A stretch of DNA of 58,894 bases from a virus: positions 1 to 58,894 of the IMG/VR virus record IMGVR_UViG_3300044799_000109; one strand, given 5' to 3'. Made by a program: the position numbers and the translations under genes. Each line of letters starts with the position of its first letter. Position 1 is the first letter of the stretch. Under the pieces are notes generated by a model. That model was not told the DNA's origin, made no database searches, and was given only the letters and a program-made list of their open reading frames with translations. Positions 1 to 58,894 of the stretch are shown here, piece by piece.

Positions 1-152
1 CTCCCCTATGTGGCCCAGTAACTATTATAGCACAGGAGGGGCATGAAATGAAGGGCTACGCGGCAAGCAAGGATACATCGTCGGACTGGACAGCGAAGAT
101 GCGAGACTGGCTGACCGAGATGCACAAGATTCTGAAGCCTGGCGGGCGTCTG
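1..152. repeat. terminal redundancy, left copy
   Basis: Identical to 58743..58894 except A/G differences at 127 and 129. This shows the contig closes on itself (circular map, permuted ends or assembly overlap). The two differences change Lys-Ile to Arg-Val in the methyltransferase half starting at 48, so they look like population variants more than random error. The physical ends of the virion DNA cannot be deduced from this. Confidence 0.95.
24..52 (-). promoter_or_regulatory. promoter of the LAGLIDADG endonuclease gene (minus strand)
   Basis: On the minus strand there is a perfect -10 TATAAT (24-29) preceded by TGTGC, giving the extended form TGCTATAAT, with a weak -35 TTCATT (47-52) at 17 bases. 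Reading continues across the contig joint into the gene starting at 58737. The same extended -10 precedes the HNH genes at 7490, 31063 and, as TACAAT, 46012. The identical site lies in the right terminal copy at 58766..58794. Confidence 0.7.
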
Positions 153-677
153 GCTCTAAACATCCCCTTGGATACGACGAAGGGGGGGTTCCGCCCCACA
201 TATGCCCAGGCCGTGCAGATCGCCGTCGGAGTGGGGTTTACCTACCGAGCCACCATCGTCTGGAACGAGGGCAATGTCAACAAGTCCACGGCTCGCGGGT
301 CAGTTGACTCCGCGGGCTGTCCCCACATCATCGCGCCTGTCGAGATGGTTGCCCTGTTCAGCAAGGGCGACTGGCGGCGCGATCCGCCCAACGGCGGCGA
401 CCTGGATCACCAGGACTGGCTCGACTGGACAAACGGTCTGTGGACGTTCGGGGGTGAAAGCCAGTCGTGGGAGGGCCACCCGGCCGCCTTCCCGGAGGAA
501 CTGCCGCGCAGGCTCGTCAAGCTCCTAAGTTTCCCCGGCGACACGGTGCTCGACCCATTTAACGGTTCCGGGACCACAACCCTAGTGGCATACCGACTCA
601 GCAGGAAGGCGGTCGGGTTCGATGCTTCCGCTGAGTACGTGGAGTCGGCCCGGCGTCGGATGATACTGTCGGAGTAG
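48..677 (+). CDS. DNA methyltransferase, C-terminal half (split gene)
   Basis: C-terminal half of a beta-type (N4-cytosine or N6-adenine) DNA methyltransferase. Residues 26-34 hold the LKPGG turn and the end holds the SAM-binding motif I as DPFNGSGTT (about residue 168). The catalytic TSPPY motif is missing here and lies at the end of the gene at 57488..58084, so the two genes form one enzyme in the circular map. A LAGLIDADG endonuclease gene sits between them on the opposite strand. The ATG at 48 has its own AGGAGGGG ribosome binding site, so the half is probably translated separately and may pair with the N-terminal half, as known for the split nrdA of phage Aeh1. Activity of the pair is inference. 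Confidence 0.85.
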   Translation: MKGYAASKDTSSDWTAKMRDWLTEMHKILKPGGRLALNIPLDTTKGGFRPTYAQAVQIAVGVGFTYRATIVWNEGNVNKSTARGSVDSAGCPHIIAPVEMVALFSKGDWRRDPPNGGDLDHQDWLDWTNGLWTFGGESQSWEGHPAAFPEELPRRLVKLLSFPGDTVLDPFNGSGTTTLVAYRLSRKAVGFDASAEYVESARRRMILSE

Positions 678-682
678 ACACC

Positions 683-1678
683 TTGCCCTGGGCGCGATTT
701 GATGATGACCTGCTCACCAACGACAAGTACGTCGGTGTGAGCGCCGAGGCAAAGCTGCTCTGGCATACGAGCATCATCTACTGCGCTAAGAACCTGACGG
801 ATGGGCTTGTCAGATCGCCGGTCGTACTCGCTCTGGGCCGGATGGCAGGCATAGCCGATGTGCCTACCATCAAGGCGGAACTGGTCGAGGCGCGACTTTG
901 GGAAGATGCGGAGGGGGGCATCACCGTTCACGACTACCTGGAGTACAACCCGACTCGTGAGCAGGTCCTCAAGGACCGACGGGCCAACGCCGAGGATCAG
1001 GCCCTCTGGCGCGAGCGGCACCAGCGCAGCAAGTCAGGCACCTTCGCACCGCTGGATAAGGCACCTAGTAAGGCGCTTACTAGCGACGGGGTAAGCCCGT
1101 ACCCGGTCCCGGTCCCGGTCCCGGATCCCGTACCCGGATCCCGGATCCCGGATCCCGAAATAGAGACGGCGGGCGCTGACGCGCCCGGCGCTGACGCGCC
1201 GCTCAAGCGAGGCAAACAGCCGGTTGGAATCGTCAAGAAGAAGCGAGCGGCGCCTGCGAACGCACTCCACTTTGAGGCCATCTGCGAGGCGAGCCATCTC
1301 GAGCTGTCCAACTTGACGGACGCGATGCGCGGTCCTGCCAACAAGGCGACCGCTGACACGTTCAACCACGGATATACCCTAGAAGATATCCGCGTCTGTG
1401 CGCTCGAGCTCGAGAAGCGTGACATCCTGGTTACGCCGCCTAGCATCGCCAAGTGGATCAGCAGGTACAACGCCCGGTCGTCGGGCAACGGTCGAGCTCC
1501 GCCAGCGGAACCCACGGCTGAGGAGATAGCCGAGGAGCGCCGCCGCGTGGCCGACGACGAGGACTGGCGCAGGCTAGAGCGCCAACAGCGAGTTGAGCTT
1601 GGCCTGCCAGGCAATCCCGCCGAGTGGACCGCCTACCACGAGGCCAAGAGGAGGGGCGAGGCATGGCACCGCGCCTAA
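683..1678 (+). CDS. phage replication-type protein with winged-helix N-terminus
   Basis: 331 aa from a TTG start with GGAG upstream. The N-terminus (about 1-100) looks like the helix-turn-helix domain of phage replication or replisome-organiser proteins: the opening MPWARFDDD and the spacing of hydrophobic residues fit that group. A Pro-rich linker (about 138-160, coded by a hexanucleotide repeat) leads to a basic segment and a second helical domain (about 195-260) that could bind DNA or helicase. The C-terminus is charged and coiled. It directly follows the methyltransferase half and starts an overlapping run of small genes. The replication role is inferred from family resemblance. Confidence 0.55.
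   Translation: MPWARFDDDLLTNDKYVGVSAEAKLLWHTSIIYCAKNLTDGLVRSPVVLALGRMAGIADVPTIKAELVEARLWEDAEGGITVHDYLEYNPTREQVLKDRRANAEDQALWRERHQRSKSGTFAPLDKAPSKALTSDGVSPYPVPVPVPDPVPGSRIPDPEIETAGADAPGADAPLKRGKQPVGIVKKKRAAPANALHFEAICEASHLELSNLTDAMRGPANKATADTFNHGYTLEDIRVCALELEKRDILVTPPSIAKWISRYNARSSGNGRAPPAEPTAEEIAEERRRVADDEDWRRLERQQRVELGLPGNPAEWTAYHEAKRRGEAWHRA
1096..1157. repeat. hexanucleotide tandem repeat (CCCGGT/CCCGGA)
   Basis: About ten imperfect units of CCCGGT, CCCGGA and CCCGTA in tandem inside the gene at 683..1678. They encode a Val-Pro/Asp-Pro linker (VPVPVPDPVP). Likely a slippage-prone linker of variable length. Confidence 0.8.
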
Positions 1679-1905
1679 GAACACCAATGCGATCGGACGC
1701 TTTCGGTTGGCCGGTCTCGGAGGATGATGGACTCAGCCACGACTGGGCAGCCATCACGGCTGCCGAGGAGGTCATCGTCGCTGAGTTGCGAGCCGCTGGA
1801 TGGAGTGACAGACGCGCCATCTACCAGGAGGCCGCCCGGCGGGTGAAACTCGGAGACTACGTGGTGCAAGCCAGCAAAGCGCAGCAACTTCAGGTGGCGC
1901 GATGA
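1663..1905 (+). CDS. hypothetical protein, 80 aa
   Basis: I do not recognise this protein. The ATG at 1663 was chosen because it follows GAGGAGGGGCGAGG and overlaps the end of the previous gene. The product is mostly helical and charged, with AAEEVIVAELRAAGWS in the middle. It ends at the ATGA overlap with the next gene, so it is co-translated with its neighbours. Confidence 0.6.
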   Translation: MAPRLRTPMRSDAFGWPVSEDDGLSHDWAAITAAEEVIVAELRAAGWSDRRAIYQEAARRVKLGDYVVQASKAQQLQVAR

Positions 1906-2099
1906 CCGGCCGCGTGTGGCACTTCGGGGAGCACTCGGCGTGGGTCGTCGACGTGGGCGGCACGCCCTGGCTCGTGCGATTCCCGAAGAAGGGCGAGCAG
2001 GACCGCCGGATCGTGCGCCACATCCTGCACGTCACGCCATCGTGGGATCCCGAGCCCGAGGGGGTGGCCCGTCTCGTGCGGCACCTAGCGGGCTGCTAG
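1902..2099 (+). CDS. hypothetical protein, 65 aa
   Basis: Starts in an ATGA overlap with the previous gene. The small soluble product is rich in Trp and His (VWHFGEHSAWVV) and looks like a short beta-strand protein. Its stop is TAG at 2097-2099; the same frame stays open after the stop for another 60 codons with protein-like sequence, so the boundary may reflect a nonsense change. No function recognised. Confidence 0.5.
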   Translation: MTGRVWHFGEHSAWVVDVGGTPWLVRFPKKGEQDRRIVRHILHVTPSWDPEPEGVARLVRHLAGC

Positions 2100-2156
2100 G
2101 GAGCTGGAAGGCCGACGGCGACGGAGCTGCGGAACCTGTGCGGCGACGTCGTGGCG

Positions 2157-2282
2157 ATGGCTCAGCGACTTCGGACAGGTGAGCAGGCATACGCGACGGA
2201 CCCGTACTTCGGAGGGATGAAGCCGCTTGGCTGGTGGCGGGAGTCGTGCGAGTTGGAGCGCATCGCGGCGGGCGAGAGGTGA
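2157..2282 (+). CDS. hypothetical protein, 41 aa
   Basis: Short ORF from ATG 2157 (GTG at 2151 is an alternative), ending inside the start region of the next gene. The product is MAQRLRTGEQ... followed by GWWRESCELERIAAGER. The sequence upstream in the same frame also reads well (TELRNLCGDVVA), so the real gene may be longer. Function unknown. Confidence 0.4.
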   Translation: MAQRLRTGEQAYATDPYFGGMKPLGWWRESCELERIAAGER

Positions 2283-2290
2283 CTGGTGTC

Positions 2291-2518
2291 ATGCTCGATG
2301 AGCACGAGGCTCTGACTGACCCGATCTGCGCCGATTGCGAGCACCTCCTATTTTCCTCGGACGGCCTCTGCGAGGACTGTCGGAGGGAATGGCCGCGCAT
2401 CTGCCGGCGGGGCTACCTGATCGGCTATGAGGACGTTGTCCCCGTGCGGGAGGCGGCCCTGGCGGGCGAGAGTGGTCCTGGGCTTCGCCCGCGGACCACA
2501 GGAGGAGCGGCGGGGTGA
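2291..2518 (+). CDS. small zinc-ribbon-like protein
   Basis: 75 aa from ATG 2291, with AGAGGTGA upstream. Two CxxC pairs (CADC and CEDC, 11 residues apart) suggest a small zinc ribbon. It ends in a GTGA overlap with the next gene. One of many tiny Cys-pair proteins in this genome; a nucleic-acid or protein-binding role is a guess. Confidence 0.55.
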   Translation: MLDEHEALTDPICADCEHLLFSSDGLCEDCRREWPRICRRGYLIGYEDVVPVREAALAGESGPGLRPRTTGGAAG

Positions 2519-2751
2519 TAGTCACCTGTACGAAATGCGGTCAGGTCCGGCACCTGAAGAAGCGTCTCCAGGTAGTCAAGCACCCATCGCCTTGCTGTGC
2601 TGCGCTATCACGCAGGGCCACGATGGCCGAGAAGATGCTCTGGCGAGCCGCGTTCATCGCCGAGTGTGAACGGCTCGCGGTGTCTGACTCGGAGCCGGTC
2701 AGCAACGCTTTTCGCGTCCTGGCGGGCGGGAGAGGAGCGGCGGGTGGGTGA
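2515..2751 (+). CDS. small Cys-containing protein, 78 aa
   Basis: GTG start overlapping the previous stop. The N-terminus has CTKC and a later CC pair that could hold one zinc ion. The rest is helical. No known family recognised; position in the overlapping early run supports that it is translated. Confidence 0.5.
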   Translation: MIVTCTKCGQVRHLKKRLQVVKHPSPCCAALSRRATMAEKMLWRAAFIAECERLAVSDSEPVSNAFRVLAGGRGAAGG

Positions 2752-2926
2752 CAGGACGCGGCTACGCTGGGTGCGTGTGGTGGACCGGGTCTGCCACTGG
2801 CTACTGCGGCCGTGGCTCTGGTATGGCCGCTGGCAGTCGGAGCGGGTCATCGACTGGTATCTCGGGCACGTCGTCGCCGAATGTCTGTATTGGGAGGAGA
2901 TGGCCAGCCGGGAGGCGCCGGCGTGA
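2744..2926 (+). CDS. hypothetical protein, 60 aa, aromatic
   Basis: GTG at 2744 overlaps the previous gene and follows AGAGGAGCGG. The product is rich in Trp and Arg (CHWLLRPWLWYGRW), an amphipathic pattern that could sit on a membrane or on nucleic acid. No family recognised. Confidence 0.45.
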   Translation: MGDRTRLRWVRVVDRVCHWLLRPWLWYGRWQSERVIDWYLGHVVAECLYWEEMASREAPA

Positions 2927-2960
2927 GAACCGTCGCCGAGCTGGAGTGCGAGGTGGTGTG

Positions 2961-3266
2961 ATGGCGACTGAAATCAAGAGTTTGGAGGCGGTGCTCGGGG
3001 AGATGCCCGGAGTGCTGGGCAGGGCTGCCTGCCAGATGATGATGTTCTTCAACCTGAGTGGGCGCCGTCACCTGACGGCGGCGGACGTGGACGCAGTGGA
3101 CCTGATCTACTGCGATGTCGAGGCAGCCTGCGACGCGATGCGGCGAGCACTCGTGGCCCGGCAGACGGCCAGGACAGCACGGTATCACCGCCTACATGAT
3201 GGTGTAGTGCGACAACGTGACTCTCTTGGTCGCTTTGCACCGAAGGAGGTGATGCCCAATGTCTGA
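2961..3266 (+). CDS. hypothetical protein, 101 aa
   Basis: ATG at 2961, right after a 12-codon ORF that ends at 2961 and may couple translation. Helical protein with MMMFFNLSGRRHLTAADVDAVD and a basic C-terminus. It carries the strong AAGGAGGTGAT ribosome binding site of the next gene near its end. Function unknown. Confidence 0.55.
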   Translation: MATEIKSLEAVLGEMPGVLGRAACQMMMFFNLSGRRHLTAADVDAVDLIYCDVEAACDAMRRALVARQTARTARYHRLHDGVVRQRDSLGRFAPKEVMPNV

Positions 3267-4574
3267 GAAGCGACTATCTGCTGGATCGCTCTTCTCGGGC
3301 ATTTGACCGGGGGCATTGATCTGGCACTTGAGCGGGCTGGCTTCGAGGTCCGCTGGCAGGTCGAGAACGATCCGGACTGCAACCGAGTGCTGGCGCACCA
3401 CTGGCCGAGCGTGCGGCGGTACGGCGACGTGCGGGAGGTAGATGTTGGAGAACTCGAGCCAGTTGACCTTATCGTTGCCGGGTGGCCATGTCAAGGCAAC
3501 TCCCTGGCTGGACAGCGTGGTGGAATGGCTGACCCACGCAGCGGACTCTTCTCCGAGATCGTCAGAATCGCTCGTGCTCTCACTCCCCATTGGCTTCTCC
3601 TGGAGAATGTTCCTGGCCTCCGGTCGGTCCACAAGGGGCGGGACATGGGCACCGTCCTCCGGGCGCTGGGAGAACTCGGGTTTTGGTGGGCCTACCGTAG
3701 CCTGGACGCTCAATACTTCCACCTGGCCCAGAGACGGGAGCGCGTGTTCTTTGTCTGTGATTCTCGAGACCCAGGTGGTCCCGTCAAGGTACTTTTTGAG
3801 CCCGAGAGCTGCGCGGGGAATCCTCCGCCGAGCCGAGAGGCGGGGGAAAGAGCTGCCTACGCCCTTGCGGCAAGCGCTAGAGGCACTGGCGACGGCCACG
3901 GCAACGCCTGGAACAGCAACTATGTCCCCTTGATGGCGGCTGGTTGCGTCGGGAGCAACGGGGCAGGTATTGGGCAGCCTGGCGACCCTGCGATGGCGCT
4001 GGACACTACCGGTGCGCAAGTTGTCGCCTACCAGTGCCAGGGCACGAACGTCGGGGAGATGGGCACCTTGCGAGCGGGTAACGGGCACGTCACCGGCGGG
4101 GTGCCGTTCGTCTTCGACGAGCGCAACGTGACGAGCAAGGCGAACCGCTCCATCGTCCGTCTGGACGGTCCTTCGCCGACGCTGCACGAGGCGGGGTCAA
4201 TGACCCTCGCCCACACGCTTCGCGCCGAGGGTGCCGACGCTTCGGAGGATGGCACGGGGCGAGGGGTGCCGATAGTCGCCTTCGACTGGCAGACTGGTGC
4301 GCCGAAAGAGGGCAAGGGGCGGGTCTACGGCGTCAGGAAAGGTGAGTACGCCGGGGCGTTGGGAACTAGCAAGCAGGATGCCATCAGCCAGGGCATGGCG
4401 ATCAGGCGGCTCATGCCCGTCGAGTGTCTGAGACTCCAGGGACTACCGGATGACTGGCTGGACCTCGACCCGCCACTGAGCGACAGTGTGAAATACCGAC
4501 TCATAGGGAACAGCGTGGCCCGGCGGGTTGTCGAGTGGATTGCCAGGCGATTGCTGGCGATGGAGGCCGAGTGA
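3259..4574 (+). pseudogene. C5-cytosine DNA methyltransferase, frameshifted in motif I
   Basis: Dcm-type enzyme that would methylate cytosine at C5. The PCQ loop (GWPCQGNSLAG), ENVPGL, QRRERVFFV and the C-terminal GNSVARRVVEW are all present, with an unusually long target-recognition stretch. The best start is ATG 3259 behind AAGGAGGTGAT, but this frame reads SLFSGI and then hits TGA at 3304, while the rest (from 3303) continues in another frame with GGIDLALERAG. The break falls in the SAM-binding motif LFSGIGG. It is a real frameshift, an assembly error, or recoding; no convincing slippery site is visible. If inactive, it would be a recent loss, since the remaining motifs are intact. Confidence 0.75.
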
Positions 4575-4783
4575 TGACGACCGTGATCGCTCGTGGCTGG
4601 ATGCGATCGCCAAGCGGTCTCTGGCACTACGGGCAGTTGCGTGAGAGCGTCAAGGGGTTGCACACGCTCTGCGGGATCAGAGCCGAGCCGGTGGACTGGT
4701 GGACTGAAATCTTCGACCCCCGGGAAGAACCGCCAGCGAGCAACCGGGTCTGCCTACGGTGCCGGCTGGCGAGGGAGGGCTAG
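4574..4783 (+). CDS. small zinc-binding-type protein, 69 aa
   Basis: ATGA overlap with the methyltransferase. Carries HTLC and a C-terminal CLRC, a pattern of small phage proteins that bind one zinc. It ends in TAG directly followed, in the same frame, by the GTG of the nuclease gene; GAGGGAGG before that GTG supports a separate start. Confidence 0.55.
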   Translation: MTTVIARGWMRSPSGLWHYGQLRESVKGLHTLCGIRAEPVDWWTEIFDPREEPPASNRVCLRCRLAREG

Positions 4784-5068
4784 GTGAAGCGTGGTGCTCA
4801 CTTCTCTGTGGACGCCAATCATGAGGCTATCGTGCGTGCCCTGCGGCAGGTGGGGTGCAGCGTGACTAGCCTGGCTGCCGTGGGGCATGGGCTTCCCGAT
4901 TTGCTCGTCGGCTATAGGCAGGGTAACTATCTGCTCGAGGTGAAGTCGTCCGGCGGGACGTTGACCGATGACGAGCGGTGCTGGCAACAGTTCTGGCGTG
5001 GGCATGTAGCCGTAGTGCGGTCCATCGTAGAGGCGCTCGCCGCTGTCGGCGTGGAGATGATGCCGTGA
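4784..5068 (+). CDS. VRR-NUC family nuclease
   Basis: 94 aa, the usual size of stand-alone phage VRR-NUC (PD-(D/E)XK) nucleases. Active-site residues are visible: Glu near the N-terminus (NHEAIVRAL), Asp in GLPDLLVG, and Glu-x-Lys in LEVKSSGG. WxxFW and VAVVRSIVEAL match the family's C-terminal part. Such proteins cut branched or flapped DNA in replication and recombination. GTG start with GAGGGAGG upstream; overlaps the DUF488 gene by GTGA. Confidence 0.8.
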   Translation: MKRGAHFSVDANHEAIVRALRQVGCSVTSLAAVGHGLPDLLVGYRQGNYLLEVKSSGGTLTDDERCWQQFWRGHVAVVRSIVEALAAVGVEMMP

Positions 5069-5538
5069 TCCAGACGTCCTACTTCCGCAGGCCGGGGTTG
5101 CCCATTGATCGCTGCGTGGCCATCTCGCTCGGCGTGCCGCGTGGTTGGAAGGGGCGGCGGTACCGGGCCCTGGCACCGACGAGAGAACTGCTGACAGAGT
5201 GGAAGAAGGGCTACTTGACGTGGGACCTGTACATCCGGTTTTACCGTGAGCAGGTGCTCGACGAACTGGACCCGATGGAGGTTGCGACCGACCTCAACAG
5301 GCTAATCATGTGCTGCTGGGAAAAACACTGGCAGGAATGCCATCGCTCGCTCGTTGCGTTCTGGCTCCAGGAGGCGACTGGCGAGAAGGTGCCGGAGTGG
5401 GAACCGGGGCCCTCTTACAGGTTGGTGCAGCCCTACGGTGATGCTCGTCCTCTCCCGCCCGGTGAGTTGGAGGACAGGCTGGATCGGCTCCGGCCGCATA
5501 CTACGGTGGAGGAGGGCGGCAGTGAGGTGAGAGGATGA
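5065..5538 (+). CDS. DUF488 family protein
   Basis: 157 aa from GTG 5065. It matches DUF488: QTSYFRR at the start, RCVAISLGVPRGWKG, then the conserved CCWEKHWQECHRSLVA with its Cys and His residues. DUF488 proteins are common in bacteria and phages; their biochemical role is not settled. It lies between a nuclease and a tiny membrane protein in an overlapping operon. Confidence 0.7.
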   Translation: MIQTSYFRRPGLPIDRCVAISLGVPRGWKGRRYRALAPTRELLTEWKKGYLTWDLYIRFYREQVLDELDPMEVATDLNRLIMCCWEKHWQECHRSLVAFWLQEATGEKVPEWEPGPSYRLVQPYGDARPLPPGELEDRLDRLRPHTTVEEGGSEVRG

Positions 5539-5630
5539 GGCGCTTCTTGTGGCCGCTGCCCTGGCTGATTGCTGGATTCGTCCTCGCGGAAGTCTTGCGC
5601 CAGCTACTCGCGGCGGCGGGTCTGAGGTGA
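5535..5630 (+). CDS. single-span membrane protein, 31 aa
   Basis: ATGA overlap with the DUF488 gene. MRRF followed by a hydrophobic stretch (LWPLPWLIAGFVLAEVL) and a short tail: one membrane segment, positive side inside. Function unknown. Confidence 0.5.
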   Translation: MRRFLWPLPWLIAGFVLAEVLRQLLAAAGLR

Positions 5631-5631
5631 G

Positions 5632-5904
5632 ATGATGCGCTCGGATGTGGCCCTAGATCGCGTGCTGGATCGGACAGAAGGCGGCTGGCCTGTCTTCGAG
5701 TGTGTGAAGTGTAGCAAGCCACTCAGGCGGGCGACGGTGGTAGTTACCAAGCGGATCGCCTTCGATTAGGCGGCGGCGGCCTACCGGGAGACTGCCGAGT
5801 CGGGGCACATCCGGGTCTACTGTGGCCTGTGCGCGGCCTACCAGAACGAGGCCCTTGACCGACGAGTCGCCAGGGAACTGCTGGCGTACAAGGGCCTGGC
5901 GTGA
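5632..5904 (+). pseudogene. small zinc-ribbon protein interrupted by an amber codon
   Basis: From ATG 5632 the frame reads 45 codons to TAG (5767-5769), then stays open 44 more codons to TGA at 5904. The two parts form one zinc ribbon: CVKC lies before the TAG and CGLC after it. No start or ribosome binding site follows the TAG. A single change from GAG or CAG would explain it. TAG is a true stop for many genes here, so genome-wide reassignment is unlikely; a nonsense mutation, suppression or sequencing error remain. Confidence 0.55.
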
Positions 5905-5926
5905 GCCTAGCGGCGCTGGGGGTGGA

Positions 5927-6238
5927 ATGATGCGGGATCTCGACGCGATCAGGAAGGGGTTCCGGGTGCCTGACGACGCGGACGCGCTGATCGGAGAGGT
6001 CGAGAGGTTGCGGGCGGCACTGGAGATTGCCCGCCACAACCTGGTCACGCTGAATGGACTCGAAATCGTGGACATGGCTGCGTATGGTCGGGCTCGAGAG
6101 ATGGGTGCCGACGCAAACGGCGCCTGGGATGTGTTGTGCGACTCTGGCTGGACGATTGATGAATCAGAAACCATCGCCGCGATTGATGTGGTTCTACCGG
6201 CGGCGAGGGAGAAGGCGCTAGGAGGCGACAATGGTTGA
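5927..6238 (+). CDS. hypothetical protein, 103 aa
   Basis: ATG-ATG start at 5927 behind GGGGGTGG. A leucine-rich coiled segment (DALIGEVERLRAALEIARHN) is followed by an acidic domain with Trp and Cys. Overlaps the next coiled-coil gene by 8 bases. Function unknown. Confidence 0.6.
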   Translation: MMRDLDAIRKGFRVPDDADALIGEVERLRAALEIARHNLVTLNGLEIVDMAAYGRAREMGADANGAWDVLCDSGWTIDESETIAAIDVVLPAAREKALGGDNG

Positions 6239-6710
6239 GAGGGAGTGGCGGCGGGACTGGCGGGATCTGAAACATGGTCTAGACGATGATCTGGACTTGG
6301 TCGAGCGTGTGCCTGCTTTCGTGTTGGTGAGAATGCTGGTTGCTGCCGATGTCGCACTGAAAGCGGCCGAGGTCGAGCGGGGCCAACTTCGCCTCGATCT
6401 GGCGGAGGCGCTGCTGCACCTCGACGAGTGCCACCAGCGGCGGAAGGCCGAGGGCGAGCAACTGCGCCAGGAACTCCACAACACGCAGGCAAGGATGAAG
6501 GAAGCCCAGGAGGAGGTCGAGCAACTTCGCCTCAAGTTGTCCGACGCCGAGCAGCAGGCCAGCAACGCGATCACCTGGCAGCAGGCGATGGTGCGGGCGG
6601 AGGGCGAGAACAGGCTGCTACGGGCGGCACTGGGCGACGACGATGGATGTGGTGGCGATTGGCTGAAGGGACGGGCCGAGAAGGTGTTGGGCAAGGAGGT
6701 CCCATCGTGA
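6231..6710 (+). CDS. coiled-coil protein, 159 aa
   Basis: ATG start with AGGAGGC upstream. Long heptad pattern from about residue 45 to 135 (LRQELHN, EEVEQLRLKL) predicts an extended coiled coil, so it probably forms dimers or larger assemblies. The last codons overlap the truncated gene copy at 6707. No family recognised. Confidence 0.6.
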   Translation: MVEREWRRDWRDLKHGLDDDLDLVERVPAFVLVRMLVAADVALKAAEVERGQLRLDLAEALLHLDECHQRRKAEGEQLRQELHNTQARMKEAQEEVEQLRLKLSDAEQQASNAITWQQAMVRAEGENRLLRAALGDDDGCGGDWLKGRAEKVLGKEVPS

Positions 6711-6772
6711 GCAGCGATCGCCTAGCGTTCCTCGACCGGGAGGCGGCTTTCTGGGCGAGGTGCCCTAGGTGA
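6707..6772 (+). pseudogene. truncated 5' copy of the gene at 7616
   Basis: GTG in a GTGA overlap with the previous gene, 21 codons. Residues DRLAFLDREAAFW match DRLAFLDREAQFW of the intact gene at 7616, but the degenerate codons almost all differ between the copies. The HNH gene's 3' end overlaps its last codons. It is the upstream remnant or co-inserted flank of the endonuclease element. Confidence 0.7.
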
Positions 6773-7490
6773 CCCACCGCCAAGAATGGAATCTCACCAG
6801 CCTCTCGATTGCGGTTGGCCCTACATGATACTGCCTCGCAAGCGCAGCTTTGTTTGTGCTTCCGTTCTTGAATCTGGCTCTGATTTCTCGCACCAGGTCG
6901 GGGGTCAGATGGGCGTTATAAGTATTCATGCGCCTGGCTCCAGTGATCTTGTGTCGCCCTTTGGCCCAGCAATCCCGGTTGTTATCAGGGACCGTTCCGG
7001 CGAAGAGGTGGTCAGGCCGCACGCACGGTGGGTTGTCGCAGTGATGGCAGGAGAGCATTCCAGGTCCGAGCGGACCATAGGTAAGTTCATAACTCACCCG
7101 ATGAGCAGGGGTTGTCGGGCCTCTAGGGTCTATTCGGACATCACCGTAGCCTTGGATGCTACGGCCGCCTTTCCAGAGCCAACAGTCTCCTGTCTTGTCA
7201 ACCTGACTCCAGAACCAGTCTGCGAAAGGTATATCAGGGCGGCGGCCGTTGTGTCTGGCCATGAATCTCTGTACCGGGTACTTTCGCCGGACAGCAAACG
7301 ACTCTCCACAGCCGCAGGCACAGATGCGTATTTCTCCAGTCAATGGTCGACCACGGCCCTTATTGGCGGGTACGCCACCCCGCATGTTGTGGCCGGAGAT
7401 GAAGCGTCGTCTCTTCCGGGCACAGGCTGTGATGGGGAGTGGGTGGCCGCAACCGCAGGCGCAGAGGGGCATGGTAGAATCGGGGAGCAT
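6765..7490 (-). CDS. HNH homing endonuclease (element 1)
   Basis: 241 aa. Two N-terminal CxCGCG repeats (CACGCGHPL and CACGCGESF) are followed by an HNH_3-type core (about 110-185): CWLWKG, AHRVSYELTYG, CHHCDNPPCVRPDHLF, then a helix-turn-helix tail ending WRWVT. It nicks or cuts DNA at a specific site to spread its own gene. The ATG at 7490 follows GGAGG in the minus-strand leader. It lies antisense between a truncated and an intact copy of the same small gene. It shares tail and leader with the gene at 45503..46012. Confidence 0.9.
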   Translation of the reverse strand: MLPDSTMPLCACGCGHPLPITACARKRRRFISGHNMRGGVPANKGRGRPLTGEIRICACGCGESFAVRRKYPVQRFMARHNGRRPDIPFADWFWSQVDKTGDCWLWKGGRSIQGYGDVRIDPRGPTTPAHRVSYELTYGPLGPGMLSCHHCDNPPCVRPDHLFAGTVPDNNRDCWAKGRHKITGARRMNTYNAHLTPDLVREIRARFKNGSTNKAALARQYHVGPTAIERLVRFHSWRWVT

Positions 7491-7559
7491 GGCGAACCTC
7501 CATTCGCTGTGCCACGCCCCCGGCTGTTACTAGCAGCGCGGGGGTTTCGTGCTGCCCGG
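7491..7559 (-). promoter_or_regulatory. structured 5' leader of HNH element 1
   Basis: The leader holds a hairpin (plus coordinates 7517-7544): six G-C pairs (CCCCCG/CGGGGG), a one-base bulge, four pairs (GCTG/CAGC) and a 7-base loop. The leader at 46013..46082 has the same fold with GCCG/CGGC, so one pair is changed on both sides. The bases around the ribosome binding site are nearly identical in both. On the plus strand the hairpin plus GTTTC could also act as a weak terminator. Confidence 0.6.
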
Positions 7560-7589
7560 ATTATAGCACAAAGGTTCTGGCAGCATCAA
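7560..7589 (-). promoter_or_regulatory. promoter of HNH element 1 (minus strand)
   Basis: Minus strand: -35 TTGATG (7584-7589), 18-base spacer, -10 TATAAT (7560-7565) with TGTGC before it (extended -10). Start of transcription would fall near 7553, giving a leader of about 60 bases. Confidence 0.75.
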
Positions 7590-7615
7590 ACTCTAATTCG
7601 AGCGGAGGTAAAGGC

Positions 7616-7831
7616 ATGAACGGGGGCAATGCGGCAGATCGTTTGGCCTTTTTGGACCGTGAGGCACAGTTTTGGGTGGCTGCCCTTGCGCTCGACGAGC
7701 AGGGCGCCCTCGCCTGTCGGGCCAAGTTGGACCAACTCGACGCCGAGAGGGTCGAGATCGTCCGGCACCAGGACGCCGTCCGCCACATCCTGCCGCAGAG
7801 GGCAAGGCTGGCAGAGCGGCTGGGAGTGTGA
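7616..7831 (+). CDS. small helical protein, 71 aa (intact target gene of HNH element 1)
   Basis: ATG with GGAGGTAAAGGC upstream. Two-helix charged protein; a central LDQLDAERVEIVRHQ segment may be coiled. Its first 20 residues are duplicated upstream at 6707..6772. The N-terminal codons are AT-richer than the rest of the genome (GATCGTTTGGCC). Function unknown. Confidence 0.6.
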   Translation: MNGGNAADRLAFLDREAQFWVAALALDEQGALACRAKLDQLDAERVEIVRHQDAVRHILPQRARLAERLGV

Positions 7832-7832
7832 C

Positions 7833-8036
7833 GTGGTATCCCTGACGGTCTGGTCGCGGGAAGGCCGCTCCTGGGTGATCGAGGCCCCCACCTACGGTCA
7901 GGCTTTCGACCTGGCGACCGAGGCCGGCGCTGTCCGTGCGGTCGACGGGACCGGCTGGATAGAGCGCTGGCTGTGGGGCGAGTGGGTCGGCGTCTGCCGG
8001 CAGTCTAGGTCGACAGAGCGGCGGGGAGTGAGATGA
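7833..8036 (+). CDS. hypothetical protein, 67 aa
   Basis: GTG 7833 just after the previous stop. Beta-rich sequence with SWVIEAPTYGQAFDLATEAGAV, reminiscent of small phage proteins of unknown role. Overlaps the GNAT gene by ATGA. Confidence 0.45.
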   Translation: MVSLTVWSREGRSWVIEAPTYGQAFDLATEAGAVRAVDGTGWIERWLWGEWVGVCRQSRSTERRGVR

Positions 8037-8362
8037 TCTTCGAGGCACTCTGGGCATCGGCGCAACGTGGTGAACTGATTTTGGTGGAGGGGGGCTACTG
8101 TAGATATAGGGTCAGGCGAGACGGGCAGTTGACCATCTGCGAGATCATCGTACTGCCAGCCTACCAGCATCGGGGAGTTGGGCGGACTATCATTGCCGGA
8201 TTGGGCGAGGTGGCTCGAAAGCGGAACTGCACAAGTATCTTGGCGAAGTGTCCGGCTGATCTGGCCGCCAACGGATTCTATGAGCATCTCGGATTCAGCC
8301 AGGAAGCAATTGAGCACACCCGGACTGGTCGCGCGATCAATGTCTGGAGGCTGGCGTGCTGA
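8033..8362 (+). CDS. GNAT family N-acetyltransferase
   Basis: 109 aa. Acetyl-CoA binding motif A is clear (VLPAYQHRGVGRTII, about residues 45-60), followed by ANGFYEHLGF of the C-terminal strand-helix. The family moves an acetyl group from acetyl-CoA to an amine; the target here (protein, aminosugar or small molecule) is unknown. ATGA overlap before it and overlap with the DUF6610-like gene after it. Confidence 0.8.
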   Translation: MIFEALWASAQRGELILVEGGYCRYRVRRDGQLTICEIIVLPAYQHRGVGRTIIAGLGEVARKRNCTSILAKCPADLAANGFYEHLGFSQEAIEHTRTGRAINVWRLAC

Positions 8363-9057
8363 CACTGGTCTACTGCGCCGGGGGGAACAAGCGGTTCACA
8401 GAGATAGCGATGGCCGCTGGTTTCCGTTCGGGCGTGCGCCTGCCTGATACGGTCTACTTTCCGCCCTGGTTCTGTGACCAGGACTGGCACGCGCCAAATC
8501 GAGCGGTCTACATGGCAGGACTGGCGAAGCATCGCCCGAGGATGGCCACGGTGCTTGACTGGGAGCTCGAGGAGCAATTGCCCGAGGTGCTGGACTGGGC
8601 CGAGGAAGCGGCGTCCTACTGCGAGCGGGTCGTGCTGATTCCCAAGGTCATGGGCGAGATCAGTCACCTGCCTCGGCGCATCGGTGGCGCAGACGTGGTG
8701 CTCGGGTACTCGGTACCGACCCGCTATGGCGGCACGTCTCTGCCGATCTGGGAGTGGGCTGGTTGGCCGATCCACCTGCTCGGCGGCTCGCCGCAGAGAC
8801 AGCAACAGACCTACCTTCACCTGCGACCCATCACGGAGGTCGTGTCCGCTGACGGCAACATGGCGCAGAAGTTGGCGGTAGGCCACTGTCAGTTCTGGGT
8901 GGACGGCACCGCCCACGGGGCTAACAACCGCTGGTGGCCGACGTTGGCGGAGGCAGACGGCGAACGGTGGCCGAGTGATGGACCATACGAAGCCTTCCGC
9001 CGCAGTTGCGTCAACATCAAGGCGGCCTGGGAGCGGCTGGGAGCGGCCACGCACTGA
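8356..9057 (+). CDS. DUF6610-like protein, possible DpdA/TGT-related barrel
   Basis: 233 aa, full length for the phage family I recall as DUF6610: CAGGNKRF near the start, TVLDWE, LGYSVPTRYGGT, WPIHLLGGSPQRQ and SADGNMAQKLA. This family has been linked to DpdA-type enzymes related to tRNA-guanine transglycosylase that insert deazaguanines into DNA. I see no queuosine or preQ0 genes here, so any substrate would come from the host. Family placement is from memory of motifs; the enzymatic role is inference. Confidence 0.5.
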   Translation: MLTLVYCAGGNKRFTEIAMAAGFRSGVRLPDTVYFPPWFCDQDWHAPNRAVYMAGLAKHRPRMATVLDWELEEQLPEVLDWAEEAASYCERVVLIPKVMGEISHLPRRIGGADVVLGYSVPTRYGGTSLPIWEWAGWPIHLLGGSPQRQQQTYLHLRPITEVVSADGNMAQKLAVGHCQFWVDGTAHGANNRWWPTLAEADGERWPSDGPYEAFRRSCVNIKAAWERLGAATH

Positions 9058-9070
9058 GGAGGCGACTGGG

Positions 9071-9325
9071 ATGCAATCGGCGACGCAATCCTGCCTATCC
9101 GACCCACTCTTTCTCAGCCGTCGCGAGTGTGAGGTGTTGCGTCTCGTCGCCCAGGGCTATAGCAACAAGATGATCGGGCGCGAACTCCACATCACTAACC
9201 AGACGGTCAAGAACCATCTGTGGTCAGCCTTCCGGAAGCTCCGAGTAGATGACCGCACGGGCGCAGTCATCGTCGCCATCCGGTGCGGGGAGATCGAGAT
9301 TCCGGGTATCGAGCGCGTTAGGTAG
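9071..9325 (+). CDS. LuxR-type helix-turn-helix regulator, HTH only
   Basis: 84 aa from ATG 9071 with GGAGG upstream. It is essentially one GerE/LuxR DNA-binding domain: LSRRECEVLRLVAQGYSNK, then IGRELHITNQTVKNHLW. No receiver or ligand domain is present. It sits just before the packaging genes, so control of late transcription is a reasonable guess. Confidence 0.8.
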   Translation: MQSATQSCLSDPLFLSRRECEVLRLVAQGYSNKMIGRELHITNQTVKNHLWSAFRKLRVDDRTGAVIVAIRCGEIEIPGIERVR

Positions 9326-9394
9326 AACTGATGGCCCATATCATCGCCGGCCTGCTTGCCCGATACTGAGGGCGTAAGGGCCAGCGCGTCTGGT

Positions 9395-9424
9395 CTATCG
9401 CCGTTTGCTCTATCGCCGTTTGCT
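9395..9424. repeat. 15-base tandem duplication
   Basis: CTATCGCCGTTTGCT occurs twice in direct tandem. It lies in the gap between the LuxR-type gene and the gene at 9470, a stretch otherwise holding only a 12-codon ORF (9331..9369). Confidence 0.85.
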
Positions 9425-9469
9425 CTGCGTTGGCTACGTGGCCAGCGTTGGCTCATTTCGGGAGGCAGA

Positions 9470-9739
9470 GTGCGGACGATCTTCGCCAGTGCACCGCCGC
9501 CCTTGCATCCCGGCGAGAGCATCCTCGGCTCTGCCAATATCGAAGACCTGATGACGCAGTGGGTGATCGAGGAGGGTGGGGATGTGCCAGCGTTGCCGGA
9601 CGGAGTTGTGCAGGTAGCCGAGGGGCCTATGCAGGTAGCGACTGCCCGCCGCCACGCTCCCCGAGCCCGCACCCGACGCCGGCACGACGGGCGCCTGCGC
9701 AAAGCCTGCCCTGAGCGAAGCCGAAGGGTGAGGTGCTGA
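9470..9739 (+). CDS. hypothetical protein, 89 aa
   Basis: GTG 9470 with GGGAGG five bases upstream. The acidic N-terminal part (residues 1-55) reads as a normal small protein; the C-terminus is Arg-rich and ends inside a host-type interspersed repeat (CPERSRR). The repeat probably replaced the original 3' end. It overlaps the small terminase start. Confidence 0.5.
   Translation: MRTIFASAPPPLHPGESILGSANIEDLMTQWVIEEGGDVPALPDGVVQVAEGPMQVATARRHAPRARTRRRHDGRLRKACPERSRRVRC
9704..9728. repeat. interspersed repeat with CPERSRR/LRAGFAQ signature
   Basis: GCCTGCCCTGAGCGAAGC followed by CGAAGGG. On the plus strand it encodes CPERSRR, on the minus strand LRAGFAQ. This short repeat turns up in great number in Chloroflexota and some other environmental genomes; one copy in a phage suggests DNA picked up from such a host. 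Confidence 0.6.
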
Positions 9740-10146
9740 TGGCGAGGGGTCACCCACACGATGACCAGACGAAGGCCGAAGTCATGGCGGCCCTTCTCGC
9801 CGGTCAGTCTGTCAGCGAAGTGGCCCGCCAATTCCGCCTCAGCCGTAATACCGTCAAGTCCTGGCGGGCTGCGTTGGGCATCGGTTCACCCAAGGTTGAC
9901 CAGCAAAAAGCGGAAGAGTTTGGAGACTTGATTGGTCGCTACCTCCGGGAAAACCTCACTACGCTGGCGGTTCAAGCCGAGCAGTTCCGCGACACGGCCT
10001 GGCTCAAGGCACAAGCAGCCAGTGAAGTCGCTGTGCTGCACGGCGTCCTTACAGACAAAGCCATTCGGCTTCTCGAAGCTCTCCAGTCCGGCAACGAAGA
10101 CGCGCCAACCGGCGACGCCGGCGGCACTGGCGATCCTACTCAGTGA
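9739..10146 (+). CDS. terminase small subunit
   Basis: 135 aa from ATG 9739. N-terminal helix-turn-helix (VMAALLAGQSVSEVARQF, then RLSRNTVKSW) fits DNA recognition by a small terminase; a helical oligomerisation region follows. It lies directly before the large subunit and its 3' end runs close to or into the large subunit's coding sequence. Confidence 0.7.
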   Translation: MARGHPHDDQTKAEVMAALLAGQSVSEVARQFRLSRNTVKSWRAALGIGSPKVDQQKAEEFGDLIGRYLRENLTTLAVQAEQFRDTAWLKAQAASEVAVLHGVLTDKAIRLLEALQSGNEDAPTGDAGGTGDPTQ

Positions 10147-10156
10147 GGGGCGCTGG

Positions 10157-11434
10157 ATGATGGCCCAGCATCTGGACGCATTGTCCGACGCTCTGTTGGG
10201 CACCGTGCGCCAGGGCGGACGGCTGATGGTCGAGATGCCACCGCGCCACGGCAAGAGCGAGCTCGTCTCCCACTGGCTGCCGGTCTGGTTCCTCGAACGC
10301 TGGCCGAGAAAGCGTGTCATCCTGTCTTCCTACGAGGCCGACTTCGCCGCGTCCTGGGGACGCAAGGTCCGCAATTCAATCACCGAGAACGCCGAGCGCC
10401 TGTCTGTTCGGGTTTCAGATGACAGTGCAGCGGCCTTCCGGTGGGATACTACGGTCGGGGGCGGGATGGTGACTGCTGGGGTGGGCGGTCCGATCACCGG
10501 CCGCGGTGCCGATCTGCTCATTGTGGATGACCCGGTCAAGAATGCCGAGGAGGCTGACTCGCCTACTTTCCGTGAGCGTGTGTGGGAATGGTGGCGCACC
10601 ACGGCGTACACCCGGCTCGAGCCCGGCGGCGCAGCGGTCCTGGTCATGACGCGCTGGCATCAGGACGATCTTGCCGGCCGCCTGCTGGCAGAGATGCGAC
10701 AGGGGGGCGAGCGGTGGGAGGTACTGAGCCTGCCGGCCCTTGCTGAGGGGGCCGATCCACTTGGCCGAGGTCTGGATGAACCTCTCTGGCGCGAGAGGTA
10801 CGACGCAGCGGCCTTGGCTCGCATTCGGCAGGTGATAGGTTCGCGGGCCTGGGCAAGTCTGTATCAGCAGCAGCCGCTACCCGCCGAGGGCAACCTGTTC
10901 AAGCGCCAGTGGTTCCCGATCGTGGACGCCGCACCCGCCGACTGCAAACGTGTGCGCTACTGGGACTTCGCCGCTACTGAGGCGAGGCCCGGTTCTGATC
11001 CCGACTGGACGGCAGGCGTGCTACTCGGCGTCAAGGACGGCATCTACTATGTCCAGGACGTGCGCCACCTCCGGGCATCGCCCCTCGGCGTCGAGTCGCT
11101 GGTCAAGCAGACGGCGGACCTGGATACCCGAGCCGTGCCCATCTGGATCGAGCAGGAGCCGGGCAGTTCCGGCGTCAACACCATCGACCACTACACTAGG
11201 CAGGTGCTCACCGGCTGGAACGTCCGGGGCGATCGCGTGACCGGCAACAAGCTAGAGCGGATGGGGCCACTTGCCGCGCAGGCCGAGGCGGGCAACGTCC
11301 GGCTACTCCGCGCCGCCTGGAACGGGGCGTTTCTGGACGAGGCCGAGTCTATCCCGCAGGGCCACGACGACATGCTCGACGCTACGGCGGGGGCGCTTCA
11401 GAAACTCTCGCGCCAGGGGGTGGGGTTTGGCTAG
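10157..11434 (+). CDS. terminase large subunit
   Basis: The DNA packaging motor. Walker A is MPPRHGKSEL, Walker B LLIVDDP, and the RNase H-like nuclease shows RYWDFA, IEQEPGSSG and the late Asp in DDMLDAT. 425 aa from ATG 10157. Family members begin with a stretch like TPAALAILLSEGRW, which is present in frame upstream (about 10121-10156), but no ATG, GTG or TTG lies close to it; the true start may be a rarer codon inside the small subunit gene. The TAG stop overlaps the portal start. Confidence 0.92.
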   Translation: MMAQHLDALSDALLGTVRQGGRLMVEMPPRHGKSELVSHWLPVWFLERWPRKRVILSSYEADFAASWGRKVRNSITENAERLSVRVSDDSAAAFRWDTTVGGGMVTAGVGGPITGRGADLLIVDDPVKNAEEADSPTFRERVWEWWRTTAYTRLEPGGAAVLVMTRWHQDDLAGRLLAEMRQGGERWEVLSLPALAEGADPLGRGLDEPLWRERYDAAALARIRQVIGSRAWASLYQQQPLPAEGNLFKRQWFPIVDAAPADCKRVRYWDFAATEARPGSDPDWTAGVLLGVKDGIYYVQDVRHLRASPLGVESLVKQTADLDTRAVPIWIEQEPGSSGVNTIDHYTRQVLTGWNVRGDRVTGNKLERMGPLAAQAEAGNVRLLRAAWNGAFLDEAESIPQGHDDMLDATAGALQKLSRQGVGFG

Positions 11435-12950
11435 ATCGCTAGACATCTACCGTCCGTCCCGCTGGCAGCGCCTCAAGCGGGCACTCCAGTTCTACCGTGC
11501 CGGTGATCCCCGCTGGGACACCAAGCGATCGCCGTTCATCTGGCCCGACTTCCGCACCGGACAGCCGCTCTGGCAGGTCTGCGACTACCAGAGTTACGTC
11601 GAGGAGGGGTACAACCTCAACGCCGTCATCTACTCGGCCATTCAGTACAAGGCCCGGGCAGTGCTCGGCGCTCCCCTCCGCGCCTATGCCGGCGACCCCG
11701 ATCAGCCCGAGGTGCTGCCGCCCGATCACGAACTCACCAAACTACTCACCCGCCCAAATACCTACCAGACGGGCGGCGAGTTCATGATGGTCAATACGAT
11801 TTACTTCAACATCGCCGGCGAGACGTTCGTCCACATGGACCGCCCGGCGAGGGGTGGCCTGCCCACGGCGATGCGCCCGCTCCGGCCCGATCGCGTCAAG
11901 ATCATCCCGGATGGCAATGGCGGACTTAGGGGCTATCTCTACCTGCCTGAGAATCGCTCCTGGCTGGACGGCGTGCCGCTACTCCCCCAGGACGTGATGC
12001 ACGTAAAACTGCCGAACCCGCTGGACCCGCTGGAAGGGATGGGCCACGGGCTCAGCCCGATCTCGCCCCTCGCCCAGTCGGCCGACGTCGACAATCAGGT
12101 GACCCGCTACCTCAAGACGTTCTTCGAGCGTGGCACCATGACCAACATCATCCTCAAGTTCAACGTGCCAATGGACGATGTCGAGATCGCCCGTGTGCGG
12201 GAGCGGTGGGGGAAGCAGTATGGCGGGGTCGAGTCCTGGACGAAGCCGGGCGTGCTCGACGACTCGGGCGACGTGAAGCAGCTCGGCCTGACCTTCGACC
12301 AGATGGGATTCGGCCCGATTGACGAGCGGAATGAATCCCGCCAGTTGGCACCGTTCGGCGTGCCGCCGATCCTGGTAGGGACGCGCTATGGGTTGGCTAG
12401 GTCTACCGACACCAACTACAAGAACGCCCGGGCACACTTCTGGGAAGACACCTTCCTGCCGGAGCTCCAACTCTACGAGCCGAACTTCGACTACTACCTG
12501 ACCGGCGAGGATGTCAGTCTGATCGTGCGTTTCGACACGTCCCAGGTGCCGGCCCTCCAGAAGGACATCGCCCAGCAGATCGACGGCGCCTACAAACTCT
12601 GGCAGATGGGCACGCCCGCGAACACGGCGGTCAAGGTGGTCGGCCTCCAGGTGCCAGCGATCCCCGGCGGTGACACCGGCTACCTCCCGCTTAACCTCGT
12701 GCCGGTGGGTTCGGCACCTGCCTTGCCGGCCGCTCAGACTACCACGCCGGCGACTCAGGCCGAGGAGCCAGCGCAGGACGAGGGCACAGAGGGCGAGGTC
12801 GGGGCCGAGGGCGACACGCGCAAGAGCATCATCCGTCCCTTTCGGACCCGCCCGCAAGTCGGGCCTGTCAGAGGAGGCCAAGCAACGTCTCTGGCAGGGC
12901 GTGGACAAGACGGCGACGAGCTGGGAGGCGAAGTTCAGACAGGCGGCTGA
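11427..12950 (+). CDS. portal protein
   Basis: HK97-type portal, 507 aa from a TTG start overlapping the terminase stop, behind GGGGGTGGGG. Typical features are the stem and clip region, PNPLDPLEGMGHGLSPISPL and FGVPPILVG. It forms the dodecameric vertex through which DNA passes. The last 40 codons after RKSIIRPF read poorly (Gly/Arg-rich) because the head protein frame begins there; see the next entry. Confidence 0.9.
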   Translation: MARSLDIYRPSRWQRLKRALQFYRAGDPRWDTKRSPFIWPDFRTGQPLWQVCDYQSYVEEGYNLNAVIYSAIQYKARAVLGAPLRAYAGDPDQPEVLPPDHELTKLLTRPNTYQTGGEFMMVNTIYFNIAGETFVHMDRPARGGLPTAMRPLRPDRVKIIPDGNGGLRGYLYLPENRSWLDGVPLLPQDVMHVKLPNPLDPLEGMGHGLSPISPLAQSADVDNQVTRYLKTFFERGTMTNIILKFNVPMDDVEIARVRERWGKQYGGVESWTKPGVLDDSGDVKQLGLTFDQMGFGPIDERNESRQLAPFGVPPILVGTRYGLARSTDTNYKNARAHFWEDTFLPELQLYEPNFDYYLTGEDVSLIVRFDTSQVPALQKDIAQQIDGAYKLWQMGTPANTAVKVVGLQVPAIPGGDTGYLPLNLVPVGSAPALPAAQTTTPATQAEEPAQDEGTEGEVGAEGDTRKSIIRPFRTRPQVGPVRGGQATSLAGRGQDGDELGGEVQTGG

Positions 12951-13701
12951 GACTGCCTTCGAGGCTGACAGGCGGGCGGTGCTCGCTCTCGTCTCGGAGG
13001 CCCGGGGCAAGGCGCTGGAGCGCAAGGCGTCGATAAACTGGTTGACGGTGGTACAGGACGTGACGGCCTACCTACAGGGGCAGAGCAAGGAGACCTGGCG
13101 GCAGACCTTCGTGCCGCTAATCCAAGGCGTCATCACGGACCAAGCCGTCCAGTGGGGCACGAACCTGGGGCTAGCCTTCGACGTCGAGAACTTGCTCGCC
13201 TCTCAGTGGTTCGAGGACTATACCCTCAAGTTCGCGGACCCGATCAGCCAGACGACCTCGGATGGCGTGTCCGAGGTGCTACAGCAGGGAATGCGCGAGG
13301 GCTGGTCGCACGACAGGATGAGCCAGCGGCTGGGCCAGATGTTCCAGCAGTGGGCGACGGGGAATCTCTCGGCTGAGGACTTCTCCTGGCTGGAGGCGAG
13401 GGCACCGCAGAACAGGCGGGACATCATCGCGCGCAGCGAGAGTATGCACGCGAGCAACGCGGGGTCATTTGAGCTGTTCCGAGACTACGGCGCTCAGAAG
13501 AAGGAATGGCTCGCTACTCAAGATTCGAGGGTACGGGAGGCGCACCTGTCGGCTAACGGCCAAGTGGTCCCAATGGATCAGCCGTTCCAGGTCGGAGGTT
13601 TTCATCTTATGTATCCTGGCGACAGCAGTCTGGGCGCACCACTCAGTCAGACTATCCAATGCCGTTGCGTAGTTCTCCCGGTTCTGGAGGAACAACCGTG
13701 A
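12844..13701 (+). CDS. Mu gpF-like minor head protein, probably fused to the portal by a +1 shift
   Basis: The frame from GPARKSGLSEEAKQRLW onward encodes a phage minor head protein: helical N-part, then the MuF domain with WLATQDSRVREAHLSANGQ and IQCRCVV. No ATG, GTG or TTG with a ribosome binding site is near its beginning; the first GTG is 50 bases in. In the portal frame, CCC TTT CGG (12837-12845) allows a tRNA-Phe on TTT to move +1 onto TTC with full pairing. A portal-MuF fusion, known in other phages, would result. One extra base in the assembly would look the same. Confidence 0.75.
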   Translation, partial: GPARKSGLSEEAKQRLWQGVDKTATSWEAKFRQAAETAFEADRRAVLALVSEARGKALERKASINWLTVVQDVTAYLQGQSKETWRQTFVPLIQGVITDQAVQWGTNLGLAFDVENLLASQWFEDYTLKFADPISQTTSDGVSEVLQQGMREGWSHDRMSQRLGQMFQQWATGNLSAEDFSWLEARAPQNRRDIIARSESMHASNAGSFELFRDYGAQKKEWLATQDSRVREAHLSANGQVVPMDQPFQVGGFHLMYPGDSSLGAPLSQTIQCRCVVLPVLEEQP

Positions 13702-13898
13702 CAGACTCTACCCCTCGCCTGCCCTTTGGCCGGGTGGTCTACCAGAATCTGCTGCTGCGCGTGGTCGAGGCTGACGACGGCTTCCACCTCTACGCCAGCG
13801 GGCATGTCCGGCTGTCTCGTGAAGAGGCGGGCAAGTTGGCGGAGCGTCTTGTGGGCAAGCGGGGGAAGAGGCCGGGGCCGAGCGAGGTCAAGGAGTGA
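13698..13898 (+). CDS. hypothetical protein, 66 aa
   Basis: GTGA overlap with the minor head gene. Contains VVYQNLLLRVVEADDGFHLY and a helical, basic end. Small proteins of unknown role commonly sit between minor head and protease genes. No family recognised. Confidence 0.5.
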   Translation: MTDSTPRLPFGRVVYQNLLLRVVEADDGFHLYASGHVRLSREEAGKLAERLVGKRGKRPGPSEVKE

Positions 13899-14068
13899 GC
13901 GACCTAGGCGAGTCCATCCGAAGCATGATGTCGAACCTGCCGTCGAGCGAGGGCGGTGGGTTCCTCACGTCGCAGTGGATGGGCGATTACCTGATAGCCC
14001 TGGATCGATACGAGCAGGGCCTCGCTCCGAAGCCGGAACTGCCACAGGAGATGCGGCGGACGCGCTGA
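13895..14068 (+). CDS. hypothetical protein, 57 aa
   Basis: GTGA overlap with the previous gene. Acidic and mostly helical; FLTSQWMGDYLIALDRYEQG is the most distinctive part. Unknown function. Confidence 0.5.
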   Translation: MSDLGESIRSMMSNLPSSEGGGFLTSQWMGDYLIALDRYEQGLAPKPELPQEMRRTR

Positions 14069-14080
14069 AAGCGCATCAGG

Positions 14081-14257
14081 ATGCGTGTCGCCGGTTGGCT
14101 GTATGGGTTGGGCCACGGACTCTCTGACTGGTTGGACGATGCACTGGCCGACCGGGGTCCGAGTTGGTTGGCAGAGACCGACTGGCATGCCTATGTCGCC
14201 GGCTGGGTCAGCAGACCGCTATTCTGGCTGGGCTGGTGGATCGATGTTCAGTACTGA
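14081..14257 (+). CDS. hypothetical protein, 58 aa, Trp-rich
   Basis: ATG 14081 follows a CAGG. Nine Trp in 58 residues, including WVSRPLFWLGWWIDV near the end; it may lie on a membrane surface. Overlaps the next gene. Unknown function. Confidence 0.5.
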   Translation: MRVAGWLYGLGHGLSDWLDDALADRGPSWLAETDWHAYVAGWVSRPLFWLGWWIDVQY

Positions 14258-14453
14258 CCTGGTGCTGAAGTGTGAGTGCTGTGGTCTGCCGTTCGCCAGG
14301 CTGGTCAACGGGTGTATAGTGGTCGAGAGCCGGCACCACGGCGAGAAGCATCAGAACGCGATCGCGGTGGACGAGTTGGTGAAGTTGCGCCAAGGAGGTG
14401 CGCCCGATGGCTGTGGTGTTCAGGCGGAAGCGGCTCTCAACAAGTCAGGCTGA
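14244..14453 (+). CDS. small Cys-pair protein, 69 aa
   Basis: ATG 14244 inside the previous gene. KCECCGLPF and a later Cys suggest a zinc or redox site. Ends after the start of the next gene. Unknown function. Confidence 0.5.
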   Translation: MFSTDLVLKCECCGLPFARLVNGCIVVESRHHGEKHQNAIAVDELVKLRQGGAPDGCGVQAEAALNKSG

Positions 14454-14613
14454 CTGGGAGTTGACCTTGCTGCGCCAGATCATCGCCGACATGCAGGAGT
14501 GGCGACTCGCACGGGACGTCGGATATGAGGCGGCCGAACGGGATAGGTATGACCGGATGATGGCGGGTTTGGCCGAATATCGGGCGATCCTAGCCCACAT
14601 GTACAACCGATGA
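14407..14613 (+). CDS. hypothetical protein, 68 aa, helical
   Basis: ATG behind AAGGAGGTGCGCCCG, a strong site; almost the same leader (AGGAGGTGCGCCCGA) precedes the gene at 14635, so the translation signal seems duplicated. Helical, basic N-terminus, many Arg and Met. Unknown function. Confidence 0.55.
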   Translation: MAVVFRRKRLSTSQADWELTLLRQIIADMQEWRLARDVGYEAAERDRYDRMMAGLAEYRAILAHMYNR

Positions 14614-14634
14614 TGTGCCAGGAGGTGCGCCCGA

Positions 14635-14849
14635 ATGAGCAAGCGACCGTTCGTGCTCCCTGAGTTGACGCCTGAGCAGATCGCCGAGTTGAAGCAGCGG
14701 TGGGAGGCCATGTACAGGGGACTTCCTGAGACTGAGGTCCGACTGATCGCCACTATCAGGACTGCGAATGTGCCGAGTGCCAGGCTGCTAGAATCAAAGA
14801 GGCCGAAGTAGAACGGCTCGTCAGGAGAGCGGAGACGAACCTGAAGTGA
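14635..14849 (+). pseudogene. small zinc-type protein, frameshifted
   Basis: ATG 14635 with AGGAGG reads 58 codons (LTPEQIAELKQRWEAMYRG...) to TAG at 14811. Another frame covering the last third reads DCECAECQAARIKEAEVE and ends in TGA at 14849, with no start codon of its own. Together they make a typical small protein with a CxCxxC site. An indel near 14745-14755 or a sequencing error would explain it. Confidence 0.5.
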
Positions 14850-14875
14850 CCTAGCGCCCTAGCTGCGTCAAGTAC

Positions 14876-14920
14876 GCCCGGTTTGTGGGCCTGAGTGCCC
14901 CCGAGCCGGGCTTTCGTTTG
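14876..14920 (+). terminator. rho-independent-type terminator before the capsid protease
   Basis: GCCCGG (14876-14881) pairs with CCGGGC (14906-14911), followed by TTTCGTTTGT. It separates the small-gene run from the protease-capsid transcription unit. The loop is long (24 bases), so strength is uncertain. Confidence 0.5.
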
Positions 14921-14965
14921 TCTCGGAGGTCGGGGGATGCCCTGGACGGTGGACGGAAGGAGCGC

Positions 14966-16489
14966 ATGAGCATGGAGCACAAGAGCTTCCCGGCGATAGT
15001 CACCAAAGTGGAGGCCGACCAGGGCATCGTCGAGCAGATCGTCGCGGTCTTCGGCAATCTCGACGAGGGCAAGGACATCATCCATGCTGGCGCGTTCACC
15101 AAGAGCCTGGCCGAGCGCGGTCAGAAAATCCGTGTGCTGGACCAGCACAACACCGACTCTATCATGCGCGTCATCGGCAAGCCCCTCGGCGTCAAGGAAA
15201 TCGGTCGGTCAGACCTTCCGGCTGAGTTGGTTCGGAAGTTTCCCGATGCGACTGGCGGACTCTGGACGCGGACGCAGTATCTGATGGACACCCCGGAGGG
15301 CAAGGGTGCCTTCCTCCGCATTAAGGCCGGTGCCGTGGACGAGGCGAGCATCGGCTATGACGCCCTCGACATGGACTACTCCAAGGTGATGAAGAACGGC
15401 CAGCAGGTGACAGCCAGGAATCTTCGCACCTGCCGGCTCTGGGAGTACAGCCCCGTCATCTGGGGCCTGAACCAGGCGACCACGACGATCAGCGTCAAGG
15501 CCAACGGCGATGCCCTCGCCGTCAAGGGCGTGATCCCCTTCAAGGCCACCGAGAAAGCACCTGAGGGCGAGCCGTGGTCGCGGCCAGCCCTTCAGGACTT
15601 CGCTGATAAGGGATGGGGCGATCTCACCGACGCCGAGAAGCGGGCGATCGCGGCGCACTACGCCTGGTCCGACAACATGCCGCCTGAGACGTTCGGCGAT
15701 CTGAAACTCCCGCACCACCGGCCCTCGGATGGCGCCGTCGTCTGGATGGGCGTCGCCAACTGCATGGCCCGGATGAACCAGACGCAGGGCATCGACATGC
15801 CAGCCGTCCGCAACCATCTCCTCGGACACTACGACCAGTTCGACAAGCCGCACCCGGGCGAGTCGAGCGCCCAACCCGTCCAGGCATTCAAGGCCGCCGA
15901 CTTCGGCACGACACTGGCTCAACAACTCACCCGGCAGGGGCTCTGGGAAGCCCGCTGGAAAATCGAATCGGCTTTTGACGAGTGCGTCGAGTCCATCTTG
16001 TCTGACGACATTCTCGATGGCGCGGGCAAGCTCACCATGCTGGGCGAGTCCTGCGCCCAATACGCCCAGGCCCTCGGCGACTGGGCGGCCCGGGTCATTG
16101 CCGTGTCCGGCAAGGCTGCCGGAGAGCCCTCGGAGGTCAAGGCGGGACGGCGGCTGTCCGCCGCCTCGACCGCGAAGATCCGGGCAGCCCTCGCTGCCCT
16201 GAGCGATCTACTTGGCGAGCCAGCGTCATACGACTCTGAGCCACCCGCCAAGGATGAAGAGAAGTCCACCGTAGAGACTGAGACTGCCGCACCTGGGCCG
16301 GATGACACCCAGGTCGCGGACGACCCCCCCTCGGCGAAGGCCGGGCCGGGCACGGAACCACCCACCGCTGGCCAGGCGGTCGGGACGGACGTCGCGCCAC
16401 CTACCTCCAACGAGCAAGAGCCTCTGGACCCCATCATCCGCCTCGACCGCGACATGGCCGAGGTCAAGACATTACTCGGTTGGAGGTAA
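14966..16489 (+). CDS. prohead protease (HK97 family) with long C-terminal region
   Basis: 507 aa from ATG 14966 with AAGGAG upstream. The first 190 residues match the HK97 prohead protease: VFGNLDEGKDIIHAGAF, LDQHN (catalytic His) and DEASIGYDA (catalytic Ser). The middle (about 200-310) is an extra domain seen in related phage proteases with HHRPSDGAVVWMGV. The end is helical and then Pro/Thr/Glu-rich and could be a scaffold that is removed on maturation. It lies directly before the capsid gene. Confidence 0.85.
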   Translation: MSMEHKSFPAIVTKVEADQGIVEQIVAVFGNLDEGKDIIHAGAFTKSLAERGQKIRVLDQHNTDSIMRVIGKPLGVKEIGRSDLPAELVRKFPDATGGLWTRTQYLMDTPEGKGAFLRIKAGAVDEASIGYDALDMDYSKVMKNGQQVTARNLRTCRLWEYSPVIWGLNQATTTISVKANGDALAVKGVIPFKATEKAPEGEPWSRPALQDFADKGWGDLTDAEKRAIAAHYAWSDNMPPETFGDLKLPHHRPSDGAVVWMGVANCMARMNQTQGIDMPAVRNHLLGHYDQFDKPHPGESSAQPVQAFKAADFGTTLAQQLTRQGLWEARWKIESAFDECVESILSDDILDGAGKLTMLGESCAQYAQALGDWAARVIAVSGKAAGEPSEVKAGRRLSAASTAKIRAALAALSDLLGEPASYDSEPPAKDEEKSTVETETAAPGPDDTQVADDPPSAKAGPGTEPPTAGQAVGTDVAPPTSNEQEPLDPIIRLDRDMAEVKTLLGWR

Positions 16490-16494
16490 TCACC

Positions 16495-17817
16495 ATGCCG
16501 GCAACGGCAGTCACCCCGCAGACGTGGCGGGACTATCTCGGTCAGAGCCAGAACATCTTCGAGGAGATGAAGCGGATCCTGACCGACCCGGAGTCCAGCA
16601 TCGAGGATCGAGCCCGCGTGCCTGCCATGCTCCACGATGCCCAGGACTACAAGGCCCGCGGCATTCAGCTCAAGGAGATCTTCGACGCGGCACTCGGTCC
16701 GGACGCCATCAAAGAGATCGAGCGGAAGCAGGGCGCCCCCCTGACCCCGTCCAACTTCAAGCGGTGGGGGGAGTTCCTGTTCGAAGCGTGGAGGGCCGGG
16801 AGCCCGAACTACAAGGGAGCCCCCGATTCGCGCCTCGTCTACTTCAAGGAAAACGAGGAGCGGGTCGGGGCGGCTGAGACCAAGGACATGTCCGGGGCCT
16901 CGGGCGGGGCTGGTGGCTTCCTGATTCCCGCTGAGTTCCAGGCCCAACTCCAGGCAGCGGTTGCCGACCGGAGCATCGTCCGCCAGCGGGCGACTGTCAT
17001 CCCGATGCGCCGGCGCCAGATCGACATTCCTGTGGTCGACCAGACCGGCACGACTGCCGGGCAGCCTCACTGGTTCGGCGGGATGCGCTTCTACTGGGCC
17101 GAGGAGGCGGGGGCCAAGACTGAGAGCGACGCGGCCTTCAAGCAGGCTAGCCTGGTGGCACACAAGCTCATCGGTTATACCCGCGTGTCCGACGAGCTCG
17201 TGGACGACTCGGCCATCAGCCTTGAGGCGTTCTTCTCCGGACCCTTCGGCTTCGCCGGGGGGGTTGCCTGGATGGAAGACTACGCCTTCATGAGAGGCAC
17301 CGGCGCGGGCCAGCCCCTCGGCGTGATCGACGCTGGCTGCACGATCGCCGTCCCCCGGGCCGTGGTCAATGCGGTTGACTTCACCGACCTGGCCCACATG
17401 CTGGAGCACGCGCTCCCCGGCGGGCGGTTCGTCTGGGTGATCTCGCAGAGCCTGCTCTCCGAGTTCATCCAGATGTCTGGACCTGCCGGCAACGCTTCCT
17501 ACGTCTGGATTCCAAACGCTCGGGATGGCGTGCCGGGCACGCTGTTCGGATACCCGGTCATCTGGTCTGAGAAGCCACCGGTGATCGGCTCGCGGGGCGA
17601 CGTCGGCCTGTACGACTTCTCCTACTACGTCATCGGCGACCGGCAGGCGACGACCGTCGAGTCCACCAAGTACGACCGCTGGTCCTACGATCAGACGAGT
17701 TGGCGCGTCGTCCATCGGGTGGACGGCCAGCCGTGGCTCTCGGCTTGGCTGACCCTCCAGGACGGCACGACCACCGTCTCGCCGTTCGTAGTTCTCGGCG
17801 CGGGCTCGGGCAGCTAG
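16495..17817 (+). CDS. major capsid protein (HK97 fold)
   Basis: 440 aa from ATG 16495 behind GGAGGTAATCACC. An N-terminal helical delta region (about 1-110) is followed by the shell domain beginning near GGAGGFLIPAEFQ; later marks are TRVSDELVDDS, FMRGTGAGQPLG, and VFGYP-type LFGYPVIWSE near the end. The N-region would be cut by the protease at 14966. It builds the capsid shell. Confidence 0.92.
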   Translation: MPATAVTPQTWRDYLGQSQNIFEEMKRILTDPESSIEDRARVPAMLHDAQDYKARGIQLKEIFDAALGPDAIKEIERKQGAPLTPSNFKRWGEFLFEAWRAGSPNYKGAPDSRLVYFKENEERVGAAETKDMSGASGGAGGFLIPAEFQAQLQAAVADRSIVRQRATVIPMRRRQIDIPVVDQTGTTAGQPHWFGGMRFYWAEEAGAKTESDAAFKQASLVAHKLIGYTRVSDELVDDSAISLEAFFSGPFGFAGGVAWMEDYAFMRGTGAGQPLGVIDAGCTIAVPRAVVNAVDFTDLAHMLEHALPGGRFVWVISQSLLSEFIQMSGPAGNASYVWIPNARDGVPGTLFGYPVIWSEKPPVIGSRGDVGLYDFSYYVIGDRQATTVESTKYDRWSYDQTSWRVVHRVDGQPWLSAWLTLQDGTTTVSPFVVLGAGSGS

Positions 17818-17839
17818 GCGTTCGGCTCGGAGAAAGTAA

Positions 17840-17857
17840 GGGCGGGGCGACCCGCCC
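17840..17857 (+). promoter_or_regulatory. GNRA-loop hairpin after the capsid gene
   Basis: GGGCGGG and CCCGCCC form seven pairs closed by a GCGA tetraloop, 22 bases after the capsid stop and just before the next ribosome binding site. No T-run follows, so it is more likely to protect the capsid mRNA end or mark processing than to end transcription. Confidence 0.5.
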
Positions 17858-17871
17858 AGGAGGCAAGCAAC

Positions 17872-18315
17872 GTGACCCAGACTGTCGCGGAGTACTTCTA
17901 CGAGGGGAATCGGCTGGACTTCATCCCGCCGGCGTCTCGCACGTCGGCGGTGGCGAACACCGGGTGGCTGTCCATGCGAGACGTCCACAAGGCCGTGGCC
18001 ATCTACAACGGCGGAGCGCTCGCGGCCAACTCAGTGGTTGACATGCAGATTCTCCAGGCCACCGACGGCCTCGGCGCGGGCAACAAGGTCATCACGGGCA
18101 AGCAGATCGCCAGCCTCGGGAATGCTGACGACAACGTGGCCTGCGTGATCGAGTTGGACGCGTCGGAACTCGACGTCGACGGCGGGTTCGACTGGATCAA
18201 CCTGGAACTCAGTTGCGGCGGCGCGGCTGCCTGCCTGACTTCGGCGGTGCTCATTCGCTACCAGCCGAGGTTCAAGCCGGTCGATTCGTCCAACCTCGAG
18301 GAGGCGGTCACCTAG
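17872..18315 (+). CDS. putative head decoration or capsid-associated protein
   Basis: 147 aa from GTG 17872 with AGGAGGCAAGCAAC upstream. Beta-rich sequence with few Lys and two late Cys; DFIPPASRTSAVANTGW at the start. Position directly after the capsid gene and size fit a decoration protein, but I recognise no family motif. Confidence 0.45.
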   Translation: MTQTVAEYFYEGNRLDFIPPASRTSAVANTGWLSMRDVHKAVAIYNGGALAANSVVDMQILQATDGLGAGNKVITGKQIASLGNADDNVACVIELDASELDVDGGFDWINLELSCGGAAACLTSAVLIRYQPRFKPVDSSNLEEAVT

Positions 18316-18326
18316 CGCTAGCGCAA

Positions 18327-18352
18327 GTCGGGCGGGGGCGACTCCGCCCGAC
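18327..18352 (+). promoter_or_regulatory. hairpin between head genes and the glycan island
   Basis: GTCGGGCGG pairs with CCGCCCGAC (nine pairs) around an 8-base loop. It follows the second head gene and precedes GAGAGGAGG. Like the hairpin at 17840, it lacks a T-run. Confidence 0.5.
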
Positions 18353-18363
18353 AACGAGAGGAG

Positions 18364-18996
18364 GTGCGAGCCATCTACGTCCAACTTCTCCAACCGAAAC
18401 AGTTGGACACTCGGGTCTACCGCCCGGGCGACTGGGTAGAGGTCGGCAAGCAGAGCGCTCTCAAGTGGATAGCCGAGGGCTCAGCTCGGGCGGTCGGCCC
18501 GATGAAGGTCGAGCTGGATCCGAAGAGTGGCATTCTCGTCCGTGGTGCCGTGAGCGATGCCAGGGTGAAACTGGACCACATTTCCTATCGAGGGAGTCTG
18601 GAGTCGATCCTCATGGGAGGTCTGATCTGGCTGCCGTGGGCGCGGACGTTGATCTGGCAGTCGGACATCAGACTCAGGATAGAGTTCATCGCCGCTGGGT
18701 TCGGATTGTTGGAACGCTGGGAGATCGCCGTGCCGCTGTTATCGGCACAAGGGCTGGCGTCGGAGATCGGGAGTGAGTCTGAGCGGGCGATCACGGCCGA
18801 CGTGGTACACGATCTGCGGGTGCCGGTCTACCAGCCTGGCGTGCTGTTCGTGCGGAAGAGTGAGGCCACGCAGGAACTCCTGACCGTCTGGCAGGCGGAG
18901 CAGATGAAGGGCAAGGATGACCGGCTGTCGTTCCTGCGAGCGGTCTATCAGGTCAAACCGCTGATCCTGGCGCTGCCGGCAACGTGGATCGAGTGA
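18364..18996 (+). CDS. degenerate glycosyltransferase-like protein (DxD lost)
   Basis: 210 aa from GTG 18364. From about residue 95 on it lines up with the glycosyltransferases at 19886 and the third domain of 21727: QSDIRLR in place of LDADTRVHG, GFGLLERWEIAVPL for GFAILEDGWDLVIT, VYQPGVLFVRKSEAT for LQAGVMWFRRCDAT, and a closing LPATW. The catalytic DxD is replaced, and the N-terminal sugar-nucleotide half is shorter and different. It may be a non-catalytic partner or carbohydrate-binding structural protein. The relationship is my own alignment by eye. Confidence 0.5.
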   Translation: MRAIYVQLLQPKQLDTRVYRPGDWVEVGKQSALKWIAEGSARAVGPMKVELDPKSGILVRGAVSDARVKLDHISYRGSLESILMGGLIWLPWARTLIWQSDIRLRIEFIAAGFGLLERWEIAVPLLSAQGLASEIGSESERAITADVVHDLRVPVYQPGVLFVRKSEATQELLTVWQAEQMKGKDDRLSFLRAVYQVKPLILALPATWIE

Positions 18997-19012
18997 GGGG
19001 CCAACAGGAGGG

Positions 19013-19507
19013 ATGATGGCACTTTGGGTGTCGGAGCGGGAGACGGGGATGGAGCATCTACAGGTGCCAAGTCCCTACAGTGACCCGCCTTGGGTACCGA
19101 TCAGAACCTTGGTCTACCACTATGACCGTCCTCAGCGGGGTCATGGCTGGCTCGCTCTCTACCAGATAGACGGTGAGATAGAGTCTGAGGTCCGGCGGGC
19201 GATGTTGCCTCTCTGGCGCGTCCGCCGGGAGGAAGCCTACGACTACTGCTGGTATGCCCGCTCGACGCCGGCGCTGCCGTTCATCTGCCTCCGATTCTGG
19301 CTCGAAGATCGGGCCGTCTGGTGGGTAGTCGTGGAGATCCTCTGCCGCCGACTGCACTGGATCAGGCGACCGCCGATGGGCCTCGTCTTCGAGTGGCGCC
19401 GGGATTTCCGGCCGCTGGCGTGGATTCTGAGAGCACTTGGAAGGACTGCCGAGGGCACGGCAGGATGGGTGAGACAGGAGGGTGATGGTGACCTGCTCAG
19501 CGGTTGA
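19013..19507 (+). CDS. hypothetical protein, 164 aa
   Basis: ATG-ATG at 19013 behind AGGAGGG. Rich in Trp, Arg and Tyr. A WWVVVEILCRRLHW stretch could touch a membrane. Its end overlaps the start of the next gene. Unknown function, but embedded in the glycan island. Confidence 0.55.
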   Translation: MMALWVSERETGMEHLQVPSPYSDPPWVPIRTLVYHYDRPQRGHGWLALYQIDGEIESEVRRAMLPLWRVRREEAYDYCWYARSTPALPFICLRFWLEDRAVWWVVVEILCRRLHWIRRPPMGLVFEWRRDFRPLAWILRALGRTAEGTAGWVRQEGDGDLLSG

Positions 19508-19886
19508 GTATGGATCGGCAGAGTACAACAAGTTCGAGAGGGAGCGTAAGAGACAGGAAGTAGCGTACCTAAACCGAATGAGGAAACTCATCAAGAGTCT
19601 GCCACAAATGCACTGGGATGGATCGGACATGGGCGGTTTCTCTGTTGACCAACCGGGCGCACCAACTGATTTCACGGTCCTTCTTGGTGAATGGGTCGGG
19701 AGTGACCGCACCAGTTTCAACGCCCAGACTCTTGGAATGTTCGTACAACGTGAGGATTGTACCCCACCGAACGGAGCCTTGGATGGATTGATCCTCACCA
19801 TCGCACAACATCGCATGCGTCTCATCGGTTGTCACGGAACGGACCCTTGGAGAGTCTGGTTCATCGCGGAGCGTATCAAGGACTGA
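19485..19886 (+). CDS. hypothetical protein, 133 aa, low-GC insert
   Basis: ATG 19485 behind AGGAGGGTG. The coding sequence is clearly less GC-rich (near 52% at its start) than its neighbours and uses more A-ending codons, which suggests separate acquisition. A basic helical N-part (NKFERERKRQEVAYLNRM) is followed by a beta-rich part. It ends in an ATGA-type overlap with the glycosyltransferase. No family recognised. Confidence 0.6.
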   Translation: MVTCSAVEYGSAEYNKFERERKRQEVAYLNRMRKLIKSLPQMHWDGSDMGGFSVDQPGAPTDFTVLLGEWVGSDRTSFNAQTLGMFVQREDCTPPNGALDGLILTIAQHRMRLIGCHGTDPWRVWFIAERIKD

Positions 19887-20512
19887 TGGAAAGGGGTGCC
19901 GTCGTGGTGGCCTACGGGGACAGGGCAAGGCGCGAGGCCGAGGGCTGCCTTCGCTCGCTCGGGAAGAGCAACCCCGGACTGGCGCTGGCCGTCGTCTCCG
20001 ACCGCCCGCTCAAGGGTCACATGCTGATCCAGGCTCCTGACCTCGACGTCGGCGCGCGGCTGGCGAAGCTGAGCCTCGCCACGCTCTCGCCATTCGAGGC
20101 GACCTGCTACCTGGACGCCGATACCAGGGTGCACGGCAGCCTGGAGGCGGGGTTCGCTATCCTGGAGGATGGCTGGGATCTGGTTATCACGCCAAGCAAG
20201 AATCAGGGCAACGACCTGCTGGGCAACTGTCAACTAGAGGATCGAGAGGCGACCTACAGGGCGCTGCACTGTCATTATCCCCTCGGGCTCCAGGCGGGCG
20301 TGATGTGGTTTCGGCGGTGCGACGCCACGGCTCGCCTGTTCGCCCTCTGGCGTGAGGAGTGGCTCAAGTTCCGATCTCAGGACCAGGGGGCGCTGTTACG
20401 GGCGCTCGCGCGTGCGCCTGTGCGCGTGTGGCTGTTGGGGCGGACGTTCAACGGCGGCAAGGGTGACATCGTCGAACACAGGTTCGGCGCAGCGAGGAGG
20501 GCGGCAGCGTGA
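19886..20512 (+). CDS. glycosyltransferase, GT8-like
   Basis: 208 aa. GT-A fold: VVVAYGDRARREAEGCL start, VVSDRPL, then the metal-binding DxD in CYLDADTRVHG (about residue 75), a GVMWFRR strand and DQGALLRAL near the end. It should move a sugar from a nucleotide sugar to an acceptor. It is a close paralogue of the third domain of the fusion at 21727..24399. The acceptor (virion protein, host surface or DNA) is unknown. Confidence 0.75.
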   Translation: MERGAVVVAYGDRARREAEGCLRSLGKSNPGLALAVVSDRPLKGHMLIQAPDLDVGARLAKLSLATLSPFEATCYLDADTRVHGSLEAGFAILEDGWDLVITPSKNQGNDLLGNCQLEDREATYRALHCHYPLGLQAGVMWFRRCDATARLFALWREEWLKFRSQDQGALLRALARAPVRVWLLGRTFNGGKGDIVEHRFGAARRAAA

Positions 20513-21132
20513 ATCCACAGTGGCGCTCCCTGCTTGGCACGCCGTTCGAGGTGCGTGACTACCCTGATCGCGCTGCCTACCTCCGCCATCAGGCGTCCGA
20601 GGCCGACTGGGAGCGGGACGCCGCAACTCTTGCCGAGCGGGGAGCCATCTACCAGGCGGAACTGAAAGACGAACTCGCCGGCCTGATCCCGCCTCGCAGC
20701 TCTGTGCTCTGCCTGGGCGCTCGAGAGGGAGCTGAGGTCCGGGCCTTTCTGGAGCACGGATGTTTCGCGATCGGGATAGACCTGGCGCCGCCGCCGGGGA
20801 GCGATCTGGTGCTCACGGGCGACTTCCACGCCCTGGCTTGGCCTGGCGCGACCGTCGACGTCATCTTCACCAACGCCTTCGACCACACCATCGATCCGGA
20901 GCGGTTGCTGCACGAGATCTGCCGACTGCTCAAGCCGCGAGGGCGCTTCATCGCGCACGTCGTCGCCGGCACCGACGAGGGTTTCGAGTTCGGGCAAATG
21001 GAGTGCCTGCGCTGGCGACGAGTGCGGGACGTCGTAGCCTACGTCGCGCGTTTCCCCCTCGAGTTGGACGGACGCCGACGGATGCCTAAGCCCTGGCCCG
21101 GCGAGTTCATTCGCTGGCGGAGGGCAGCGTGA
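20509..21132 (+). CDS. SAM-dependent methyltransferase, class I
   Basis: 207 aa from GTG 20509 in a GTGA overlap. SAM site SSVLCLGAREGAEVRAFL, acidic strand end AIGIDL, then VDVIFTNAFDHTIDPERLL and the RLLKPRGRFI motif. Methyltransf_11-like. In a glycan cluster it probably methylates a sugar or lipid carrier, but that is inference. Confidence 0.75.
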   Translation: MNPQWRSLLGTPFEVRDYPDRAAYLRHQASEADWERDAATLAERGAIYQAELKDELAGLIPPRSSVLCLGAREGAEVRAFLEHGCFAIGIDLAPPPGSDLVLTGDFHALAWPGATVDVIFTNAFDHTIDPERLLHEICRLLKPRGRFIAHVVAGTDEGFEFGQMECLRWRRVRDVVAYVARFPLELDGRRRMPKPWPGEFIRWRRAA

Positions 21133-21725
21133 ACCCACACATCGCCAAGCGAGCTCGCGACCTGACAGCCCTCGCCGCAAGAGTGAGCGGAGTCGAGGGT
21201 GCCTTCGTCGAGTGCGGCGTACAAAACGGATTCTCCGCGGCCATCATCGCCAAGGCCCTCGGATCACGCTATGGTTGCCGGCACGTCTGGCTGTTCGATA
21301 GCTTTGAGGGGTTGCCCAGGCCCTTTCCAGTGGACGGCGAGAGAGCGCTGATCTCATATTTGAAGAACGGGCCCCGGTGGTGTAAGGGTTCGGCGGACAC
21401 CGTGCATGAGACCTTCCAGCAACTTTGTTGGTCTGAGGATTGCCTGCACATCGTCCCTGGGTGGTTCCACGAGACGGTGGAGACTGTCGATCCAGGGCCA
21501 ATCGCCTTCCTCCACCTCGATGCGGACTTCTACGAGGCGACGCTGCTCTGCCTGCGGCACTTCTGGGACCAGGTGGTGCCCGGCGGGATCGTGAGGATCG
21601 ACGACTACTACTACTGGCCCGGCTGTAGGAAGGCGACGGACGAGTTCCTGGCGAGTCGGGGGCTGGACCCGGCGGCCCTCGCCCCGGCGGGACTGGACTA
21701 CTGGTACACGGTGAAGGCGGCATAG
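21129..21725 (+). CDS. TylF/MycF-like sugar O-methyltransferase
   Basis: 198 aa from GTG 21129. Strong TylF family pattern: GAFVECGVQNGFSAAI, HVWLFDSFEGLPRPF, LHLDADFYEATLLCL and a late VRIDDYYYWPGCRKATDEF. Family members methylate sugar hydroxyls (macrocin, mycinamicin) in a metal-dependent way; the Asp pair in IDDYYYW fits metal binding. It supports that the island makes a methylated sugar. Confidence 0.8.
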   Translation: MNPHIAKRARDLTALAARVSGVEGAFVECGVQNGFSAAIIAKALGSRYGCRHVWLFDSFEGLPRPFPVDGERALISYLKNGPRWCKGSADTVHETFQQLCWSEDCLHIVPGWFHETVETVDPGPIAFLHLDADFYEATLLCLRHFWDQVVPGGIVRIDDYYYWPGCRKATDEFLASRGLDPAALAPAGLDYWYTVKAA

Positions 21726-21726
21726 G

Positions 21727-24399
21727 ATGACGCGCGTTCACATCGTCGCGGCGGGGACCGAGCCCACTCAGAACCGCATCATCACGCGCTTGGCGCGGCT
21801 GCTCGCCGATGGTGCTGGCTGGACTATCGCCGCTCGGGTCGATACAGGAGCACGAGTCAACGTGTTCCTGCCGTACCTCAACAGGTTGAACGCCAGATGT
21901 GAGACGCGCTGTGTTGCCTGGTTCACTCACCGCGACGAGAGCCTGCCTGAGAAGGTGAAGGTGTGGAACAGGGTGGCTGCGGGCGTCACCCTGCGCGCGA
22001 CCAGCGCCCGGATCTACCTCGATGAGCTCTCACAACATGGCCCGACCACACTGATCACACCGCCACTCGACCGCGAGAAGTTCCGGCCGGGAGAGCGGGT
22101 TCGACGGGGCCGGCCTGTCGTCGGCACATCTGGCTTCGTGTATCCCTGGGGGCGCAAGGGCGAGAAACTGCTCGGGCAACTGGCTGAAAACGGGTTCGGT
22201 GATCGACTGGACTGGCGGGCGGCTGGCGAGGGTTGGCCTGTCCCGACGCAGTTGTATCACTGGCACCGGCTCGAGGAGTTCTACCAGTCGCTCGATCTCT
22301 ACGTCTGCACCAGCCTGATCGAGGGCGTCGGGTATGGTCCGCTCGAGGCCCTGGCGTGTGGCATCCCCATCGTCGTGCCCTCGCGGGTCGGCGTGTTCGA
22401 CGACCTCCAGGAGCAGCCGGGTGTGAGACACTACCGGGCAGGCAATCTGATTGATCTGGAACGCGCCCTCGCCCTCTGCCTGGAGGACCGGGCGGACCCA
22501 GAGGGGTTACGCGATCTGACCGCCGGCTACACAACGGACGCATGGGTCGGCGGCTGGCAGCAGGCTATTGACGAGATGATGGGCAGGGAGGCTGCGCCAA
22601 CTGCCCTGGAGCGTCCGGCCATTTCGGCGGTGGTCGGGACGTCCTCGGTGCCCGACCCGGGCCCGTTTCCTTCCTGGCGGGCCCGGGCGGGCCAATTGGT
22701 CGTTACCAGACCACAGGCCCGCATTCACATCGTCCTGCCTGAGTTCGAGCACGCAACCGCGATTCTGCCCCGGAAAGCCAGGGCACTACAGGCGGCGACG
22801 GGCTGGTCACTCTCGCAGGAGCCAGACGAGCACGCCCTGGTCAACTACTTCCTGCCCTACATGGCGCACCAGCCTTGCGGGACGCTGACGGCCGCCTACT
22901 TCACCCACCGCGAGGACGCGATGGGCTGGCCTGAGAAAGCTGAACGCTGGGATTACGTTGCCAGCCGGCTCGAGTTGCGGCTCACCAGCTCGCAGCACAA
23001 CCTGCCATACCTGGACCAGTTTGGCCCGACCCGGATCGTCCGCCCTCCGCTGGATCGGCAGAAGTTCTGTCTGCCGAAGATGAGGGCGAGCCACGCCCGA
23101 CCAGTGGTCGGTACCAGCGGGTTCGTCAGTCCCTGGGGGCGCAAGGGCGACGCTCTGTTGGGGCAACTCGTGGAGACGCCAACGGGCGAGACCTGCGAGT
23201 GGCGTGCATCGGGCATCGGTTGGCCGATGCCGACGGTAGATTACCCGTGGCACGAGATGGAGAAGTTCTATCAGGGACTCGACCTCTACGTCGCCACGTC
23301 GCTGATCGAGGGCACGGGTTATGGGCCGCTCGAAGCCCTCGCCTGCGGGCTGCCGGTGGTCGTCCCGCACGGAGTAGGCGTGTGGGATGACCTGGGAGAT
23401 ATGCCGGGCATCACCCGCTACGAGAAGGGCGACCTGGTAAGTCTGGAGGCGGCCCTCGCCGCGGCGCTGGACACTCGGAGCGAGGCTGAGCAGTTGCGGG
23501 CGCTGACGGAGCCCTACTCAGTGGAAGCCTGGGCGGAGGGACACAAGATGGCGATGGACGAGTTGCTGGAGGGGATGCACGCGCCCGCCCAGGATGACCT
23601 CCCCGATTGGCGCGGCCACTCCGGCCTCTACGTCGTGGCCTTCGGGGAGAGCGCCCGCAAGGTTGCGAAGCGGTGCATCGGCTCATTCAAGAAGCAGATG
23701 CCCGGCGTGCCCGTGCTACTCTGCTCGGACCGCCCACTCGGGCCGGAGGATACTCTGGTCGTCGAGAAGGATTCGGACATCGGGGCGCGCTCGCCGAAGG
23801 TCAGGATCTATGATCTCACCCCGCCGGAGTGGCGCTACGTCCTCTACCTCGACGCCGATACAGACGTGCTACAGCCTCTCGCCTCGCTCTTCCAGTGGCT
23901 GCAGGACGGTTGGGAACTGTGTATCTGCTCGAACCCCGGCCGCTTCGCCGTGGCCCAGCAGATGGGGCGGGCTGACAACACCGGGGAGTGCGAGCAGACG
24001 TTCGCACTCTGGGGCACCGACCAGATGCTGCAACTCGGCGGCGGTGTCTTCGCGTTCCGGCGCACGCCCGCCACTGAGCGACTCTTCCACGACTGGGCAA
24101 CCGAGTGGGACAGGTACGGCAAGCGCGACCAGGGAGCGCTGCTCAGGGCCATCTGGCACCAGCCGGTCAAGATGCTGCTGCTCTTGCCGAGGACGTGGAA
24201 CTGCGTCTGCCAGGCCGACGAGAAGAGGCCGGGCCAGTGGAAGTATCCCTACGACGACCCGTCGGGCGCGGCCATCATGCACTACCCGATGACGGCACGC
24301 AGGTGGAGCGGCATCATCCCGCAACGGTCGGACAGCCCAGAGGCATGGGTCAAGGTGCGCGAGTGGGAGCGGGCGCACGGACAGGGGGTGCGAGCGTGA
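21727..24399 (+). CDS. three-domain glycosyltransferase (GT4-like, GT4-like, GT8-like)
   Basis: 890 aa in one chain. Domain 1 (about 1-285) and domain 2 (about 335-620) are tandem copies of a GT-B enzyme: both carry GTSGFV-PWGRKG, SLDLYV/GLDLYV, TSLIEG-GYGPLEALACG and GV-DDL. A Pro-rich linker (about 295-325) joins them. Domain 3 (about 630-890) is GT-A/GT8-like with LYLDADTDV and LPRTWNC. Such a chain could build a short oligosaccharide stepwise without releasing it. It lies between methyltransferase genes, ATG start directly after the previous stop. Confidence 0.8.
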   Translation: MTRVHIVAAGTEPTQNRIITRLARLLADGAGWTIAARVDTGARVNVFLPYLNRLNARCETRCVAWFTHRDESLPEKVKVWNRVAAGVTLRATSARIYLDELSQHGPTTLITPPLDREKFRPGERVRRGRPVVGTSGFVYPWGRKGEKLLGQLAENGFGDRLDWRAAGEGWPVPTQLYHWHRLEEFYQSLDLYVCTSLIEGVGYGPLEALACGIPIVVPSRVGVFDDLQEQPGVRHYRAGNLIDLERALALCLEDRADPEGLRDLTAGYTTDAWVGGWQQAIDEMMGREAAPTALERPAISAVVGTSSVPDPGPFPSWRARAGQLVVTRPQARIHIVLPEFEHATAILPRKARALQAATGWSLSQEPDEHALVNYFLPYMAHQPCGTLTAAYFTHREDAMGWPEKAERWDYVASRLELRLTSSQHNLPYLDQFGPTRIVRPPLDRQKFCLPKMRASHARPVVGTSGFVSPWGRKGDALLGQLVETPTGETCEWRASGIGWPMPTVDYPWHEMEKFYQGLDLYVATSLIEGTGYGPLEALACGLPVVVPHGVGVWDDLGDMPGITRYEKGDLVSLEAALAAALDTRSEAEQLRALTEPYSVEAWAEGHKMAMDELLEGMHAPAQDDLPDWRGHSGLYVVAFGESARKVAKRCIGSFKKQMPGVPVLLCSDRPLGPEDTLVVEKDSDIGARSPKVRIYDLTPPEWRYVLYLDADTDVLQPLASLFQWLQDGWELCICSNPGRFAVAQQMGRADNTGECEQTFALWGTDQMLQLGGGVFAFRRTPATERLFHDWATEWDRYGKRDQGALLRAIWHQPVKMLLLLPRTWNCVCQADEKRPGQWKYPYDDPSGAAIMHYPMTARRWSGIIPQRSDSPEAWVKVREWERAHGQGVRA

Positions 24400-24590
24400 G
24401 GCAGATCTGGTGTCCTGGTTGTGGCTCGTTCGAGTCGCTGATTGAGGAGCCGATGCACAAGGATGACCTGAACCCTTACCCGTGGGGCGACCTGCTTTGT
24501 GCAACCTGTCGGCTCGTCATCGCCTCGGTCCGCGAGATTCCCGATGTCCGCAGTGAGCGGAAGGCAGACGAGGTGAGCGCCAATGCCTAG
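24396..24590 (+). CDS. small zinc-ribbon protein, 64 aa
   Basis: GTGA overlap with the glycosyltransferase. CPGCGSFESLI and CATCRLV form a two-pair zinc ribbon. Unknown role. Confidence 0.6.
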   Translation: MRQIWCPGCGSFESLIEEPMHKDDLNPYPWGDLLCATCRLVIASVREIPDVRSERKADEVSANA

Positions 24591-24792
24591 CAAGATCACG
24601 CTGACAGTTCGGGCGCGGCGCACGCTGGTGAGCAGGCTGATCTGGCCGCTGATCCAGTTCTATCTCTTGGTGATGGTTCGGTTGGGGCGACTCACACCCG
24701 ACCAGGCACTCAAGACCGGCAAGCAACGCCTGATTGCGGGTATGCGCGCCAGGGTGGGGCACGGGGACTGGCGGAAGGTTGAGTCGGACTGA
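24583..24792 (+). CDS. small membrane-associated protein, 69 aa
   Basis: ATG within the previous gene's end. The central SRLIWPLIQFYLLVMVRL is long and hydrophobic enough for one membrane pass, flanked by basic residues. It overlaps the next gene by one base. Could hold an island enzyme at the membrane; unproven. Confidence 0.5.
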   Translation: MPSKITLTVRARRTLVSRLIWPLIQFYLLVMVRLGRLTPDQALKTGKQRLIAGMRARVGHGDWRKVESD

Positions 24793-25265
24793 TGGCCAAG
24801 CTTCTTCTCAATCTGGGCGCGGGAAGGCGCATCCTCGGGCCTCCGGGCAAGGAGTGGTGCGTCGTCAACCACGACCTGTTCGCTCATAACGAGATGATCA
24901 ACTGCCTCTGGGACTTGGACATGCTGCCCTGGCCCTGGGGGGATGACTCTATCGACTCGATCTGCTCGTGGTCGGTCTTCGAGCACCTCAAGATCACGCC
25001 CCTACAGGCGTTCAACGAGTGCTGGCGGATTCTGAAACCGGGCGGCAGGCTGGAAGTCAAGATGCCGCTCTGGGACTCCGACGAGGGACACAACGACCTG
25101 ACGCACCGCTGGTGGATCGGCCACCACGGCTGGAACGGCCTGGATCCCGACACGGAGCGAGGGCGCGACTACGCCTTCTACGGCACGAAACCCTGGCGGA
25201 TCATCTCGCAGAACGAAGTGCCCGGCGGGTCGAGTCTCTACGGCAAGTTGGAGCCGCAGAAGTGA
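24792..25265 (+). CDS. SAM-dependent methyltransferase, small class I (copy A)
   Basis: 157 aa. LLLNLGAGRRI (SAM site), MLPWPWGDDSIDSICSWSVFEHL and ECWRILKPGGRLEVKMPLWD. Very similar in length and order to the gene at 25885, so the pair is a recent-looking duplication split by a nucleotidyltransferase gene. Both have THR/THQ after the LKPGG strand. Substrate unknown, likely sugar. Confidence 0.75.
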   Translation: MAKLLLNLGAGRRILGPPGKEWCVVNHDLFAHNEMINCLWDLDMLPWPWGDDSIDSICSWSVFEHLKITPLQAFNECWRILKPGGRLEVKMPLWDSDEGHNDLTHRWWIGHHGWNGLDPDTERGRDYAFYGTKPWRIISQNEVPGGSSLYGKLEPQK

Positions 25266-25888
25266 GTGAGATGCTGGCGATGGTGATGGCTGGCGGTAGC
25301 GGCACGCGCTGGGCGGGCATTCACCCGAAGTGCGTCGCGCCGATCCTGGGCGAGCCGGTCATCGCGAGGACACTCAGGCAACTCCACGAGCGAGACATTC
25401 CCGCCATCGTCGTCAGCCACAAGCCAGAAGTGCGGAGTCTTATCGACGGGACTGAGGTCTACGCCGACCGGCACCCATACATCATGGACTGCGCCTGGGC
25501 GCTCCGCGATCGCTGGCTCTGGCGCAACGTAGTTCTGTTCGGCGACGTCGCCTATACGGACGCCGCCCTCGACAAACTACTCAGAGCACCTGGACCGATG
25601 TGGTGGGTCGGTCGCCGGCCCGAGATGTTCGGGATGGCCTGGGAGGATCGGGCGGACACCCGACAGGCGATCTACGCCGTAGTCGAGGAGTCACCGCACT
25701 TCCCGGCGAAACTCAGAGGGCGAACTCTGAACGTCTACAGGCACTGGGTCTACCAGGGACTACGCGAGCCGTCTTGGACTCTGGTGAGTGAGCGGTTCAC
25801 TCGGATTGCGGATGAGACGAGCGACATGGACACAGTCGAGGTCTGGCGGGGCGTCTCTCGCGCCTTCGAGCGGCGAGGGCGAGGATGA
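25262..25888 (+). CDS. sugar nucleotidyltransferase (MobA/NTP_transferase type)
   Basis: 208 aa from GTG 25262 (ATG 25271 is possible). VMAGGSGTRWAGIHPKCVAPI is the signature loop for NTP binding, with PKC in place of the usual PK; VVLFGDVAYTD holds the metal-binding Asp. It should join a sugar phosphate to a nucleotide, giving the donor for the island's glycosyltransferases. Confidence 0.75.
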   Translation: MSEMLAMVMAGGSGTRWAGIHPKCVAPILGEPVIARTLRQLHERDIPAIVVSHKPEVRSLIDGTEVYADRHPYIMDCAWALRDRWLWRNVVLFGDVAYTDAALDKLLRAPGPMWWVGRRPEMFGMAWEDRADTRQAIYAVVEESPHFPAKLRGRTLNVYRHWVYQGLREPSWTLVSERFTRIADETSDMDTVEVWRGVSRAFERRGRG

Positions 25889-26361
25889 CGAAACTTCTGG
25901 TCAACCTGGGCGCCGGCAACAAGCTGGTGCAGCCACCCGGCCCCGGCTGGGTCGCGATCCAGCACGACCGCTTCCAGCATCGGCCCGAGATCAATGCGGT
26001 CTGGGACTTGAACGTCCTGCCGTGGCCGTGGCCGCAGGGCAGCGTTAGCGCACTCATCGCGCACTCTGTCTTCGAGCATCTGGAACTGCCGCTGATCGAG
26101 GCGATGAATGAGTCCTGGCGGATCCTCAAGCCGTTCGGTCGACTCGACGTAAAACTGCCTCTTTGGAACCGGGCCAGGAGCTATGACGACCCGACGCATC
26201 AGTATGTGGTCGGGCCACACATCTTCGACAACTTCGATCCGACAACCGAGCGGGGGACAGCCTACGGGGTGCTGTACGGCATCCTGCCCTGGCGCATCGT
26301 CGAGGTGTCATCAGAGGCCGGACCAGCCTGCCTGCGCGGCATCTTGGAGGCGCTGAAGTGA
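25885..26361 (+). CDS. SAM-dependent methyltransferase, small class I (copy B)
   Basis: 158 aa, ATGA overlap. LLVNLGAGNKLVQPPG, NVLPWPWPQGSVSALI, SVFEHLELPLIEAM and SWRILKPFGRLDVKLPLW. Paralogue of 24792..25265. LKPGG is LKPFG here. Substrate unknown. Confidence 0.75.
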   Translation: MTKLLVNLGAGNKLVQPPGPGWVAIQHDRFQHRPEINAVWDLNVLPWPWPQGSVSALIAHSVFEHLELPLIEAMNESWRILKPFGRLDVKLPLWNRARSYDDPTHQYVVGPHIFDNFDPTTERGTAYGVLYGILPWRIVEVSSEAGPACLRGILEALK

Positions 26362-27239
26362 AGGCTCTCAAGGTTGCCCTCATCACGCGCCCTGGCAGCA
26401 TCCCCGGCGAGCGCAACGTCGGGGCCTGGGCGTATGCCGTGCCGGAGTTCACCTGGCGGCACTACGAGGTGCCGAAGGGCCATCACCTCAACCGGGTGCG
26501 GTTCACCGGCTTCGACCTGATCGTGTGGGAGGACGGGAAGTCGAGCATCACCTGGGAGGGCAAGGGGCCGCCCATCGCCTACGTTGTGGCCGACAGTACG
26601 TTGTCCGAGGAGCACTACCAGCAGCGCCTTCGGTTGGGCACTCAGGCCGACATCATCTTGGTGGACTGGGACCGGCTGGAGCGGTTCGAGCAGTTGGGCA
26701 AGCCGGTGCGGCGATTCTCTTACGCGGTAAATGATCGCCGCTTCAAGGACTGGGGAGAGGCGAAGACTATCGATGTCGCCTACCACCTTCATGAGAACAC
26801 GCCTGAGCGTAAGGAGCTAGGTGACTGGCTCGCCGGATTCTGCCAGGAACGTAGTTATGCCTTCGCCCGGGGAACGCGGCTCGGGGACGAGTACGCGAGG
26901 GCGTTCAGCCGAGCGAGGGTGACGGTGGACCTGCCCCGCAACCCGTTCAACCGCGACCACCGGCTCTTCGACGCGATGGGCTGCCGGACGTGGGTGCTGA
27001 CCCGCCCGGTGCCGGACGTGAGTGGAGAGCAGCGAGTCGTCGGCTACGACTATCAGGAGTGGGACAGTCTCGAAGTCCTGGCGACGAGGCTGGATAAGGT
27101 ACTGAGTCTCGACCCTGACTGGGAGAGGGGCTTACGCGACTCCTGGGATGCAGCTCTGGAGTGCGTTCAGACTTACCATACCTGGAAAGTGCGTGCCCGC
27201 GAGTTGCGGGCGACGCTGGCGGAGTTGGGCATTGGCTGA
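26358..27239 (+). CDS. CgeB-like glycosyltransferase
   Basis: 293 aa from GTG 26358. Pattern of GT-B CgeB/Glyco_trans_1_2 proteins: FDLIVWEDGK, GPPIAYVVADS, ADIILVDWDR, and the C-terminal SRARVTVDLPRNPFNRDHRLFDAMGCRTWVLT (given here in parts: NRDHRLFDAMGC is the donor-binding loop). It should add a sugar; acceptor unknown. The downstream radical SAM gene starts within its last codons. Confidence 0.6.
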   Translation: MKALKVALITRPGSIPGERNVGAWAYAVPEFTWRHYEVPKGHHLNRVRFTGFDLIVWEDGKSSITWEGKGPPIAYVVADSTLSEEHYQQRLRLGTQADIILVDWDRLERFEQLGKPVRRFSYAVNDRRFKDWGEAKTIDVAYHLHENTPERKELGDWLAGFCQERSYAFARGTRLGDEYARAFSRARVTVDLPRNPFNRDHRLFDAMGCRTWVLTRPVPDVSGEQRVVGYDYQEWDSLEVLATRLDKVLSLDPDWERGLRDSWDAALECVQTYHTWKVRARELRATLAELGIG

Positions 27240-28224
27240 GCGACTGATCGACCCCGCGAACAAGATACTGCGCTTCCCGGATGTGCTAGCGGCCATTCGG
27301 CGAGGTAAGCGCGTTTGGCCGCTCAACGTCGAGATGGACCTGACGAATCGCTGCAACGCCCGATGCCAGCACTGTGCCTTCGCCTACATGCGCGGCCAGG
27401 AAGTCCTGCCGACTACGCTCGCCGAGGACGTGCTGACTGAGATGAGGAACGGCGGCCTCCGGGCGGTCACGTTCACCGGGGGCGGCGAGCCAACCCTGCA
27501 TCCCGATTTCGCTAGACTGGCCTTCCACGCCGCCGGGCTGGGCCTCAAGGTCGGGGTGTACACGAACGGCCTCCGACCCGACCCGCTGACCGAGACCCTG
27601 TATGCCCTCACCTGGGTCTACCTGAGCCTGGATGCAGCCGACCCTGACTCTTACCGCGAGGTCAAGCGGGTGGACAGCTTCTGGCAGGTGCTGGACACCG
27701 CCCGCTGGCTACTCACCTATCGCGAAGGTGACACGCCCAAGGTCGGCCTGGGCTTCCTGCTCAGCGGCACGAACTGGCGAGAGGCGACGGTGGGCGCCGA
27801 TCTGGCAGGCAGCCTCGGTGTGGACTACTGCCAGTTCCGACCGATCGTCTCCGCTGACCCGGCGGCTGACTACTCGTGGATCCGGGAGGCGCTGCCGCTA
27901 CTCGACGCGCTGGTGAGTCCGCGAGTCTACGTCAGTCGAGCCAGATTCGTGGAACTGCTGGAGGGCCAGGCGCGGGGCTACTCCCTCTGCCGGGCATCGG
28001 AGTTGGTGCCCTGCGTCGGGGCAGATGGCACGCTCTGGGTCTGCCCGAACATGAGAGGCAAGCGGAGTCTTGGCAGCCTCGCCGAGGAGTCCTTCGCCAC
28101 CCTCTGGGCCAGGCGCGAGGCGCAGATGGTCGGGCGGGACTGCCGGGTGGCCTGTCGGGATCACGCGCTGAATGAGACTCTCGAGTACGTCTGTCAGGAG
28201 GGGCCACACGATGCTTTCGTCTGA
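27232..28224 (+). CDS. radical SAM protein with SPASM-like C-terminus
   Basis: 330 aa from TTG 27232 inside the previous gene. CNARCQHC is the CxxxCxxC cluster for the 4Fe-4S centre; TFTGGGEPTLHPDF is the GGE motif. The C-terminus has CRASELVPC, CPNMRG, CRVACRDH and a last Cys, which would bind an auxiliary cluster as in SPASM/twitch enzymes. These enzymes modify peptides or sugars. In this setting a sugar deoxygenation/epimerisation or a peptide modification are both possible. Confidence 0.85.
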   Translation: MAERLIDPANKILRFPDVLAAIRRGKRVWPLNVEMDLTNRCNARCQHCAFAYMRGQEVLPTTLAEDVLTEMRNGGLRAVTFTGGGEPTLHPDFARLAFHAAGLGLKVGVYTNGLRPDPLTETLYALTWVYLSLDAADPDSYREVKRVDSFWQVLDTARWLLTYREGDTPKVGLGFLLSGTNWREATVGADLAGSLGVDYCQFRPIVSADPAADYSWIREALPLLDALVSPRVYVSRARFVELLEGQARGYSLCRASELVPCVGADGTLWVCPNMRGKRSLGSLAEESFATLWARREAQMVGRDCRVACRDHALNETLEYVCQEGPHDAFV

Positions 28225-28420
28225 GCACTGTCGGGACTGTAAATGGTGGGTCGGCAACGCCGAACCCATTGACCCGGATGATCGCAACCGCCGGCACGTC
28301 TGCGTCAGGTTTAGGTGGCGCTATGGGAGACCACTGATCGCTGGCGCCCGTGCACATGTAAGTGGTGCCATCGGGACGGAACCTGACTTCGGCTGCGTCC
28401 AGTGGGAGGCCAAGGGATGA
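28211..28420 (+). CDS. small Cys-pair protein, 69 aa
   Basis: ATG behind GGAGGGG, overlapping the radical SAM gene. CRDCKWW, HVCVRFRW and DFGCVQWE give four Cys in a pattern seen in small phage proteins that bind zinc or iron-sulphur. It may serve the radical SAM enzyme, but that rests on position only. Confidence 0.6.
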   Translation: MLSSEHCRDCKWWVGNAEPIDPDDRNRRHVCVRFRWRYGRPLIAGARAHVSGAIGTEPDFGCVQWEAKG

Positions 28421-29283
28421 CTGAGCCACGCCCGCACCCTGAGGTGGTGAACGGCCAGCCCTCTGTGCTGATCGTGGGGTACGGCCACGTCGGGCGGCTG
28501 GTGGGCCGCTACTTCACGCAGGGCGACTACGTCGAGGCGGACAGGCGGCGGATGCGTGTGGGGGATGATTGCCTGTCAGAAGTCTCTATCTCGCACCACT
28601 GGCACGTTGACCACTATATGGCGGATGGTCAGGAGTATGATCTCGGCTTCATCTGCGTGCCGACGCCGGAGGGGGAGGATGGGCGCTGCGACACCAGCAT
28701 CGTCCGCGAGGCCTTCGCTACCTGGGGCGGCGCTGCCCGCTACTGGTGCGTCCGTTCCACCGTCGAGCCCGGCACAACCGAGAGCCTGGGGCCAAACGTC
28801 TGCTTCAGTCCTGAGTTTTACGGTGAAACTATCGGCCATCCTTTCGCCAGCAACCAAGCCGAGATCTTCGCCGTGATCGGCGGCCCGCCAGAGGTCAGGC
28901 GAGCGTTCGTGGAAGCCTGGTCGCTCGTGACCAACAGCTACAGCAAGTTCTACCAGACGGACGCCAGGACGGCCGAGTTGACGAAGTTGATGGAGAACTG
29001 CTGGATAGCGACCAAGGTGTCCTTCGTCAACGAGTTCTACTCGCTGGCCGAGGCTGCCGGCGTGGACTGGCACGAACTCCGAGAGCTCTGGCTGGCCGAC
29101 ACCCGGGTCAGTCGCAGCCATACCTACGTCTACCCACGCAACCGCGGCTGGGCTGGCAAGTGCATCCCGAAGGACACGGCGAGCCTCGCGGCGTGGGCCA
29201 GGAGCATCGGCGAGCCGGCCTACCTGATCGAGGCGGTCCGCGAGGTCAACGCCCGGCTCAGAGGGCAGGGGGGCAAGGTCTGA
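28417..29283 (+). CDS. UDP-glucose/GDP-mannose dehydrogenase family protein
   Basis: 288 aa from ATG 28417. Rossmann start VLIVGYGHVGRLVGRYF, FICVPTPEG, CVRSTVEPGTTE, SPEFYGE, then TAELTKLMENCWIATKVSFVNEF and the KCIPKDTASL loop, where the Cys is the catalytic thiol position. Shorter than host enzymes (about 400 aa): the C-terminal sugar-binding domain is mostly absent. It would oxidise a nucleotide sugar to a uronic acid with NAD. Confidence 0.8.
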   Translation: MTEPRPHPEVVNGQPSVLIVGYGHVGRLVGRYFTQGDYVEADRRRMRVGDDCLSEVSISHHWHVDHYMADGQEYDLGFICVPTPEGEDGRCDTSIVREAFATWGGAARYWCVRSTVEPGTTESLGPNVCFSPEFYGETIGHPFASNQAEIFAVIGGPPEVRRAFVEAWSLVTNSYSKFYQTDARTAELTKLMENCWIATKVSFVNEFYSLAEAAGVDWHELRELWLADTRVSRSHTYVYPRNRGWAGKCIPKDTASLAAWARSIGEPAYLIEAVREVNARLRGQGGKV

Positions 29284-29948
29284 TGCTGGCAGTCGAGTGC
29301 GGGCTGACGCTCCGGGGCCTGCCCGGCGAATATATCGTTGCCTGGGTGGCGGCTCACTGCCCCTCAGTCTACATCGCGCTGGACGTTGCCCGTGAGCGAG
29401 TGCCGTCCAGCAGCCGCGAGGTCTATCAGCATGAGGCTGCGGTGCTCTACTACTTGACCTTCCGGCACGTCGGGCCGAGAGGCACGGGCAAGGAGATGTT
29501 GGAGATCGGGACCGCCCTCGGGTACAGCACGGTTCTGCTGGCGATCGGTGCCCCGAAGGCGCATCTCGTCACGCTCAACCCGAAGGGCAAGGAATACCCG
29601 TGGGCGAAGCGCAACCTCGCGGGCTTCCCGAATGTCGAGTTGCGGCTGGCATCGTCGGCTGAGTTCCTGGCGAAGTATGAAGGGCCGATGCTCGACCTGA
29701 TCTTCGTGGACGGCTCCCACTTGCTAGAGGACGTGCGAGTGGACTGTGGCTGGTGGCGCTGGCTCAGGCCAGGCGGGTTGATGTTGTTCCACGACTGGAG
29801 CCCGGAGAGCAGCGCCCGACCGACACCGGGGACGTACCGGGCGATCAACGAGATGGCCGAGCAGTTGGGCCGGCCCTTCGACGTGTGCGTGGTAGATGAC
29901 CAGCGGGTCGGGCTGGTCGGCTGGGTAAAGGAGGCAAGCGATGGCTGA
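29283..29948 (+). CDS. SAM-dependent methyltransferase (Methyltransf_24 type)
   Basis: 221 aa, ATGA-type overlap. KEMLEIGTALGYSTVLLAIG is the SAM site; LIFVDGSHLLEDVRVDC and LRPGGLMLFHDW follow. This group includes O-methyltransferases acting on sugars and small molecules. It is the last enzyme of the glycan island. Confidence 0.75.
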   Translation: MLAVECGLTLRGLPGEYIVAWVAAHCPSVYIALDVARERVPSSSREVYQHEAAVLYYLTFRHVGPRGTGKEMLEIGTALGYSTVLLAIGAPKAHLVTLNPKGKEYPWAKRNLAGFPNVELRLASSAEFLAKYEGPMLDLIFVDGSHLLEDVRVDCGWWRWLRPGGLMLFHDWSPESSARPTPGTYRAINEMAEQLGRPFDVCVVDDQRVGLVGWVKEASDG

Positions 29949-30387
29949 TCGGGTTGTAGGCTCGACTCACGGTTTACCGCAGGACATCAAGACGCGCCTG
30001 AAAGATATGGGCGACGGAACCCATGCCCAGGTGGTGGCTGCCACCAGACCTGCCGTTCCGAGCATCGCAGGCGACAACCACGCCCCTGCCGACAACACCT
30101 CCGCCGTAGTCACCTATGCATCAGGCGGTGGGCAGACGAAGCACTACCTGTACGACATCTTCTGGGGCTACGACTCCGACTTGACTGTTGTGGGCACGCT
30201 CAAGGTCGAGGATGTGTCCGGCACCACGGTCTTCGGCCCTCTCCCGATCACCAAGAGCGGGCCGGGCTTCTTGCACTTCGACCCGCCGATCGTGTCGAGC
30301 GCGGTCGCCACGGCCATGATCGTCACGCTCACCACGGGCGGGGCCGCGGTCCAGGGCGTGCTTTCGTGTAGACATGAAACGAAATAG
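29941..30387 (+). CDS. hypothetical virion-type protein, 148 aa
   Basis: ATG with GGAGGCAAGCG upstream. Beta-rich, with YLYDIFWGYDSDLTVVGTL and repeating Thr/Val strands, like small virion or tail-tip proteins. Its last seven codons (CRHETK-stop) recur, recoded, at 31106..31126 beyond the HNH gene inserted right behind it. Confidence 0.55.
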   Translation: MADRVVGSTHGLPQDIKTRLKDMGDGTHAQVVAATRPAVPSIAGDNHAPADNTSAVVTYASGGGQTKHYLYDIFWGYDSDLTVVGTLKVEDVSGTTVFGPLPITKSGPGFLHFDPPIVSSAVATAMIVTLTTGGAAVQGVLSCRHETK

Positions 30388-30388
30388 G

Positions 30389-31063
30389 TTAGGTCACATG
30401 TTTCCAGGTCTGGCCGGACAGGATATCGCTGATCGCCCCTTGGGTGACAGGGAACAGGTCCGCTATCCGCATCTGGTTGAGCCCTTGCTCGTGCAGAAGA
30501 CGGATGGCCCGAACGTCGCTCTCGGTGAGTTTCGCCATGCTGTGACCCTCGCCTCGTGGCACTCGCTCAGGGTGGCGATGATTGCCGTTTCTGTCTCCAC
30601 TGGCAGGGTTGTTGCGACCCTTCTGAACGCAGTCAAGGCGATTGTCGAGGTCGGTGCCAAGGAACAGATGCTCAGGGCGGACGCAACGGCGATAGGAGAT
30701 GTCCCAAACGGGATAGCTGGCATCGCACTTGTGGCAGACATTCATACCTGGAGGCACAGGGCCATAAGTGAGTTCCCAGGAGAGGACGTGGGCAGGCTTC
30801 CGAACACCACCCCAACGAATGCCCCCGTAGCCATTACTGCCTATCCCCCCAAGCCACATCCAGCACTCGCCAGTTCTGTCTACCTTGACCCAGAAGGATT
30901 CCGGCACCGGCACCTGTCGCTTGCTGGCGTTGTAGCAACCCCACCCGCAATAAACGACGCGGATTGCGACGCCATCATGTTTCGTCTGGTAGGGCCATCG
31001 CTGGAAAGACTGCCCGCAGATGGGGCAGGTAAAGAGCAGTTTGGACTTAGAACGGAGGCCCAT
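30389..31063 (-). CDS. HNH homing endonuclease (element 2)
   Basis: 224 aa from ATG 31063, chosen because the promoter lies just upstream and GGAG precedes it; a longer frame to 31192 would start before the promoter. N-terminal CPICGQSF zinc finger, then an HNH_3 core (ECWMWLGGIGS, AHVLSWELTYG, CHKCDASYPVWDISYRRCVRPEHLF with a longer loop than its relatives) and a helix-turn-helix tail ending TWKHVT. Placed antisense after the stop of the gene at 29941. Confidence 0.88.
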   Translation of the reverse strand: MGLRSKSKLLFTCPICGQSFQRWPYQTKHDGVAIRVVYCGWGCYNASKRQVPVPESFWVKVDRTGECWMWLGGIGSNGYGGIRWGGVRKPAHVLSWELTYGPVPPGMNVCHKCDASYPVWDISYRRCVRPEHLFLGTDLDNRLDCVQKGRNNPASGDRNGNHRHPERVPRGEGHSMAKLTESDVRAIRLLHEQGLNQMRIADLFPVTQGAISDILSGQTWKHVT

Positions 31064-31091
31064 ATGACTCTCCAATCGACTGATCGCACCG

Positions 31092-31122
31092 ATTATAGCA
31101 TACTCTGTCGCCACGAGGTCAA
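31092..31122 (-). promoter_or_regulatory. promoter of HNH element 2 (minus strand)
   Basis: Minus strand: -35 TTGACC (31117-31122), 19-base spacer, -10 TATAAT (31092-31097) with TATGC in front (extended -10). The leader to the ATG at 31063 is only about 20 bases, with no hairpin like those of elements 1 and 3. Confidence 0.7.
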
Positions 31123-31126
31123 ATAG
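31106..31126 (+). repeat. recoded duplicate of the 3' end of the gene at 29941
   Basis: Encodes CRHEVK-stop, matching CRHETK-stop at 30367..30387. Four of the six sense codons differ (CGC/AGA, CAC/CAT, GAG/GAA, GTC/ACG). It appears to be the original gene end, left behind when the HNH element arrived with its own copy. It also holds the -35 of the HNH promoter. Confidence 0.65.
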
Positions 31127-31128
31127 AG

Positions 31129-32679
31129 ATGGGGCTCTCGGGACTGAGCGGGCTCTCGGGACTGAGCGGGATAGCGGGCGGTGCAATCCCACCCGTCGTC
31201 TACGACACCTTCACTCGCGCCAACAGCAACACGACTCTCGGCAACGCCGAGACTGGACAGGCGTGGGTTGCATACGCTGGCGTCTGGGGCATCAGCGGCA
31301 ATCAGGCGTACACCGTGACCTCCGATGGTGACTGGCAGACGTTCGCAGGCATTGACTCAGGTCTATCGGACTGCCTGGTACAGGCTCGATTCCCGGACAT
31401 CAAGGATTCCTGTCGCTTGCGGGTACGGGCGACGGACAACGCCAATCACATCCTGCTCCAGGTCGAAGGGGACGGCACGCGGTTGTATACCCGCATCGCG
31501 GGCACGTTCGCCAACATCGGTTTCATCGAGGACAAGCCCGTCGATGGCGACACCGTAGGGTTGCTGCTCAAGGGCGGCTCTGTCACCATCCAGATCAACG
31601 GCATCAACAAGGGCACGTTCGAAAGCACGTTCAATCAGACGGCCACCATCCACGGCATCGGCGGCGGTGACAGCGGAGCTAACGCGACACTGATAGACGA
31701 TTTCAGGGTCCAGTGGCTGACTTCGCCGATGTGGGACTTCCGTGGGGTCAATCTGCACGGAATACATCGGGGCGATCTCGCGTCGGATGAGGTCTCTACG
31801 TGGTTGGACCTGATGCCGTCCTACGGGGTCAACTGGATCGCCATCAATACTCACTACTGGCAGACCAATAAGGACAGCACCACCATCTACGCCGATGCCA
31901 CGCACTCGCCGCTGGACGCCGAGATCACGGCCAGTATTGCCGATTGCAAGGCGCGTGGCTTCAAGGTCATGCTCAAGCCGCTACTTGACCTGGCGACTCC
32001 CAATCCCACGTCGGACTGGCGCGGTCTTATCGGGACGAACTTTACCGAACAGAACTGGACTGACTGGTTTGCGTCGTACAGCGCCTACATTCTGAACTAC
32101 GCGGCGCTCGCGCAGGCTGGCGGCGTGGATATGTTCTGCATCGGGACGGAACTCACCATACCGTCGTACCGAGAGGCACAGTGGCGAGTCCTGGTGGCTG
32201 CGATACGGCAGGTATACACGGGACCGCTGATCTTCGCTCATATGTTCGATTACTTCGCTGATTTCACCTGGTGGGACGCACTCGACTTCGTTGGGATAGA
32301 CGCCTACAACCCCTTGTCGGATCACGATAGCCCGACGCTTGCGGAGATATGGTCATGGTGGCCCGCGCAATACGCCACTATCAAGGCGGCGGTTATCCCT
32401 ACTGGGCGTCCATTGCTGCTGACTGAGTTCGGATACCCGAGCGCTGATCCAGCAGCGATCACGCCGTGGGTGGTTACCTTCCCGGAAGGTACGAACGTGA
32501 ACACGACGCTCCAGGCCAACCTCTATCAGGCGCTACTCGATCAATTCGCGGTGGATAGTTTTGTCTATGGCGGATTCGTTTGGAGCATCAGCAAGGAAGC
32601 GATCTTCGGGGGCGACGATTACGCGCACTGTCCGTTCGGCAAAGCGGCTGGAACGCTGTTACAGGCTCGGTGGACGTAG
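31129..32679 (+). CDS. virion glycosidase-like protein (collagen-like start, lectin-like and GH113-like barrel)
   Basis: 516 aa. It begins with four Gly-Leu-Ser triplets (18-base tandem repeat), then a concanavalin-like beta domain (about 22-200), then a TIM barrel from about 205: FRGVNLHGIH, FKVMLKPLLDL, FCIGTELT (likely acid/base Glu), DFVGIDAYNPL and LLLTEFGYPS (likely nucleophile Glu). This resembles GH113-type beta-mannanases. Probably a tail or capsid-bound enzyme that trims host surface polysaccharide. The family assignment is by motif only. Confidence 0.65.
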   Translation: MGLSGLSGLSGLSGIAGGAIPPVVYDTFTRANSNTTLGNAETGQAWVAYAGVWGISGNQAYTVTSDGDWQTFAGIDSGLSDCLVQARFPDIKDSCRLRVRATDNANHILLQVEGDGTRLYTRIAGTFANIGFIEDKPVDGDTVGLLLKGGSVTIQINGINKGTFESTFNQTATIHGIGGGDSGANATLIDDFRVQWLTSPMWDFRGVNLHGIHRGDLASDEVSTWLDLMPSYGVNWIAINTHYWQTNKDSTTIYADATHSPLDAEITASIADCKARGFKVMLKPLLDLATPNPTSDWRGLIGTNFTEQNWTDWFASYSAYILNYAALAQAGGVDMFCIGTELTIPSYREAQWRVLVAAIRQVYTGPLIFAHMFDYFADFTWWDALDFVGIDAYNPLSDHDSPTLAEIWSWWPAQYATIKAAVIPTGRPLLLTEFGYPSADPAAITPWVVTFPEGTNVNTTLQANLYQALLDQFAVDSFVYGGFVWSISKEAIFGGDDYAHCPFGKAAGTLLQARWT

Positions 32680-32742
32680 ATGCCGACGCCTGACGGCGCA
32701 GTCCTGGCGCTGGCAGGGATGAGCAAGGAGGTGACTGACTGA
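32680..32742 (+). CDS. possible 20-aa peptide
   Basis: ATG directly after the preceding stop, reading MPTPDGAVLALAGMSKEVTD and ending at the A of the next gene's ATG. It may only couple translation to the connector gene; GCAAGGAGG for the next start lies within it. Confidence 0.3.
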   Translation: MPTPDGAVLALAGMSKEVTD

Positions 32743-33419
32743 TGGCGGACTACTGTACCCGGCAGGAAGTCAAAAATCAGCCTGACATTACCGGGGCGAC
32801 TCACGACACCGTGATCGACGCCATGATCACCGCTGCCAGCCGTGCTTTCGACAACTACTGTCGCCGGCCCGATGGCTTCGTCGCCCTCGCCCTCGCCGCC
32901 GCCACCTATCGACTCTACGCAGGAAGCGGGACTGCGGTCCAGCGGATCGACGAGTGCACCGCCGTGACCGAGGTCAACGTCAAGGACAGCCCGACCGATA
33001 GCACGTACACCGCCTGGGTGCCGGGCGACTACATCGCGGCCTCTGGCGACCAGGAGTCGCCCGACTTCAACCACACACCGTACACGATGCTGCTAGCGGA
33101 CCCGACCGGCGACTACTCATTCTTCACGAGCGGCCGCTTCGCCTTCCGCAAGGGGTTCCGCCCCGACCCGGACGTGCCCTATCGCGGGGTGCCGACAGTC
33201 CAGGTCAAGGGCCGCTGGGGGTACGCCGCGACCGTGCCCGATGCGATCAAGCAGGCGTGCATCATCCAGGTGTGTCGGTGGATGACTCGGGGCGGCTCGT
33301 CCTGGGCTGATAGCGTGGGGAGTGCCGAGACGGGCACGATGATGTTCCGACAGGAGCTCGATCCCGACATCAAGTTCATCCTGTCCAGCGGGCGCTACAT
33401 CCGCCCGGCGGTGGGTTAG
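32742..33419 (+). CDS. head-tail connector protein (gp6-like)
   Basis: 225 aa behind AAGGAGG. A helical N-part (VIDAMITAASRAFDNYCRR), a beta middle and VPDAIKQACIIQVCRWMTRGGS follow the phage gp6-like adaptor pattern. It would sit under the portal and join the tail. Moderate confidence because the family is diverse. Confidence 0.65.
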   Translation: MADYCTRQEVKNQPDITGATHDTVIDAMITAASRAFDNYCRRPDGFVALALAAATYRLYAGSGTAVQRIDECTAVTEVNVKDSPTDSTYTAWVPGDYIAASGDQESPDFNHTPYTMLLADPTGDYSFFTSGRFAFRKGFRPDPDVPYRGVPTVQVKGRWGYAATVPDAIKQACIIQVCRWMTRGGSSWADSVGSAETGTMMFRQELDPDIKFILSSGRYIRPAVG

Positions 33420-33428
33420 GAGACTGCC

Positions 33429-33575
33429 ATGCCCTGGCGAGAGCAAGAGGATTCCGAGCCCGACCAGAGGAGGGCGAAGGTCTGCGTCGTCTGCCACAAG
33501 ATCATCCTGCAGGCTGACGATCTCATTCGACGCGACGGCAAGACTTACTGCAGCAAGCACGACCCGAAAGGATAA
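33429..33575 (+). CDS. small LIM-like zinc-finger protein, 48 aa
   Basis: ATG behind TAGGAG. CVVCHKIILQADDLI and YCSKH make a Cys2-CysHis site like half of a LIM domain. Lies among connector genes; role unknown. Confidence 0.55.
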   Translation: MPWREQEDSEPDQRRAKVCVVCHKIILQADDLIRRDGKTYCSKHDPKG

Positions 33576-33578
33576 GTG

Positions 33579-34043
33579 ATGCCAGCCCCCTGGTCTGCCG
33601 AGTTGCACGGTCTGATCGAGGCCCAGCGAGAGGCGACCCGCATAGCAACGGAGCTGTCCGGAGCGCCCATCGTCCAGGCGACGAGGGATGCGACGCTACT
33701 CGTGACACGCACATCCCGCCAGTTTGCCAAGGTGGACACGGGCAGATGGCGAGCCTCAATTACGCCGGAGGTTCGGGTGATGGGTCAGCAGGTGGTCGGC
33801 GTGGTCGGCTCGAACCTGGCCTACGCGCCCTTCGCTCACGAGGACACGCGTCCACACTGGCCGCCGATCGCTGCGCTCGTCCCGTGGGCCAGGCGGCACC
33901 ACGTCTCGGCCTACGTCATCGCAAGGGCGATCAGCCGCCGCGGCACGAAGGGTGACCAGGCCATCTACCGAGGGCTACAGGAGAACCTGACGAACATCGT
34001 CGCCCTCTACGAGCGGGCGGTGGGCAAGATCGTGAGGTCGTGA
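33579..34043 (+). CDS. HK97 gp10-like tail completion protein
   Basis: 154 aa from ATG 33579 (GTG 33576 is possible). VDTGRWRASITPEV and VVGSNLAYAPFAHEDTRPHWP are typical of gp10-like neck or tail-completion proteins. Position between the connector and tail terminator fits. Confidence 0.75.
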   Translation: MPAPWSAELHGLIEAQREATRIATELSGAPIVQATRDATLLVTRTSRQFAKVDTGRWRASITPEVRVMGQQVVGVVGSNLAYAPFAHEDTRPHWPPIAALVPWARRHHVSAYVIARAISRRGTKGDQAIYRGLQENLTNIVALYERAVGKIVRS

Positions 34044-34044
34044 C

Positions 34045-34503
34045 TTGGCGAACGTGACGCTGCTGGAAATCTGCGATGCCATCGAGGACGTGCTGGAACA
34101 CGCCACCGGGCTGGTTCGCAGCCAGTCAACCGACGAGTTGCAAGACGCGCCGCAGGATCTGCCCTGCCTGCAAATCTGCCCGGCGAGCGGGAACACCGAC
34201 GCGATGACCCAGAACAGCCGCTACACGTTCAAGTCGGTCAGGCGGATGGCGGAGATGATCGTCAATGCCGACGTCCTCTGCCGCCAGCGGTCGCACTTGG
34301 ACCTCGACGTGCTCTCGGCGATCACGATGCAGGACACGGTGCAGCAACTCCTGGAGGGCCAAAAGACCAAGCCGTTCTTCGGGAACAGCAGCATTCAGGA
34401 CTTCTGGTGGTCCTGGGCGCTGACTGAGTTCGTGAGAGGCGGCGGTGGCGGCGAGGTGCGGTACTACGGCGTCAGATTCGAGATCACGGTGCGAGTAGGG
34501 TGA
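34045..34503 (+). CDS. tail terminator-like protein
   Basis: 152 aa from TTG 34045. Size and place match tail terminators that cap the tail tube; the fold pattern (helix, strands with LPCLQICPASG, closing strand VRYYGVRFEITVRVG) agrees. No signature motif, so confidence is moderate. Confidence 0.6.
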   Translation: MANVTLLEICDAIEDVLEHATGLVRSQSTDELQDAPQDLPCLQICPASGNTDAMTQNSRYTFKSVRRMAEMIVNADVLCRQRSHLDLDVLSAITMQDTVQQLLEGQKTKPFFGNSSIQDFWWSWALTEFVRGGGGGEVRYYGVRFEITVRVG

Positions 34504-34838
34504 CTATCTACCGGACGCGGGTGGACCTGTCGGCGGGGCAGAGGACGATCCGGCGGGGCAGCATCATTCGGGAGTCAGACCTGTCGGGCAAGAGCAAGGC
34601 GGCCCTCATCGCCCGGGGAGTGCTCGTGCCAGTCGCGCCGCCACCGCTCACGGTCCTGCCCGGCTGGCGGCACCGGGGTAAGCGGCTCGGCGAGATCGGG
34701 ATAACCGACGCCTGCCAGGCACTCGAGGCGGACGTCGACGAGATGGCCCGGCACTGTGGGGTGTCAGCCGGGCTGATAGGGAGGTGGCAGGCCGAACTGA
34801 TCGACTGGCTCAGGCCGCCAGACGAGCGCCGCCGCTGA
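34500..34838 (+). CDS. hypothetical protein with HTH-like end, 112 aa
   Basis: GTGA overlap with the previous gene. SAGQRTIRRGSIIRESDLSG and LIARGVLVPVAPPP form a beta-rich half seen in phage neck genes; the C-terminal ITDACQALEADVDEMARHCG reads like a helix-turn-helix. Unknown function. Confidence 0.5.
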   Translation: MTIYRTRVDLSAGQRTIRRGSIIRESDLSGKSKAALIARGVLVPVAPPPLTVLPGWRHRGKRLGEIGITDACQALEADVDEMARHCGVSAGLIGRWQAELIDWLRPPDERRR

Positions 34839-34893
34839 TGCGGCAAGAAGATGGTCCGCGGGGCGGGCCGGTTAGCGAGAGGGGGAGCCTCAG

Positions 34894-35346
34894 ATGACGC
34901 AAACCACTAGTCAAGTGAATGGCTGCGACACGACGGTTGAGTTGGACGATGAGAATGGCAACCTTCAGGACGTGACCGGATCGTCCAGCGGAGTGGATCA
35001 GGAGTTCATCCAGAACGTCGGGGACGGACTCAGGACGTTCGGGACCGACTTCAAGGTGCGTGCCGCCTGCGGACGGGATGGCACTGTGACCTGGCGAGCG
35101 GTCTACAGCCAGGCCGATAGCGAAGCCCTCTACATGCTCAACGACTGGTACTTCAACCATCCCAAGACGGTCCGCACCTTCCGGGTCAGCATCCCGGACA
35201 AACTGCCCGGCTCCGATCAGTACACCTTCGAGATGCTCCTGGCAAGTCTGCGAATCCCAGACGAGTCGGGGAACCCGGACCCGATCCTCGTCGAGGCGTC
35301 GCTGATACCGACGGGCATCTTCGGCTGGAGCGTCATCGCGTCGTAG
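34894..35346 (+). CDS. major tail protein
   Basis: 150 aa with AGGGGGAG upstream. Beta-sandwich pattern with VDQEFIQNVGDGLRTFGTDF and KTVRTFRVSIPDKLPGSDQY; size, position before the tail chaperones and the hairpin after it (as after the capsid gene) fit a highly made tail tube protein. Confidence 0.65.
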   Translation: MTQTTSQVNGCDTTVELDDENGNLQDVTGSSSGVDQEFIQNVGDGLRTFGTDFKVRAACGRDGTVTWRAVYSQADSEALYMLNDWYFNHPKTVRTFRVSIPDKLPGSDQYTFEMLLASLRIPDESGNPDPILVEASLIPTGIFGWSVIAS

Positions 35347-35357
35347 TTCCGATGGCG

Positions 35358-35378
35358 GGGAGGGCAGCCGCCCTCTCC
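35358..35378 (+). promoter_or_regulatory. hairpin after the major tail gene
   Basis: GAGGGC pairs with GCCCTC around an AGCC loop, with further pairs outside a bulge. No T-run. Similar in place to the hairpins after the capsid genes and may shield or process the tail-tube mRNA. Confidence 0.45.
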
Positions 35379-35410
35379 GTCCGGGACACATAGCAGGAGG
35401 GGAAAGAGGT

Positions 35411-35740
35411 ATGCCAAGGAAGCCAAACCGACAAGTGGACTCGGCGAAAGTACAGGGCGAGGGGACTTACGTAGTCTTCCGCCGTCTCCTCTGGGGCGAG
35501 TTCCAGGAGTTGAGTCGCCGTCAGGAGGCCAAGGAGATCACGGGCGAGCAGTATTCGAGCGAACTGATTGCGCGCCAACTGGCGGACTGGAACTGGACCG
35601 ATGAGTCAGGTGTCACGCTCCCCGTGCCGCAGACTGACCCGAGCGTGTTGGAGCGCCTTACCGATGAGGAGGTCGGCTGGCTGATCGATCAGGTCAACGG
35701 TGAGAGGCAGGCGGCGGCGGCGGCATCTAAAAGCGGCTAG
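35411..35740 (+). CDS. tail assembly chaperone, short form
   Basis: 109 aa with GGAGGGG upstream. Fits a G-type tail chaperone: FRRLLWGEFQELSRRQ and a helical end. Just before the stop the mRNA has GCA TCT AAA AGC, a run of four A's (35729-35732) where tRNA-Lys can move one base forward, which gives the long form in the +1 frame. Confidence 0.75.
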   Translation: MPRKPNRQVDSAKVQGEGTYVVFRRLLWGEFQELSRRQEAKEITGEQYSSELIARQLADWNWTDESGVTLPVPQTDPSVLERLTDEEVGWLIDQVNGERQAAAAASKSG

Positions 35741-36077
35741 CGCCCAACTGACGGCGGCACTCTTCACGGGCAAGGGTGCAGTGCCATCGGAGTGGACCGA
35801 GTTGCAACTCTGCCGCGATGTCTATCACTGCCCGCCTGATGTGCTCGATCGACAGGAACTGGGGCGAGTCCAGCGGCACCTAACGCTCCTGGCGGCAGAG
35901 GCGAGGGTCAGGCGATTCGAGTCAGGCGGCAAAGGCGGGAGTCTCGGGGGCAAGGGCAAGGCCGAGAGACGCAAGGCGGCCAAGCTGAAGGCGGAGGATC
36001 CGGGTGGCAAACAAGGTCGAAGTCAAGATCACGGCGACCAACGCGGCGTCGCCGGCACTCCAGAACCTCAGCCGTGA
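35733..36077 (+). CDS. tail assembly chaperone, frameshift extension
   Basis: After the slip at AAAA the frame reads AASAQLTAALFTGKGAVPSEW and 114 codons to 36077; the fusion would be about 221 aa. There is no credible start for it alone. The shift is +1 (or -2), rarer in tail chaperones than -1, though +1 (Listeria phage PSA) and -2 (Mu) are known. Its end overlaps the tape measure start by 74 bases. Confidence 0.7.
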   Translation, partial: AASAQLTAALFTGKGAVPSEWTELQLCRDVYHCPPDVLDRQELGRVQRHLTLLAAEARVRRFESGGKGGSLGGKGKAERRKAAKLKAEDPGGKQGRSQDHGDQRGVAGTPEPQP

Positions 36078-38877
36078 TCTGGCCGCGGTAGGTACCAGGG
36101 CGAAGGTGACGAGCAACGAGTTTGCCCAGCTCGGCAACGGCGTCCAGACGGCGGCCGGACGGTTCAAGGGTGCCGTGTCCGGGCTACTTAACATCCGCAA
36201 CGCCCTCGTCGCCCTGCCCTTCGCCGGCGTGGCCGTCGCCGCCCTCAAGATGGCCTCAGACGTCGTCGAGTCCGAGAACCTCTATACGGTCAGCCTTGGC
36301 CAGATGGCCGACGCCGGGCGGGAGTGGTCGGATTCCCTCCAGAAAAGCCTGGGACTCAACGCCGTCGAACTCAGGAAGAGCCTCGGCATCTGGCAGTCGA
36401 TGTTCACGGCGATGGGCATGGGCACCAGGCAAGCCTACGCCATGAGCACCGGCCTTACCCAACTGACAAACGACCTGGCCTCCTTCTATAACTTCGCGCC
36501 GGAAGAGATGTTCCAGCGTCTCCAGTCGGCGATATCCGGAGAGATCGAGCCGATGCGGAGGCTCGGCGTCGACGTGTCCGACAACGCCGTCGATCAGTGG
36601 CGGCTCGCGGCCGGCATCAAGGACACCACCGCCGAGATGAGCAACCAGCAGAAGGTGCTCATCCGGTACGCTCTGCTGCTCGACCAGACCAAGAACGCCC
36701 AGGGCGACCTCGCCCGGACGGCAGACAGCACCGCCAACCAGTTCCGACGGATGCAGAGCGAGCTTGCCGTGCTCGGCCAGAACCTCGGGGCGCTCCTCCT
36801 GCCCATCGTCGGCAAGGCCCTCGCCTGGATCAACAATGAGGGCATCCCCGGACTGTCGAACTCCCTAGACCGTCTGAAGGCGAAGTGGGCCGAGATGTCC
36901 GAGGAGGGGCAGCGCCGGCTCGTCTACCTGGCGGCGCTGATGGTCGGGGGCGGGCCGCTTATCAAGGCGTTCGGCGTGGTGTTGGCCGGACTCGACCTAC
37001 TCCGCAAGGGGTTCGCTCTGGCCTTCTCAGTTCCTCTCGTCGCCAAGTTCGCCGGGGCGATCGTCGTGCTCGGTGCCGTCCTCACCGCTTTCGACGCGGC
37101 GATGGCGTTCACCGTCAGTAACATGGGTCGGACGTTTGAGGCGGCTGGCGACAGTCTGAATGAAACGGGCGTGGCGATGGCTAGCTCGATTATCCCGGGC
37201 ATCGCTGCATCAGGTCGGGAACTCGCCAAGTTTGGAGTAACCCTTAAGAACATCGGACAGGAGTGGCAGACGAAGGCAGCGACTACGCCGCCCTGGTGGG
37301 AGCGTCTGGCGAAGGCTGCCGACTTCTCCGGCCTGATGCCCGAAGCCGCCGACTTCGACGCCTATCAGCGAGAACTCGAAGGGCTGGCCGGTCGGGCGGT
37401 TCTTGACCCGTTGATCGACCAGGCCCGGGCCTGGTCGGGGATCGGGCAGGGAGCCGACGCCGCGGGCCGCCGGGCCGAGCGGTACGGCGAGAGCGCGGCC
37501 GCCGCCAACCAGCTCGTGGTGCCGACCGTCGAGCAATTGAAGGCGGAGTACGACGCCCTCGCCGCCTCCGCTCAGAACGCCGGGGCATCTCAGGTGCAGG
37601 CCGCTGTCGCGGCGATAGACGCCATGGTCGCCGTCCACCCGGCCACACTCAGGGCTGCCGCTGCCGTGGAGCAGTGGCAGGGTCGGATTGAGGCGACCCA
37701 GGCCGCCATCCGTGGCAACCAGGAAGCGTCGAAGGCCGCCAGCCGCACCTACCAGGACATGCAAGAGCGGCTCTCGGCGATCAACGATGAACTCAGCAAG
37801 CAACGGCAACACCTCTCCGACCTTGCGAGCCCTCGACTCACCGGGATGGGTGCGATGGACGCCCAGCAACGCAAGATCGAAGACCAGATCAAGCGGTTGC
37901 GGCTCTCGCAACTCGCACTCTACAGCGGCAGCAACGTCAACCGGCAGGGCGATCTCCGGGGTACGGCCAAGCGCAGATATGATGATCTCCAGCGACAGAT
38001 CGATGCCAAGCAACGCGAACTTGAGAAGCTCCAGATCGGCTACAGCCTCAAATACGACGAGCAGGTCAGGAAGCTCAAAGAGGCGGCGGCTGGCGGCGCC
38101 GAACCCGAGCGGACCTACCAGGACTACATGAAGGACATCAAGGCGACTCGGGACCGGATCCTCGTGTTGACCAAGAGCCAGGAGGATCAGGAGCAGTCGC
38201 TGAAGGCCCAGCAGAAGGCCATGGAGGCGATCACGGCTTCGGGCGAATCGCTGAACGAGGCCCTCCGGACTCAGCAGGACGAACTGAAGGCCGCACAGGA
38301 GACCTATCGTCTCATCACGTCGGCGCTACAGGAATACTTCACCTGGATACTCAAGGATCGAGACGCGTTGGCCAACACCGGCAAGGATGGGCAGAAGGCC
38401 GCCGACCTCCAGGACGCGGTGCTCCGGGAGATGTTTACAACGTTCGACGCCTGGTCGAAGGGGATGTTGGAAAAGTCCAGCGAGGACATGCAGAAGTACG
38501 TCACGGATCGGATCAAGGACCTGGAGAAAATCCGGGCAGCCTTCGCCAACGTAGCAAGTGCCGGCCCTGTCACTCCGGGTCCATCCGGTAGGCCACCTGC
38601 GCCACGTCAGGCTGGTGGCCCCGTCTGGCCCGGCTCCAGCTTCCTCGTCGGCGAGGGTGGTCCCGAGCTCTTCCGGCCGCAACGGGCCGGCGACATCCTG
38701 CCCCTCGGCGGGGCAATTGCGGCGTCCACCGCTGGCGGCAGGTCGATCACCCTCAACGCGCCGCTCATCGGCAGCGTGACAGTCAGAGACGAGGCCGACG
38801 AGGACCGGCTCGCCCGGAAGATCTGGGGACTCCTCACCGACGACTTCGAGGCGACCAGGCGCGGGGGGGTGCGCTGA
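36004..38877 (+). CDS. tail tape measure protein
   Basis: 957 aa from GTG 36004. Early helical region (VEVKITATNAASPALQ), the tape measure motif around ARTADSTANQFRRMQSEL, hydrophobic spans (about 300-375), long coiled segments (590-720) and a C-terminal FLVGEGGPELFRP. At about 1.5 angstrom per residue the tail would be near 140 nm. Confidence 0.88.
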   Translation: MANKVEVKITATNAASPALQNLSRDLAAVGTRAKVTSNEFAQLGNGVQTAAGRFKGAVSGLLNIRNALVALPFAGVAVAALKMASDVVESENLYTVSLGQMADAGREWSDSLQKSLGLNAVELRKSLGIWQSMFTAMGMGTRQAYAMSTGLTQLTNDLASFYNFAPEEMFQRLQSAISGEIEPMRRLGVDVSDNAVDQWRLAAGIKDTTAEMSNQQKVLIRYALLLDQTKNAQGDLARTADSTANQFRRMQSELAVLGQNLGALLLPIVGKALAWINNEGIPGLSNSLDRLKAKWAEMSEEGQRRLVYLAALMVGGGPLIKAFGVVLAGLDLLRKGFALAFSVPLVAKFAGAIVVLGAVLTAFDAAMAFTVSNMGRTFEAAGDSLNETGVAMASSIIPGIAASGRELAKFGVTLKNIGQEWQTKAATTPPWWERLAKAADFSGLMPEAADFDAYQRELEGLAGRAVLDPLIDQARAWSGIGQGADAAGRRAERYGESAAAANQLVVPTVEQLKAEYDALAASAQNAGASQVQAAVAAIDAMVAVHPATLRAAAAVEQWQGRIEATQAAIRGNQEASKAASRTYQDMQERLSAINDELSKQRQHLSDLASPRLTGMGAMDAQQRKIEDQIKRLRLSQLALYSGSNVNRQGDLRGTAKRRYDDLQRQIDAKQRELEKLQIGYSLKYDEQVRKLKEAAAGGAEPERTYQDYMKDIKATRDRILVLTKSQEDQEQSLKAQQKAMEAITASGESLNEALRTQQDELKAAQETYRLITSALQEYFTWILKDRDALANTGKDGQKAADLQDAVLREMFTTFDAWSKGMLEKSSEDMQKYVTDRIKDLEKIRAAFANVASAGPVTPGPSGRPPAPRQAGGPVWPGSSFLVGEGGPELFRPQRAGDILPLGGAIAASTAGGRSITLNAPLIGSVTVRDEADEDRLARKIWGLLTDDFEATRRGGVR

Positions 38878-39296
38878 TGGGCGGCACGATCCTCTACAAC
38901 GGCGTGACGGCCGACCTCGTCTCCGACGACGAGGGCTGGATCCCCGACTGGGAACGCGAGTCTTACACCAGCGTCGAGCACTACCCCGAGTCAGATTACG
39001 ATGAGGTGCAGTACGGCGGCCTAGGAGACAAACTCGTCACCTGGACGGTCAGGGTCAACACGGAGGCTGATGCTGCCGCCCTCGAATCGTCAGTAGGTGA
39101 TGAGCCTCGCACACTCACCGTGGCCTATACAGACTACGACGACTCGGCCGAGAGCGACGTCTACGCAGGGGTGCGCCTCGATCGGGCCAGGCGCCGGCGC
39201 AAGACGGTCATGGGCGCGAACAGCAGTACGCTGGCCGCAGCCCGCTGGTATGAACTCGAACTCACCTTCCGACTCGAAGGGGCGACGCTCACATGA
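38877..39296 (+). CDS. distal tail-type protein, 139 aa
   Basis: ATGA overlap with the tape measure. Beta-rich; ILYNGVTADLVSDDEGWIP at the start and a strand-rich end. Position directly after the tape measure suggests a distal tail or hub component. No motif recognised. Confidence 0.55.
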   Translation: MGGTILYNGVTADLVSDDEGWIPDWERESYTSVEHYPESDYDEVQYGGLGDKLVTWTVRVNTEADAAALESSVGDEPRTLTVAYTDYDDSAESDVYAGVRLDRARRRRKTVMGANSSTLAAARWYELELTFRLEGATLT

Positions 39297-42055
39297 CCAA
39301 CGCCACGGCCTCCGAGATCGCAGCCATAGCGGCCCGCAAGCACCGGCCCTGGGCGTTCGTGACCATAAATGGGTTGCGCGTGATGGGTGTGCGCTGCCGT
39401 ATCCGTCACGGGTTCGGGCTGCCCACCGAGGGGGGCGGCAACGTCGTCGCCACCTGTGACCTGGAGTTGGTGACCCGGCCTCCCTGGCTCGCCTTCCGCC
39501 AGCGGGTCGAGGTGGACCTCGGCTGGGTCGCAGGGTCCAACATGGTCAGGCGCCGGAGGTTCACTGGCTACGTCGAGGACGATGGTGCCGCAGCCTGGCC
39601 TCAACGCCGAACGATCAAGGCGGTCGGGTTCTTGAGGTGGGCCGAGAGCAAGACGCCGATCGCCATCACCTACGCCACGGCACCCGGCGGGGCGGGCACC
39701 CGGTCGATGATCATCGCCTTACTGGCCAGCGCCGGCGTGACCGACGTCGACATTCAGGGCGACGACACGACGCTCGGTACCGTCGAGGACGTGTCCCTCG
39801 CGGCTCGACAGTCGTACCTGAGTCTCGTCCAACAGATCGACCACCCGCACCTCGACGTGACCTTCGACTGGCTGCCCTCCGGCAAGGTGCGGCGGGCGAC
39901 GATCACCGCTCTGCCTGCGGCTAGCCCGGTCTGGAGTTACGAGTACCCGGGCGAAGTCGTAGAGATCGACAACCCGACGACGATCCGGGAGGTGCGCAAC
40001 CGAGTCGAGGTGATCGGCCTGGATGAAGCCACGGCCACCCGCCGGGCAGACAGTCCGTATGTGCGTTCTGGCTACGACGAGATCCAGGAGGTCAGCAATG
40101 ACCTGATCGAGTCGGATATCGAGGCCGCTGAGGTTGCGTTGCTCTGGATGCCCTCCGTCAACCGGATAACCCGGCGGGTCCGCGGTCGGGTGCCCGGCAA
40201 TCCGCTTCTTCAGGGTGGCGACACGATCGAGTTCACCGCCCTCGGACTCAGCGTGCCAATAGACCATGAGATGCTCTGGCTGGGCGAGATCGACGAGGAG
40301 TACAGCGGCCGCGGCTACTGGATGTGGCTGACGCTCTACGGCGGCGCAGGCCAGAGTGGCTATCCGGTGTACGTGCCCTACGCCGACTTCACCTTCAAGA
40401 TCGTGGTCGAGAAGTTTGATATGGGCGGTGGCGCAGGCACGTACTACATCGTCTACTGCGATGGATCGGCATCATCGAGTCCTGACGGCTCGGCTCTGAC
40501 CTACGCCTGGAGCAACGACCAGACAGTAGCCACCAGCACGGCCATTACCTATACCTTCGTGCTGACCGAGGCCGAGTTGGACGCGCCCTGCGTCGTGACT
40601 CTCGTCGTCACGAACGCGAGTGCCGAGACGGACACGGCAACTATCTCGCTGCCAGCCCACGATTCAGGCGACATCGAGGGGCGGCTGATGTATCTCGCCA
40701 AGGAGACAGACGCCGACGCCACGCCCGACAGTGGAGTCACTTGGAACACGGTCACAGACAACGCCATCTGCACGCCGGAGATCGCTGGGGAGACCCACTC
40801 CTACTTCGGGGTCGGGTCCACGCTGGTCTACACCGGGGACTTCCTGGCGACGGCGACGGTGCTGATCCACACGTTCACCGCGGGGGTGAACTGCATCTGG
40901 ATCAACGAAGTGAACGCCGACAAGGTCGCAGTCGGATTGGCCGATGGCGCAGTCTGGACCACAAACAATGCCTCAGCCTTGGCGGCCTCCATCTGGACAA
41001 AGGCTTACCAGTTCGGGCTCGCAGTGAACTGGATCATCTGGTCCTGGGACAACGTGATCTGGGCCTGCATGGGTATGCAGATCATCGCCAGTGGTGTCGT
41101 CCAGTGGCAACTCGACGCGGGCTATACGGCGAAGCGGCTCGCACTATCGTTCTTCGCCCACTACGCGGCAGGCGACGATGGTGCGGGCAACGTCCAGGTG
41201 AAGCGCAACGATGGCTTCCCGCTCACATTCGGCGGGGGAGCCCCTGCCAGACTCGGCGGGCTGACTCACCATATTCTTGAGGACATCCTCTATGCCGCCG
41301 ACGAGGCAGGCAAGTTCTACAGGAAGGCGCCGGGTTCCACGGAGTTGACCTTCATCGCCACCATCGGCGGCGACGAGTGCTTCCACCTGCTCAGGGACGG
41401 CACTGAACCGCTGATCCTCTGGGCGAGTTGCGCGAGTGGGCTCTACAAGACCTTCGATGGCGGCTACAACTGGTACCTGGAGCGCGCCGGCAAGACGCTG
41501 ATGGCGGGGTACGGGAGTTCGCCGTGGGCGGTGACTGTCCCAGTCTCGCTGCTTTCCACGATTGGCGAGGGGACGGTGCTCGGGATTGGCGTGCAGACCC
41601 TCCCGACGACAGGTGGCGGTGAGCCGGCGAACTGGAAGGATGTCACCTTCGACGACTCCGGCTGGGCGGCGCCGGTGTGGTCGGGTTCCAACGGCAACCC
41701 GATTCCCTACGCTGGTACCGACAACGTCGACGTGAAGACCCACGACCAGGCTGGCAATGAGTCACCGAACGGGGACGTAGATCTTCACCGCCGGACCTTC
41801 GTGCTTACCGGGTCCGTCGTCACCACGGCGACTCTGAAGATCCGGGCCAACGGCTACCTGGATGCCTGGATCAATGGCGTGTTCGTGGGGCAGGCGCACA
41901 TCTATGCCACCGGCGATCTCTTCTACAACCAACTCGAGGTGAGCGTGCCCCTTACCGTCTTCCTGACCGATGGAGCCACCAACGTGCTCGCCGTCCGCAA
42001 CCAGAACGACGTGGGCTGGGGCCACGGAATCACCTACGACCTGGAGGTGAGTTGA
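39293..42055 (+). CDS. baseplate hub/tail fibre protein with PKD, propeller-like and jelly-roll parts
   Basis: 920 aa. The first 360 residues resemble a tail hub (YSYE-like VWSYEYPGEVVEID, INRITRRVRGRVPGNPLLQGG). Then a PKD domain (about 385-455; CDGSASSSPDGSALTYAW), repeated strands with FDGGYNWYLE as in BNR/sortilin-type propellers, and a C-terminal jelly roll (LKIRANGYLDAWINGVFVG) that probably binds sugar. Likely touches the host cell. ATGA overlap with the previous gene. Confidence 0.65.
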   Translation: MTNATASEIAAIAARKHRPWAFVTINGLRVMGVRCRIRHGFGLPTEGGGNVVATCDLELVTRPPWLAFRQRVEVDLGWVAGSNMVRRRRFTGYVEDDGAAAWPQRRTIKAVGFLRWAESKTPIAITYATAPGGAGTRSMIIALLASAGVTDVDIQGDDTTLGTVEDVSLAARQSYLSLVQQIDHPHLDVTFDWLPSGKVRRATITALPAASPVWSYEYPGEVVEIDNPTTIREVRNRVEVIGLDEATATRRADSPYVRSGYDEIQEVSNDLIESDIEAAEVALLWMPSVNRITRRVRGRVPGNPLLQGGDTIEFTALGLSVPIDHEMLWLGEIDEEYSGRGYWMWLTLYGGAGQSGYPVYVPYADFTFKIVVEKFDMGGGAGTYYIVYCDGSASSSPDGSALTYAWSNDQTVATSTAITYTFVLTEAELDAPCVVTLVVTNASAETDTATISLPAHDSGDIEGRLMYLAKETDADATPDSGVTWNTVTDNAICTPEIAGETHSYFGVGSTLVYTGDFLATATVLIHTFTAGVNCIWINEVNADKVAVGLADGAVWTTNNASALAASIWTKAYQFGLAVNWIIWSWDNVIWACMGMQIIASGVVQWQLDAGYTAKRLALSFFAHYAAGDDGAGNVQVKRNDGFPLTFGGGAPARLGGLTHHILEDILYAADEAGKFYRKAPGSTELTFIATIGGDECFHLLRDGTEPLILWASCASGLYKTFDGGYNWYLERAGKTLMAGYGSSPWAVTVPVSLLSTIGEGTVLGIGVQTLPTTGGGEPANWKDVTFDDSGWAAPVWSGSNGNPIPYAGTDNVDVKTHDQAGNESPNGDVDLHRRTFVLTGSVVTTATLKIRANGYLDAWINGVFVGQAHIYATGDLFYNQLEVSVPLTVFLTDGATNVLAVRNQNDVGWGHGITYDLEVS

Positions 42056-42056
42056 C

Positions 42057-43052
42057 GTGAGCCAGCAGATGCCCTCCTACCTCCGGCCGGTCATCGCCTA
42101 CATCCTGTCGCTCGTCAACAAGAGTCTCATCGTCAAGCAACTCGGCGGCCACAACACGATCCCGGGGAGCGTCCTGGGCAAACACCACACATCGCATGAG
42201 GACGGCGGCAGCGATGAGATCAGCGTCGCCGGCCTCTCCGGCACCCTCGCCGACGACCAGCCGCCGAAGGCGCACGGCCACACTGCCGCTGCCCACGACG
42301 GCGGGCAGTTTCCGCTCGTCAACCTGCAGAGCACCGGGGCCGATGCTGACGATGTGCCGATCGCGGACGGAGCGGGCGGAATCGACTGGGGGCCGCAGTC
42401 AGGAGGATCGCCCGACGCCGCGGACGTCACCTACGCACCAGCCGTGGCAACGGACTGGGATGGGGATGCCGATCCTGGCAACGCGGACGACGCCCTCGAT
42501 CAACTTGCCGAGCGCATCGACGACATCGAAGGCGCGGGCTACCTCACGGCTGTAGATGCCGCCGACGTGACGTACACCCCGACGACTGCCGCCGATTGGG
42601 ACTCGGATGCGGACCCGGGCGACCTCGACGAGGCGCTGGACCAGTTGGCGGAGCGCGTTGACGACCTGGAGGCCGCGGGCGGCGGCGCGATGGCAACCGA
42701 CCCGCTCTGGGACGCCCTCGGCGACCTGGCATATGGCACCGGCGCGGACACCGCGACCAGGCTCGCCGGCAACACGACGACGACGCGCAAGTTCCTGCGG
42801 CAGACTGGCGCGGGTGGCGGCGTCAGTGCCGCTCCGGACTGGGACACGCTGGCCGCTGGGGACTACCCGGATATGGTCGGCGCCAACGGTGGGGCTGGCA
42901 CTAAGGGCGCGGTGCCAGCACCGGCGGCTGGCGACTCTGCCGCCGGGCGTTATCTCAGAGCCGATGGCACCTGGGCGATTCCATCGGGCACAGGAGCTCC
43001 CGCCGAGGGCAGTGCTGGCTCTCGCGTCTACGCCTACCGGACGTTCAAGTGA
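42057..43052 (+). CDS. tail fibre with tandem modules
   Basis: 331 aa from GTG 42057. Two copies of a module of about 43 residues, each with AADVTY, DADPG and ALDQLAERxDDxE (about 120-205), followed by Gly/Ala-rich YLRADGTWAIP typical of phage fibre ends. The modules probably form trimeric coiled segments. Confidence 0.65.
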   Translation: MSQQMPSYLRPVIAYILSLVNKSLIVKQLGGHNTIPGSVLGKHHTSHEDGGSDEISVAGLSGTLADDQPPKAHGHTAAAHDGGQFPLVNLQSTGADADDVPIADGAGGIDWGPQSGGSPDAADVTYAPAVATDWDGDADPGNADDALDQLAERIDDIEGAGYLTAVDAADVTYTPTTAADWDSDADPGDLDEALDQLAERVDDLEAAGGGAMATDPLWDALGDLAYGTGADTATRLAGNTTTTRKFLRQTGAGGGVSAAPDWDTLAAGDYPDMVGANGGAGTKGAVPAPAAGDSAAGRYLRADGTWAIPSGTGAPAEGSAGSRVYAYRTFK

Positions 43053-43060
43053 GGTGACCG

Positions 43061-43456
43061 ATGCCGGCTAACACCTATCCGATCTTCGCCCTGGTGCCGC
43101 ACAATGAGGGCGTCACGTTCACTGATGCCGACACGACTGACAAGAAGACCGTCTGCACGCCCGGGGCAAACGGCAGTCGGATCGACGGGATCTTCGTCTG
43201 CACCAACGACACCGCGGCAGTCAACCTGGCCTTCTACATCAACGACGGGGCGGCCGACCTCTACATCGGCAACGTCGTGGTCCCGATCGGCTCGGGTTAC
43301 ACGTCCGTGGTCCGGGTGGAGGCTCTCAACACCCTGCGGCCACTGGGAATGGCTGCCCTCTGTATACCGGATGGCTGCCTGCTCAAGTGCAACTGCGTCG
43401 CGACGATGACAGCGGGCAAGGTCACGACGGTGGTTGCCATCGGCGGGGACTTCTGA
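43061..43456 (+). CDS. hypothetical virion protein, 131 aa
   Basis: ATG behind GAGGTGACCG. Beta-rich with TDKKTVCTPGANGSRIDGIF and YINDGAADLYIG, as in small tail or decoration proteins. Ends in an ATGA-type overlap with the lectin-like gene. Confidence 0.5.
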   Translation: MPANTYPIFALVPHNEGVTFTDADTTDKKTVCTPGANGSRIDGIFVCTNDTAAVNLAFYINDGAADLYIGNVVVPIGSGYTSVVRVEALNTLRPLGMAALCIPDGCLLKCNCVATMTAGKVTTVVAIGGDF

Positions 43457-44166
43457 TGGACGAGAGCTTCTACGGCTTCCCGCACCCCAGCCTGGAGCAA
43501 CTGACGCGCGAGTCCAACCTCGTCTTCCACATGCGTGCCGAGACTGGCGTGGTCAAGGATGGTGCTGATCTCGTCTCACAGTGGTCCGATCTCGGCCCGC
43601 GTGGCTATCACCTTACCCAACCCACCGCTACGAACCAGCCCCTCTGGGTCGCCAACATGGTCAACGGCCGGCCAGCCATCCGCTTCGACGGCGTGGACAA
43701 CTATCTGACCCGGGCCTACGCCCTGCCGTTGACCGGGGCTGGGTTCACGGTCGCACTGGTGTTCCGACCCCGGGGCGCCGAGGCCGGCGAGGGCATCTAC
43801 GCCTGGCAGGGGGCACTTGGGGATGGGCTTCCCTGCCTCATTCTCCAGCGCAACAATCCAAACATCCGCTACTTCATGACGAGTGGTTACTATTTCTCGA
43901 CGGCGCACACGACTGACGCCTGGGCGCTACACGTCCTGACCTATGCTCCAGCCTCTACGCTGTGGAGCCTCTACATCGACAATAGTGCGGTGGTGACCCA
44001 ATCCCTGGCTGCTGGCGGCAACAATAGCCGGGTGGATATCGGGAACTCCTACGGCGGCTACGCTTACATGGAGATCGCCGAACTCTGGCACTTCGACAAG
44101 GTGCTGAGCTCTGACGAGATCGGCTGGCTCCGGGCGGCGATGAACGCCGACTACGCGCTCTGGTGA
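43456..44166 (+). CDS. LamG/concanavalin-like carbohydrate-binding tail protein
   Basis: 236 aa. VFHMRAETGVVKDG and VSQWSDLGPRGYHLTQP, then RFDGVDNYLTRAYALPLTG, MVFRPR-type strand ALVFRPRG and the closing AELWHFDKVLSSDEI are the order of phage lectin-like (LamG) domains. Probable host glycan binding at the tail tip. Confidence 0.7.
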   Translation: MDESFYGFPHPSLEQLTRESNLVFHMRAETGVVKDGADLVSQWSDLGPRGYHLTQPTATNQPLWVANMVNGRPAIRFDGVDNYLTRAYALPLTGAGFTVALVFRPRGAEAGEGIYAWQGALGDGLPCLILQRNNPNIRYFMTSGYYFSTAHTTDAWALHVLTYAPASTLWSLYIDNSAVVTQSLAAGGNNSRVDIGNSYGGYAYMEIAELWHFDKVLSSDEIGWLRAAMNADYALW

Positions 44167-44172
44167 TTGGTG

Positions 44173-44697
44173 ATGAGAATCTACGCGCTGGACAGTGGAC
44201 AGATCGTCTACTTGCTGGGCGAGGCCGGAGAGGACCTGATGCCCCGGGAGAAGGTCAGCGGGCCGGTCCACAGTCTGCGATTCGACGAGGCGACGAACGT
44301 CGCGCTGGCGGCGCATCTGTCCGCCCGACCCTACGACTACACGCTGATCGCCCAGCAACTCGCCCGGTTCGGAGTGCCGGCGGTGATCGCTCTCCCTCGC
44401 CAGGCGTGGCTCGACGAGGAGGCGGCCGCGGCGGCGAAGGTCGCGTTCCGGGGCCTCCCCGACTGGGCGACCTGGACGGCAGTGCAGGCCAGCGCCTACG
44501 TCCATAGCAACGTGCTCGGCGGGTGGGATAAGGCGCAACTCGACGCCTACGTCGACGCCAACGTGACGACGATCGCTACGGCCAGGACGGCTCTCAAGCA
44601 ACTCGGCGAGGAGTTGATCGACCTCCGGGCGATCTGCGAGCGGCTGGCCGAGGCGGTGGTGTATCTCAGGGACGTGGCCGTCAGGCGGGTAGGGTAG
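44173..44697 (+). CDS. hypothetical protein, 174 aa
   Basis: ATG 44173 after a weak ribosome site (GGTGATTGGTG). Beta start (IYALDSGQIVYLLGEAGED), then long Ala-rich helices (EEAAAAAKVAFRG, LGEELIDLRAICERLAEAV). It ends the tail operon. Family unknown. Confidence 0.5.
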   Translation: MRIYALDSGQIVYLLGEAGEDLMPREKVSGPVHSLRFDEATNVALAAHLSARPYDYTLIAQQLARFGVPAVIALPRQAWLDEEAAAAAKVAFRGLPDWATWTAVQASAYVHSNVLGGWDKAQLDAYVDANVTTIATARTALKQLGEELIDLRAICERLAEAVVYLRDVAVRRVG

Positions 44698-44768
44698 GAG
44701 GGCAGACCTTGCGGCTAGGCGAGGGGGCACGGCGGGGCTGGCGGCGGGGGTAGCCCAGGAGGTGATGC

Positions 44769-44960
44769 GTGGATATCTGGCAGAGCATTCTCAGTTCGCG
44801 GGTGCTCGAGCTACTGACGGAGCGGCTGGCGCTGCTCGCCCTCGGCGGCGGGATCGGAGCGGTCGCGGAGGTGCTGCTTCACCCAGTCGAACGTGCTTTC
44901 GTCGTACTTGAGCGTCTGGTGTTGGGGTGGCGGAGGTGGAGAAGCTCCGGGCTCGAGTAA
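44769..44960 (+). CDS. small membrane protein, holin region, 63 aa
   Basis: GTG behind AGGAGGTGATGC. One hydrophobic span (LALLALGGGIGAVAEVLL) with amphipathic ends. First of three small membrane proteins before the lysin; holin, antiholin or spanin role cannot be separated from sequence. Confidence 0.5.
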   Translation: MDIWQSILSSRVLELLTERLALLALGGGIGAVAEVLLHPVERAFVVLERLVLGWRRWRSSGLE

Positions 44961-45139
44961 CGTGGTTCATCACGATCCTGACCGGCGCGCTGGTAGTTGC
45001 GGATATGTTGGACGACATGCTTTTAGGCAATCGTTGGGCGGGCTGCCCGAAGGAGTTGTTTCCATTGTTGGGCGCAATCCTTGCGGGACTCTATGCGAAC
45101 GAGGCGCTGCGACGGATTGGCGGCGCTAGGAAGGAGTGA
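44927..45139 (+). CDS. holin-like membrane protein, 70 aa
   Basis: GTG 44927 inside the previous gene. Two hydrophobic stretches (WFITILTGALVVADML and FPLLGAILAGLYA) with basic termini match a two-span holin. AAGGAG for the next gene follows. Confidence 0.55.
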   Translation: MAEVEKLRARVTWFITILTGALVVADMLDDMLLGNRWAGCPKELFPLLGAILAGLYANEALRRIGGARKE

Positions 45140-45146
45140 GGATAGA

Positions 45147-45437
45147 ATGGACAGCATCATCGAGTTAGCCCTGGCGGCAACCGCCGTGGCGAAGACGCTG
45201 ATTGACCTGCTCAGGCTAGCTACCGACCTGCCGCGCTGGGGTCCGCCTGTCGGGGCCATCGTGGTAGGCATTGCCACCGTGACGCTGCTGGCCCTCGCCA
45301 ATGGCCTGCCGTTCACGACGCAGGGGACGGCGCAGGTAATCCTAGCGGGCATCTTGGCAGGGGGGTCGGCTGTCGGCGTCACCGTACTCGCACGCACGGC
45401 TGACAGCACGGTGGTAACGAGGCGCGGCGGACCGTGA
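45147..45437 (+). CDS. holin-like membrane protein, 96 aa
   Basis: ATG with AGGAGTGAGG upstream. Two or three membrane spans (IIELALAATAVAKTLIDLL, AIVVGIATVTLLALA, VILAGILAGGSAVGVTVL). Directly precedes the lysin locus. Probably the main holin. Confidence 0.6.
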   Translation: MDSIIELALAATAVAKTLIDLLRLATDLPRWGPPVGAIVVGIATVTLLALANGLPFTTQGTAQVILAGILAGGSAVGVTVLARTADSTVVTRRGGP

Positions 45438-45505
45438 CTCGACTAGGTCTTCATTTGCCGAACCGCCGGCTACTGCCCGGCGAACTCGCACAACTCGTCG
45501 AGCTA
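45434..45505 (+). pseudogene. truncated 5' copy of the lysin gene
   Basis: GTG in a GTGA overlap with the holin; 24 codons TRLGLHLPNRRLLPGELAQL... match TRLGMHLPNRPFQSGEMERI of the intact lysin at 46114. The match breaks off where the HNH gene's 3' end begins. The copies differ strongly at synonymous sites. Confidence 0.7.
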
Positions 45506-46012
45506 ACTGAGCCAGCGCCAACTCTCACCGCGCACGATACGAGAGATCTGAGTCTGACTCATGCCGAATCCGTCAACCAAACGGCGGTAAGATGCACCCT
45601 CCTCCCGCCGCTTGCGGATGGCTCGGACAATCTCGGGCGTCACCTTGGCATTCCACTGACTCGTGCCCAGCGGAAACCTCTGGCGCCCCTTGTCGATCAT
45701 GTCTCGCACGTTGTCAGCTTGGCGACCGACAAAGAGGTGTGCGGGATTGACGCACTCGGGGTTGTCGCAAGCATGGCAGACTACCGCCCCAGCAGGTATT
45801 GGCCCATTGTGAAGTTCATAGGAGAACCGATGTGCCCGCAGTTGCCGCCGTGGACGTGTGAGGAGGGGCAGGTAGCTGTAGCCACGCCGGTCTTTTGCGC
45901 CCTTCCAGAGCCAACAACCCGGCGTCTTCTCGACCCGCCTCCAAAACATCATGACCAATTCATCTTGGGAGTGGGGGAGGCGGTTGGGGAATCTGATAGG
46001 ATTGGAGCGCAT
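45503..46012 (-). CDS. HNH homing endonuclease (element 3)
   Basis: 169 aa. HNH_3 core: CWLWKGAKDRRGY, AHRFSYELHNG, CHACDNPECVNPAHLFVG; then WNAKVTPEIVRAIRKR and a helix-turn-helix ending SWRWLS. It lacks the N-terminal CxCGCG repeats of element 1 but shares its leader and C-terminal tail. ATG 46012 follows GGAGGTTCGCC. Antisense between a truncated and a full lysin start. Confidence 0.9.
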   Translation of the reverse strand: MRSNPIRFPNRLPHSQDELVMMFWRRVEKTPGCWLWKGAKDRRGYSYLPLLTRPRRQLRAHRFSYELHNGPIPAGAVVCHACDNPECVNPAHLFVGRQADNVRDMIDKGRQRFPLGTSQWNAKVTPEIVRAIRKRREEGASYRRLVDGFGMSQTQISRIVRGESWRWLS

Positions 46013-46082
46013 GGCGAACCTCCAATTCGCTGTGCCATGCCCCCGGCCGTCGCAAGCGGCGCGGGGGTTTCAGGTTGCCCAC
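46013..46082 (-). promoter_or_regulatory. structured 5' leader of HNH element 3
   Basis: Same design as 7491..7559: hairpin at 46040-46067 with CCCCCG/CGGGGG, one-base bulge, GCCG/CGGC and a 7-base loop (TCGCAAG against TTACTAG in element 1). The ribosome-binding side is almost identical in the two leaders, the loop is not. Confidence 0.6.
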
Positions 46083-46111
46083 ATTGTAGCACCCCTGTTC
46101 GGAGGGAGCAA
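46083..46111 (-). promoter_or_regulatory. promoter of HNH element 3 (minus strand)
   Basis: Minus strand: -35 TTGCTC (46106-46111), 17 bases, -10 TACAAT (46083-46088) with GGTGC in front. The lysin's ribosome binding site (GGAGGG) lies inside it on the plus strand. Confidence 0.65.
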
Positions 46112-46113
46112 CG

Positions 46114-47511
46114 ATGACCCGGCTCGGGATGCATCTACCAAACCGACCGTTCCAATCCGGCGAGATGGAGAGGATCATCGCCCTGGGCTGCTCTGACTAC
46201 GTAGACCTCGACCTCTGGCCCGATAGGTGGCAACGGATCATCGAGCGGCAACCCACCGCTAGGATTCACGTTCGCGGCTACCGCCGCGATGCGCTCGCCG
46301 ATCCCTCTGAGGAAGCCGACTGGCTGCTCGGGCTGATGAGTCGGTACGGTCGCTGGGTGGCGACCTGGCGGACGCGGAATGAACCGCAGTTGGAAAGCCC
46401 GGGAGTCACGCCCGGTCAGTGGTGCGACTGGCTCTGTGCGTTCGGGGAAGCCTGCGGGCCTGCCCACCGGGGCCAGCATCTACTATACACGCCCGCACCT
46501 TCGCCCAGCGTACAGTTCCCCACCTGGTGGGCGGCGACGGCGTCAGCAGCGGCGACTGGCCACTTCGACGGGATGGATGTTCACGCCTATGGTTCGCCGG
46601 AAGAGGTGTCCATAGTTCTGGGGGAGGCGCGGGACCAGTGGGCGAGGCCCCTACTTTGCTCGGAGACGAATTTCGGGGCGGGCCGCTCCTATGACCTCCG
46701 GGTCTACGCCGCAGCGCTCCCAGTCGTCCACCAGGTCTGCGAGGCGCACCACGTCGAGGCGCTCTGCCTGTTCATCTGGCAGTGGGCGAACCCGCCGGCG
46801 CTCCCGACCACGGTGGACGTGCGGGGCACCGTCGTCGAGGGGGCGGTCCGCGAGCTGGCGAAGTGTCTGAACGGAGGTGACCCGATGGCTAGCAGCGACT
46901 ACCCGGCGGCGGCATGGCGACCCGTGGCGAACCACGACGACGGGAGGGCCGGGCACCAGCCCGTCGCGATCTGTTACCACATCGCCGAGGGCTACCTCGT
47001 CAACCTATTCGGGCTATTCAACGACCCGGCGAAGAAGGTGAGCGCCCAGTATGGCGTCGGCAAGGGCGGCCTGATCGAGGAGTACGTCGCCGAGCGGGAT
47101 ACCGCCTGGGGTGCTAATTGGAACAAGCCGGAGTTGCGCAACCGCTTCATCGTGGACGCCTACGGCCATAAGGTGGATCCCGATCTCGTGTTCGTCCATA
47201 TCGAGTGCGAGGGCTTCCCGGGCGAGCCGATGCCAGAGCCGCAGTATCAGGCGCTGCTCGGTCTGACCCGGTCGATCTTCGCGCGGCACAGCTGGCCGGG
47301 GAGCGATGCCGATCGCTTCATCGGGCACTACCAACTCGACTCGGTCAACAGGGCGCAGGATCCGGGGATCGGCTTCCCCTGGCAGAGACTGCGCGCCGAG
47401 ATCAGTGCAAAACCTATCGTGGACCTGTCCGCCGAGGCGACTCGCCTCTATGCCCTCTCCGCCAGCCTGGCCCAGCTGGTCATGGACATCAAGGCAAAGA
47501 CAGGAGTTTGA
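46114..47511 (+). CDS. two-domain lysin: glycosidase-like N-terminus and amidase
   Basis: 465 aa with CGGAGGGAGC upstream. The N-part (about 1-255) has a barrel look, with WRTRNEPQLE and MDVHAYGSPEE and CSETNFGAG (possible Glu pair as in GH families). The C-part (about 270-440) resembles Amidase_2: CYHIAEGYLVNLF, HIECEG, FIGHYQLDS and RAQDPG. It should cut peptidoglycan at lysis. Its first 24 codons are duplicated at 45434. Confidence 0.75.
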   Translation: MTRLGMHLPNRPFQSGEMERIIALGCSDYVDLDLWPDRWQRIIERQPTARIHVRGYRRDALADPSEEADWLLGLMSRYGRWVATWRTRNEPQLESPGVTPGQWCDWLCAFGEACGPAHRGQHLLYTPAPSPSVQFPTWWAATASAAATGHFDGMDVHAYGSPEEVSIVLGEARDQWARPLLCSETNFGAGRSYDLRVYAAALPVVHQVCEAHHVEALCLFIWQWANPPALPTTVDVRGTVVEGAVRELAKCLNGGDPMASSDYPAAAWRPVANHDDGRAGHQPVAICYHIAEGYLVNLFGLFNDPAKKVSAQYGVGKGGLIEEYVAERDTAWGANWNKPELRNRFIVDAYGHKVDPDLVFVHIECEGFPGEPMPEPQYQALLGLTRSIFARHSWPGSDADRFIGHYQLDSVNRAQDPGIGFPWQRLRAEISAKPIVDLSAEATRLYALSASLAQLVMDIKAKTGV

Positions 47512-47518
47512 CCTACCC

Positions 47519-47547
47519 TTGACAGCGACCGCTCAGCCTGCGATAAT
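47519..47547 (+). promoter_or_regulatory. strong sigma70-type promoter
   Basis: TTGACA (47519-47524), exactly 17 bases, GATAAT (47542-47547). Transcription would start near 47554, at the head of a structured leader. Best-matching plus-strand promoter in the window. Confidence 0.85.
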
Positions 47548-47551
47548 GGTG

Positions 47552-47657
47552 TTGCTGAGGGTCGTCGGTCGTTTTGTTTTGTCGCAGGTAACAGCCCGGA
47601 TGTCTGGCCGAACGGCCGCGACCCTCAGCAAGTTGCGACCGGTCAGATGTCCGGGCT
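47552..47657 (+). ncRNA. structured leader with two interleaved stems
   Basis: Stem A: 47552-47564 pairs perfectly with 47619-47631 (13 pairs, TTGCTGAGGGTCG). Stem B: 47593-47610 pairs with 47640-47657 (18 pairs including three G-U). The order is A, B, A', B', so the stems either form a pseudoknot or exclude each other. B' is followed by TTTTG, so B/B' could end transcription and A/A' prevent it. A small hairpin TTGCC/GGCAA follows before the GGAGG of the next gene. Likely an attenuator or riboregulator of the gene at 47692. Confidence 0.65.
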
Positions 47658-47691
47658 TTTGCCTGTTCGGCAAGGCAAGGGAGGCCAGTCC

Positions 47692-48270
47692 ATGTACCAG
47701 GTCGGAGTCTCGATCAAGGGGACCGCTCCGCTCATGCAGCATCGATTCCCAATGCCGGATCTCGCCACGCAGGCGAAGGGCGGTCACAAGTCGGCGGGTG
47801 CCAAGGACTACACCCAGGAATGGCGAGACTACTTCTACGCCACGGCCGAGGGTGACATCTTCCAACCCGCTGCCCACATCGAGGGCGCGCTCATCAAGGC
47901 GGCCGTCAACTTCAAGGTCAGTGGCAAGCGCGGCAAGACGTACAAGGATCTCATCAGCGCCAACGTGTTCATCGACCCCGATCGGATTCTCCACGGTATC
48001 AAGGTGCCCGAGGAACTGGATACCGATGCCGACAAGCCGCTCTATCTCGACATGCGCCCTGTCGTGGTCCAGCGGTCCCGCGTGGTCAGGATCAGGCCGG
48101 CGTTCTGTCCGGGCTGGGTACTCGGCTTCGATATCCAGGTAATCGAGGACGAGATTAGCGCGGACATTCTCCAGGACATCCTGACGCTGGCAGGCAAGAC
48201 GGTAGGCATCGGGGACTATCGCCCACGGTTCGGACGGTTCAGCGTAGCGCGGTTCGAGGTCGCAAAGTAG
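47692..48270 (+). CDS. conserved-looking phage protein, 192 aa
   Basis: ATG behind GGGAGGCCAGTCC. Beta-rich with IKGTAPLMQHRFP, then HIEGALIKAAVNFKVSGKRGK, and an end with GKTVGIGDYRPRFGRFSV. I have a sense of having seen the last motif in phage early proteins but cannot name the family. It lies between the structured leader and the pentamer tract, so either could regulate it. Confidence 0.65.
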   Translation: MYQVGVSIKGTAPLMQHRFPMPDLATQAKGGHKSAGAKDYTQEWRDYFYATAEGDIFQPAAHIEGALIKAAVNFKVSGKRGKTYKDLISANVFIDPDRILHGIKVPEELDTDADKPLYLDMRPVVVQRSRVVRIRPAFCPGWVLGFDIQVIEDEISADILQDILTLAGKTVGIGDYRPRFGRFSVARFEVAK

Positions 48271-48600
48271 TCTTTGTGGCAGGGGTGTGGTCTGGTAGTG
48301 CGCGGTAGAGTGTGGCCTGGTGCGAAGAGGCTGGGTCAGGTGGGGCGAGGTAAGGCAAGGCCCTCTCTTTGTGGCGAGGGTGCGGCCTGGCGTGATCAGG
48401 CTTGGCGCGGCGCGGTGAGGCGTGGCAGAGTGCGGCAATGCGTGGCGGGGTGTGGCTGGGTCTGGTCTGGCAAGCCAAGGCACTCGACTTGTGGTGAGGG
48501 TGAGGTCGGATCGGATAAGTTCCGGTCGGGCGAGGCGAGGAGCGGCGGGGCTGGGCCTGGTATGGCGATGACAGGCGCGAACTGGTAGGGTAGGGCATGG
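48271..48600. repeat. YNNGG pentamer-phased tract (three blocks)
   Basis: The whole gap from the TAG at 48270 to the next ATG is built of pentamers in one phase: cut at multiples of five, 46 of 66 units end in GG and most begin with C or T. Three blocks start at 48271, 48366 and 48486 (95 and 120 apart, both multiples of five), each opening with a variant of TCTTT-GTGGC-GAGGG-TGCGG. The plus strand is about half G. No gene, terminator or inverted repeat explains it. See findings. Confidence 0.9.
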
Positions 48601-48923
48601 TCGCCTTCACAGTTGACGGTCTTCCGGGGTTGCGATTCCCCTGGTACGGTCGGATACCGCTGCCCCTCTGGCTCCCGCTGAAACAGTGGGTCTACCAGAG
48701 GGACGGCGGGTTCTGCGCCTACTGCGGCAACACGACTGAGTACACGGATAGCCACTGTCATCATGCCCTTGAACTGAGTGAGGGTGGCACCAATCATGCC
48801 AGTAACCTCAAGACGCTCTGCCGGGATTGCCACAAGTCCCGGCATCCGTTCATGAGAACTGCGAGAGAAAGGTTACACTCCGGCGCTTCCGCCAACATCC
48901 TGAAGGCCAAGGTCGGGGCGTGA
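48597..48923 (+). CDS. HNH nuclease
   Basis: 108 aa; ATG within the last pentamers, with TAGGGTAGGG upstream. Classical HNH: WVYQRDGGFCAYCGN, CHHALELSEGGTNHASNL, TLCRDCHKSRHP; two Cys pairs hold zinc. On the plus strand in a phage operon, so it could be a packaging or recombination nuclease and not a mobile gene. Confidence 0.85.
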   Translation: MVAFTVDGLPGLRFPWYGRIPLPLWLPLKQWVYQRDGGFCAYCGNTTEYTDSHCHHALELSEGGTNHASNLKTLCRDCHKSRHPFMRTARERLHSGASANILKAKVGA

Positions 48924-49132
48924 CTACATCGAGGAAACGGTTAGGCAACCCAGACAGGGTAGACCCCGCCAGCGCCGAGCGAGCATACCAGCAGGCAACA
49001 GGGCGAACTGAACCCGCCCGGCGGCAAGCGGCGTGGACTGAGTACATCCTCTGCCACTTTGAGGCAACGGGACAGATGGCCCCCGGTTGCGACATGCGCG
49101 ACCTGATGGCCTGGTATGGGTTGACGAGGTGA
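48920..49132 (+). CDS. hypothetical protein, 70 aa
   Basis: GTGA overlap with the HNH gene. Helical with AERAYQQATGRTEPARRQAAW; looks DNA-binding by charge only. GTGA overlap at its end too. Confidence 0.5.
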   Translation: MTTSRKRLGNPDRVDPASAERAYQQATGRTEPARRQAAWTEYILCHFEATGQMAPGCDMRDLMAWYGLTR

Positions 49133-49233
49133 CCTCCCCTCGCCGCGCCCTCGGCAGCCGGCTGTTCTTGCTGCTGTTCGTCGTCGGTGCCGTGGTGGGC
49201 ACGGTGCTCGTCGTCCTGGCCCGACTCCTCTAG
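49129..49233 (+). CDS. single-span membrane protein, 34 aa
   Basis: GTGA overlap. Basic start (VTSPRRALGSR), then LFLLLFVVGAVVGTVLVVL and a short end. One membrane pass. Unknown role. Confidence 0.5.
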   Translation: MTSPRRALGSRLFLLLFVVGAVVGTVLVVLARLL

Positions 49234-49272
49234 CCCTCTCCCACAGGTAAATAAACTCTAACGCCAGAACCA

Positions 49273-49311
49273 TTGACAGGTATAGCTATACGTGCTACAG
49301 TATAGCTATAC
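49273..49311 (+). promoter_or_regulatory. promoter with twin palindromic operators
   Basis: TTGACA (49273-49278), 17 bases, TACAGT (49296-49301) with TGC before it. The perfect 12-base palindrome GTATAGCTATAC occurs at 49280-49291 (between -35 and -10) and at 49300-49311 (over the start). Centres are 20 bases apart, about two helix turns, so two dimers would lie on the same face of DNA and block RNA polymerase. Controls the gene at 49330. Confidence 0.8.
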
Positions 49312-49329
49312 ACGATGAGGAGAGACGAG

Positions 49330-49650
49330 ATGGCACGCGAGACCACGGTCAACTACTCGGCGAGCAGCGCCCAACAGCGCAACGCCCTGGTACAGCACGC
49401 GACCTCCGGGGAGCTCTACGTCATCCGCGAGGCGGCCGTCTGGGACGGGGACCAGTGCACTGGCACTCAGATCATCGCGTCGGCTGGCCCGATCTACCAC
49501 GGCGACCTGCCCTACCACACTGGCGAGAGCGCCACCCCGGAACTGTTCGACGCCATCGACAACTGGCACGTCGAGCAGGGGCCGGACGCCGAATGGTTGC
49601 AGGCCGAGATGGGCGCCGGGCGGCTGGCCTATCGGATCGGCGCCAGGTAG
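49330..49650 (+). CDS. hypothetical early protein, 106 aa
   Basis: ATG 49330 behind GAGGAGA (ATG 49315 is possible). Mixed fold with ARETTVNYSASSAQQRNAL and VIREAAVWDGDQCTGTQI. First gene behind the twin-operator promoter, so it is probably tightly controlled in lysogeny or a repressor itself, but no DNA-binding motif is visible. Confidence 0.6.
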   Translation: MARETTVNYSASSAQQRNALVQHATSGELYVIREAAVWDGDQCTGTQIIASAGPIYHGDLPYHTGESATPELFDAIDNWHVEQGPDAEWLQAEMGAGRLAYRIGAR

Positions 49651-49701
49651 AGACTCACCCGCCCCGCCGGTCGGGCCATAGGCCGGCAGAGGAGGACCAT
49701 C

Positions 49702-49920
49702 ATGCAGAAGTGGCGCGTTCGTAAGGAGGCGCTCGAATCGTGCGCCAGCCTGATCCGAACGAACGTCAGCGGCACGGACGACAGCGACCTATACGCCGGT
49801 CTATAAGACTGGACCGACCGCGACATCGGCACTTTCGGTCGGGAGTGCGAAAGAATCGCCGACCTGCTGGCTCGCAAGGCCGAGCACATCGGAACCAGTG
49901 GGAGGGTAACGACACGATGA
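49702..49920 (+). pseudogene. small protein interrupted by TAA
   Basis: ATG 49702 behind AGGAGGACCATC reads 34 codons to TAA (49804-49806); the same frame goes on with DWTDRDIGTFGRECERIADL to TGA at 49920, which overlaps the next ATG. The joined product looks like a typical small helical phage protein. Nonsense mutation or sequence error. Confidence 0.5.
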
Positions 49921-50105
49921 CCAATCAGGAGACGCAGGGCTTCACGAAGCAACTCAATGCCCGCCTCGACTCGGAGGCGTGGCGCAACCTGCGGGCAATT
50001 GCCGGGGTGACTGGAGAGGACTACTCGAAGATTCTCCGCCGGCTGCTCCGCGAGGAGTATGGCCGTGTGGTAGTTGGGAGGCCATCCGATGAAGTATCCC
50101 GGTAG
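49917..50105 (+). CDS. ribbon-helix-helix-like small protein, 62 aa
   Basis: ATG behind GGGAGGGTAACG. FTKQLNARLDSEAWRNLRAIA followed by EDYSKILRRLLREEY is the strand-helix-helix layout of Arc/MetJ-type repressors. It is a candidate to bind the palindromes upstream, though this is only proximity. Confidence 0.55.
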   Translation: MTNQETQGFTKQLNARLDSEAWRNLRAIAGVTGEDYSKILRRLLREEYGRVVVGRPSDEVSR

Positions 50106-50601
50106 GATAATTACTGATACTTTCCACGGCCTTCAGGATCCGCTCTTCGCGCCCATGAGCATAGCGGATCGGTGGCAGCATCTCCGTCGCCGACTCTGGG
50201 AGAGGGACGGCGGCTTGTGTGGAATCTGCGGCCAGCCGGTTGACCTCGGACCCAAGATGCACCTAGACCACATCGTACAGGTGGGCGAGGGCGGCTCGGA
50301 TGACTGGCAGAATCTCAGAATTACCCACGCCAAGTGCAATCAGAGCCGGCCGCGCACACAGTTGGGCGAGGTCAAGCGAGCCCAGAAGCCGTATGTTCCG
50401 ACCCGACCACCCAAAACCGTCAACAAACTGGTCCGCCTTCTCCCGGAGGAGGCGGAGACTCTGCATCGGGCTGCGGAGTTGGCCGGCTTGTCCGACACTC
50501 AGATGCTCCGCTTGCTGGCACGGCAGGCCATGCTTCTGACCTTCAACGTCACGCCGATCCTCGACGCGCTGGAAGCGGCGAAGAGGGAGTCAGCAACGTG
50601 A
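50089..50601 (+). CDS. HNH nuclease with C-terminal helical domain
   Basis: 170 aa from ATG 50089 with GGGAGG upstream. RRRLWERDGGLCGICGQPV, HLDHIVQVGEGGSDDWQNLR and THAKCNQSR make a complete HNH core. The C-part (about 115-170) has LVRLLPEEAETLHRAAELAG, a helical region that may dimerise. Plus-strand and in operon; role in DNA processing or packaging possible. Confidence 0.8.
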   Translation: MKYPGRIITDTFHGLQDPLFAPMSIADRWQHLRRRLWERDGGLCGICGQPVDLGPKMHLDHIVQVGEGGSDDWQNLRITHAKCNQSRPRTQLGEVKRAQKPYVPTRPPKTVNKLVRLLPEEAETLHRAAELAGLSDTQMLRLLARQAMLLTFNVTPILDALEAAKRESAT

Positions 50602-50848
50602 GGCGCGTCCATCGCTACCGCCCCGGCCTACAACGCCAAAGGCACTCCGACGACAGACCAGGCAGATCGATCTCCAGTTTGGGGCGCTCACCCGATGGCT
50701 GGAGAGTGACAGCCCGCGAATCCTGATAGAGCAGTACTACGCGGCGGTGCGGCAGATCGGCGAGGAATGGGCACGAATCATGGGCGAATACCAGCAGTTC
50801 CTCGTCCGTGTCGAGGCCGAGCGGGCCGCCGCGCGAGAGGGGGAGTGA
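50598..50848 (+). pseudogene. small helical protein, frameshifted
   Basis: GTG 50598 in a GTGA overlap gives 42 codons (RRVHRYRPGLQRQ...). A second frame, without its own start, covers the rest as TRQIDLQFGALTRWLESDSP and IGEEWARIMGEYQQFLVR to TGA at 50848. They look like two halves of one protein joined by an indel near 50650-50665. From 50849 to 50958 nothing further is seen. Confidence 0.45.
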
Positions 50849-50958
50849 CACAGTTTCATACGCCCTCGGCGCCAAGAGGCCGTCAGCGGGCATTGTGGTG
50901 AGCCTGCTGAGTGTGAGAAGTGGCCAAGGCGGGCAGAGCGGGTGAACGCCCTACGTAG

Positions 50959-52407
50959 TCAGCCCTCGCCGAGCAGGGTCTCTACTCCCGGCCGCCAACT
51001 GATCGTGACCCGTCTCTCCGGGCCAACTGTCACCCGCTCGACGAGGCCGGCGACCGTCTCTCGCAGCGCCCCAGCGTCAAACTCGCCAGCTGCAAGCATC
51101 TCGGCCGCCCTGCGAATCCACGCGACGTGACCGGCGAGATCGGGCTCGGCGCTCTCGGCTTTGAGTGCCCGGAGGGTGGCCTGAGCGTCGGCGATCTGGC
51201 GACGGGTGGCACCAGCCCTCTCCGCGAACTGCGCTCGGGTGGTCTCGCCGTTCTCGCGCATCTCGATCTGCCGCGATTCGACCGCTCGGAGCCTGACGAC
51301 CTCAGCCTCTAACCCCACTACCTGCAGAGTTGTGTCACTATCTTCAGAGCGCTCCCGGGCTAATCGCTCCGCACTCGCGGCGATCTCGTCTGCCGAGGGC
51401 AGCCGTAGCCCGGCGAGTGCCCGGCGAAACTCCCGCTCGAGGGCCAGGTCGGAGATGCCACGAGCCTGGCAGCGGCGGTCGTAGCGCAGTCTGCAACCCC
51501 AGACGCCGTACTGGCGCACGGTCCCGCCGCGAGAGAATGTGTGGACCATCTTGGTGCCGCACTCACCGCAGACCAGGAGTCCAGCGCCCAGGAGATCGGG
51601 CCGCTCGGCTGGCGTGACGGCGTTGTGCCGACGGTCGCACAGTCTCGCCTGGACGCGGTCCCACAACTCCCGATTCACCCTCGCCGGGTGGTTGTCGCGG
51701 ATCGTGACGCCGTGAGCGACCAGGTCGCCCGCGTAGATCGGGTTGGTGAGGATGGTCCAGACCGTGTTCTTGCGCCAGGCGATGCCGGTGGGCGAGGGGC
51801 AGCCCTCGGCTCGCAGGCGCTCGGCCACGCCCAGGACAGAGAGGCGGTCAGGACCAGCGGGATCGTAGAGGGCGAAGGCGCGGTCCACACCGCGGCACCG
51901 GGGCGACGGGTCGGGCTCTGGCTTGCCGGTGGCGGAGTAGCGGTAGCCGAGCGGGATGGAGCCTGACCACTTGCCCTCGGCTGCTCGGGCGGCGAGGGCT
52001 GGGCGGACTCGCGCTGCTATCCTCTCGCTCTCCTTGCCGGCGAATCCGGCGCGGATCAGGAGCATCAACTCCTCTGCGACATCCTCGTCTGAGCACTCGA
52101 CCTTGACGCCCTGGTCCTGGAGCTCCCAGATGCGGGAGAGGATTTCGCGGGGGCGGCGGCCGAACCTATCGAGCCAGCGGACCAGGACGACGTCGGCCTC
52201 GCGGGCGCGGAGGCGGGTGAGCATGGCCTGGTAGGCGGGCCGGTCGTCGCGGCGGCCGGACTCGACATCGGAGAGGACGGCGAGCACATCGTATCCACGC
52301 TCGGCGGCGTAGGCGCGCAGCCGGCGCTCCTGCTCGGGGAGGCTGTAGCGATCGGCGGCGGCCTGCTCGTGGGAACTGACCCGAACATAGAGGAGAGCCC
52401 GAGTCAC
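50959..52407 (-). CDS. large serine integrase
   Basis: 482 aa from GTG 52407, start chosen because RALLYVRVSSHEQ is the catalytic N-terminus (Ser in VSS). Resolvase domain (1-150) with RWLDRFGR; recombinase domain with GIAWRKNTVWTILTNPIYAG; zinc ribbon with CGECGTKM and two later Cys; coiled coil and C-terminal end. It joins attP and attB for lysogeny. I could not place attP. Confidence 0.92.
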   Translation of the reverse strand: MTRALLYVRVSSHEQAAADRYSLPEQERRLRAYAAERGYDVLAVLSDVESGRRDDRPAYQAMLTRLRAREADVVLVRWLDRFGRRPREILSRIWELQDQGVKVECSDEDVAEELMLLIRAGFAGKESERIAARVRPALAARAAEGKWSGSIPLGYRYSATGKPEPDPSPRCRGVDRAFALYDPAGPDRLSVLGVAERLRAEGCPSPTGIAWRKNTVWTILTNPIYAGDLVAHGVTIRDNHPARVNRELWDRVQARLCDRRHNAVTPAERPDLLGAGLLVCGECGTKMVHTFSRGGTVRQYGVWGCRLRYDRRCQARGISDLALEREFRRALAGLRLPSADEIAASAERLARERSEDSDTTLQVVGLEAEVVRLRAVESRQIEMRENGETTRAQFAERAGATRRQIADAQATLRALKAESAEPDLAGHVAWIRRAAEMLAAGEFDAGALRETVAGLVERVTVGPERRVTISWRPGVETLLGEG

Positions 52408-52529
52408 CGGCCGGTGATCGTGGCGTAGAGGTACTGAGTAGCGTCTCGCACTAGCGTCGGGAAGGTGAATACGGTAACGAGGGCGAGTGTGACCGCCCAG
52501 GCGCAACCGATGGCGATCCTCTTGGCCAC
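52404..52529 (-). CDS. membrane protein coupled to the integrase, 41 aa
   Basis: GTG 52529 behind GGAGGTGTACT on the minus strand. AKRIAIGCAWAVTLALVTVF forms one membrane span. Its stop overlaps the integrase start (GTGA), so both are co-translated. Made in lysogens if the operon runs from the repressor; superinfection exclusion is a possible role. Confidence 0.65.
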   Translation of the reverse strand: MAKRIAIGCAWAVTLALVTVFTFPTLVRDATQYLYATITGR

Positions 52530-52542
52530 AGTACACCTCCCT

Positions 52543-52977
52543 CTAGCCTAACTCCCGCTCCCGCTCCGCCAGCCAGGCCGCGACGCGGGATTCCGGCAGA
52601 TTGTATTGGTCAGCAATCTCCCAGGCAGGCATCCCCCACCAGCCAATGCCGCAGAGCAGCCAACCGGCGAACGTATCTGCCTGCCTTTCCTGCTTGACGA
52701 CTTGCGAGGCGTCAAACTCACACGTCTGGTCACCGGCGTGCAGCAGGTAGTGCCCGAGTTCGTGTGTCTTGATCCACTTCCGGAGGCAGGGGCAGAGTCC
52801 TAGGCGCACGGCGATGGTGTGGTCCACCCGAAAAGCCGGCACGGGAAGGTTCGCCGGGGCATCCTTGACGTGCAGCCCTAGGACCGCGCAGAGGTCGTCG
52901 ATCTGGTCCTCTCCGAGTGGGGGCACGACCCCGAACCGTGCGACGACTGAGCAGGCCATGTCGAATGCGGCATTCAC
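52543..52977 (-). CDS. ImmA/IrrE-type metallopeptidase
   Basis: 144 aa from GTG 52977, just after the repressor stop. THELGHYLLHA is the HExxH zinc site; the third ligand is likely in QERQADTFAGWLL. In ICEBs1 and relatives such a protease cuts the repressor to induce excision. Its place right behind the repressor fits that job. Confidence 0.88.
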   Translation of the reverse strand: MNAAFDMACSVVARFGVVPPLGEDQIDDLCAVLGLHVKDAPANLPVPAFRVDHTIAVRLGLCPCLRKWIKTHELGHYLLHAGDQTCEFDASQVVKQERQADTFAGWLLCGIGWWGMPAWEIADQYNLPESRVAAWLAERERELG

Positions 52978-52979
52978 CC

Positions 52980-53357
52980 CTACCCATCCTCCGCCTCCCA
53001 CTCGCGCACCAACATTTCAATGACGCGGCGCAGTTTGCGTCGGTCTGACTCCGGCACCCGAGCCAGATCGACGTACTGGACATCGCGTGATTCATCCCCA
53101 ACGGGCGAAGGTGGCCGCCGGCCTGCCCTGTCCCTACTAACTAGCTGGAGTAGGCGGGACTCGTCCGCGGCGAAGAATCGGGCCAGGCGTACCACGGTTT
53201 CCATTGAGGGTAGGATGCGGCCTCTCAGGTACTCCGAGATGTTGGAGCGGGATACCCCCGAGTAGGCTTCTAGTTGGCGAATCTTGAGACCCTCGCGCTG
53301 CCGCATGGCTGCCCTCAGCCAACTGGCGAAGGTCTGCGGCTCACTGTCCAGCGTCAT
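52980..53357 (-). CDS. repressor, XRE-type helix-turn-helix
   Basis: 125 aa from ATG 53357; the longer frame to 53393 would overlap its own -10. LKIRQLEAYSGVSRSNISEY is the helix-turn-helix, followed by LRGRILPSMETVVRLARFF and a helical C-part that may be the ImmA target. Probably the lysogeny repressor, acting on TGTCCG sites in 53358..53456. Confidence 0.85.
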   Translation of the reverse strand: MTLDSEPQTFASWLRAAMRQREGLKIRQLEAYSGVSRSNISEYLRGRILPSMETVVRLARFFAADESRLLQLVSRDRAGRRPPSPVGDESRDVQYVDLARVPESDRRKLRRVIEMLVREWEAEDG

Positions 53358-53456
53358 TGTCCGTCCGTCTGTCCGAAAACTCGTCAGAATCATACCCCAA
53401 AACCCTTGACTTCTATATAGGGACGCGGTATTATGTGTCCGTCAGGAGGTCGGACA
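53358..53456. promoter_or_regulatory. lysogeny control region: divergent promoters and TGTCCG sites
   Basis: TGTCCG occurs at 53358-53363, 53370-53375 and 53436-53441, and inverted as CGGACA at 53451-53456. The last two form an inverted repeat across the ribosome binding site of the Cro-like gene; the first two lie between the repressor's -10 and its start. The minus-strand promoter is TATAGA (53412-53417), 17 bases, TATGAT (53389-53394). Symmetric placement suggests these are half-sites for repressor and Cro-like protein. Confidence 0.65.
53406..53434 (+). promoter_or_regulatory. early rightward promoter
   Basis: TTGACT (53406-53411), 17 bases, TATTAT (53429-53434); start near 53441. It overlaps the -35 of the leftward repressor promoter, so the two compete. 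Confidence 0.8.
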
Positions 53457-53678
53457 GTGGTGACTAGGACGGACGCAGGGCCACGCAGCAAACTGGAAGC
53501 GGCTCTCCACCTGCGCGGCAAGAATCCCTCCTGGCTGGCCCGGAAGGCTGGCTTTGGCTACATGCACACCTGGACCGTGGTATCTGGCCGGACCTTCGGG
53601 AGCCGGCGCTTCTACGAAGCTTGCGCCAAGGCCCTCGGCGTAGAGGTATCCGATCTGATCGACGAGGAGGTGGCCTAG
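53457..53678 (+). CDS. Cro-like helix-turn-helix protein
   Basis: 73 aa from GTG 53457 with AGGAGG upstream. NPSWLARKAGFGYMHTWTVV is a helix-turn-helix; ALGVEVSDLIDEE is the usual XRE ending. First gene of the rightward early operon, opposite the repressor: the Cro position. Confidence 0.8.
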   Translation: MVTRTDAGPRSKLEAALHLRGKNPSWLARKAGFGYMHTWTVVSGRTFGSRRFYEACAKALGVEVSDLIDEEVA

Positions 53679-53999
53679 ATGCTCGACACGCTGAAATGCC
53701 CACGTTGCGACCATCTGGCCCAGTTCTGCGAGTGCGGCGAGTACCACAACGGGCGCTCGCTCTCGGCGAAGCAGGTCCGCGAGATGTTCGCCGCCTGCGA
53801 CCGCGCCCACGAATCGGATCGGCAACCCGCGACCGACCTTCGCCGCTGCGACAACTGCGGCAGGATCGGCCGCGAGGGCGTCGACGTCTCGACGACCTGG
53901 CACCATCTCGGCGGCGTGGGCGATGTGCTCAGGACCTACTGCCGCGAGATGGTTCTGTGCTGGACTCGGCAGGAGCGCACGGCGGGGGAGCCCCGGTGA
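53679..53999 (+). CDS. zinc-finger-type protein, 106 aa
   Basis: ATG behind GAGGAGG, directly after the Cro-like stop. CPRCDHLAQFCECGEYH and CDNCGRIG supply Cys pairs for one or two zinc ions. Unknown role in early infection. Confidence 0.6.
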   Translation: MLDTLKCPRCDHLAQFCECGEYHNGRSLSAKQVREMFAACDRAHESDRQPATDLRRCDNCGRIGREGVDVSTTWHHLGGVGDVLRTYCREMVLCWTRQERTAGEPR

Positions 54000-54514
54000 A
54001 CGCCGACGCCGAGCGACTCCGGGCCGATCTCCTCGACCGCCTTGGCCACGTCTGTCTGCACCTCGCGGACAGACTAGCACGAGAGTGGGCGGGTGGTGGC
54101 ATTGGAAACACGGAAGGAAGGGAGAAGGATGCACCAAGTCCCAACGTCACACGCGGGGGGCTGCAAGGTGACGTTTCCCCGCGCGGTGATGGCGGCCTCG
54201 GAGGACACGCTGGCGCTCTGGCAGCAGGCCGAGAGGGCGCAGGCGATGGCCGAGGATGCCAGCCTGCCGCGAGGAGTCAGGCACGGCTGGCACCAACTCA
54301 TGGACACGTTGCAGGAGGCGGAGAAGGCGCGGCTGGTGCTGTTGCAGCGGACGGCGGAGTCGCACGACCGCGCGGTGGCAGTCGGGCCGACGGCCCGGTG
54401 TCGGGACTACTCGGCGACGGACCTGGGCTACTCGGAGCTGATGCAGTTGTGCAGGAAAGGGAAGTGCCGGGCCAGCGACCAGCCGCCGGCGGCATAGGGA
54501 GGACTCGTGGCTGA
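53996..54514 (+). CDS. uncertain ORF, real only at its 5' end
   Basis: GTGA overlap with the previous gene. The first 40 residues (NADAERLRADLLDRLGHVCL...) look like a genuine small helical protein. After about 54125 the frame runs, Gly-rich, under the better-supported gene at 54129 and is probably not coding. A lost stop or a frameshift is likely. Confidence 0.35.
   Translation: MNADAERLRADLLDRLGHVCLHLADRLAREWAGGGIGNTEGREKDAPSPNVTRGGLQGDVSPRGDGGLGGHAGALAAGREGAGDGRGCQPAARSQARLAPTHGHVAGGGEGAAGAVAADGGVARPRGGSRADGPVSGLLGDGPGLLGADAVVQEREVPGQRPAAGGIGRTRG
54129..54497 (+). CDS. hypothetical protein, 122 aa
   Basis: ATG behind GGGAGAAGG. Helical with LALWQQAERAQAMAEDA and a C-terminal CRKGKC pair. 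Unknown family. Regularly spaced Ala and Gln suggest a helical bundle. Confidence 0.55.
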   Translation: MHQVPTSHAGGCKVTFPRAVMAASEDTLALWQQAERAQAMAEDASLPRGVRHGWHQLMDTLQEAEKARLVLLQRTAESHDRAVAVGPTARCRDYSATDLGYSELMQLCRKGKCRASDQPPAA

Positions 54515-54599
54515 GCAGAAGCAGAGAACCGCCCGCGCGAGCACGCAGACGGTTCGGGGTAGAGAGCATTGGTCGGGCCGCCTCTACCTCCCATTATGA
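54507..54599 (+). CDS. hypothetical peptide, 30 aa
   Basis: GTG with AGGGAGG upstream, ten bases after the previous stop. Basic (QKQRTARASTQTVRGRE) with an aromatic end. May be real because of its ribosome site; unknown role. Confidence 0.4.
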   Translation: MAEQKQRTARASTQTVRGREHWSGRLYLPL

Positions 54600-54620
54600 A
54601 CGAACGGGAGGCGACTGTCA

Positions 54621-54845
54621 ATGCCTAACCGCGAGCGAGAGCGGCTGGCAAGGCTGGAATACGAAGCCTGGGACTTGCTCGCCGCGGTAGATGAGCGCGA
54701 GTGGCTCACAGTCCGCGGCGAGACACTCATTCCACGACTGCAAGAACGGTACAACCGTCGGCGTCGGAGCCTCCGGAACCTCGACGCCCTGAGCGCGCTC
54801 GAGGCCGAGACACCCGAAGACATCATGCGGGAGGCGTACCCGTGA
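54621..54845 (+). CDS. hypothetical protein, 74 aa
   Basis: ATG with CGGGAGGCG upstream. Highly charged helical protein (RERERLARLEYEAWDLLAAV, RYNRRRRSLRNLD). Overlaps the next gene by GTGA. Unknown. Confidence 0.55.
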   Translation: MPNRERERLARLEYEAWDLLAAVDEREWLTVRGETLIPRLQERYNRRRRSLRNLDALSALEAETPEDIMREAYP

Positions 54846-55174
54846 CTGACCAGAATCCGCTTGACTGGAAACTCCGCGTGACGATGCCCAACGGCGACAA
54901 GTACGAGGTGCCCGTTTCAGCCATCGCGCTCAATCGGGCACGCAGCTACGGCGACAAGTTCGGGGGCGACGTCGATCGGTCACTCCAAGAAGACACTTTG
55001 CCAGTCTTCCGGTCCAGTCCGTTCGAGGTCAAGGATTGGGCAGCGAACAGCATGGACTGGTCGGACGTGGACGCGATCGCAGTGAAAGTGGTCTCACGCC
55101 TCGACCTGAGTGAGAGCGAATTCCAGGAGGGGTGGGTCAACGGCGAGAAGGAGGTCATCAAGGCCAGTGGCTAG
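54842..55174 (+). CDS. hypothetical protein, 110 aa
   Basis: GTGA overlap. WKLRVTMPNGDKYEVPVSAI and FRSSPFEVKDWAANSMDWSD: mixed alpha/beta, acidic. A small family of phage proteins of unknown role looks similar. Overlaps the next gene by 8 bases. Confidence 0.55.
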   Translation: MTDQNPLDWKLRVTMPNGDKYEVPVSAIALNRARSYGDKFGGDVDRSLQEDTLPVFRSSPFEVKDWAANSMDWSDVDAIAVKVVSRLDLSESEFQEGWVNGEKEVIKASG

Positions 55175-55520
55175 CCAGGGCAGCAAGGATGCCAACATTC
55201 TCCGCGACGTCGAGGAGTTTCTGTCGGCGGCGAGGAGTGCCCGGCAGGCGGGTGAGGCCGAACCCACTCCGGCAGACCTGCAGGGCAAGCACTTCGAGCA
55301 CGTGGGAATCCAGCGGCTCCGCGAGGAGGCTGGCACGCCTGACACTCTACTTGCCAGGGCAACGCAGGTGATCTGGGCAGCTCGCGAGGCCAAGGGCTTT
55401 CTCTCAGAGGCAGAGTGCTCGATCGTGCTCTCTCTGATCGCCTACCACCGCGAATGGGAGCAGAGGGAAGCATGGAGGCCCACGCCGCTCGTCGTGTCCG
55501 GCCGCGGCCTTTTGCGCTGA
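55167..55520 (+). CDS. hypothetical protein, 117 aa
   Basis: GTG 55167 behind GAAGGAGG. Helical: ILRDVEEFLSAARSARQAG, ARATQVIWAAREAKGFLSEA. Ends over the start of the next, frameshifted gene. Unknown function. Confidence 0.55.
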   Translation: MASQGSKDANILRDVEEFLSAARSARQAGEAEPTPADLQGKHFEHVGIQRLREEAGTPDTLLARATQVIWAAREAKGFLSEAECSIVLSLIAYHREWEQREAWRPTPLVVSGRGLLR

Positions 55521-55734
55521 GTGCGGACAGGCCATCGTCGCCGCGCAGGTCGGCACGAAACTGATCTCCGCCCAGTCCGTCGCCGGTGGCACCGAGTCCC
55601 GGTTCGGTCGGCAGCTGTGCTATTCGTGCGGGCAGAAGGCGCAGGCGAGGAAGGACCGCGAGGCGCACGAGGCCGCAGTCAGGGGTGAGGCCGTTGAGAC
55701 GGACGCCGAGGCTGGAGGTGAGGAAGCGGAGTAG
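55472..55734 (+). pseudogene. zinc-ribbon protein needing a -1 shift at TTTT
   Basis: ATG 55472 gives MEAHAARRVRPRPF; the frame with the zinc ribbon (CAECGQAIV, CYSCGQKAQARKD) starts right there, one base back, and has no start codon of its own. The junction is CCT TTT GCG: tRNA-Phe can slip from TTT to TTT in a run of four T's (55510-55513). So either a programmed -1 shift or a homopolymer error. The product would be an early zinc-ribbon protein of about 87 aa. Confidence 0.5.
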
Positions 55735-55978
55735 ACCCGCAGGGGGGTGAGAAAACGCCGCAAGGCGAAAATAGCAGCCGGCCGGGGCACCTGTGCCACA
55801 ACATCACGTCAACGCAAGGTAGTCGGGTAGGCTCGTGCCAGCTCCGGTCGGCAAATGGACGGTCAGGCGGACAGTGACGCCACGGGCTACACCCAACAGG
55901 GAAGTAGCGATCCGGTCAGAACAGTGGGGGCAGCACCCACACCGTCCACCAGCAGACCTATTCAGAGGAGGTGTGACC
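55735..55978 (+). other. gap before the metallopeptidase, no clear gene
   Basis: 244 bases. A small inverted repeat lies at 55762-55778 (CGCCGCAAGGCG). The frame of the metallopeptidase is open back to 55835 but the extra residues are Arg/Pro-rich and unlike protein. No good promoter or terminator is seen. Confidence 0.4.
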
Positions 55979-56638
55979 TTGGCAGTCCTCGAGATCCGCG
56001 GCGAGCCTGAGCCCACGCCTGAACCGACCCGCGCACAACGCCTCTCGGATTCCATGCGCCTTGTGATGCACGACCGCTACGAGCTCGACCCGCAGGAAGT
56101 CTACCGGCCGCCGATGGACAAGCGCTTCTCACTGCCGGGCGGCGAGGAACTGGACTACCTGCCGGCACCCGACCTCCAGCGAATCGCCGGATACCTCATC
56201 GGCGAGTGCTCGGAATTGGAGCACCTGACCAGGCAGAGCGTGATCTACCTCTGGAAGCGCAAGGGCGGTACGTACCAGGGACAGGGCGTGATGGGCAAGT
56301 GCGTCAAGATGTCCGGGCTGGGCAAGTACTTCTCCGAGGCGATTTGGGTAGTCTGGCTGGCGGCGGACCATCTCGTCGATCTGGAGATCACGCGGCGACA
56401 GGTCGAGGCACTACTCCATCACGAATTGCTGCACGCCGGCGAGAGCGAACCCGACGACGATGGGACTACAAAGCCTGTAGTCGAGGGGCATGACTTCGAC
56501 GGGTTCGGCCTGAACGTGCAACGGTTTGGGACTTGGTTCGCACCTCTCCAACTCGCAGCCAAGGCCTTCGTCGAGGGGGGCAAGCAACTCGCGCTGTTTG
56601 AGGGTGGCGGCGACGACGAGGGCGAGGAAGCCGAGTAG
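55979..56638 (+). CDS. putative phage metallopeptidase
   Basis: 219 aa from TTG 55979 behind GAGGAGG (GTG 55973 is an alternative but too close). VEALLHHELLHAGES holds HHELLH, an HExxH zinc site, as in the putative phage metallopeptidase family; GTYQGQGVMGKC and VEGHDFDGFG fit. It could cut a host or phage protein early in infection; target unknown. Confidence 0.75.
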   Translation: MAVLEIRGEPEPTPEPTRAQRLSDSMRLVMHDRYELDPQEVYRPPMDKRFSLPGGEELDYLPAPDLQRIAGYLIGECSELEHLTRQSVIYLWKRKGGTYQGQGVMGKCVKMSGLGKYFSEAIWVVWLAADHLVDLEITRRQVEALLHHELLHAGESEPDDDGTTKPVVEGHDFDGFGLNVQRFGTWFAPLQLAAKAFVEGGKQLALFEGGGDDEGEEAE

Positions 56639-56695
56639 CCAGCAAACAGCAGGAGCAGCGATCGTGCTAGCGGGCAGCAGAGCGGGGGATGCGGA

Positions 56696-56944
56696 GTGAC
56701 TGTGCTAACAGCCCAGCGCCCGGCGACGAAGCACCGGCAACTGCGGGTCTATGGGGACCAACTCTATCGCTCAGACTTCGGGACGGTCTACAGTTCCGAT
56801 CCGGGTTGGGCATGGGATGCCCACATCATCTGCCTATGCGGGAAACGTCTGTGCTCGTCCATCTGTGGGACAAGACGGGCTGCCCTGCGGGATGTGAGGG
56901 CACTCTACCAGCATCATCGACGGGAGGACAGCGCCGGATGCTAG
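56696..56944 (+). CDS. small Cys-rich protein, 82 aa
   Basis: GTG 56696 with GGGGGATGCGG upstream. CLCGKRLCSSICG and a final Cys suggest a zinc or disulphide protein. It converges with the excisionase-like gene, their stops overlapping by four bases. Confidence 0.5.
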   Translation: MTVLTAQRPATKHRQLRVYGDQLYRSDFGTVYSSDPGWAWDAHIICLCGKRLCSSICGTRRAALRDVRALYQHHRREDSAGC

Positions 56945-57141
56945 CGGCGCAGCGCGGCCAGCGCGGCCTCGACCTCGGCACGGGGGATGTAGGTCGGCGC
57001 TCGGCTGGGATCGCGGTACAGGGACGATTTGGGGAGCGGGTGCAGCTTGCCGTCGGCGATGGCCTGGTGAATGACCTTGCGGCTCACGCCCAGGAGCCTG
57101 GCCGTCTCGGAGATGGTGTACTTGTCCTTATCCACGGTCAC
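56941..57141 (-). CDS. excisionase-like helix-turn-helix protein
   Basis: 66 aa. YTISETARLLGVSRKVIHQA is a MerR/HTH_17-type motif found in phage excisionases. The GTG at 57141 abuts TATACT (57142-57147, minus strand), which would start RNA at about 57135, exactly at a second in-frame GTG; the mRNA could be leaderless from there (64 aa). Could control excision or bind the region between it and the divergent gene at 57285. Confidence 0.65.
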   Translation of the reverse strand: MTVDKDKYTISETARLLGVSRKVIHQAIADGKLHPLPKSSLYRDPSRAPTYIPRAEVEAALAALRR

Positions 57142-57192
57142 AGTATACCACGTCGCGCACCACTTGACGCAATGGGAACAACGGATACAGAC

Positions 57193-57221
57193 TTGACAAG
57201 AGCAGCAGGCAGGGATACACT
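57193..57221 (+). promoter_or_regulatory. early promoter for the methyltransferase operon
   Basis: TTGACA (57193-57198), 17 bases, TACACT (57216-57221). Start near 57228, upstream of the GTAGC repeats and the gene at 57285. A second, weaker TTGACG lies at 57164-57169. Confidence 0.7.
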
Positions 57222-57248
57222 AGGGCCAGTAGAGCCACTAGGAACAGT

Positions 57249-57272
57249 GTAGCAACGTAGCGATGTAGCAGG
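57249..57272. repeat. three 8-base direct repeats (GTAGCNAN)
   Basis: GTAGCAAC, GTAGCGAT, GTAGCAGG in direct succession (57249, 57257, 57265), inside the 5' leader of the gene at 57285 and just before its AGGAGGAG. Possible operator or RNA-protein site. Confidence 0.6.
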
Positions 57273-57284
57273 AGGAGCGAGGCG

Positions 57285-57491
57285 ATGACCAATGGACCGA
57301 ACCCAAAGGCAGAGGTTATGCCGGCGGCGACTCTGACCCTCTGGTGTGACGAGTGCCAGCACCCGATCGGCGCGTTCGACCTGCTGACTGACCACCTGGC
57401 GGCGGTGCTCTTCGCCGCCCGCAAGGAGCACGCGAAGGCAAAGCACGACTGGCACGAGCGGGAGATGATCCTGGTCGGCGAGGGCCGGTGA
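57285..57491 (+). CDS. small zinc-type protein, 68 aa
   Basis: ATG behind AGGAGGAGCGAGGCG. LTLWCDECQHPIGAFDLLTDH and two later His residues form a likely zinc site. Overlaps the methyltransferase N-half by GTGATG. Confidence 0.6.
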   Translation: MTNGPNPKAEVMPAATLTLWCDECQHPIGAFDLLTDHLAAVLFAARKEHAKAKHDWHEREMILVGEGR

Positions 57492-58084
57492 TGCTGCAAT
57501 CCGTTCGGGTCATGGGGGAACTGGAAGCCCGGCAATGCCTTGACCGCATACGCGCCGGGCTAATATCCGTCGCCACTGAGGTTCGCCGGTTCCACGACGG
57601 GGAGGGCTGGCGCGCCCTCGGTTATCTGACCTTCGAGGAGTGCGTCGGCAGGGAATTGGGCATCAGCAAGCAGCATGGCTATCGACTGCTTGAGGCAAGC
57701 CACATTCGAGAGGAACTAGCCCATAGCTTGCCCGCTAGTAACATCGATGTTACTAGCTTCCAGCCTAGCGATACCCAACTGCTAGAACTGCTGCCACTGC
57801 CGGCGAATCGGCGCGTCGAGATTGCCCGGCAGGTGGACTTCTCCACCAAGACCGTCCGCGAGCTCCGTCAGATCGTCAGGGAAGCTAAGGCGACTCTGGA
57901 TATCAAGGTCCAGGAGACTAGGGCCGAGCAGCCGCCCTTGCCGCGCCCGTCCGTTCCTGCGTTGCCCCAAGATGTGCGGATCGAGGTCGCGGACGCTGGC
58001 GAGATGCCGCTCTCCGATGACTCCATTGATCTGATCGTGACCAGCCCGCCCTACGGGTTGTTTGATGCGGAGGGAGAAGAATGA
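57488..58084 (+). CDS. DNA methyltransferase, N-terminal half with DNA-binding domain (split gene)
   Basis: 198 aa. The first 130 residues resemble phage proteins with a ParB/KfrA-like DNA-binding region: GWRALGYLTFEECVGRELG, SKQHGYRLLEASHI and a LPLPANRRVEIARQV helix. The end holds the methyltransferase motif IV as VTSPPYG, then eight unrelated residues and TGA. The missing rest, with LKPGG and DPFNGSGTT, is at 48..677 across the contig joint. The LAGLIDADG gene's stop overlaps the PPY codons. The break is directly after TSPPYG, with no sign of lost residues. Confidence 0.85.
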   Translation: MMLQSVRVMGELEARQCLDRIRAGLISVATEVRRFHDGEGWRALGYLTFEECVGRELGISKQHGYRLLEASHIREELAHSLPASNIDVTSFQPSDTQLLELLPLPANRRVEIARQVDFSTKTVRELRQIVREAKATLDIKVQETRAEQPPLPRPSVPALPQDVRIEVADAGEMPLSDDSIDLIVTSPPYGLFDAEGEE

Positions 58085-58737
58085 TTCAACTGCCACATCT
58101 GCCCGTACAGTTCCTGCCGCAGAGCGACCAATTGAGGCGGCTTGAGATGCCCACGATCTCTCTTAAGCCCCTGGCTAGCGACTCTTTCGACGAGAACCTT
58201 GGGCACGCGTACCCAACTCAGGCTACGCGACGAGCGGCGCAGAGAGACCAACGTGCCATTTCTGATTGCTTGGCTGACCATTCCACGCGACCGATAACCA
58301 AGCGCGTCCGCGACCTGCGACACGTCCATCAATTCGCCTTCCTCCCAATCTGGGAACTCGCGGACAAACCAGTAGGATGCGAGGGACATCTGCCCGTTGG
58401 CCTTCGTTCTATGGAGATCCAAGACAAGTTGTGCTTGCTCATGCTTGATGCGGAGGTAGGGCAAGAGAGCCTCACAGGCTCGTGCGGCCATTTGATTAGT
58501 GATGCTGAAACGGTAGAGCCATCGTCCGTTCGGCACGGAGGGCTTGGTCATCTGAACGATGCCGCCGAAGGTTTGCCTAAGCAACTCGGGAACCTGGGGC
58601 GTGACTTGCTTAAGCCCGAGCCGCTCATCGAAGTCAGGTGCCCAACCGTACCGTGTAGCTGTCCTCTTGATGCTGATGTAGCCGTCAGCGTCAACGGCCC
58701 CCGCGAGGTAAGAAAACAGCAGTGCATCTGTAGTCAT
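58051..58737 (-). CDS. LAGLIDADG homing endonuclease
   Basis: 228 aa from ATG 58737 behind GGGGAGGCGAT. One LAGLIDADG motif (SYLAGAVDADGYISI, about residues 9-23), so it probably works as a homodimer. The C-terminus (about 140-200) has a helix-turn-helix (DVSQVADALGYRSRG) that may aid target choice. It interrupts the methyltransferase gene in reverse orientation, so it cannot be an intein. Its promoter lies at 58766..58794 (= 24..52). Confidence 0.9.
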   Translation of the reverse strand: MTTDALLFSYLAGAVDADGYISIKRTATRYGWAPDFDERLGLKQVTPQVPELLRQTFGGIVQMTKPSVPNGRWLYRFSITNQMAARACEALLPYLRIKHEQAQLVLDLHRTKANGQMSLASYWFVREFPDWEEGELMDVSQVADALGYRSRGMVSQAIRNGTLVSLRRSSRSLSWVRVPKVLVERVASQGLKRDRGHLKPPQLVALRQELYGQMWQLNHSSPSASNNP

Positions 58738-58742
58738 ATCGC

Positions 58743-58894
58743 CTCCCCTATGTGGCCCAGTAACTATTATAGCACAGGAGGGGCATGAAATGAAGGGCTA
58801 CGCGGCAAGCAAGGATACATCGTCGGACTGGACAGCGAAGATGCGAGACTGGCTGACCGAGATGCACAGGGTTCTGAAGCCTGGCGGGCGTCTG
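58743..58894. repeat. terminal redundancy, right copy
   Basis: Same as 1..152 with G for A at 58869 and 58871. It contains the start of the methyltransferase C-terminal half (ATG at 58790) and the promoter of the LAGLIDADG gene. Confidence 0.95.

Follow-up and report, generated by a model that had tools for sequence, protein, structure and literature searches.

The closest described relative of the locus studied here is VIPR, a phage system recently reported in a preprint (bioRxiv 2026.04.26.720920, PMC13142463). That preprint describes an ancestral phage-encoded RAMP protein, Vipr, acting with vrRNAs of 9-16 YNNGG repeats, in which GGY is conserved and the NN pair is hypervariable. Recognition of double-stranded DNA falls to the NN pairs, which skip one base and set the specificity, and the repeats of a vrRNA are followed by an invariable structured 3' tail; array types are reported to vary (PMC13142463). 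The targets reported there are competing phages and satellites, transcriptional repression was shown in E. coli, some VIPR types are mentioned with nucleases, the vap genes are numbered vap1-6, and VIPR is proposed as an ancestor of CRISPR (PMC13142463). In Escherichia phage SUSP1 (KT454805), source of the published system, we found YNNGG runs flanking vipr on both sides. We describe below a locus of the same kind in the window, that is, the whole 58,894-nt stretch of viral DNA that was analysed. VIPR is thus already described; what is distinctive here are an HNH partner and the 5' leader of the array units.

We looked at the pentamer tract that follows the gene at 47692-48270. Cut from 48271, its 330 bases gave 66 pentamers, 46 of which end in GG in a single phase, the count put forward in the original prediction. 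In 2000 dinucleotide-preserving shuffles, the mean number of in-phase GG pentamers was 17.0 (sd 1.6) and the maximum was 25. A pyrimidine start had been announced for about five in six GG units, and C or T was indeed found at position 1 in 39 of the 46 (85%), with positions 2 and 3 mixed. When the whole window was scanned, no comparable pentamer periodicity was detected elsewhere: every one of the 60 top-ranked 100-base segments of the + strand was located in the tract or at its edge (16 of 20 units for the best), and the best 100-base segment of the - strand reached only 8 of 20 GG units. All six exact matches to YNNGGx5 in the window fall inside the tract. The phase was said never to slip. 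The frame is kept throughout, but 20 of the 66 units depart from NNNGG, and the GG within the GTGGC or GTGGT that opens each block is one base out of phase, so that a block starts with a six-base step followed by five-base steps. Similarly, the motif said to open three blocks is present in substance, although its letters differ from block to block: TCTTT-GTGGC-AGGGG at 48271, TCTTT-GTGGC-GAGGG at 48366, and GACTT-GTGGT-GAGGG at 48486. The tract runs into the next start codon, as had been noticed, since its final pentamer, CATGG, contains the ATG of the HNH gene at 48597.

Next to the tract lies vipr (47692-48270, + strand), which encodes a 192-aa protein of the phrog_4652 family, a RAMP of Cas7-like type. 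The window protein is 28% identical over its length to SUSP1 Vipr (E = 1e-18), and the family profile matched the PDB entry 36pp ('SUSP1 Vipr protein') with E = 4e-43. An AlphaFold2 model of the window protein was obtained with a mean pLDDT of 91.7, and in structure comparison it matched Cas7-type subunits from both type VII and Csm complexes, with a best E of 6e-8. Conservation within the family is among the highest in a G-rich stretch near the C-terminus, GIGDYRPRFGRF in the window protein. Judged by homology, the 47692-48270 product is Vipr, a minimal RAMP. No close relative of it was found in genome contigs, and no near DNA match to the window was found among 50,697 phages.

To see the tract as a class, we scanned viral contigs for the DNA pattern (GGNNN)x9, a search suggested in the original prediction. 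The tract turned out not to be unique: at least 120 stretches were found, and 120 loci were analysed. Many of these listed loci hold tracts far longer than that of the window, the longest reaching 134 of 141 GG units; their units are mostly diverse, and the position-1 pyrimidine is mostly at 85-100%. An earlier worry that the tract could be an assembly artefact was settled by the recurrence of the same arrangement in many independent contigs. Homologues of the 47692-48270 protein were collected by iterated profile searches starting from the window protein. One of them is encoded in 73 of the 120 listed loci, which had been picked by DNA pattern alone. In control loci taken from unrelated patterns (1.42 Mb), neither a Vipr homologue (0/164) nor such a tract (0/164) was present. 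Tract and vipr share a strand in 73 of the 75 loci having both, window included, and in 51 of these 75 the tract lies at 50 nt or less from the vipr reading frame; among the linked loci, tracts occur 5' as well as 3' of vipr. Conversely, when loci were fetched by protein, GG-pentamer runs adjoined vipr in 10 of 11. These linkage counts, obtained in both search directions, indicate that the pentamer tract and the 47692-48270 protein form one module.

The linkage bears on two structural readings that had been proposed for the tract, namely that the G-rich strand folds into two-tier G-quadruplexes, or that the C-rich strand offers leftward transcripts a rho-loading site. A GG every five bases does fit (G2N3)n quadruplexes, and the opposite strand is C-rich; but neither structure calls for a position-1 pyrimidine, for a YUUGWGGY leader fixed on each block, or for a same-strand link to one protein family, and the variability of NN is left unexplained as well. 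We give these readings almost no weight as explanations of the tract, although the G-rich strand might form G-quadruplexes in vitro.

RNA bound by TRAP carries (G/U)AG repeats with a period of about five bases. From this likeness, it had been suggested that the tract RNA wraps an oligomeric protein, perhaps the 47692 product. The idea of a protein-bound RNA holds in part, as the product is a Vipr-type RAMP and YNNGG RNAs are reported to co-purify with Vipr in the SUSP1 system (PMC13142463). The TRAP comparison itself does not hold: the predicted fold is of the Cas7 type, no TRAP family match was found among the proteins neighbouring the tract, and NN is guide information in the published system, not a spacer. 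A regulatory reading of this kind would make the pentamers sites on the leader of the HNH mRNA, at which a protein oligomer would regulate translation or termination of HNH, with the NN as mere spacers. The TRAP-like period, the tract reaching the HNH start codon, and an upstream protein that would be an RNA-binding RAMP by its predicted fold speak for it. However, most linked loci have no HNH gene 3' of the tract, tracts also occur 5' of vipr, the published vrRNAs are guides with specificity from NN, and the NN pairs resemble codon positions 1-2 (see below). We therefore regard this reading as very improbable; autoregulation of HNH by the tract could be a side effect.

Altogether, the homology to Vipr, the predicted Cas7-type fold, and the YNNGG tract beside the gene indicate that the locus is a VIPR system. 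We are highly confident that it belongs to a tailed, probably temperate phage and comprises Vipr and an array of three vrRNAs, likely repressing genes of competitors. By analogy with the published SUSP1 system, from which transcription, RNP assembly, one-base-skip reading, and an anti-competitor role are inferred, the tract at 48272-48600 would give rise to three vrRNAs, each with a YUUGUGGY leader followed by 15-20 GGY/NN pentamers. Vipr subunits would line up along the vrRNA, the protein holding the GGY triplets, and each NN pair would recognise bases of double-stranded DNA, one base being passed over between successive pairs. Bound complexes would then, most likely, block transcription of genes of competing phages or satellites. 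In short, the virus probably uses the array to switch off the genes of rival viruses. Several central claims of the VIPR report, namely the linkage between tract and RAMP, the predicted Cas7-type fold, and the resemblance of NN to codon positions 1-2, were recovered independently on metagenomic viral contigs, starting from a locus noticed in the bare sequence.

We then delimited the elements of the locus, all on the + strand. The promoter placed upstream in the original prediction corresponds to a promoter-like site at 47519-47547 (TTGACA, a 17-base spacer, GATAAT, and TG before the -10), in which 11 of 12 bases agree with the consensus; it is a consensus match only. The leader between this site and vipr (47548-47691) contains several inverted segments and no Rfam family above threshold; over leader and array together, Rfam gave only sub-threshold matches of chance level. 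Unit 1 (48272-48365) starts with the 5' leader CUUUGUGGC followed by 15 pentamers (48286-48360), and its NN code is GT CT AG GC AG GT CT GC GA TG CA GG GA AA AA. Unit 2 (48367-48485) has the same leader, CUUUGUGGC, and 20 pentamers (48381-48480), with the NN code GC CT GT CA TT GC GC GA GT AG GC AA GT GG GT TG CT CT AA AA. Unit 3 (48487-48600) has the leader ACUUGUGGU and 20 pentamers (48501-48600) reaching into the HNH start codon, with the NN code GA CG CG AA CC CG GA GA GC GG TG CT AT GA CA GC CT AG AG AT. The units thus hold 15, 20, and 20 pentamers, compared with the 9-16 published, their ends being predicted from sequence. Each opens with YUUGUGGY, and it is this 5' end (YUUGWGGY) that is the conserved element, the 3' ends sharing only short similarity; an invariant structured 3' tail of the SUSP1 type was not recognised in the window units. 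Where units 1 and 2 meet (48360-48381), GCCCUC and GAGGGU could pair as a hairpin; this hairpin scored no better than shuffles (z 0.63) and was not seen in the relatives.

To look at the content of the guides, NN pairs were compared with the codon positions of phage genes, using 212 guides from 104 loci (2424 pairs). The log-likelihood was -6671 for positions 1-2, -6789 for positions 2-3, and -7114 for positions 3-1, positions 1-2 being ahead by 118 and 443 log units, respectively. Such a resemblance is expected if the one-base skip falls on the wobble base. It lends only moderate support, since a simple fitted base-composition model explains the NN pairs equally well. Targets were searched in viral contigs with an 8-unit one-base-skip pattern for each of the three guides, and the remaining units matched at chance level only. 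The same was observed with two further guide segments, for which, among the matches listed, the remaining units were at chance level only, and with a nine-unit pattern of guide 2 searched in 84,980 bacterial and archaeal genomes, one per species. Finally, when the 212 guides were compared all-against-all with the fetched loci, allowing skips of 0-3, the only matches above those of shuffled guides came from arrays paired with their own near-copies and from loci that had been fetched with the same pattern.

The gene that starts in the last pentamer (48597-48923, + strand) encodes an HNH endonuclease, a candidate vipr-accessory protein (vap). The window belongs to a clade of six members with L007/L170, L008/L174, L171, L172, and L173, whose Viprs are 63-70% identical to that of the window. 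The gene order vipr-array-HNH is kept in all six; three relatives carry an additional unit after HNH, and L173 carries one before vipr. Nearly all units of the clade open with TTTGWGGY, from which the following GG is reached by a six-base step. The six HNH-linked Viprs form a single clade with a support of 100/100, apart from the SUSP1 clade, and an HNH neighbour was gained separately in the distant locus L025. The commonest other neighbour of vipr belongs to an unnamed family of 150-187 aa; its gene lies downstream of vipr in 11 loci, and the product may be an accessory protein (L024, L026, L029, L042, L051, L061, L064, L088, L090, L092, and L107). In the window, a second HNH gene (50074-50601, + strand) was seen 1.8 kb downstream of vipr; its product is 29% identical to the 48597 HNH, and it adjoins no YNNGG tract. 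In L171, a low-complexity run at 5712-5771, in which GGCAA is repeated many times, is unlike a normal guide and could represent a unit that has degenerated or expanded.

The clade also informs on whether the window array could be a decayed one, of VIPR origin, with imperfect units and guiding lost. The 20 imperfect units of 66 are more than in many other loci, and the searches made with the guides found no target. But vipr is intact and conserved in the window, leaders and synteny are intact in the clade, and visual inspection showed imperfect units in every one of the six members, which suggests a consensus relaxed throughout the clade and not decay. A decayed array is thus improbable, and the reading of a VIPR array with relaxed units is preferred. 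The HNH gene holds its position throughout the clade, which suggests that the lineage may cleave whatever it binds: the nuclease downstream may add cleavage, a role that is speculative. A tentative proposal, which we consider possible but rather doubtful, is that Vipr-vrRNA complexes of the HNH-coupled lineage recruit the small HNH, so that in a temperate phage the DNA of rival phages would be cleaved and not merely repressed, and that vrRNAs are here defined by a 5' YUUGWGGY handle and a six-base first step, with no 3' tail. A compact RNA-guided nuclease pair may well be found in the HNH-array clade, which is a good candidate for one.

Concerning the phage itself, genes for terminase, portal, capsid, protease, tape measure, and recombinase are present in the same record. 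The recombinase is a large serine recombinase (50959-52536, - strand) with Resolvase, Recombinase, and zinc ribbon domains, which indicates that the phage is probably temperate. Unusual cargo was found among the structural genes: an 890-aa protein (21727-24399, + strand) that carries two glycosyltransferase group 1 stretches and matched none of 50,697 phage records and, near it, a radical SAM/SPASM protein (27148-28224) and a GH113 glycoside hydrolase (31129-32679). A tandem CCCGGAT repeat of about 8 copies lies at 1102-1157. In other loci, the VIPR arrays of L012 (640-1984) and L124 (31-1105) consist of blocks of 11-17 pentamers with near-identical spacers, about 40-50 nt long, between them. 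An evident hairpin (GGCGGCTAAAAACCGCC) was seen in the L012 spacers; the spacers of both arrays had no Rfam match, and no known ribozyme was found in 16 related loci.

Compared with TRAP, with which it shares the period of about five bases in the RNA, the locus differs in that its protein is unrelated and its repeats include hypervariable positions, are set in many blocks, and have no tie to trp genes. The likeness to the SUSP1 VIPR is much broader: in both, a RAMP of about 190 aa (28% identity) is directly adjoined on the same strand by YNNGG tracts, with several guide units downstream and one small accessory gene, a candidate one in the window. It differs from SUSP1 in that its Vipr falls in a separate, well-supported clade, the neighbour is an HNH endonuclease with the array lying between vipr and HNH, and the units are longer and less perfect, starting with YUUGUGGY and a six-base first step; a SUSP1-like 3' tail was not recognised in them. 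A class 1 CRISPR-Cas locus was considered and rejected, as identical repeats are absent and the lone RAMP gene is flanked by an amidase (endolysin) and HNH. The window protein is nonetheless related in its predicted fold to the Cas7-type RAMP subunits that line up along a guide RNA in types III-A and VII. While those systems rely on CRISPR repeats and spacers, the window has none and a single RAMP gene, and its guide information would be carried by dinucleotides at five-base spacing.
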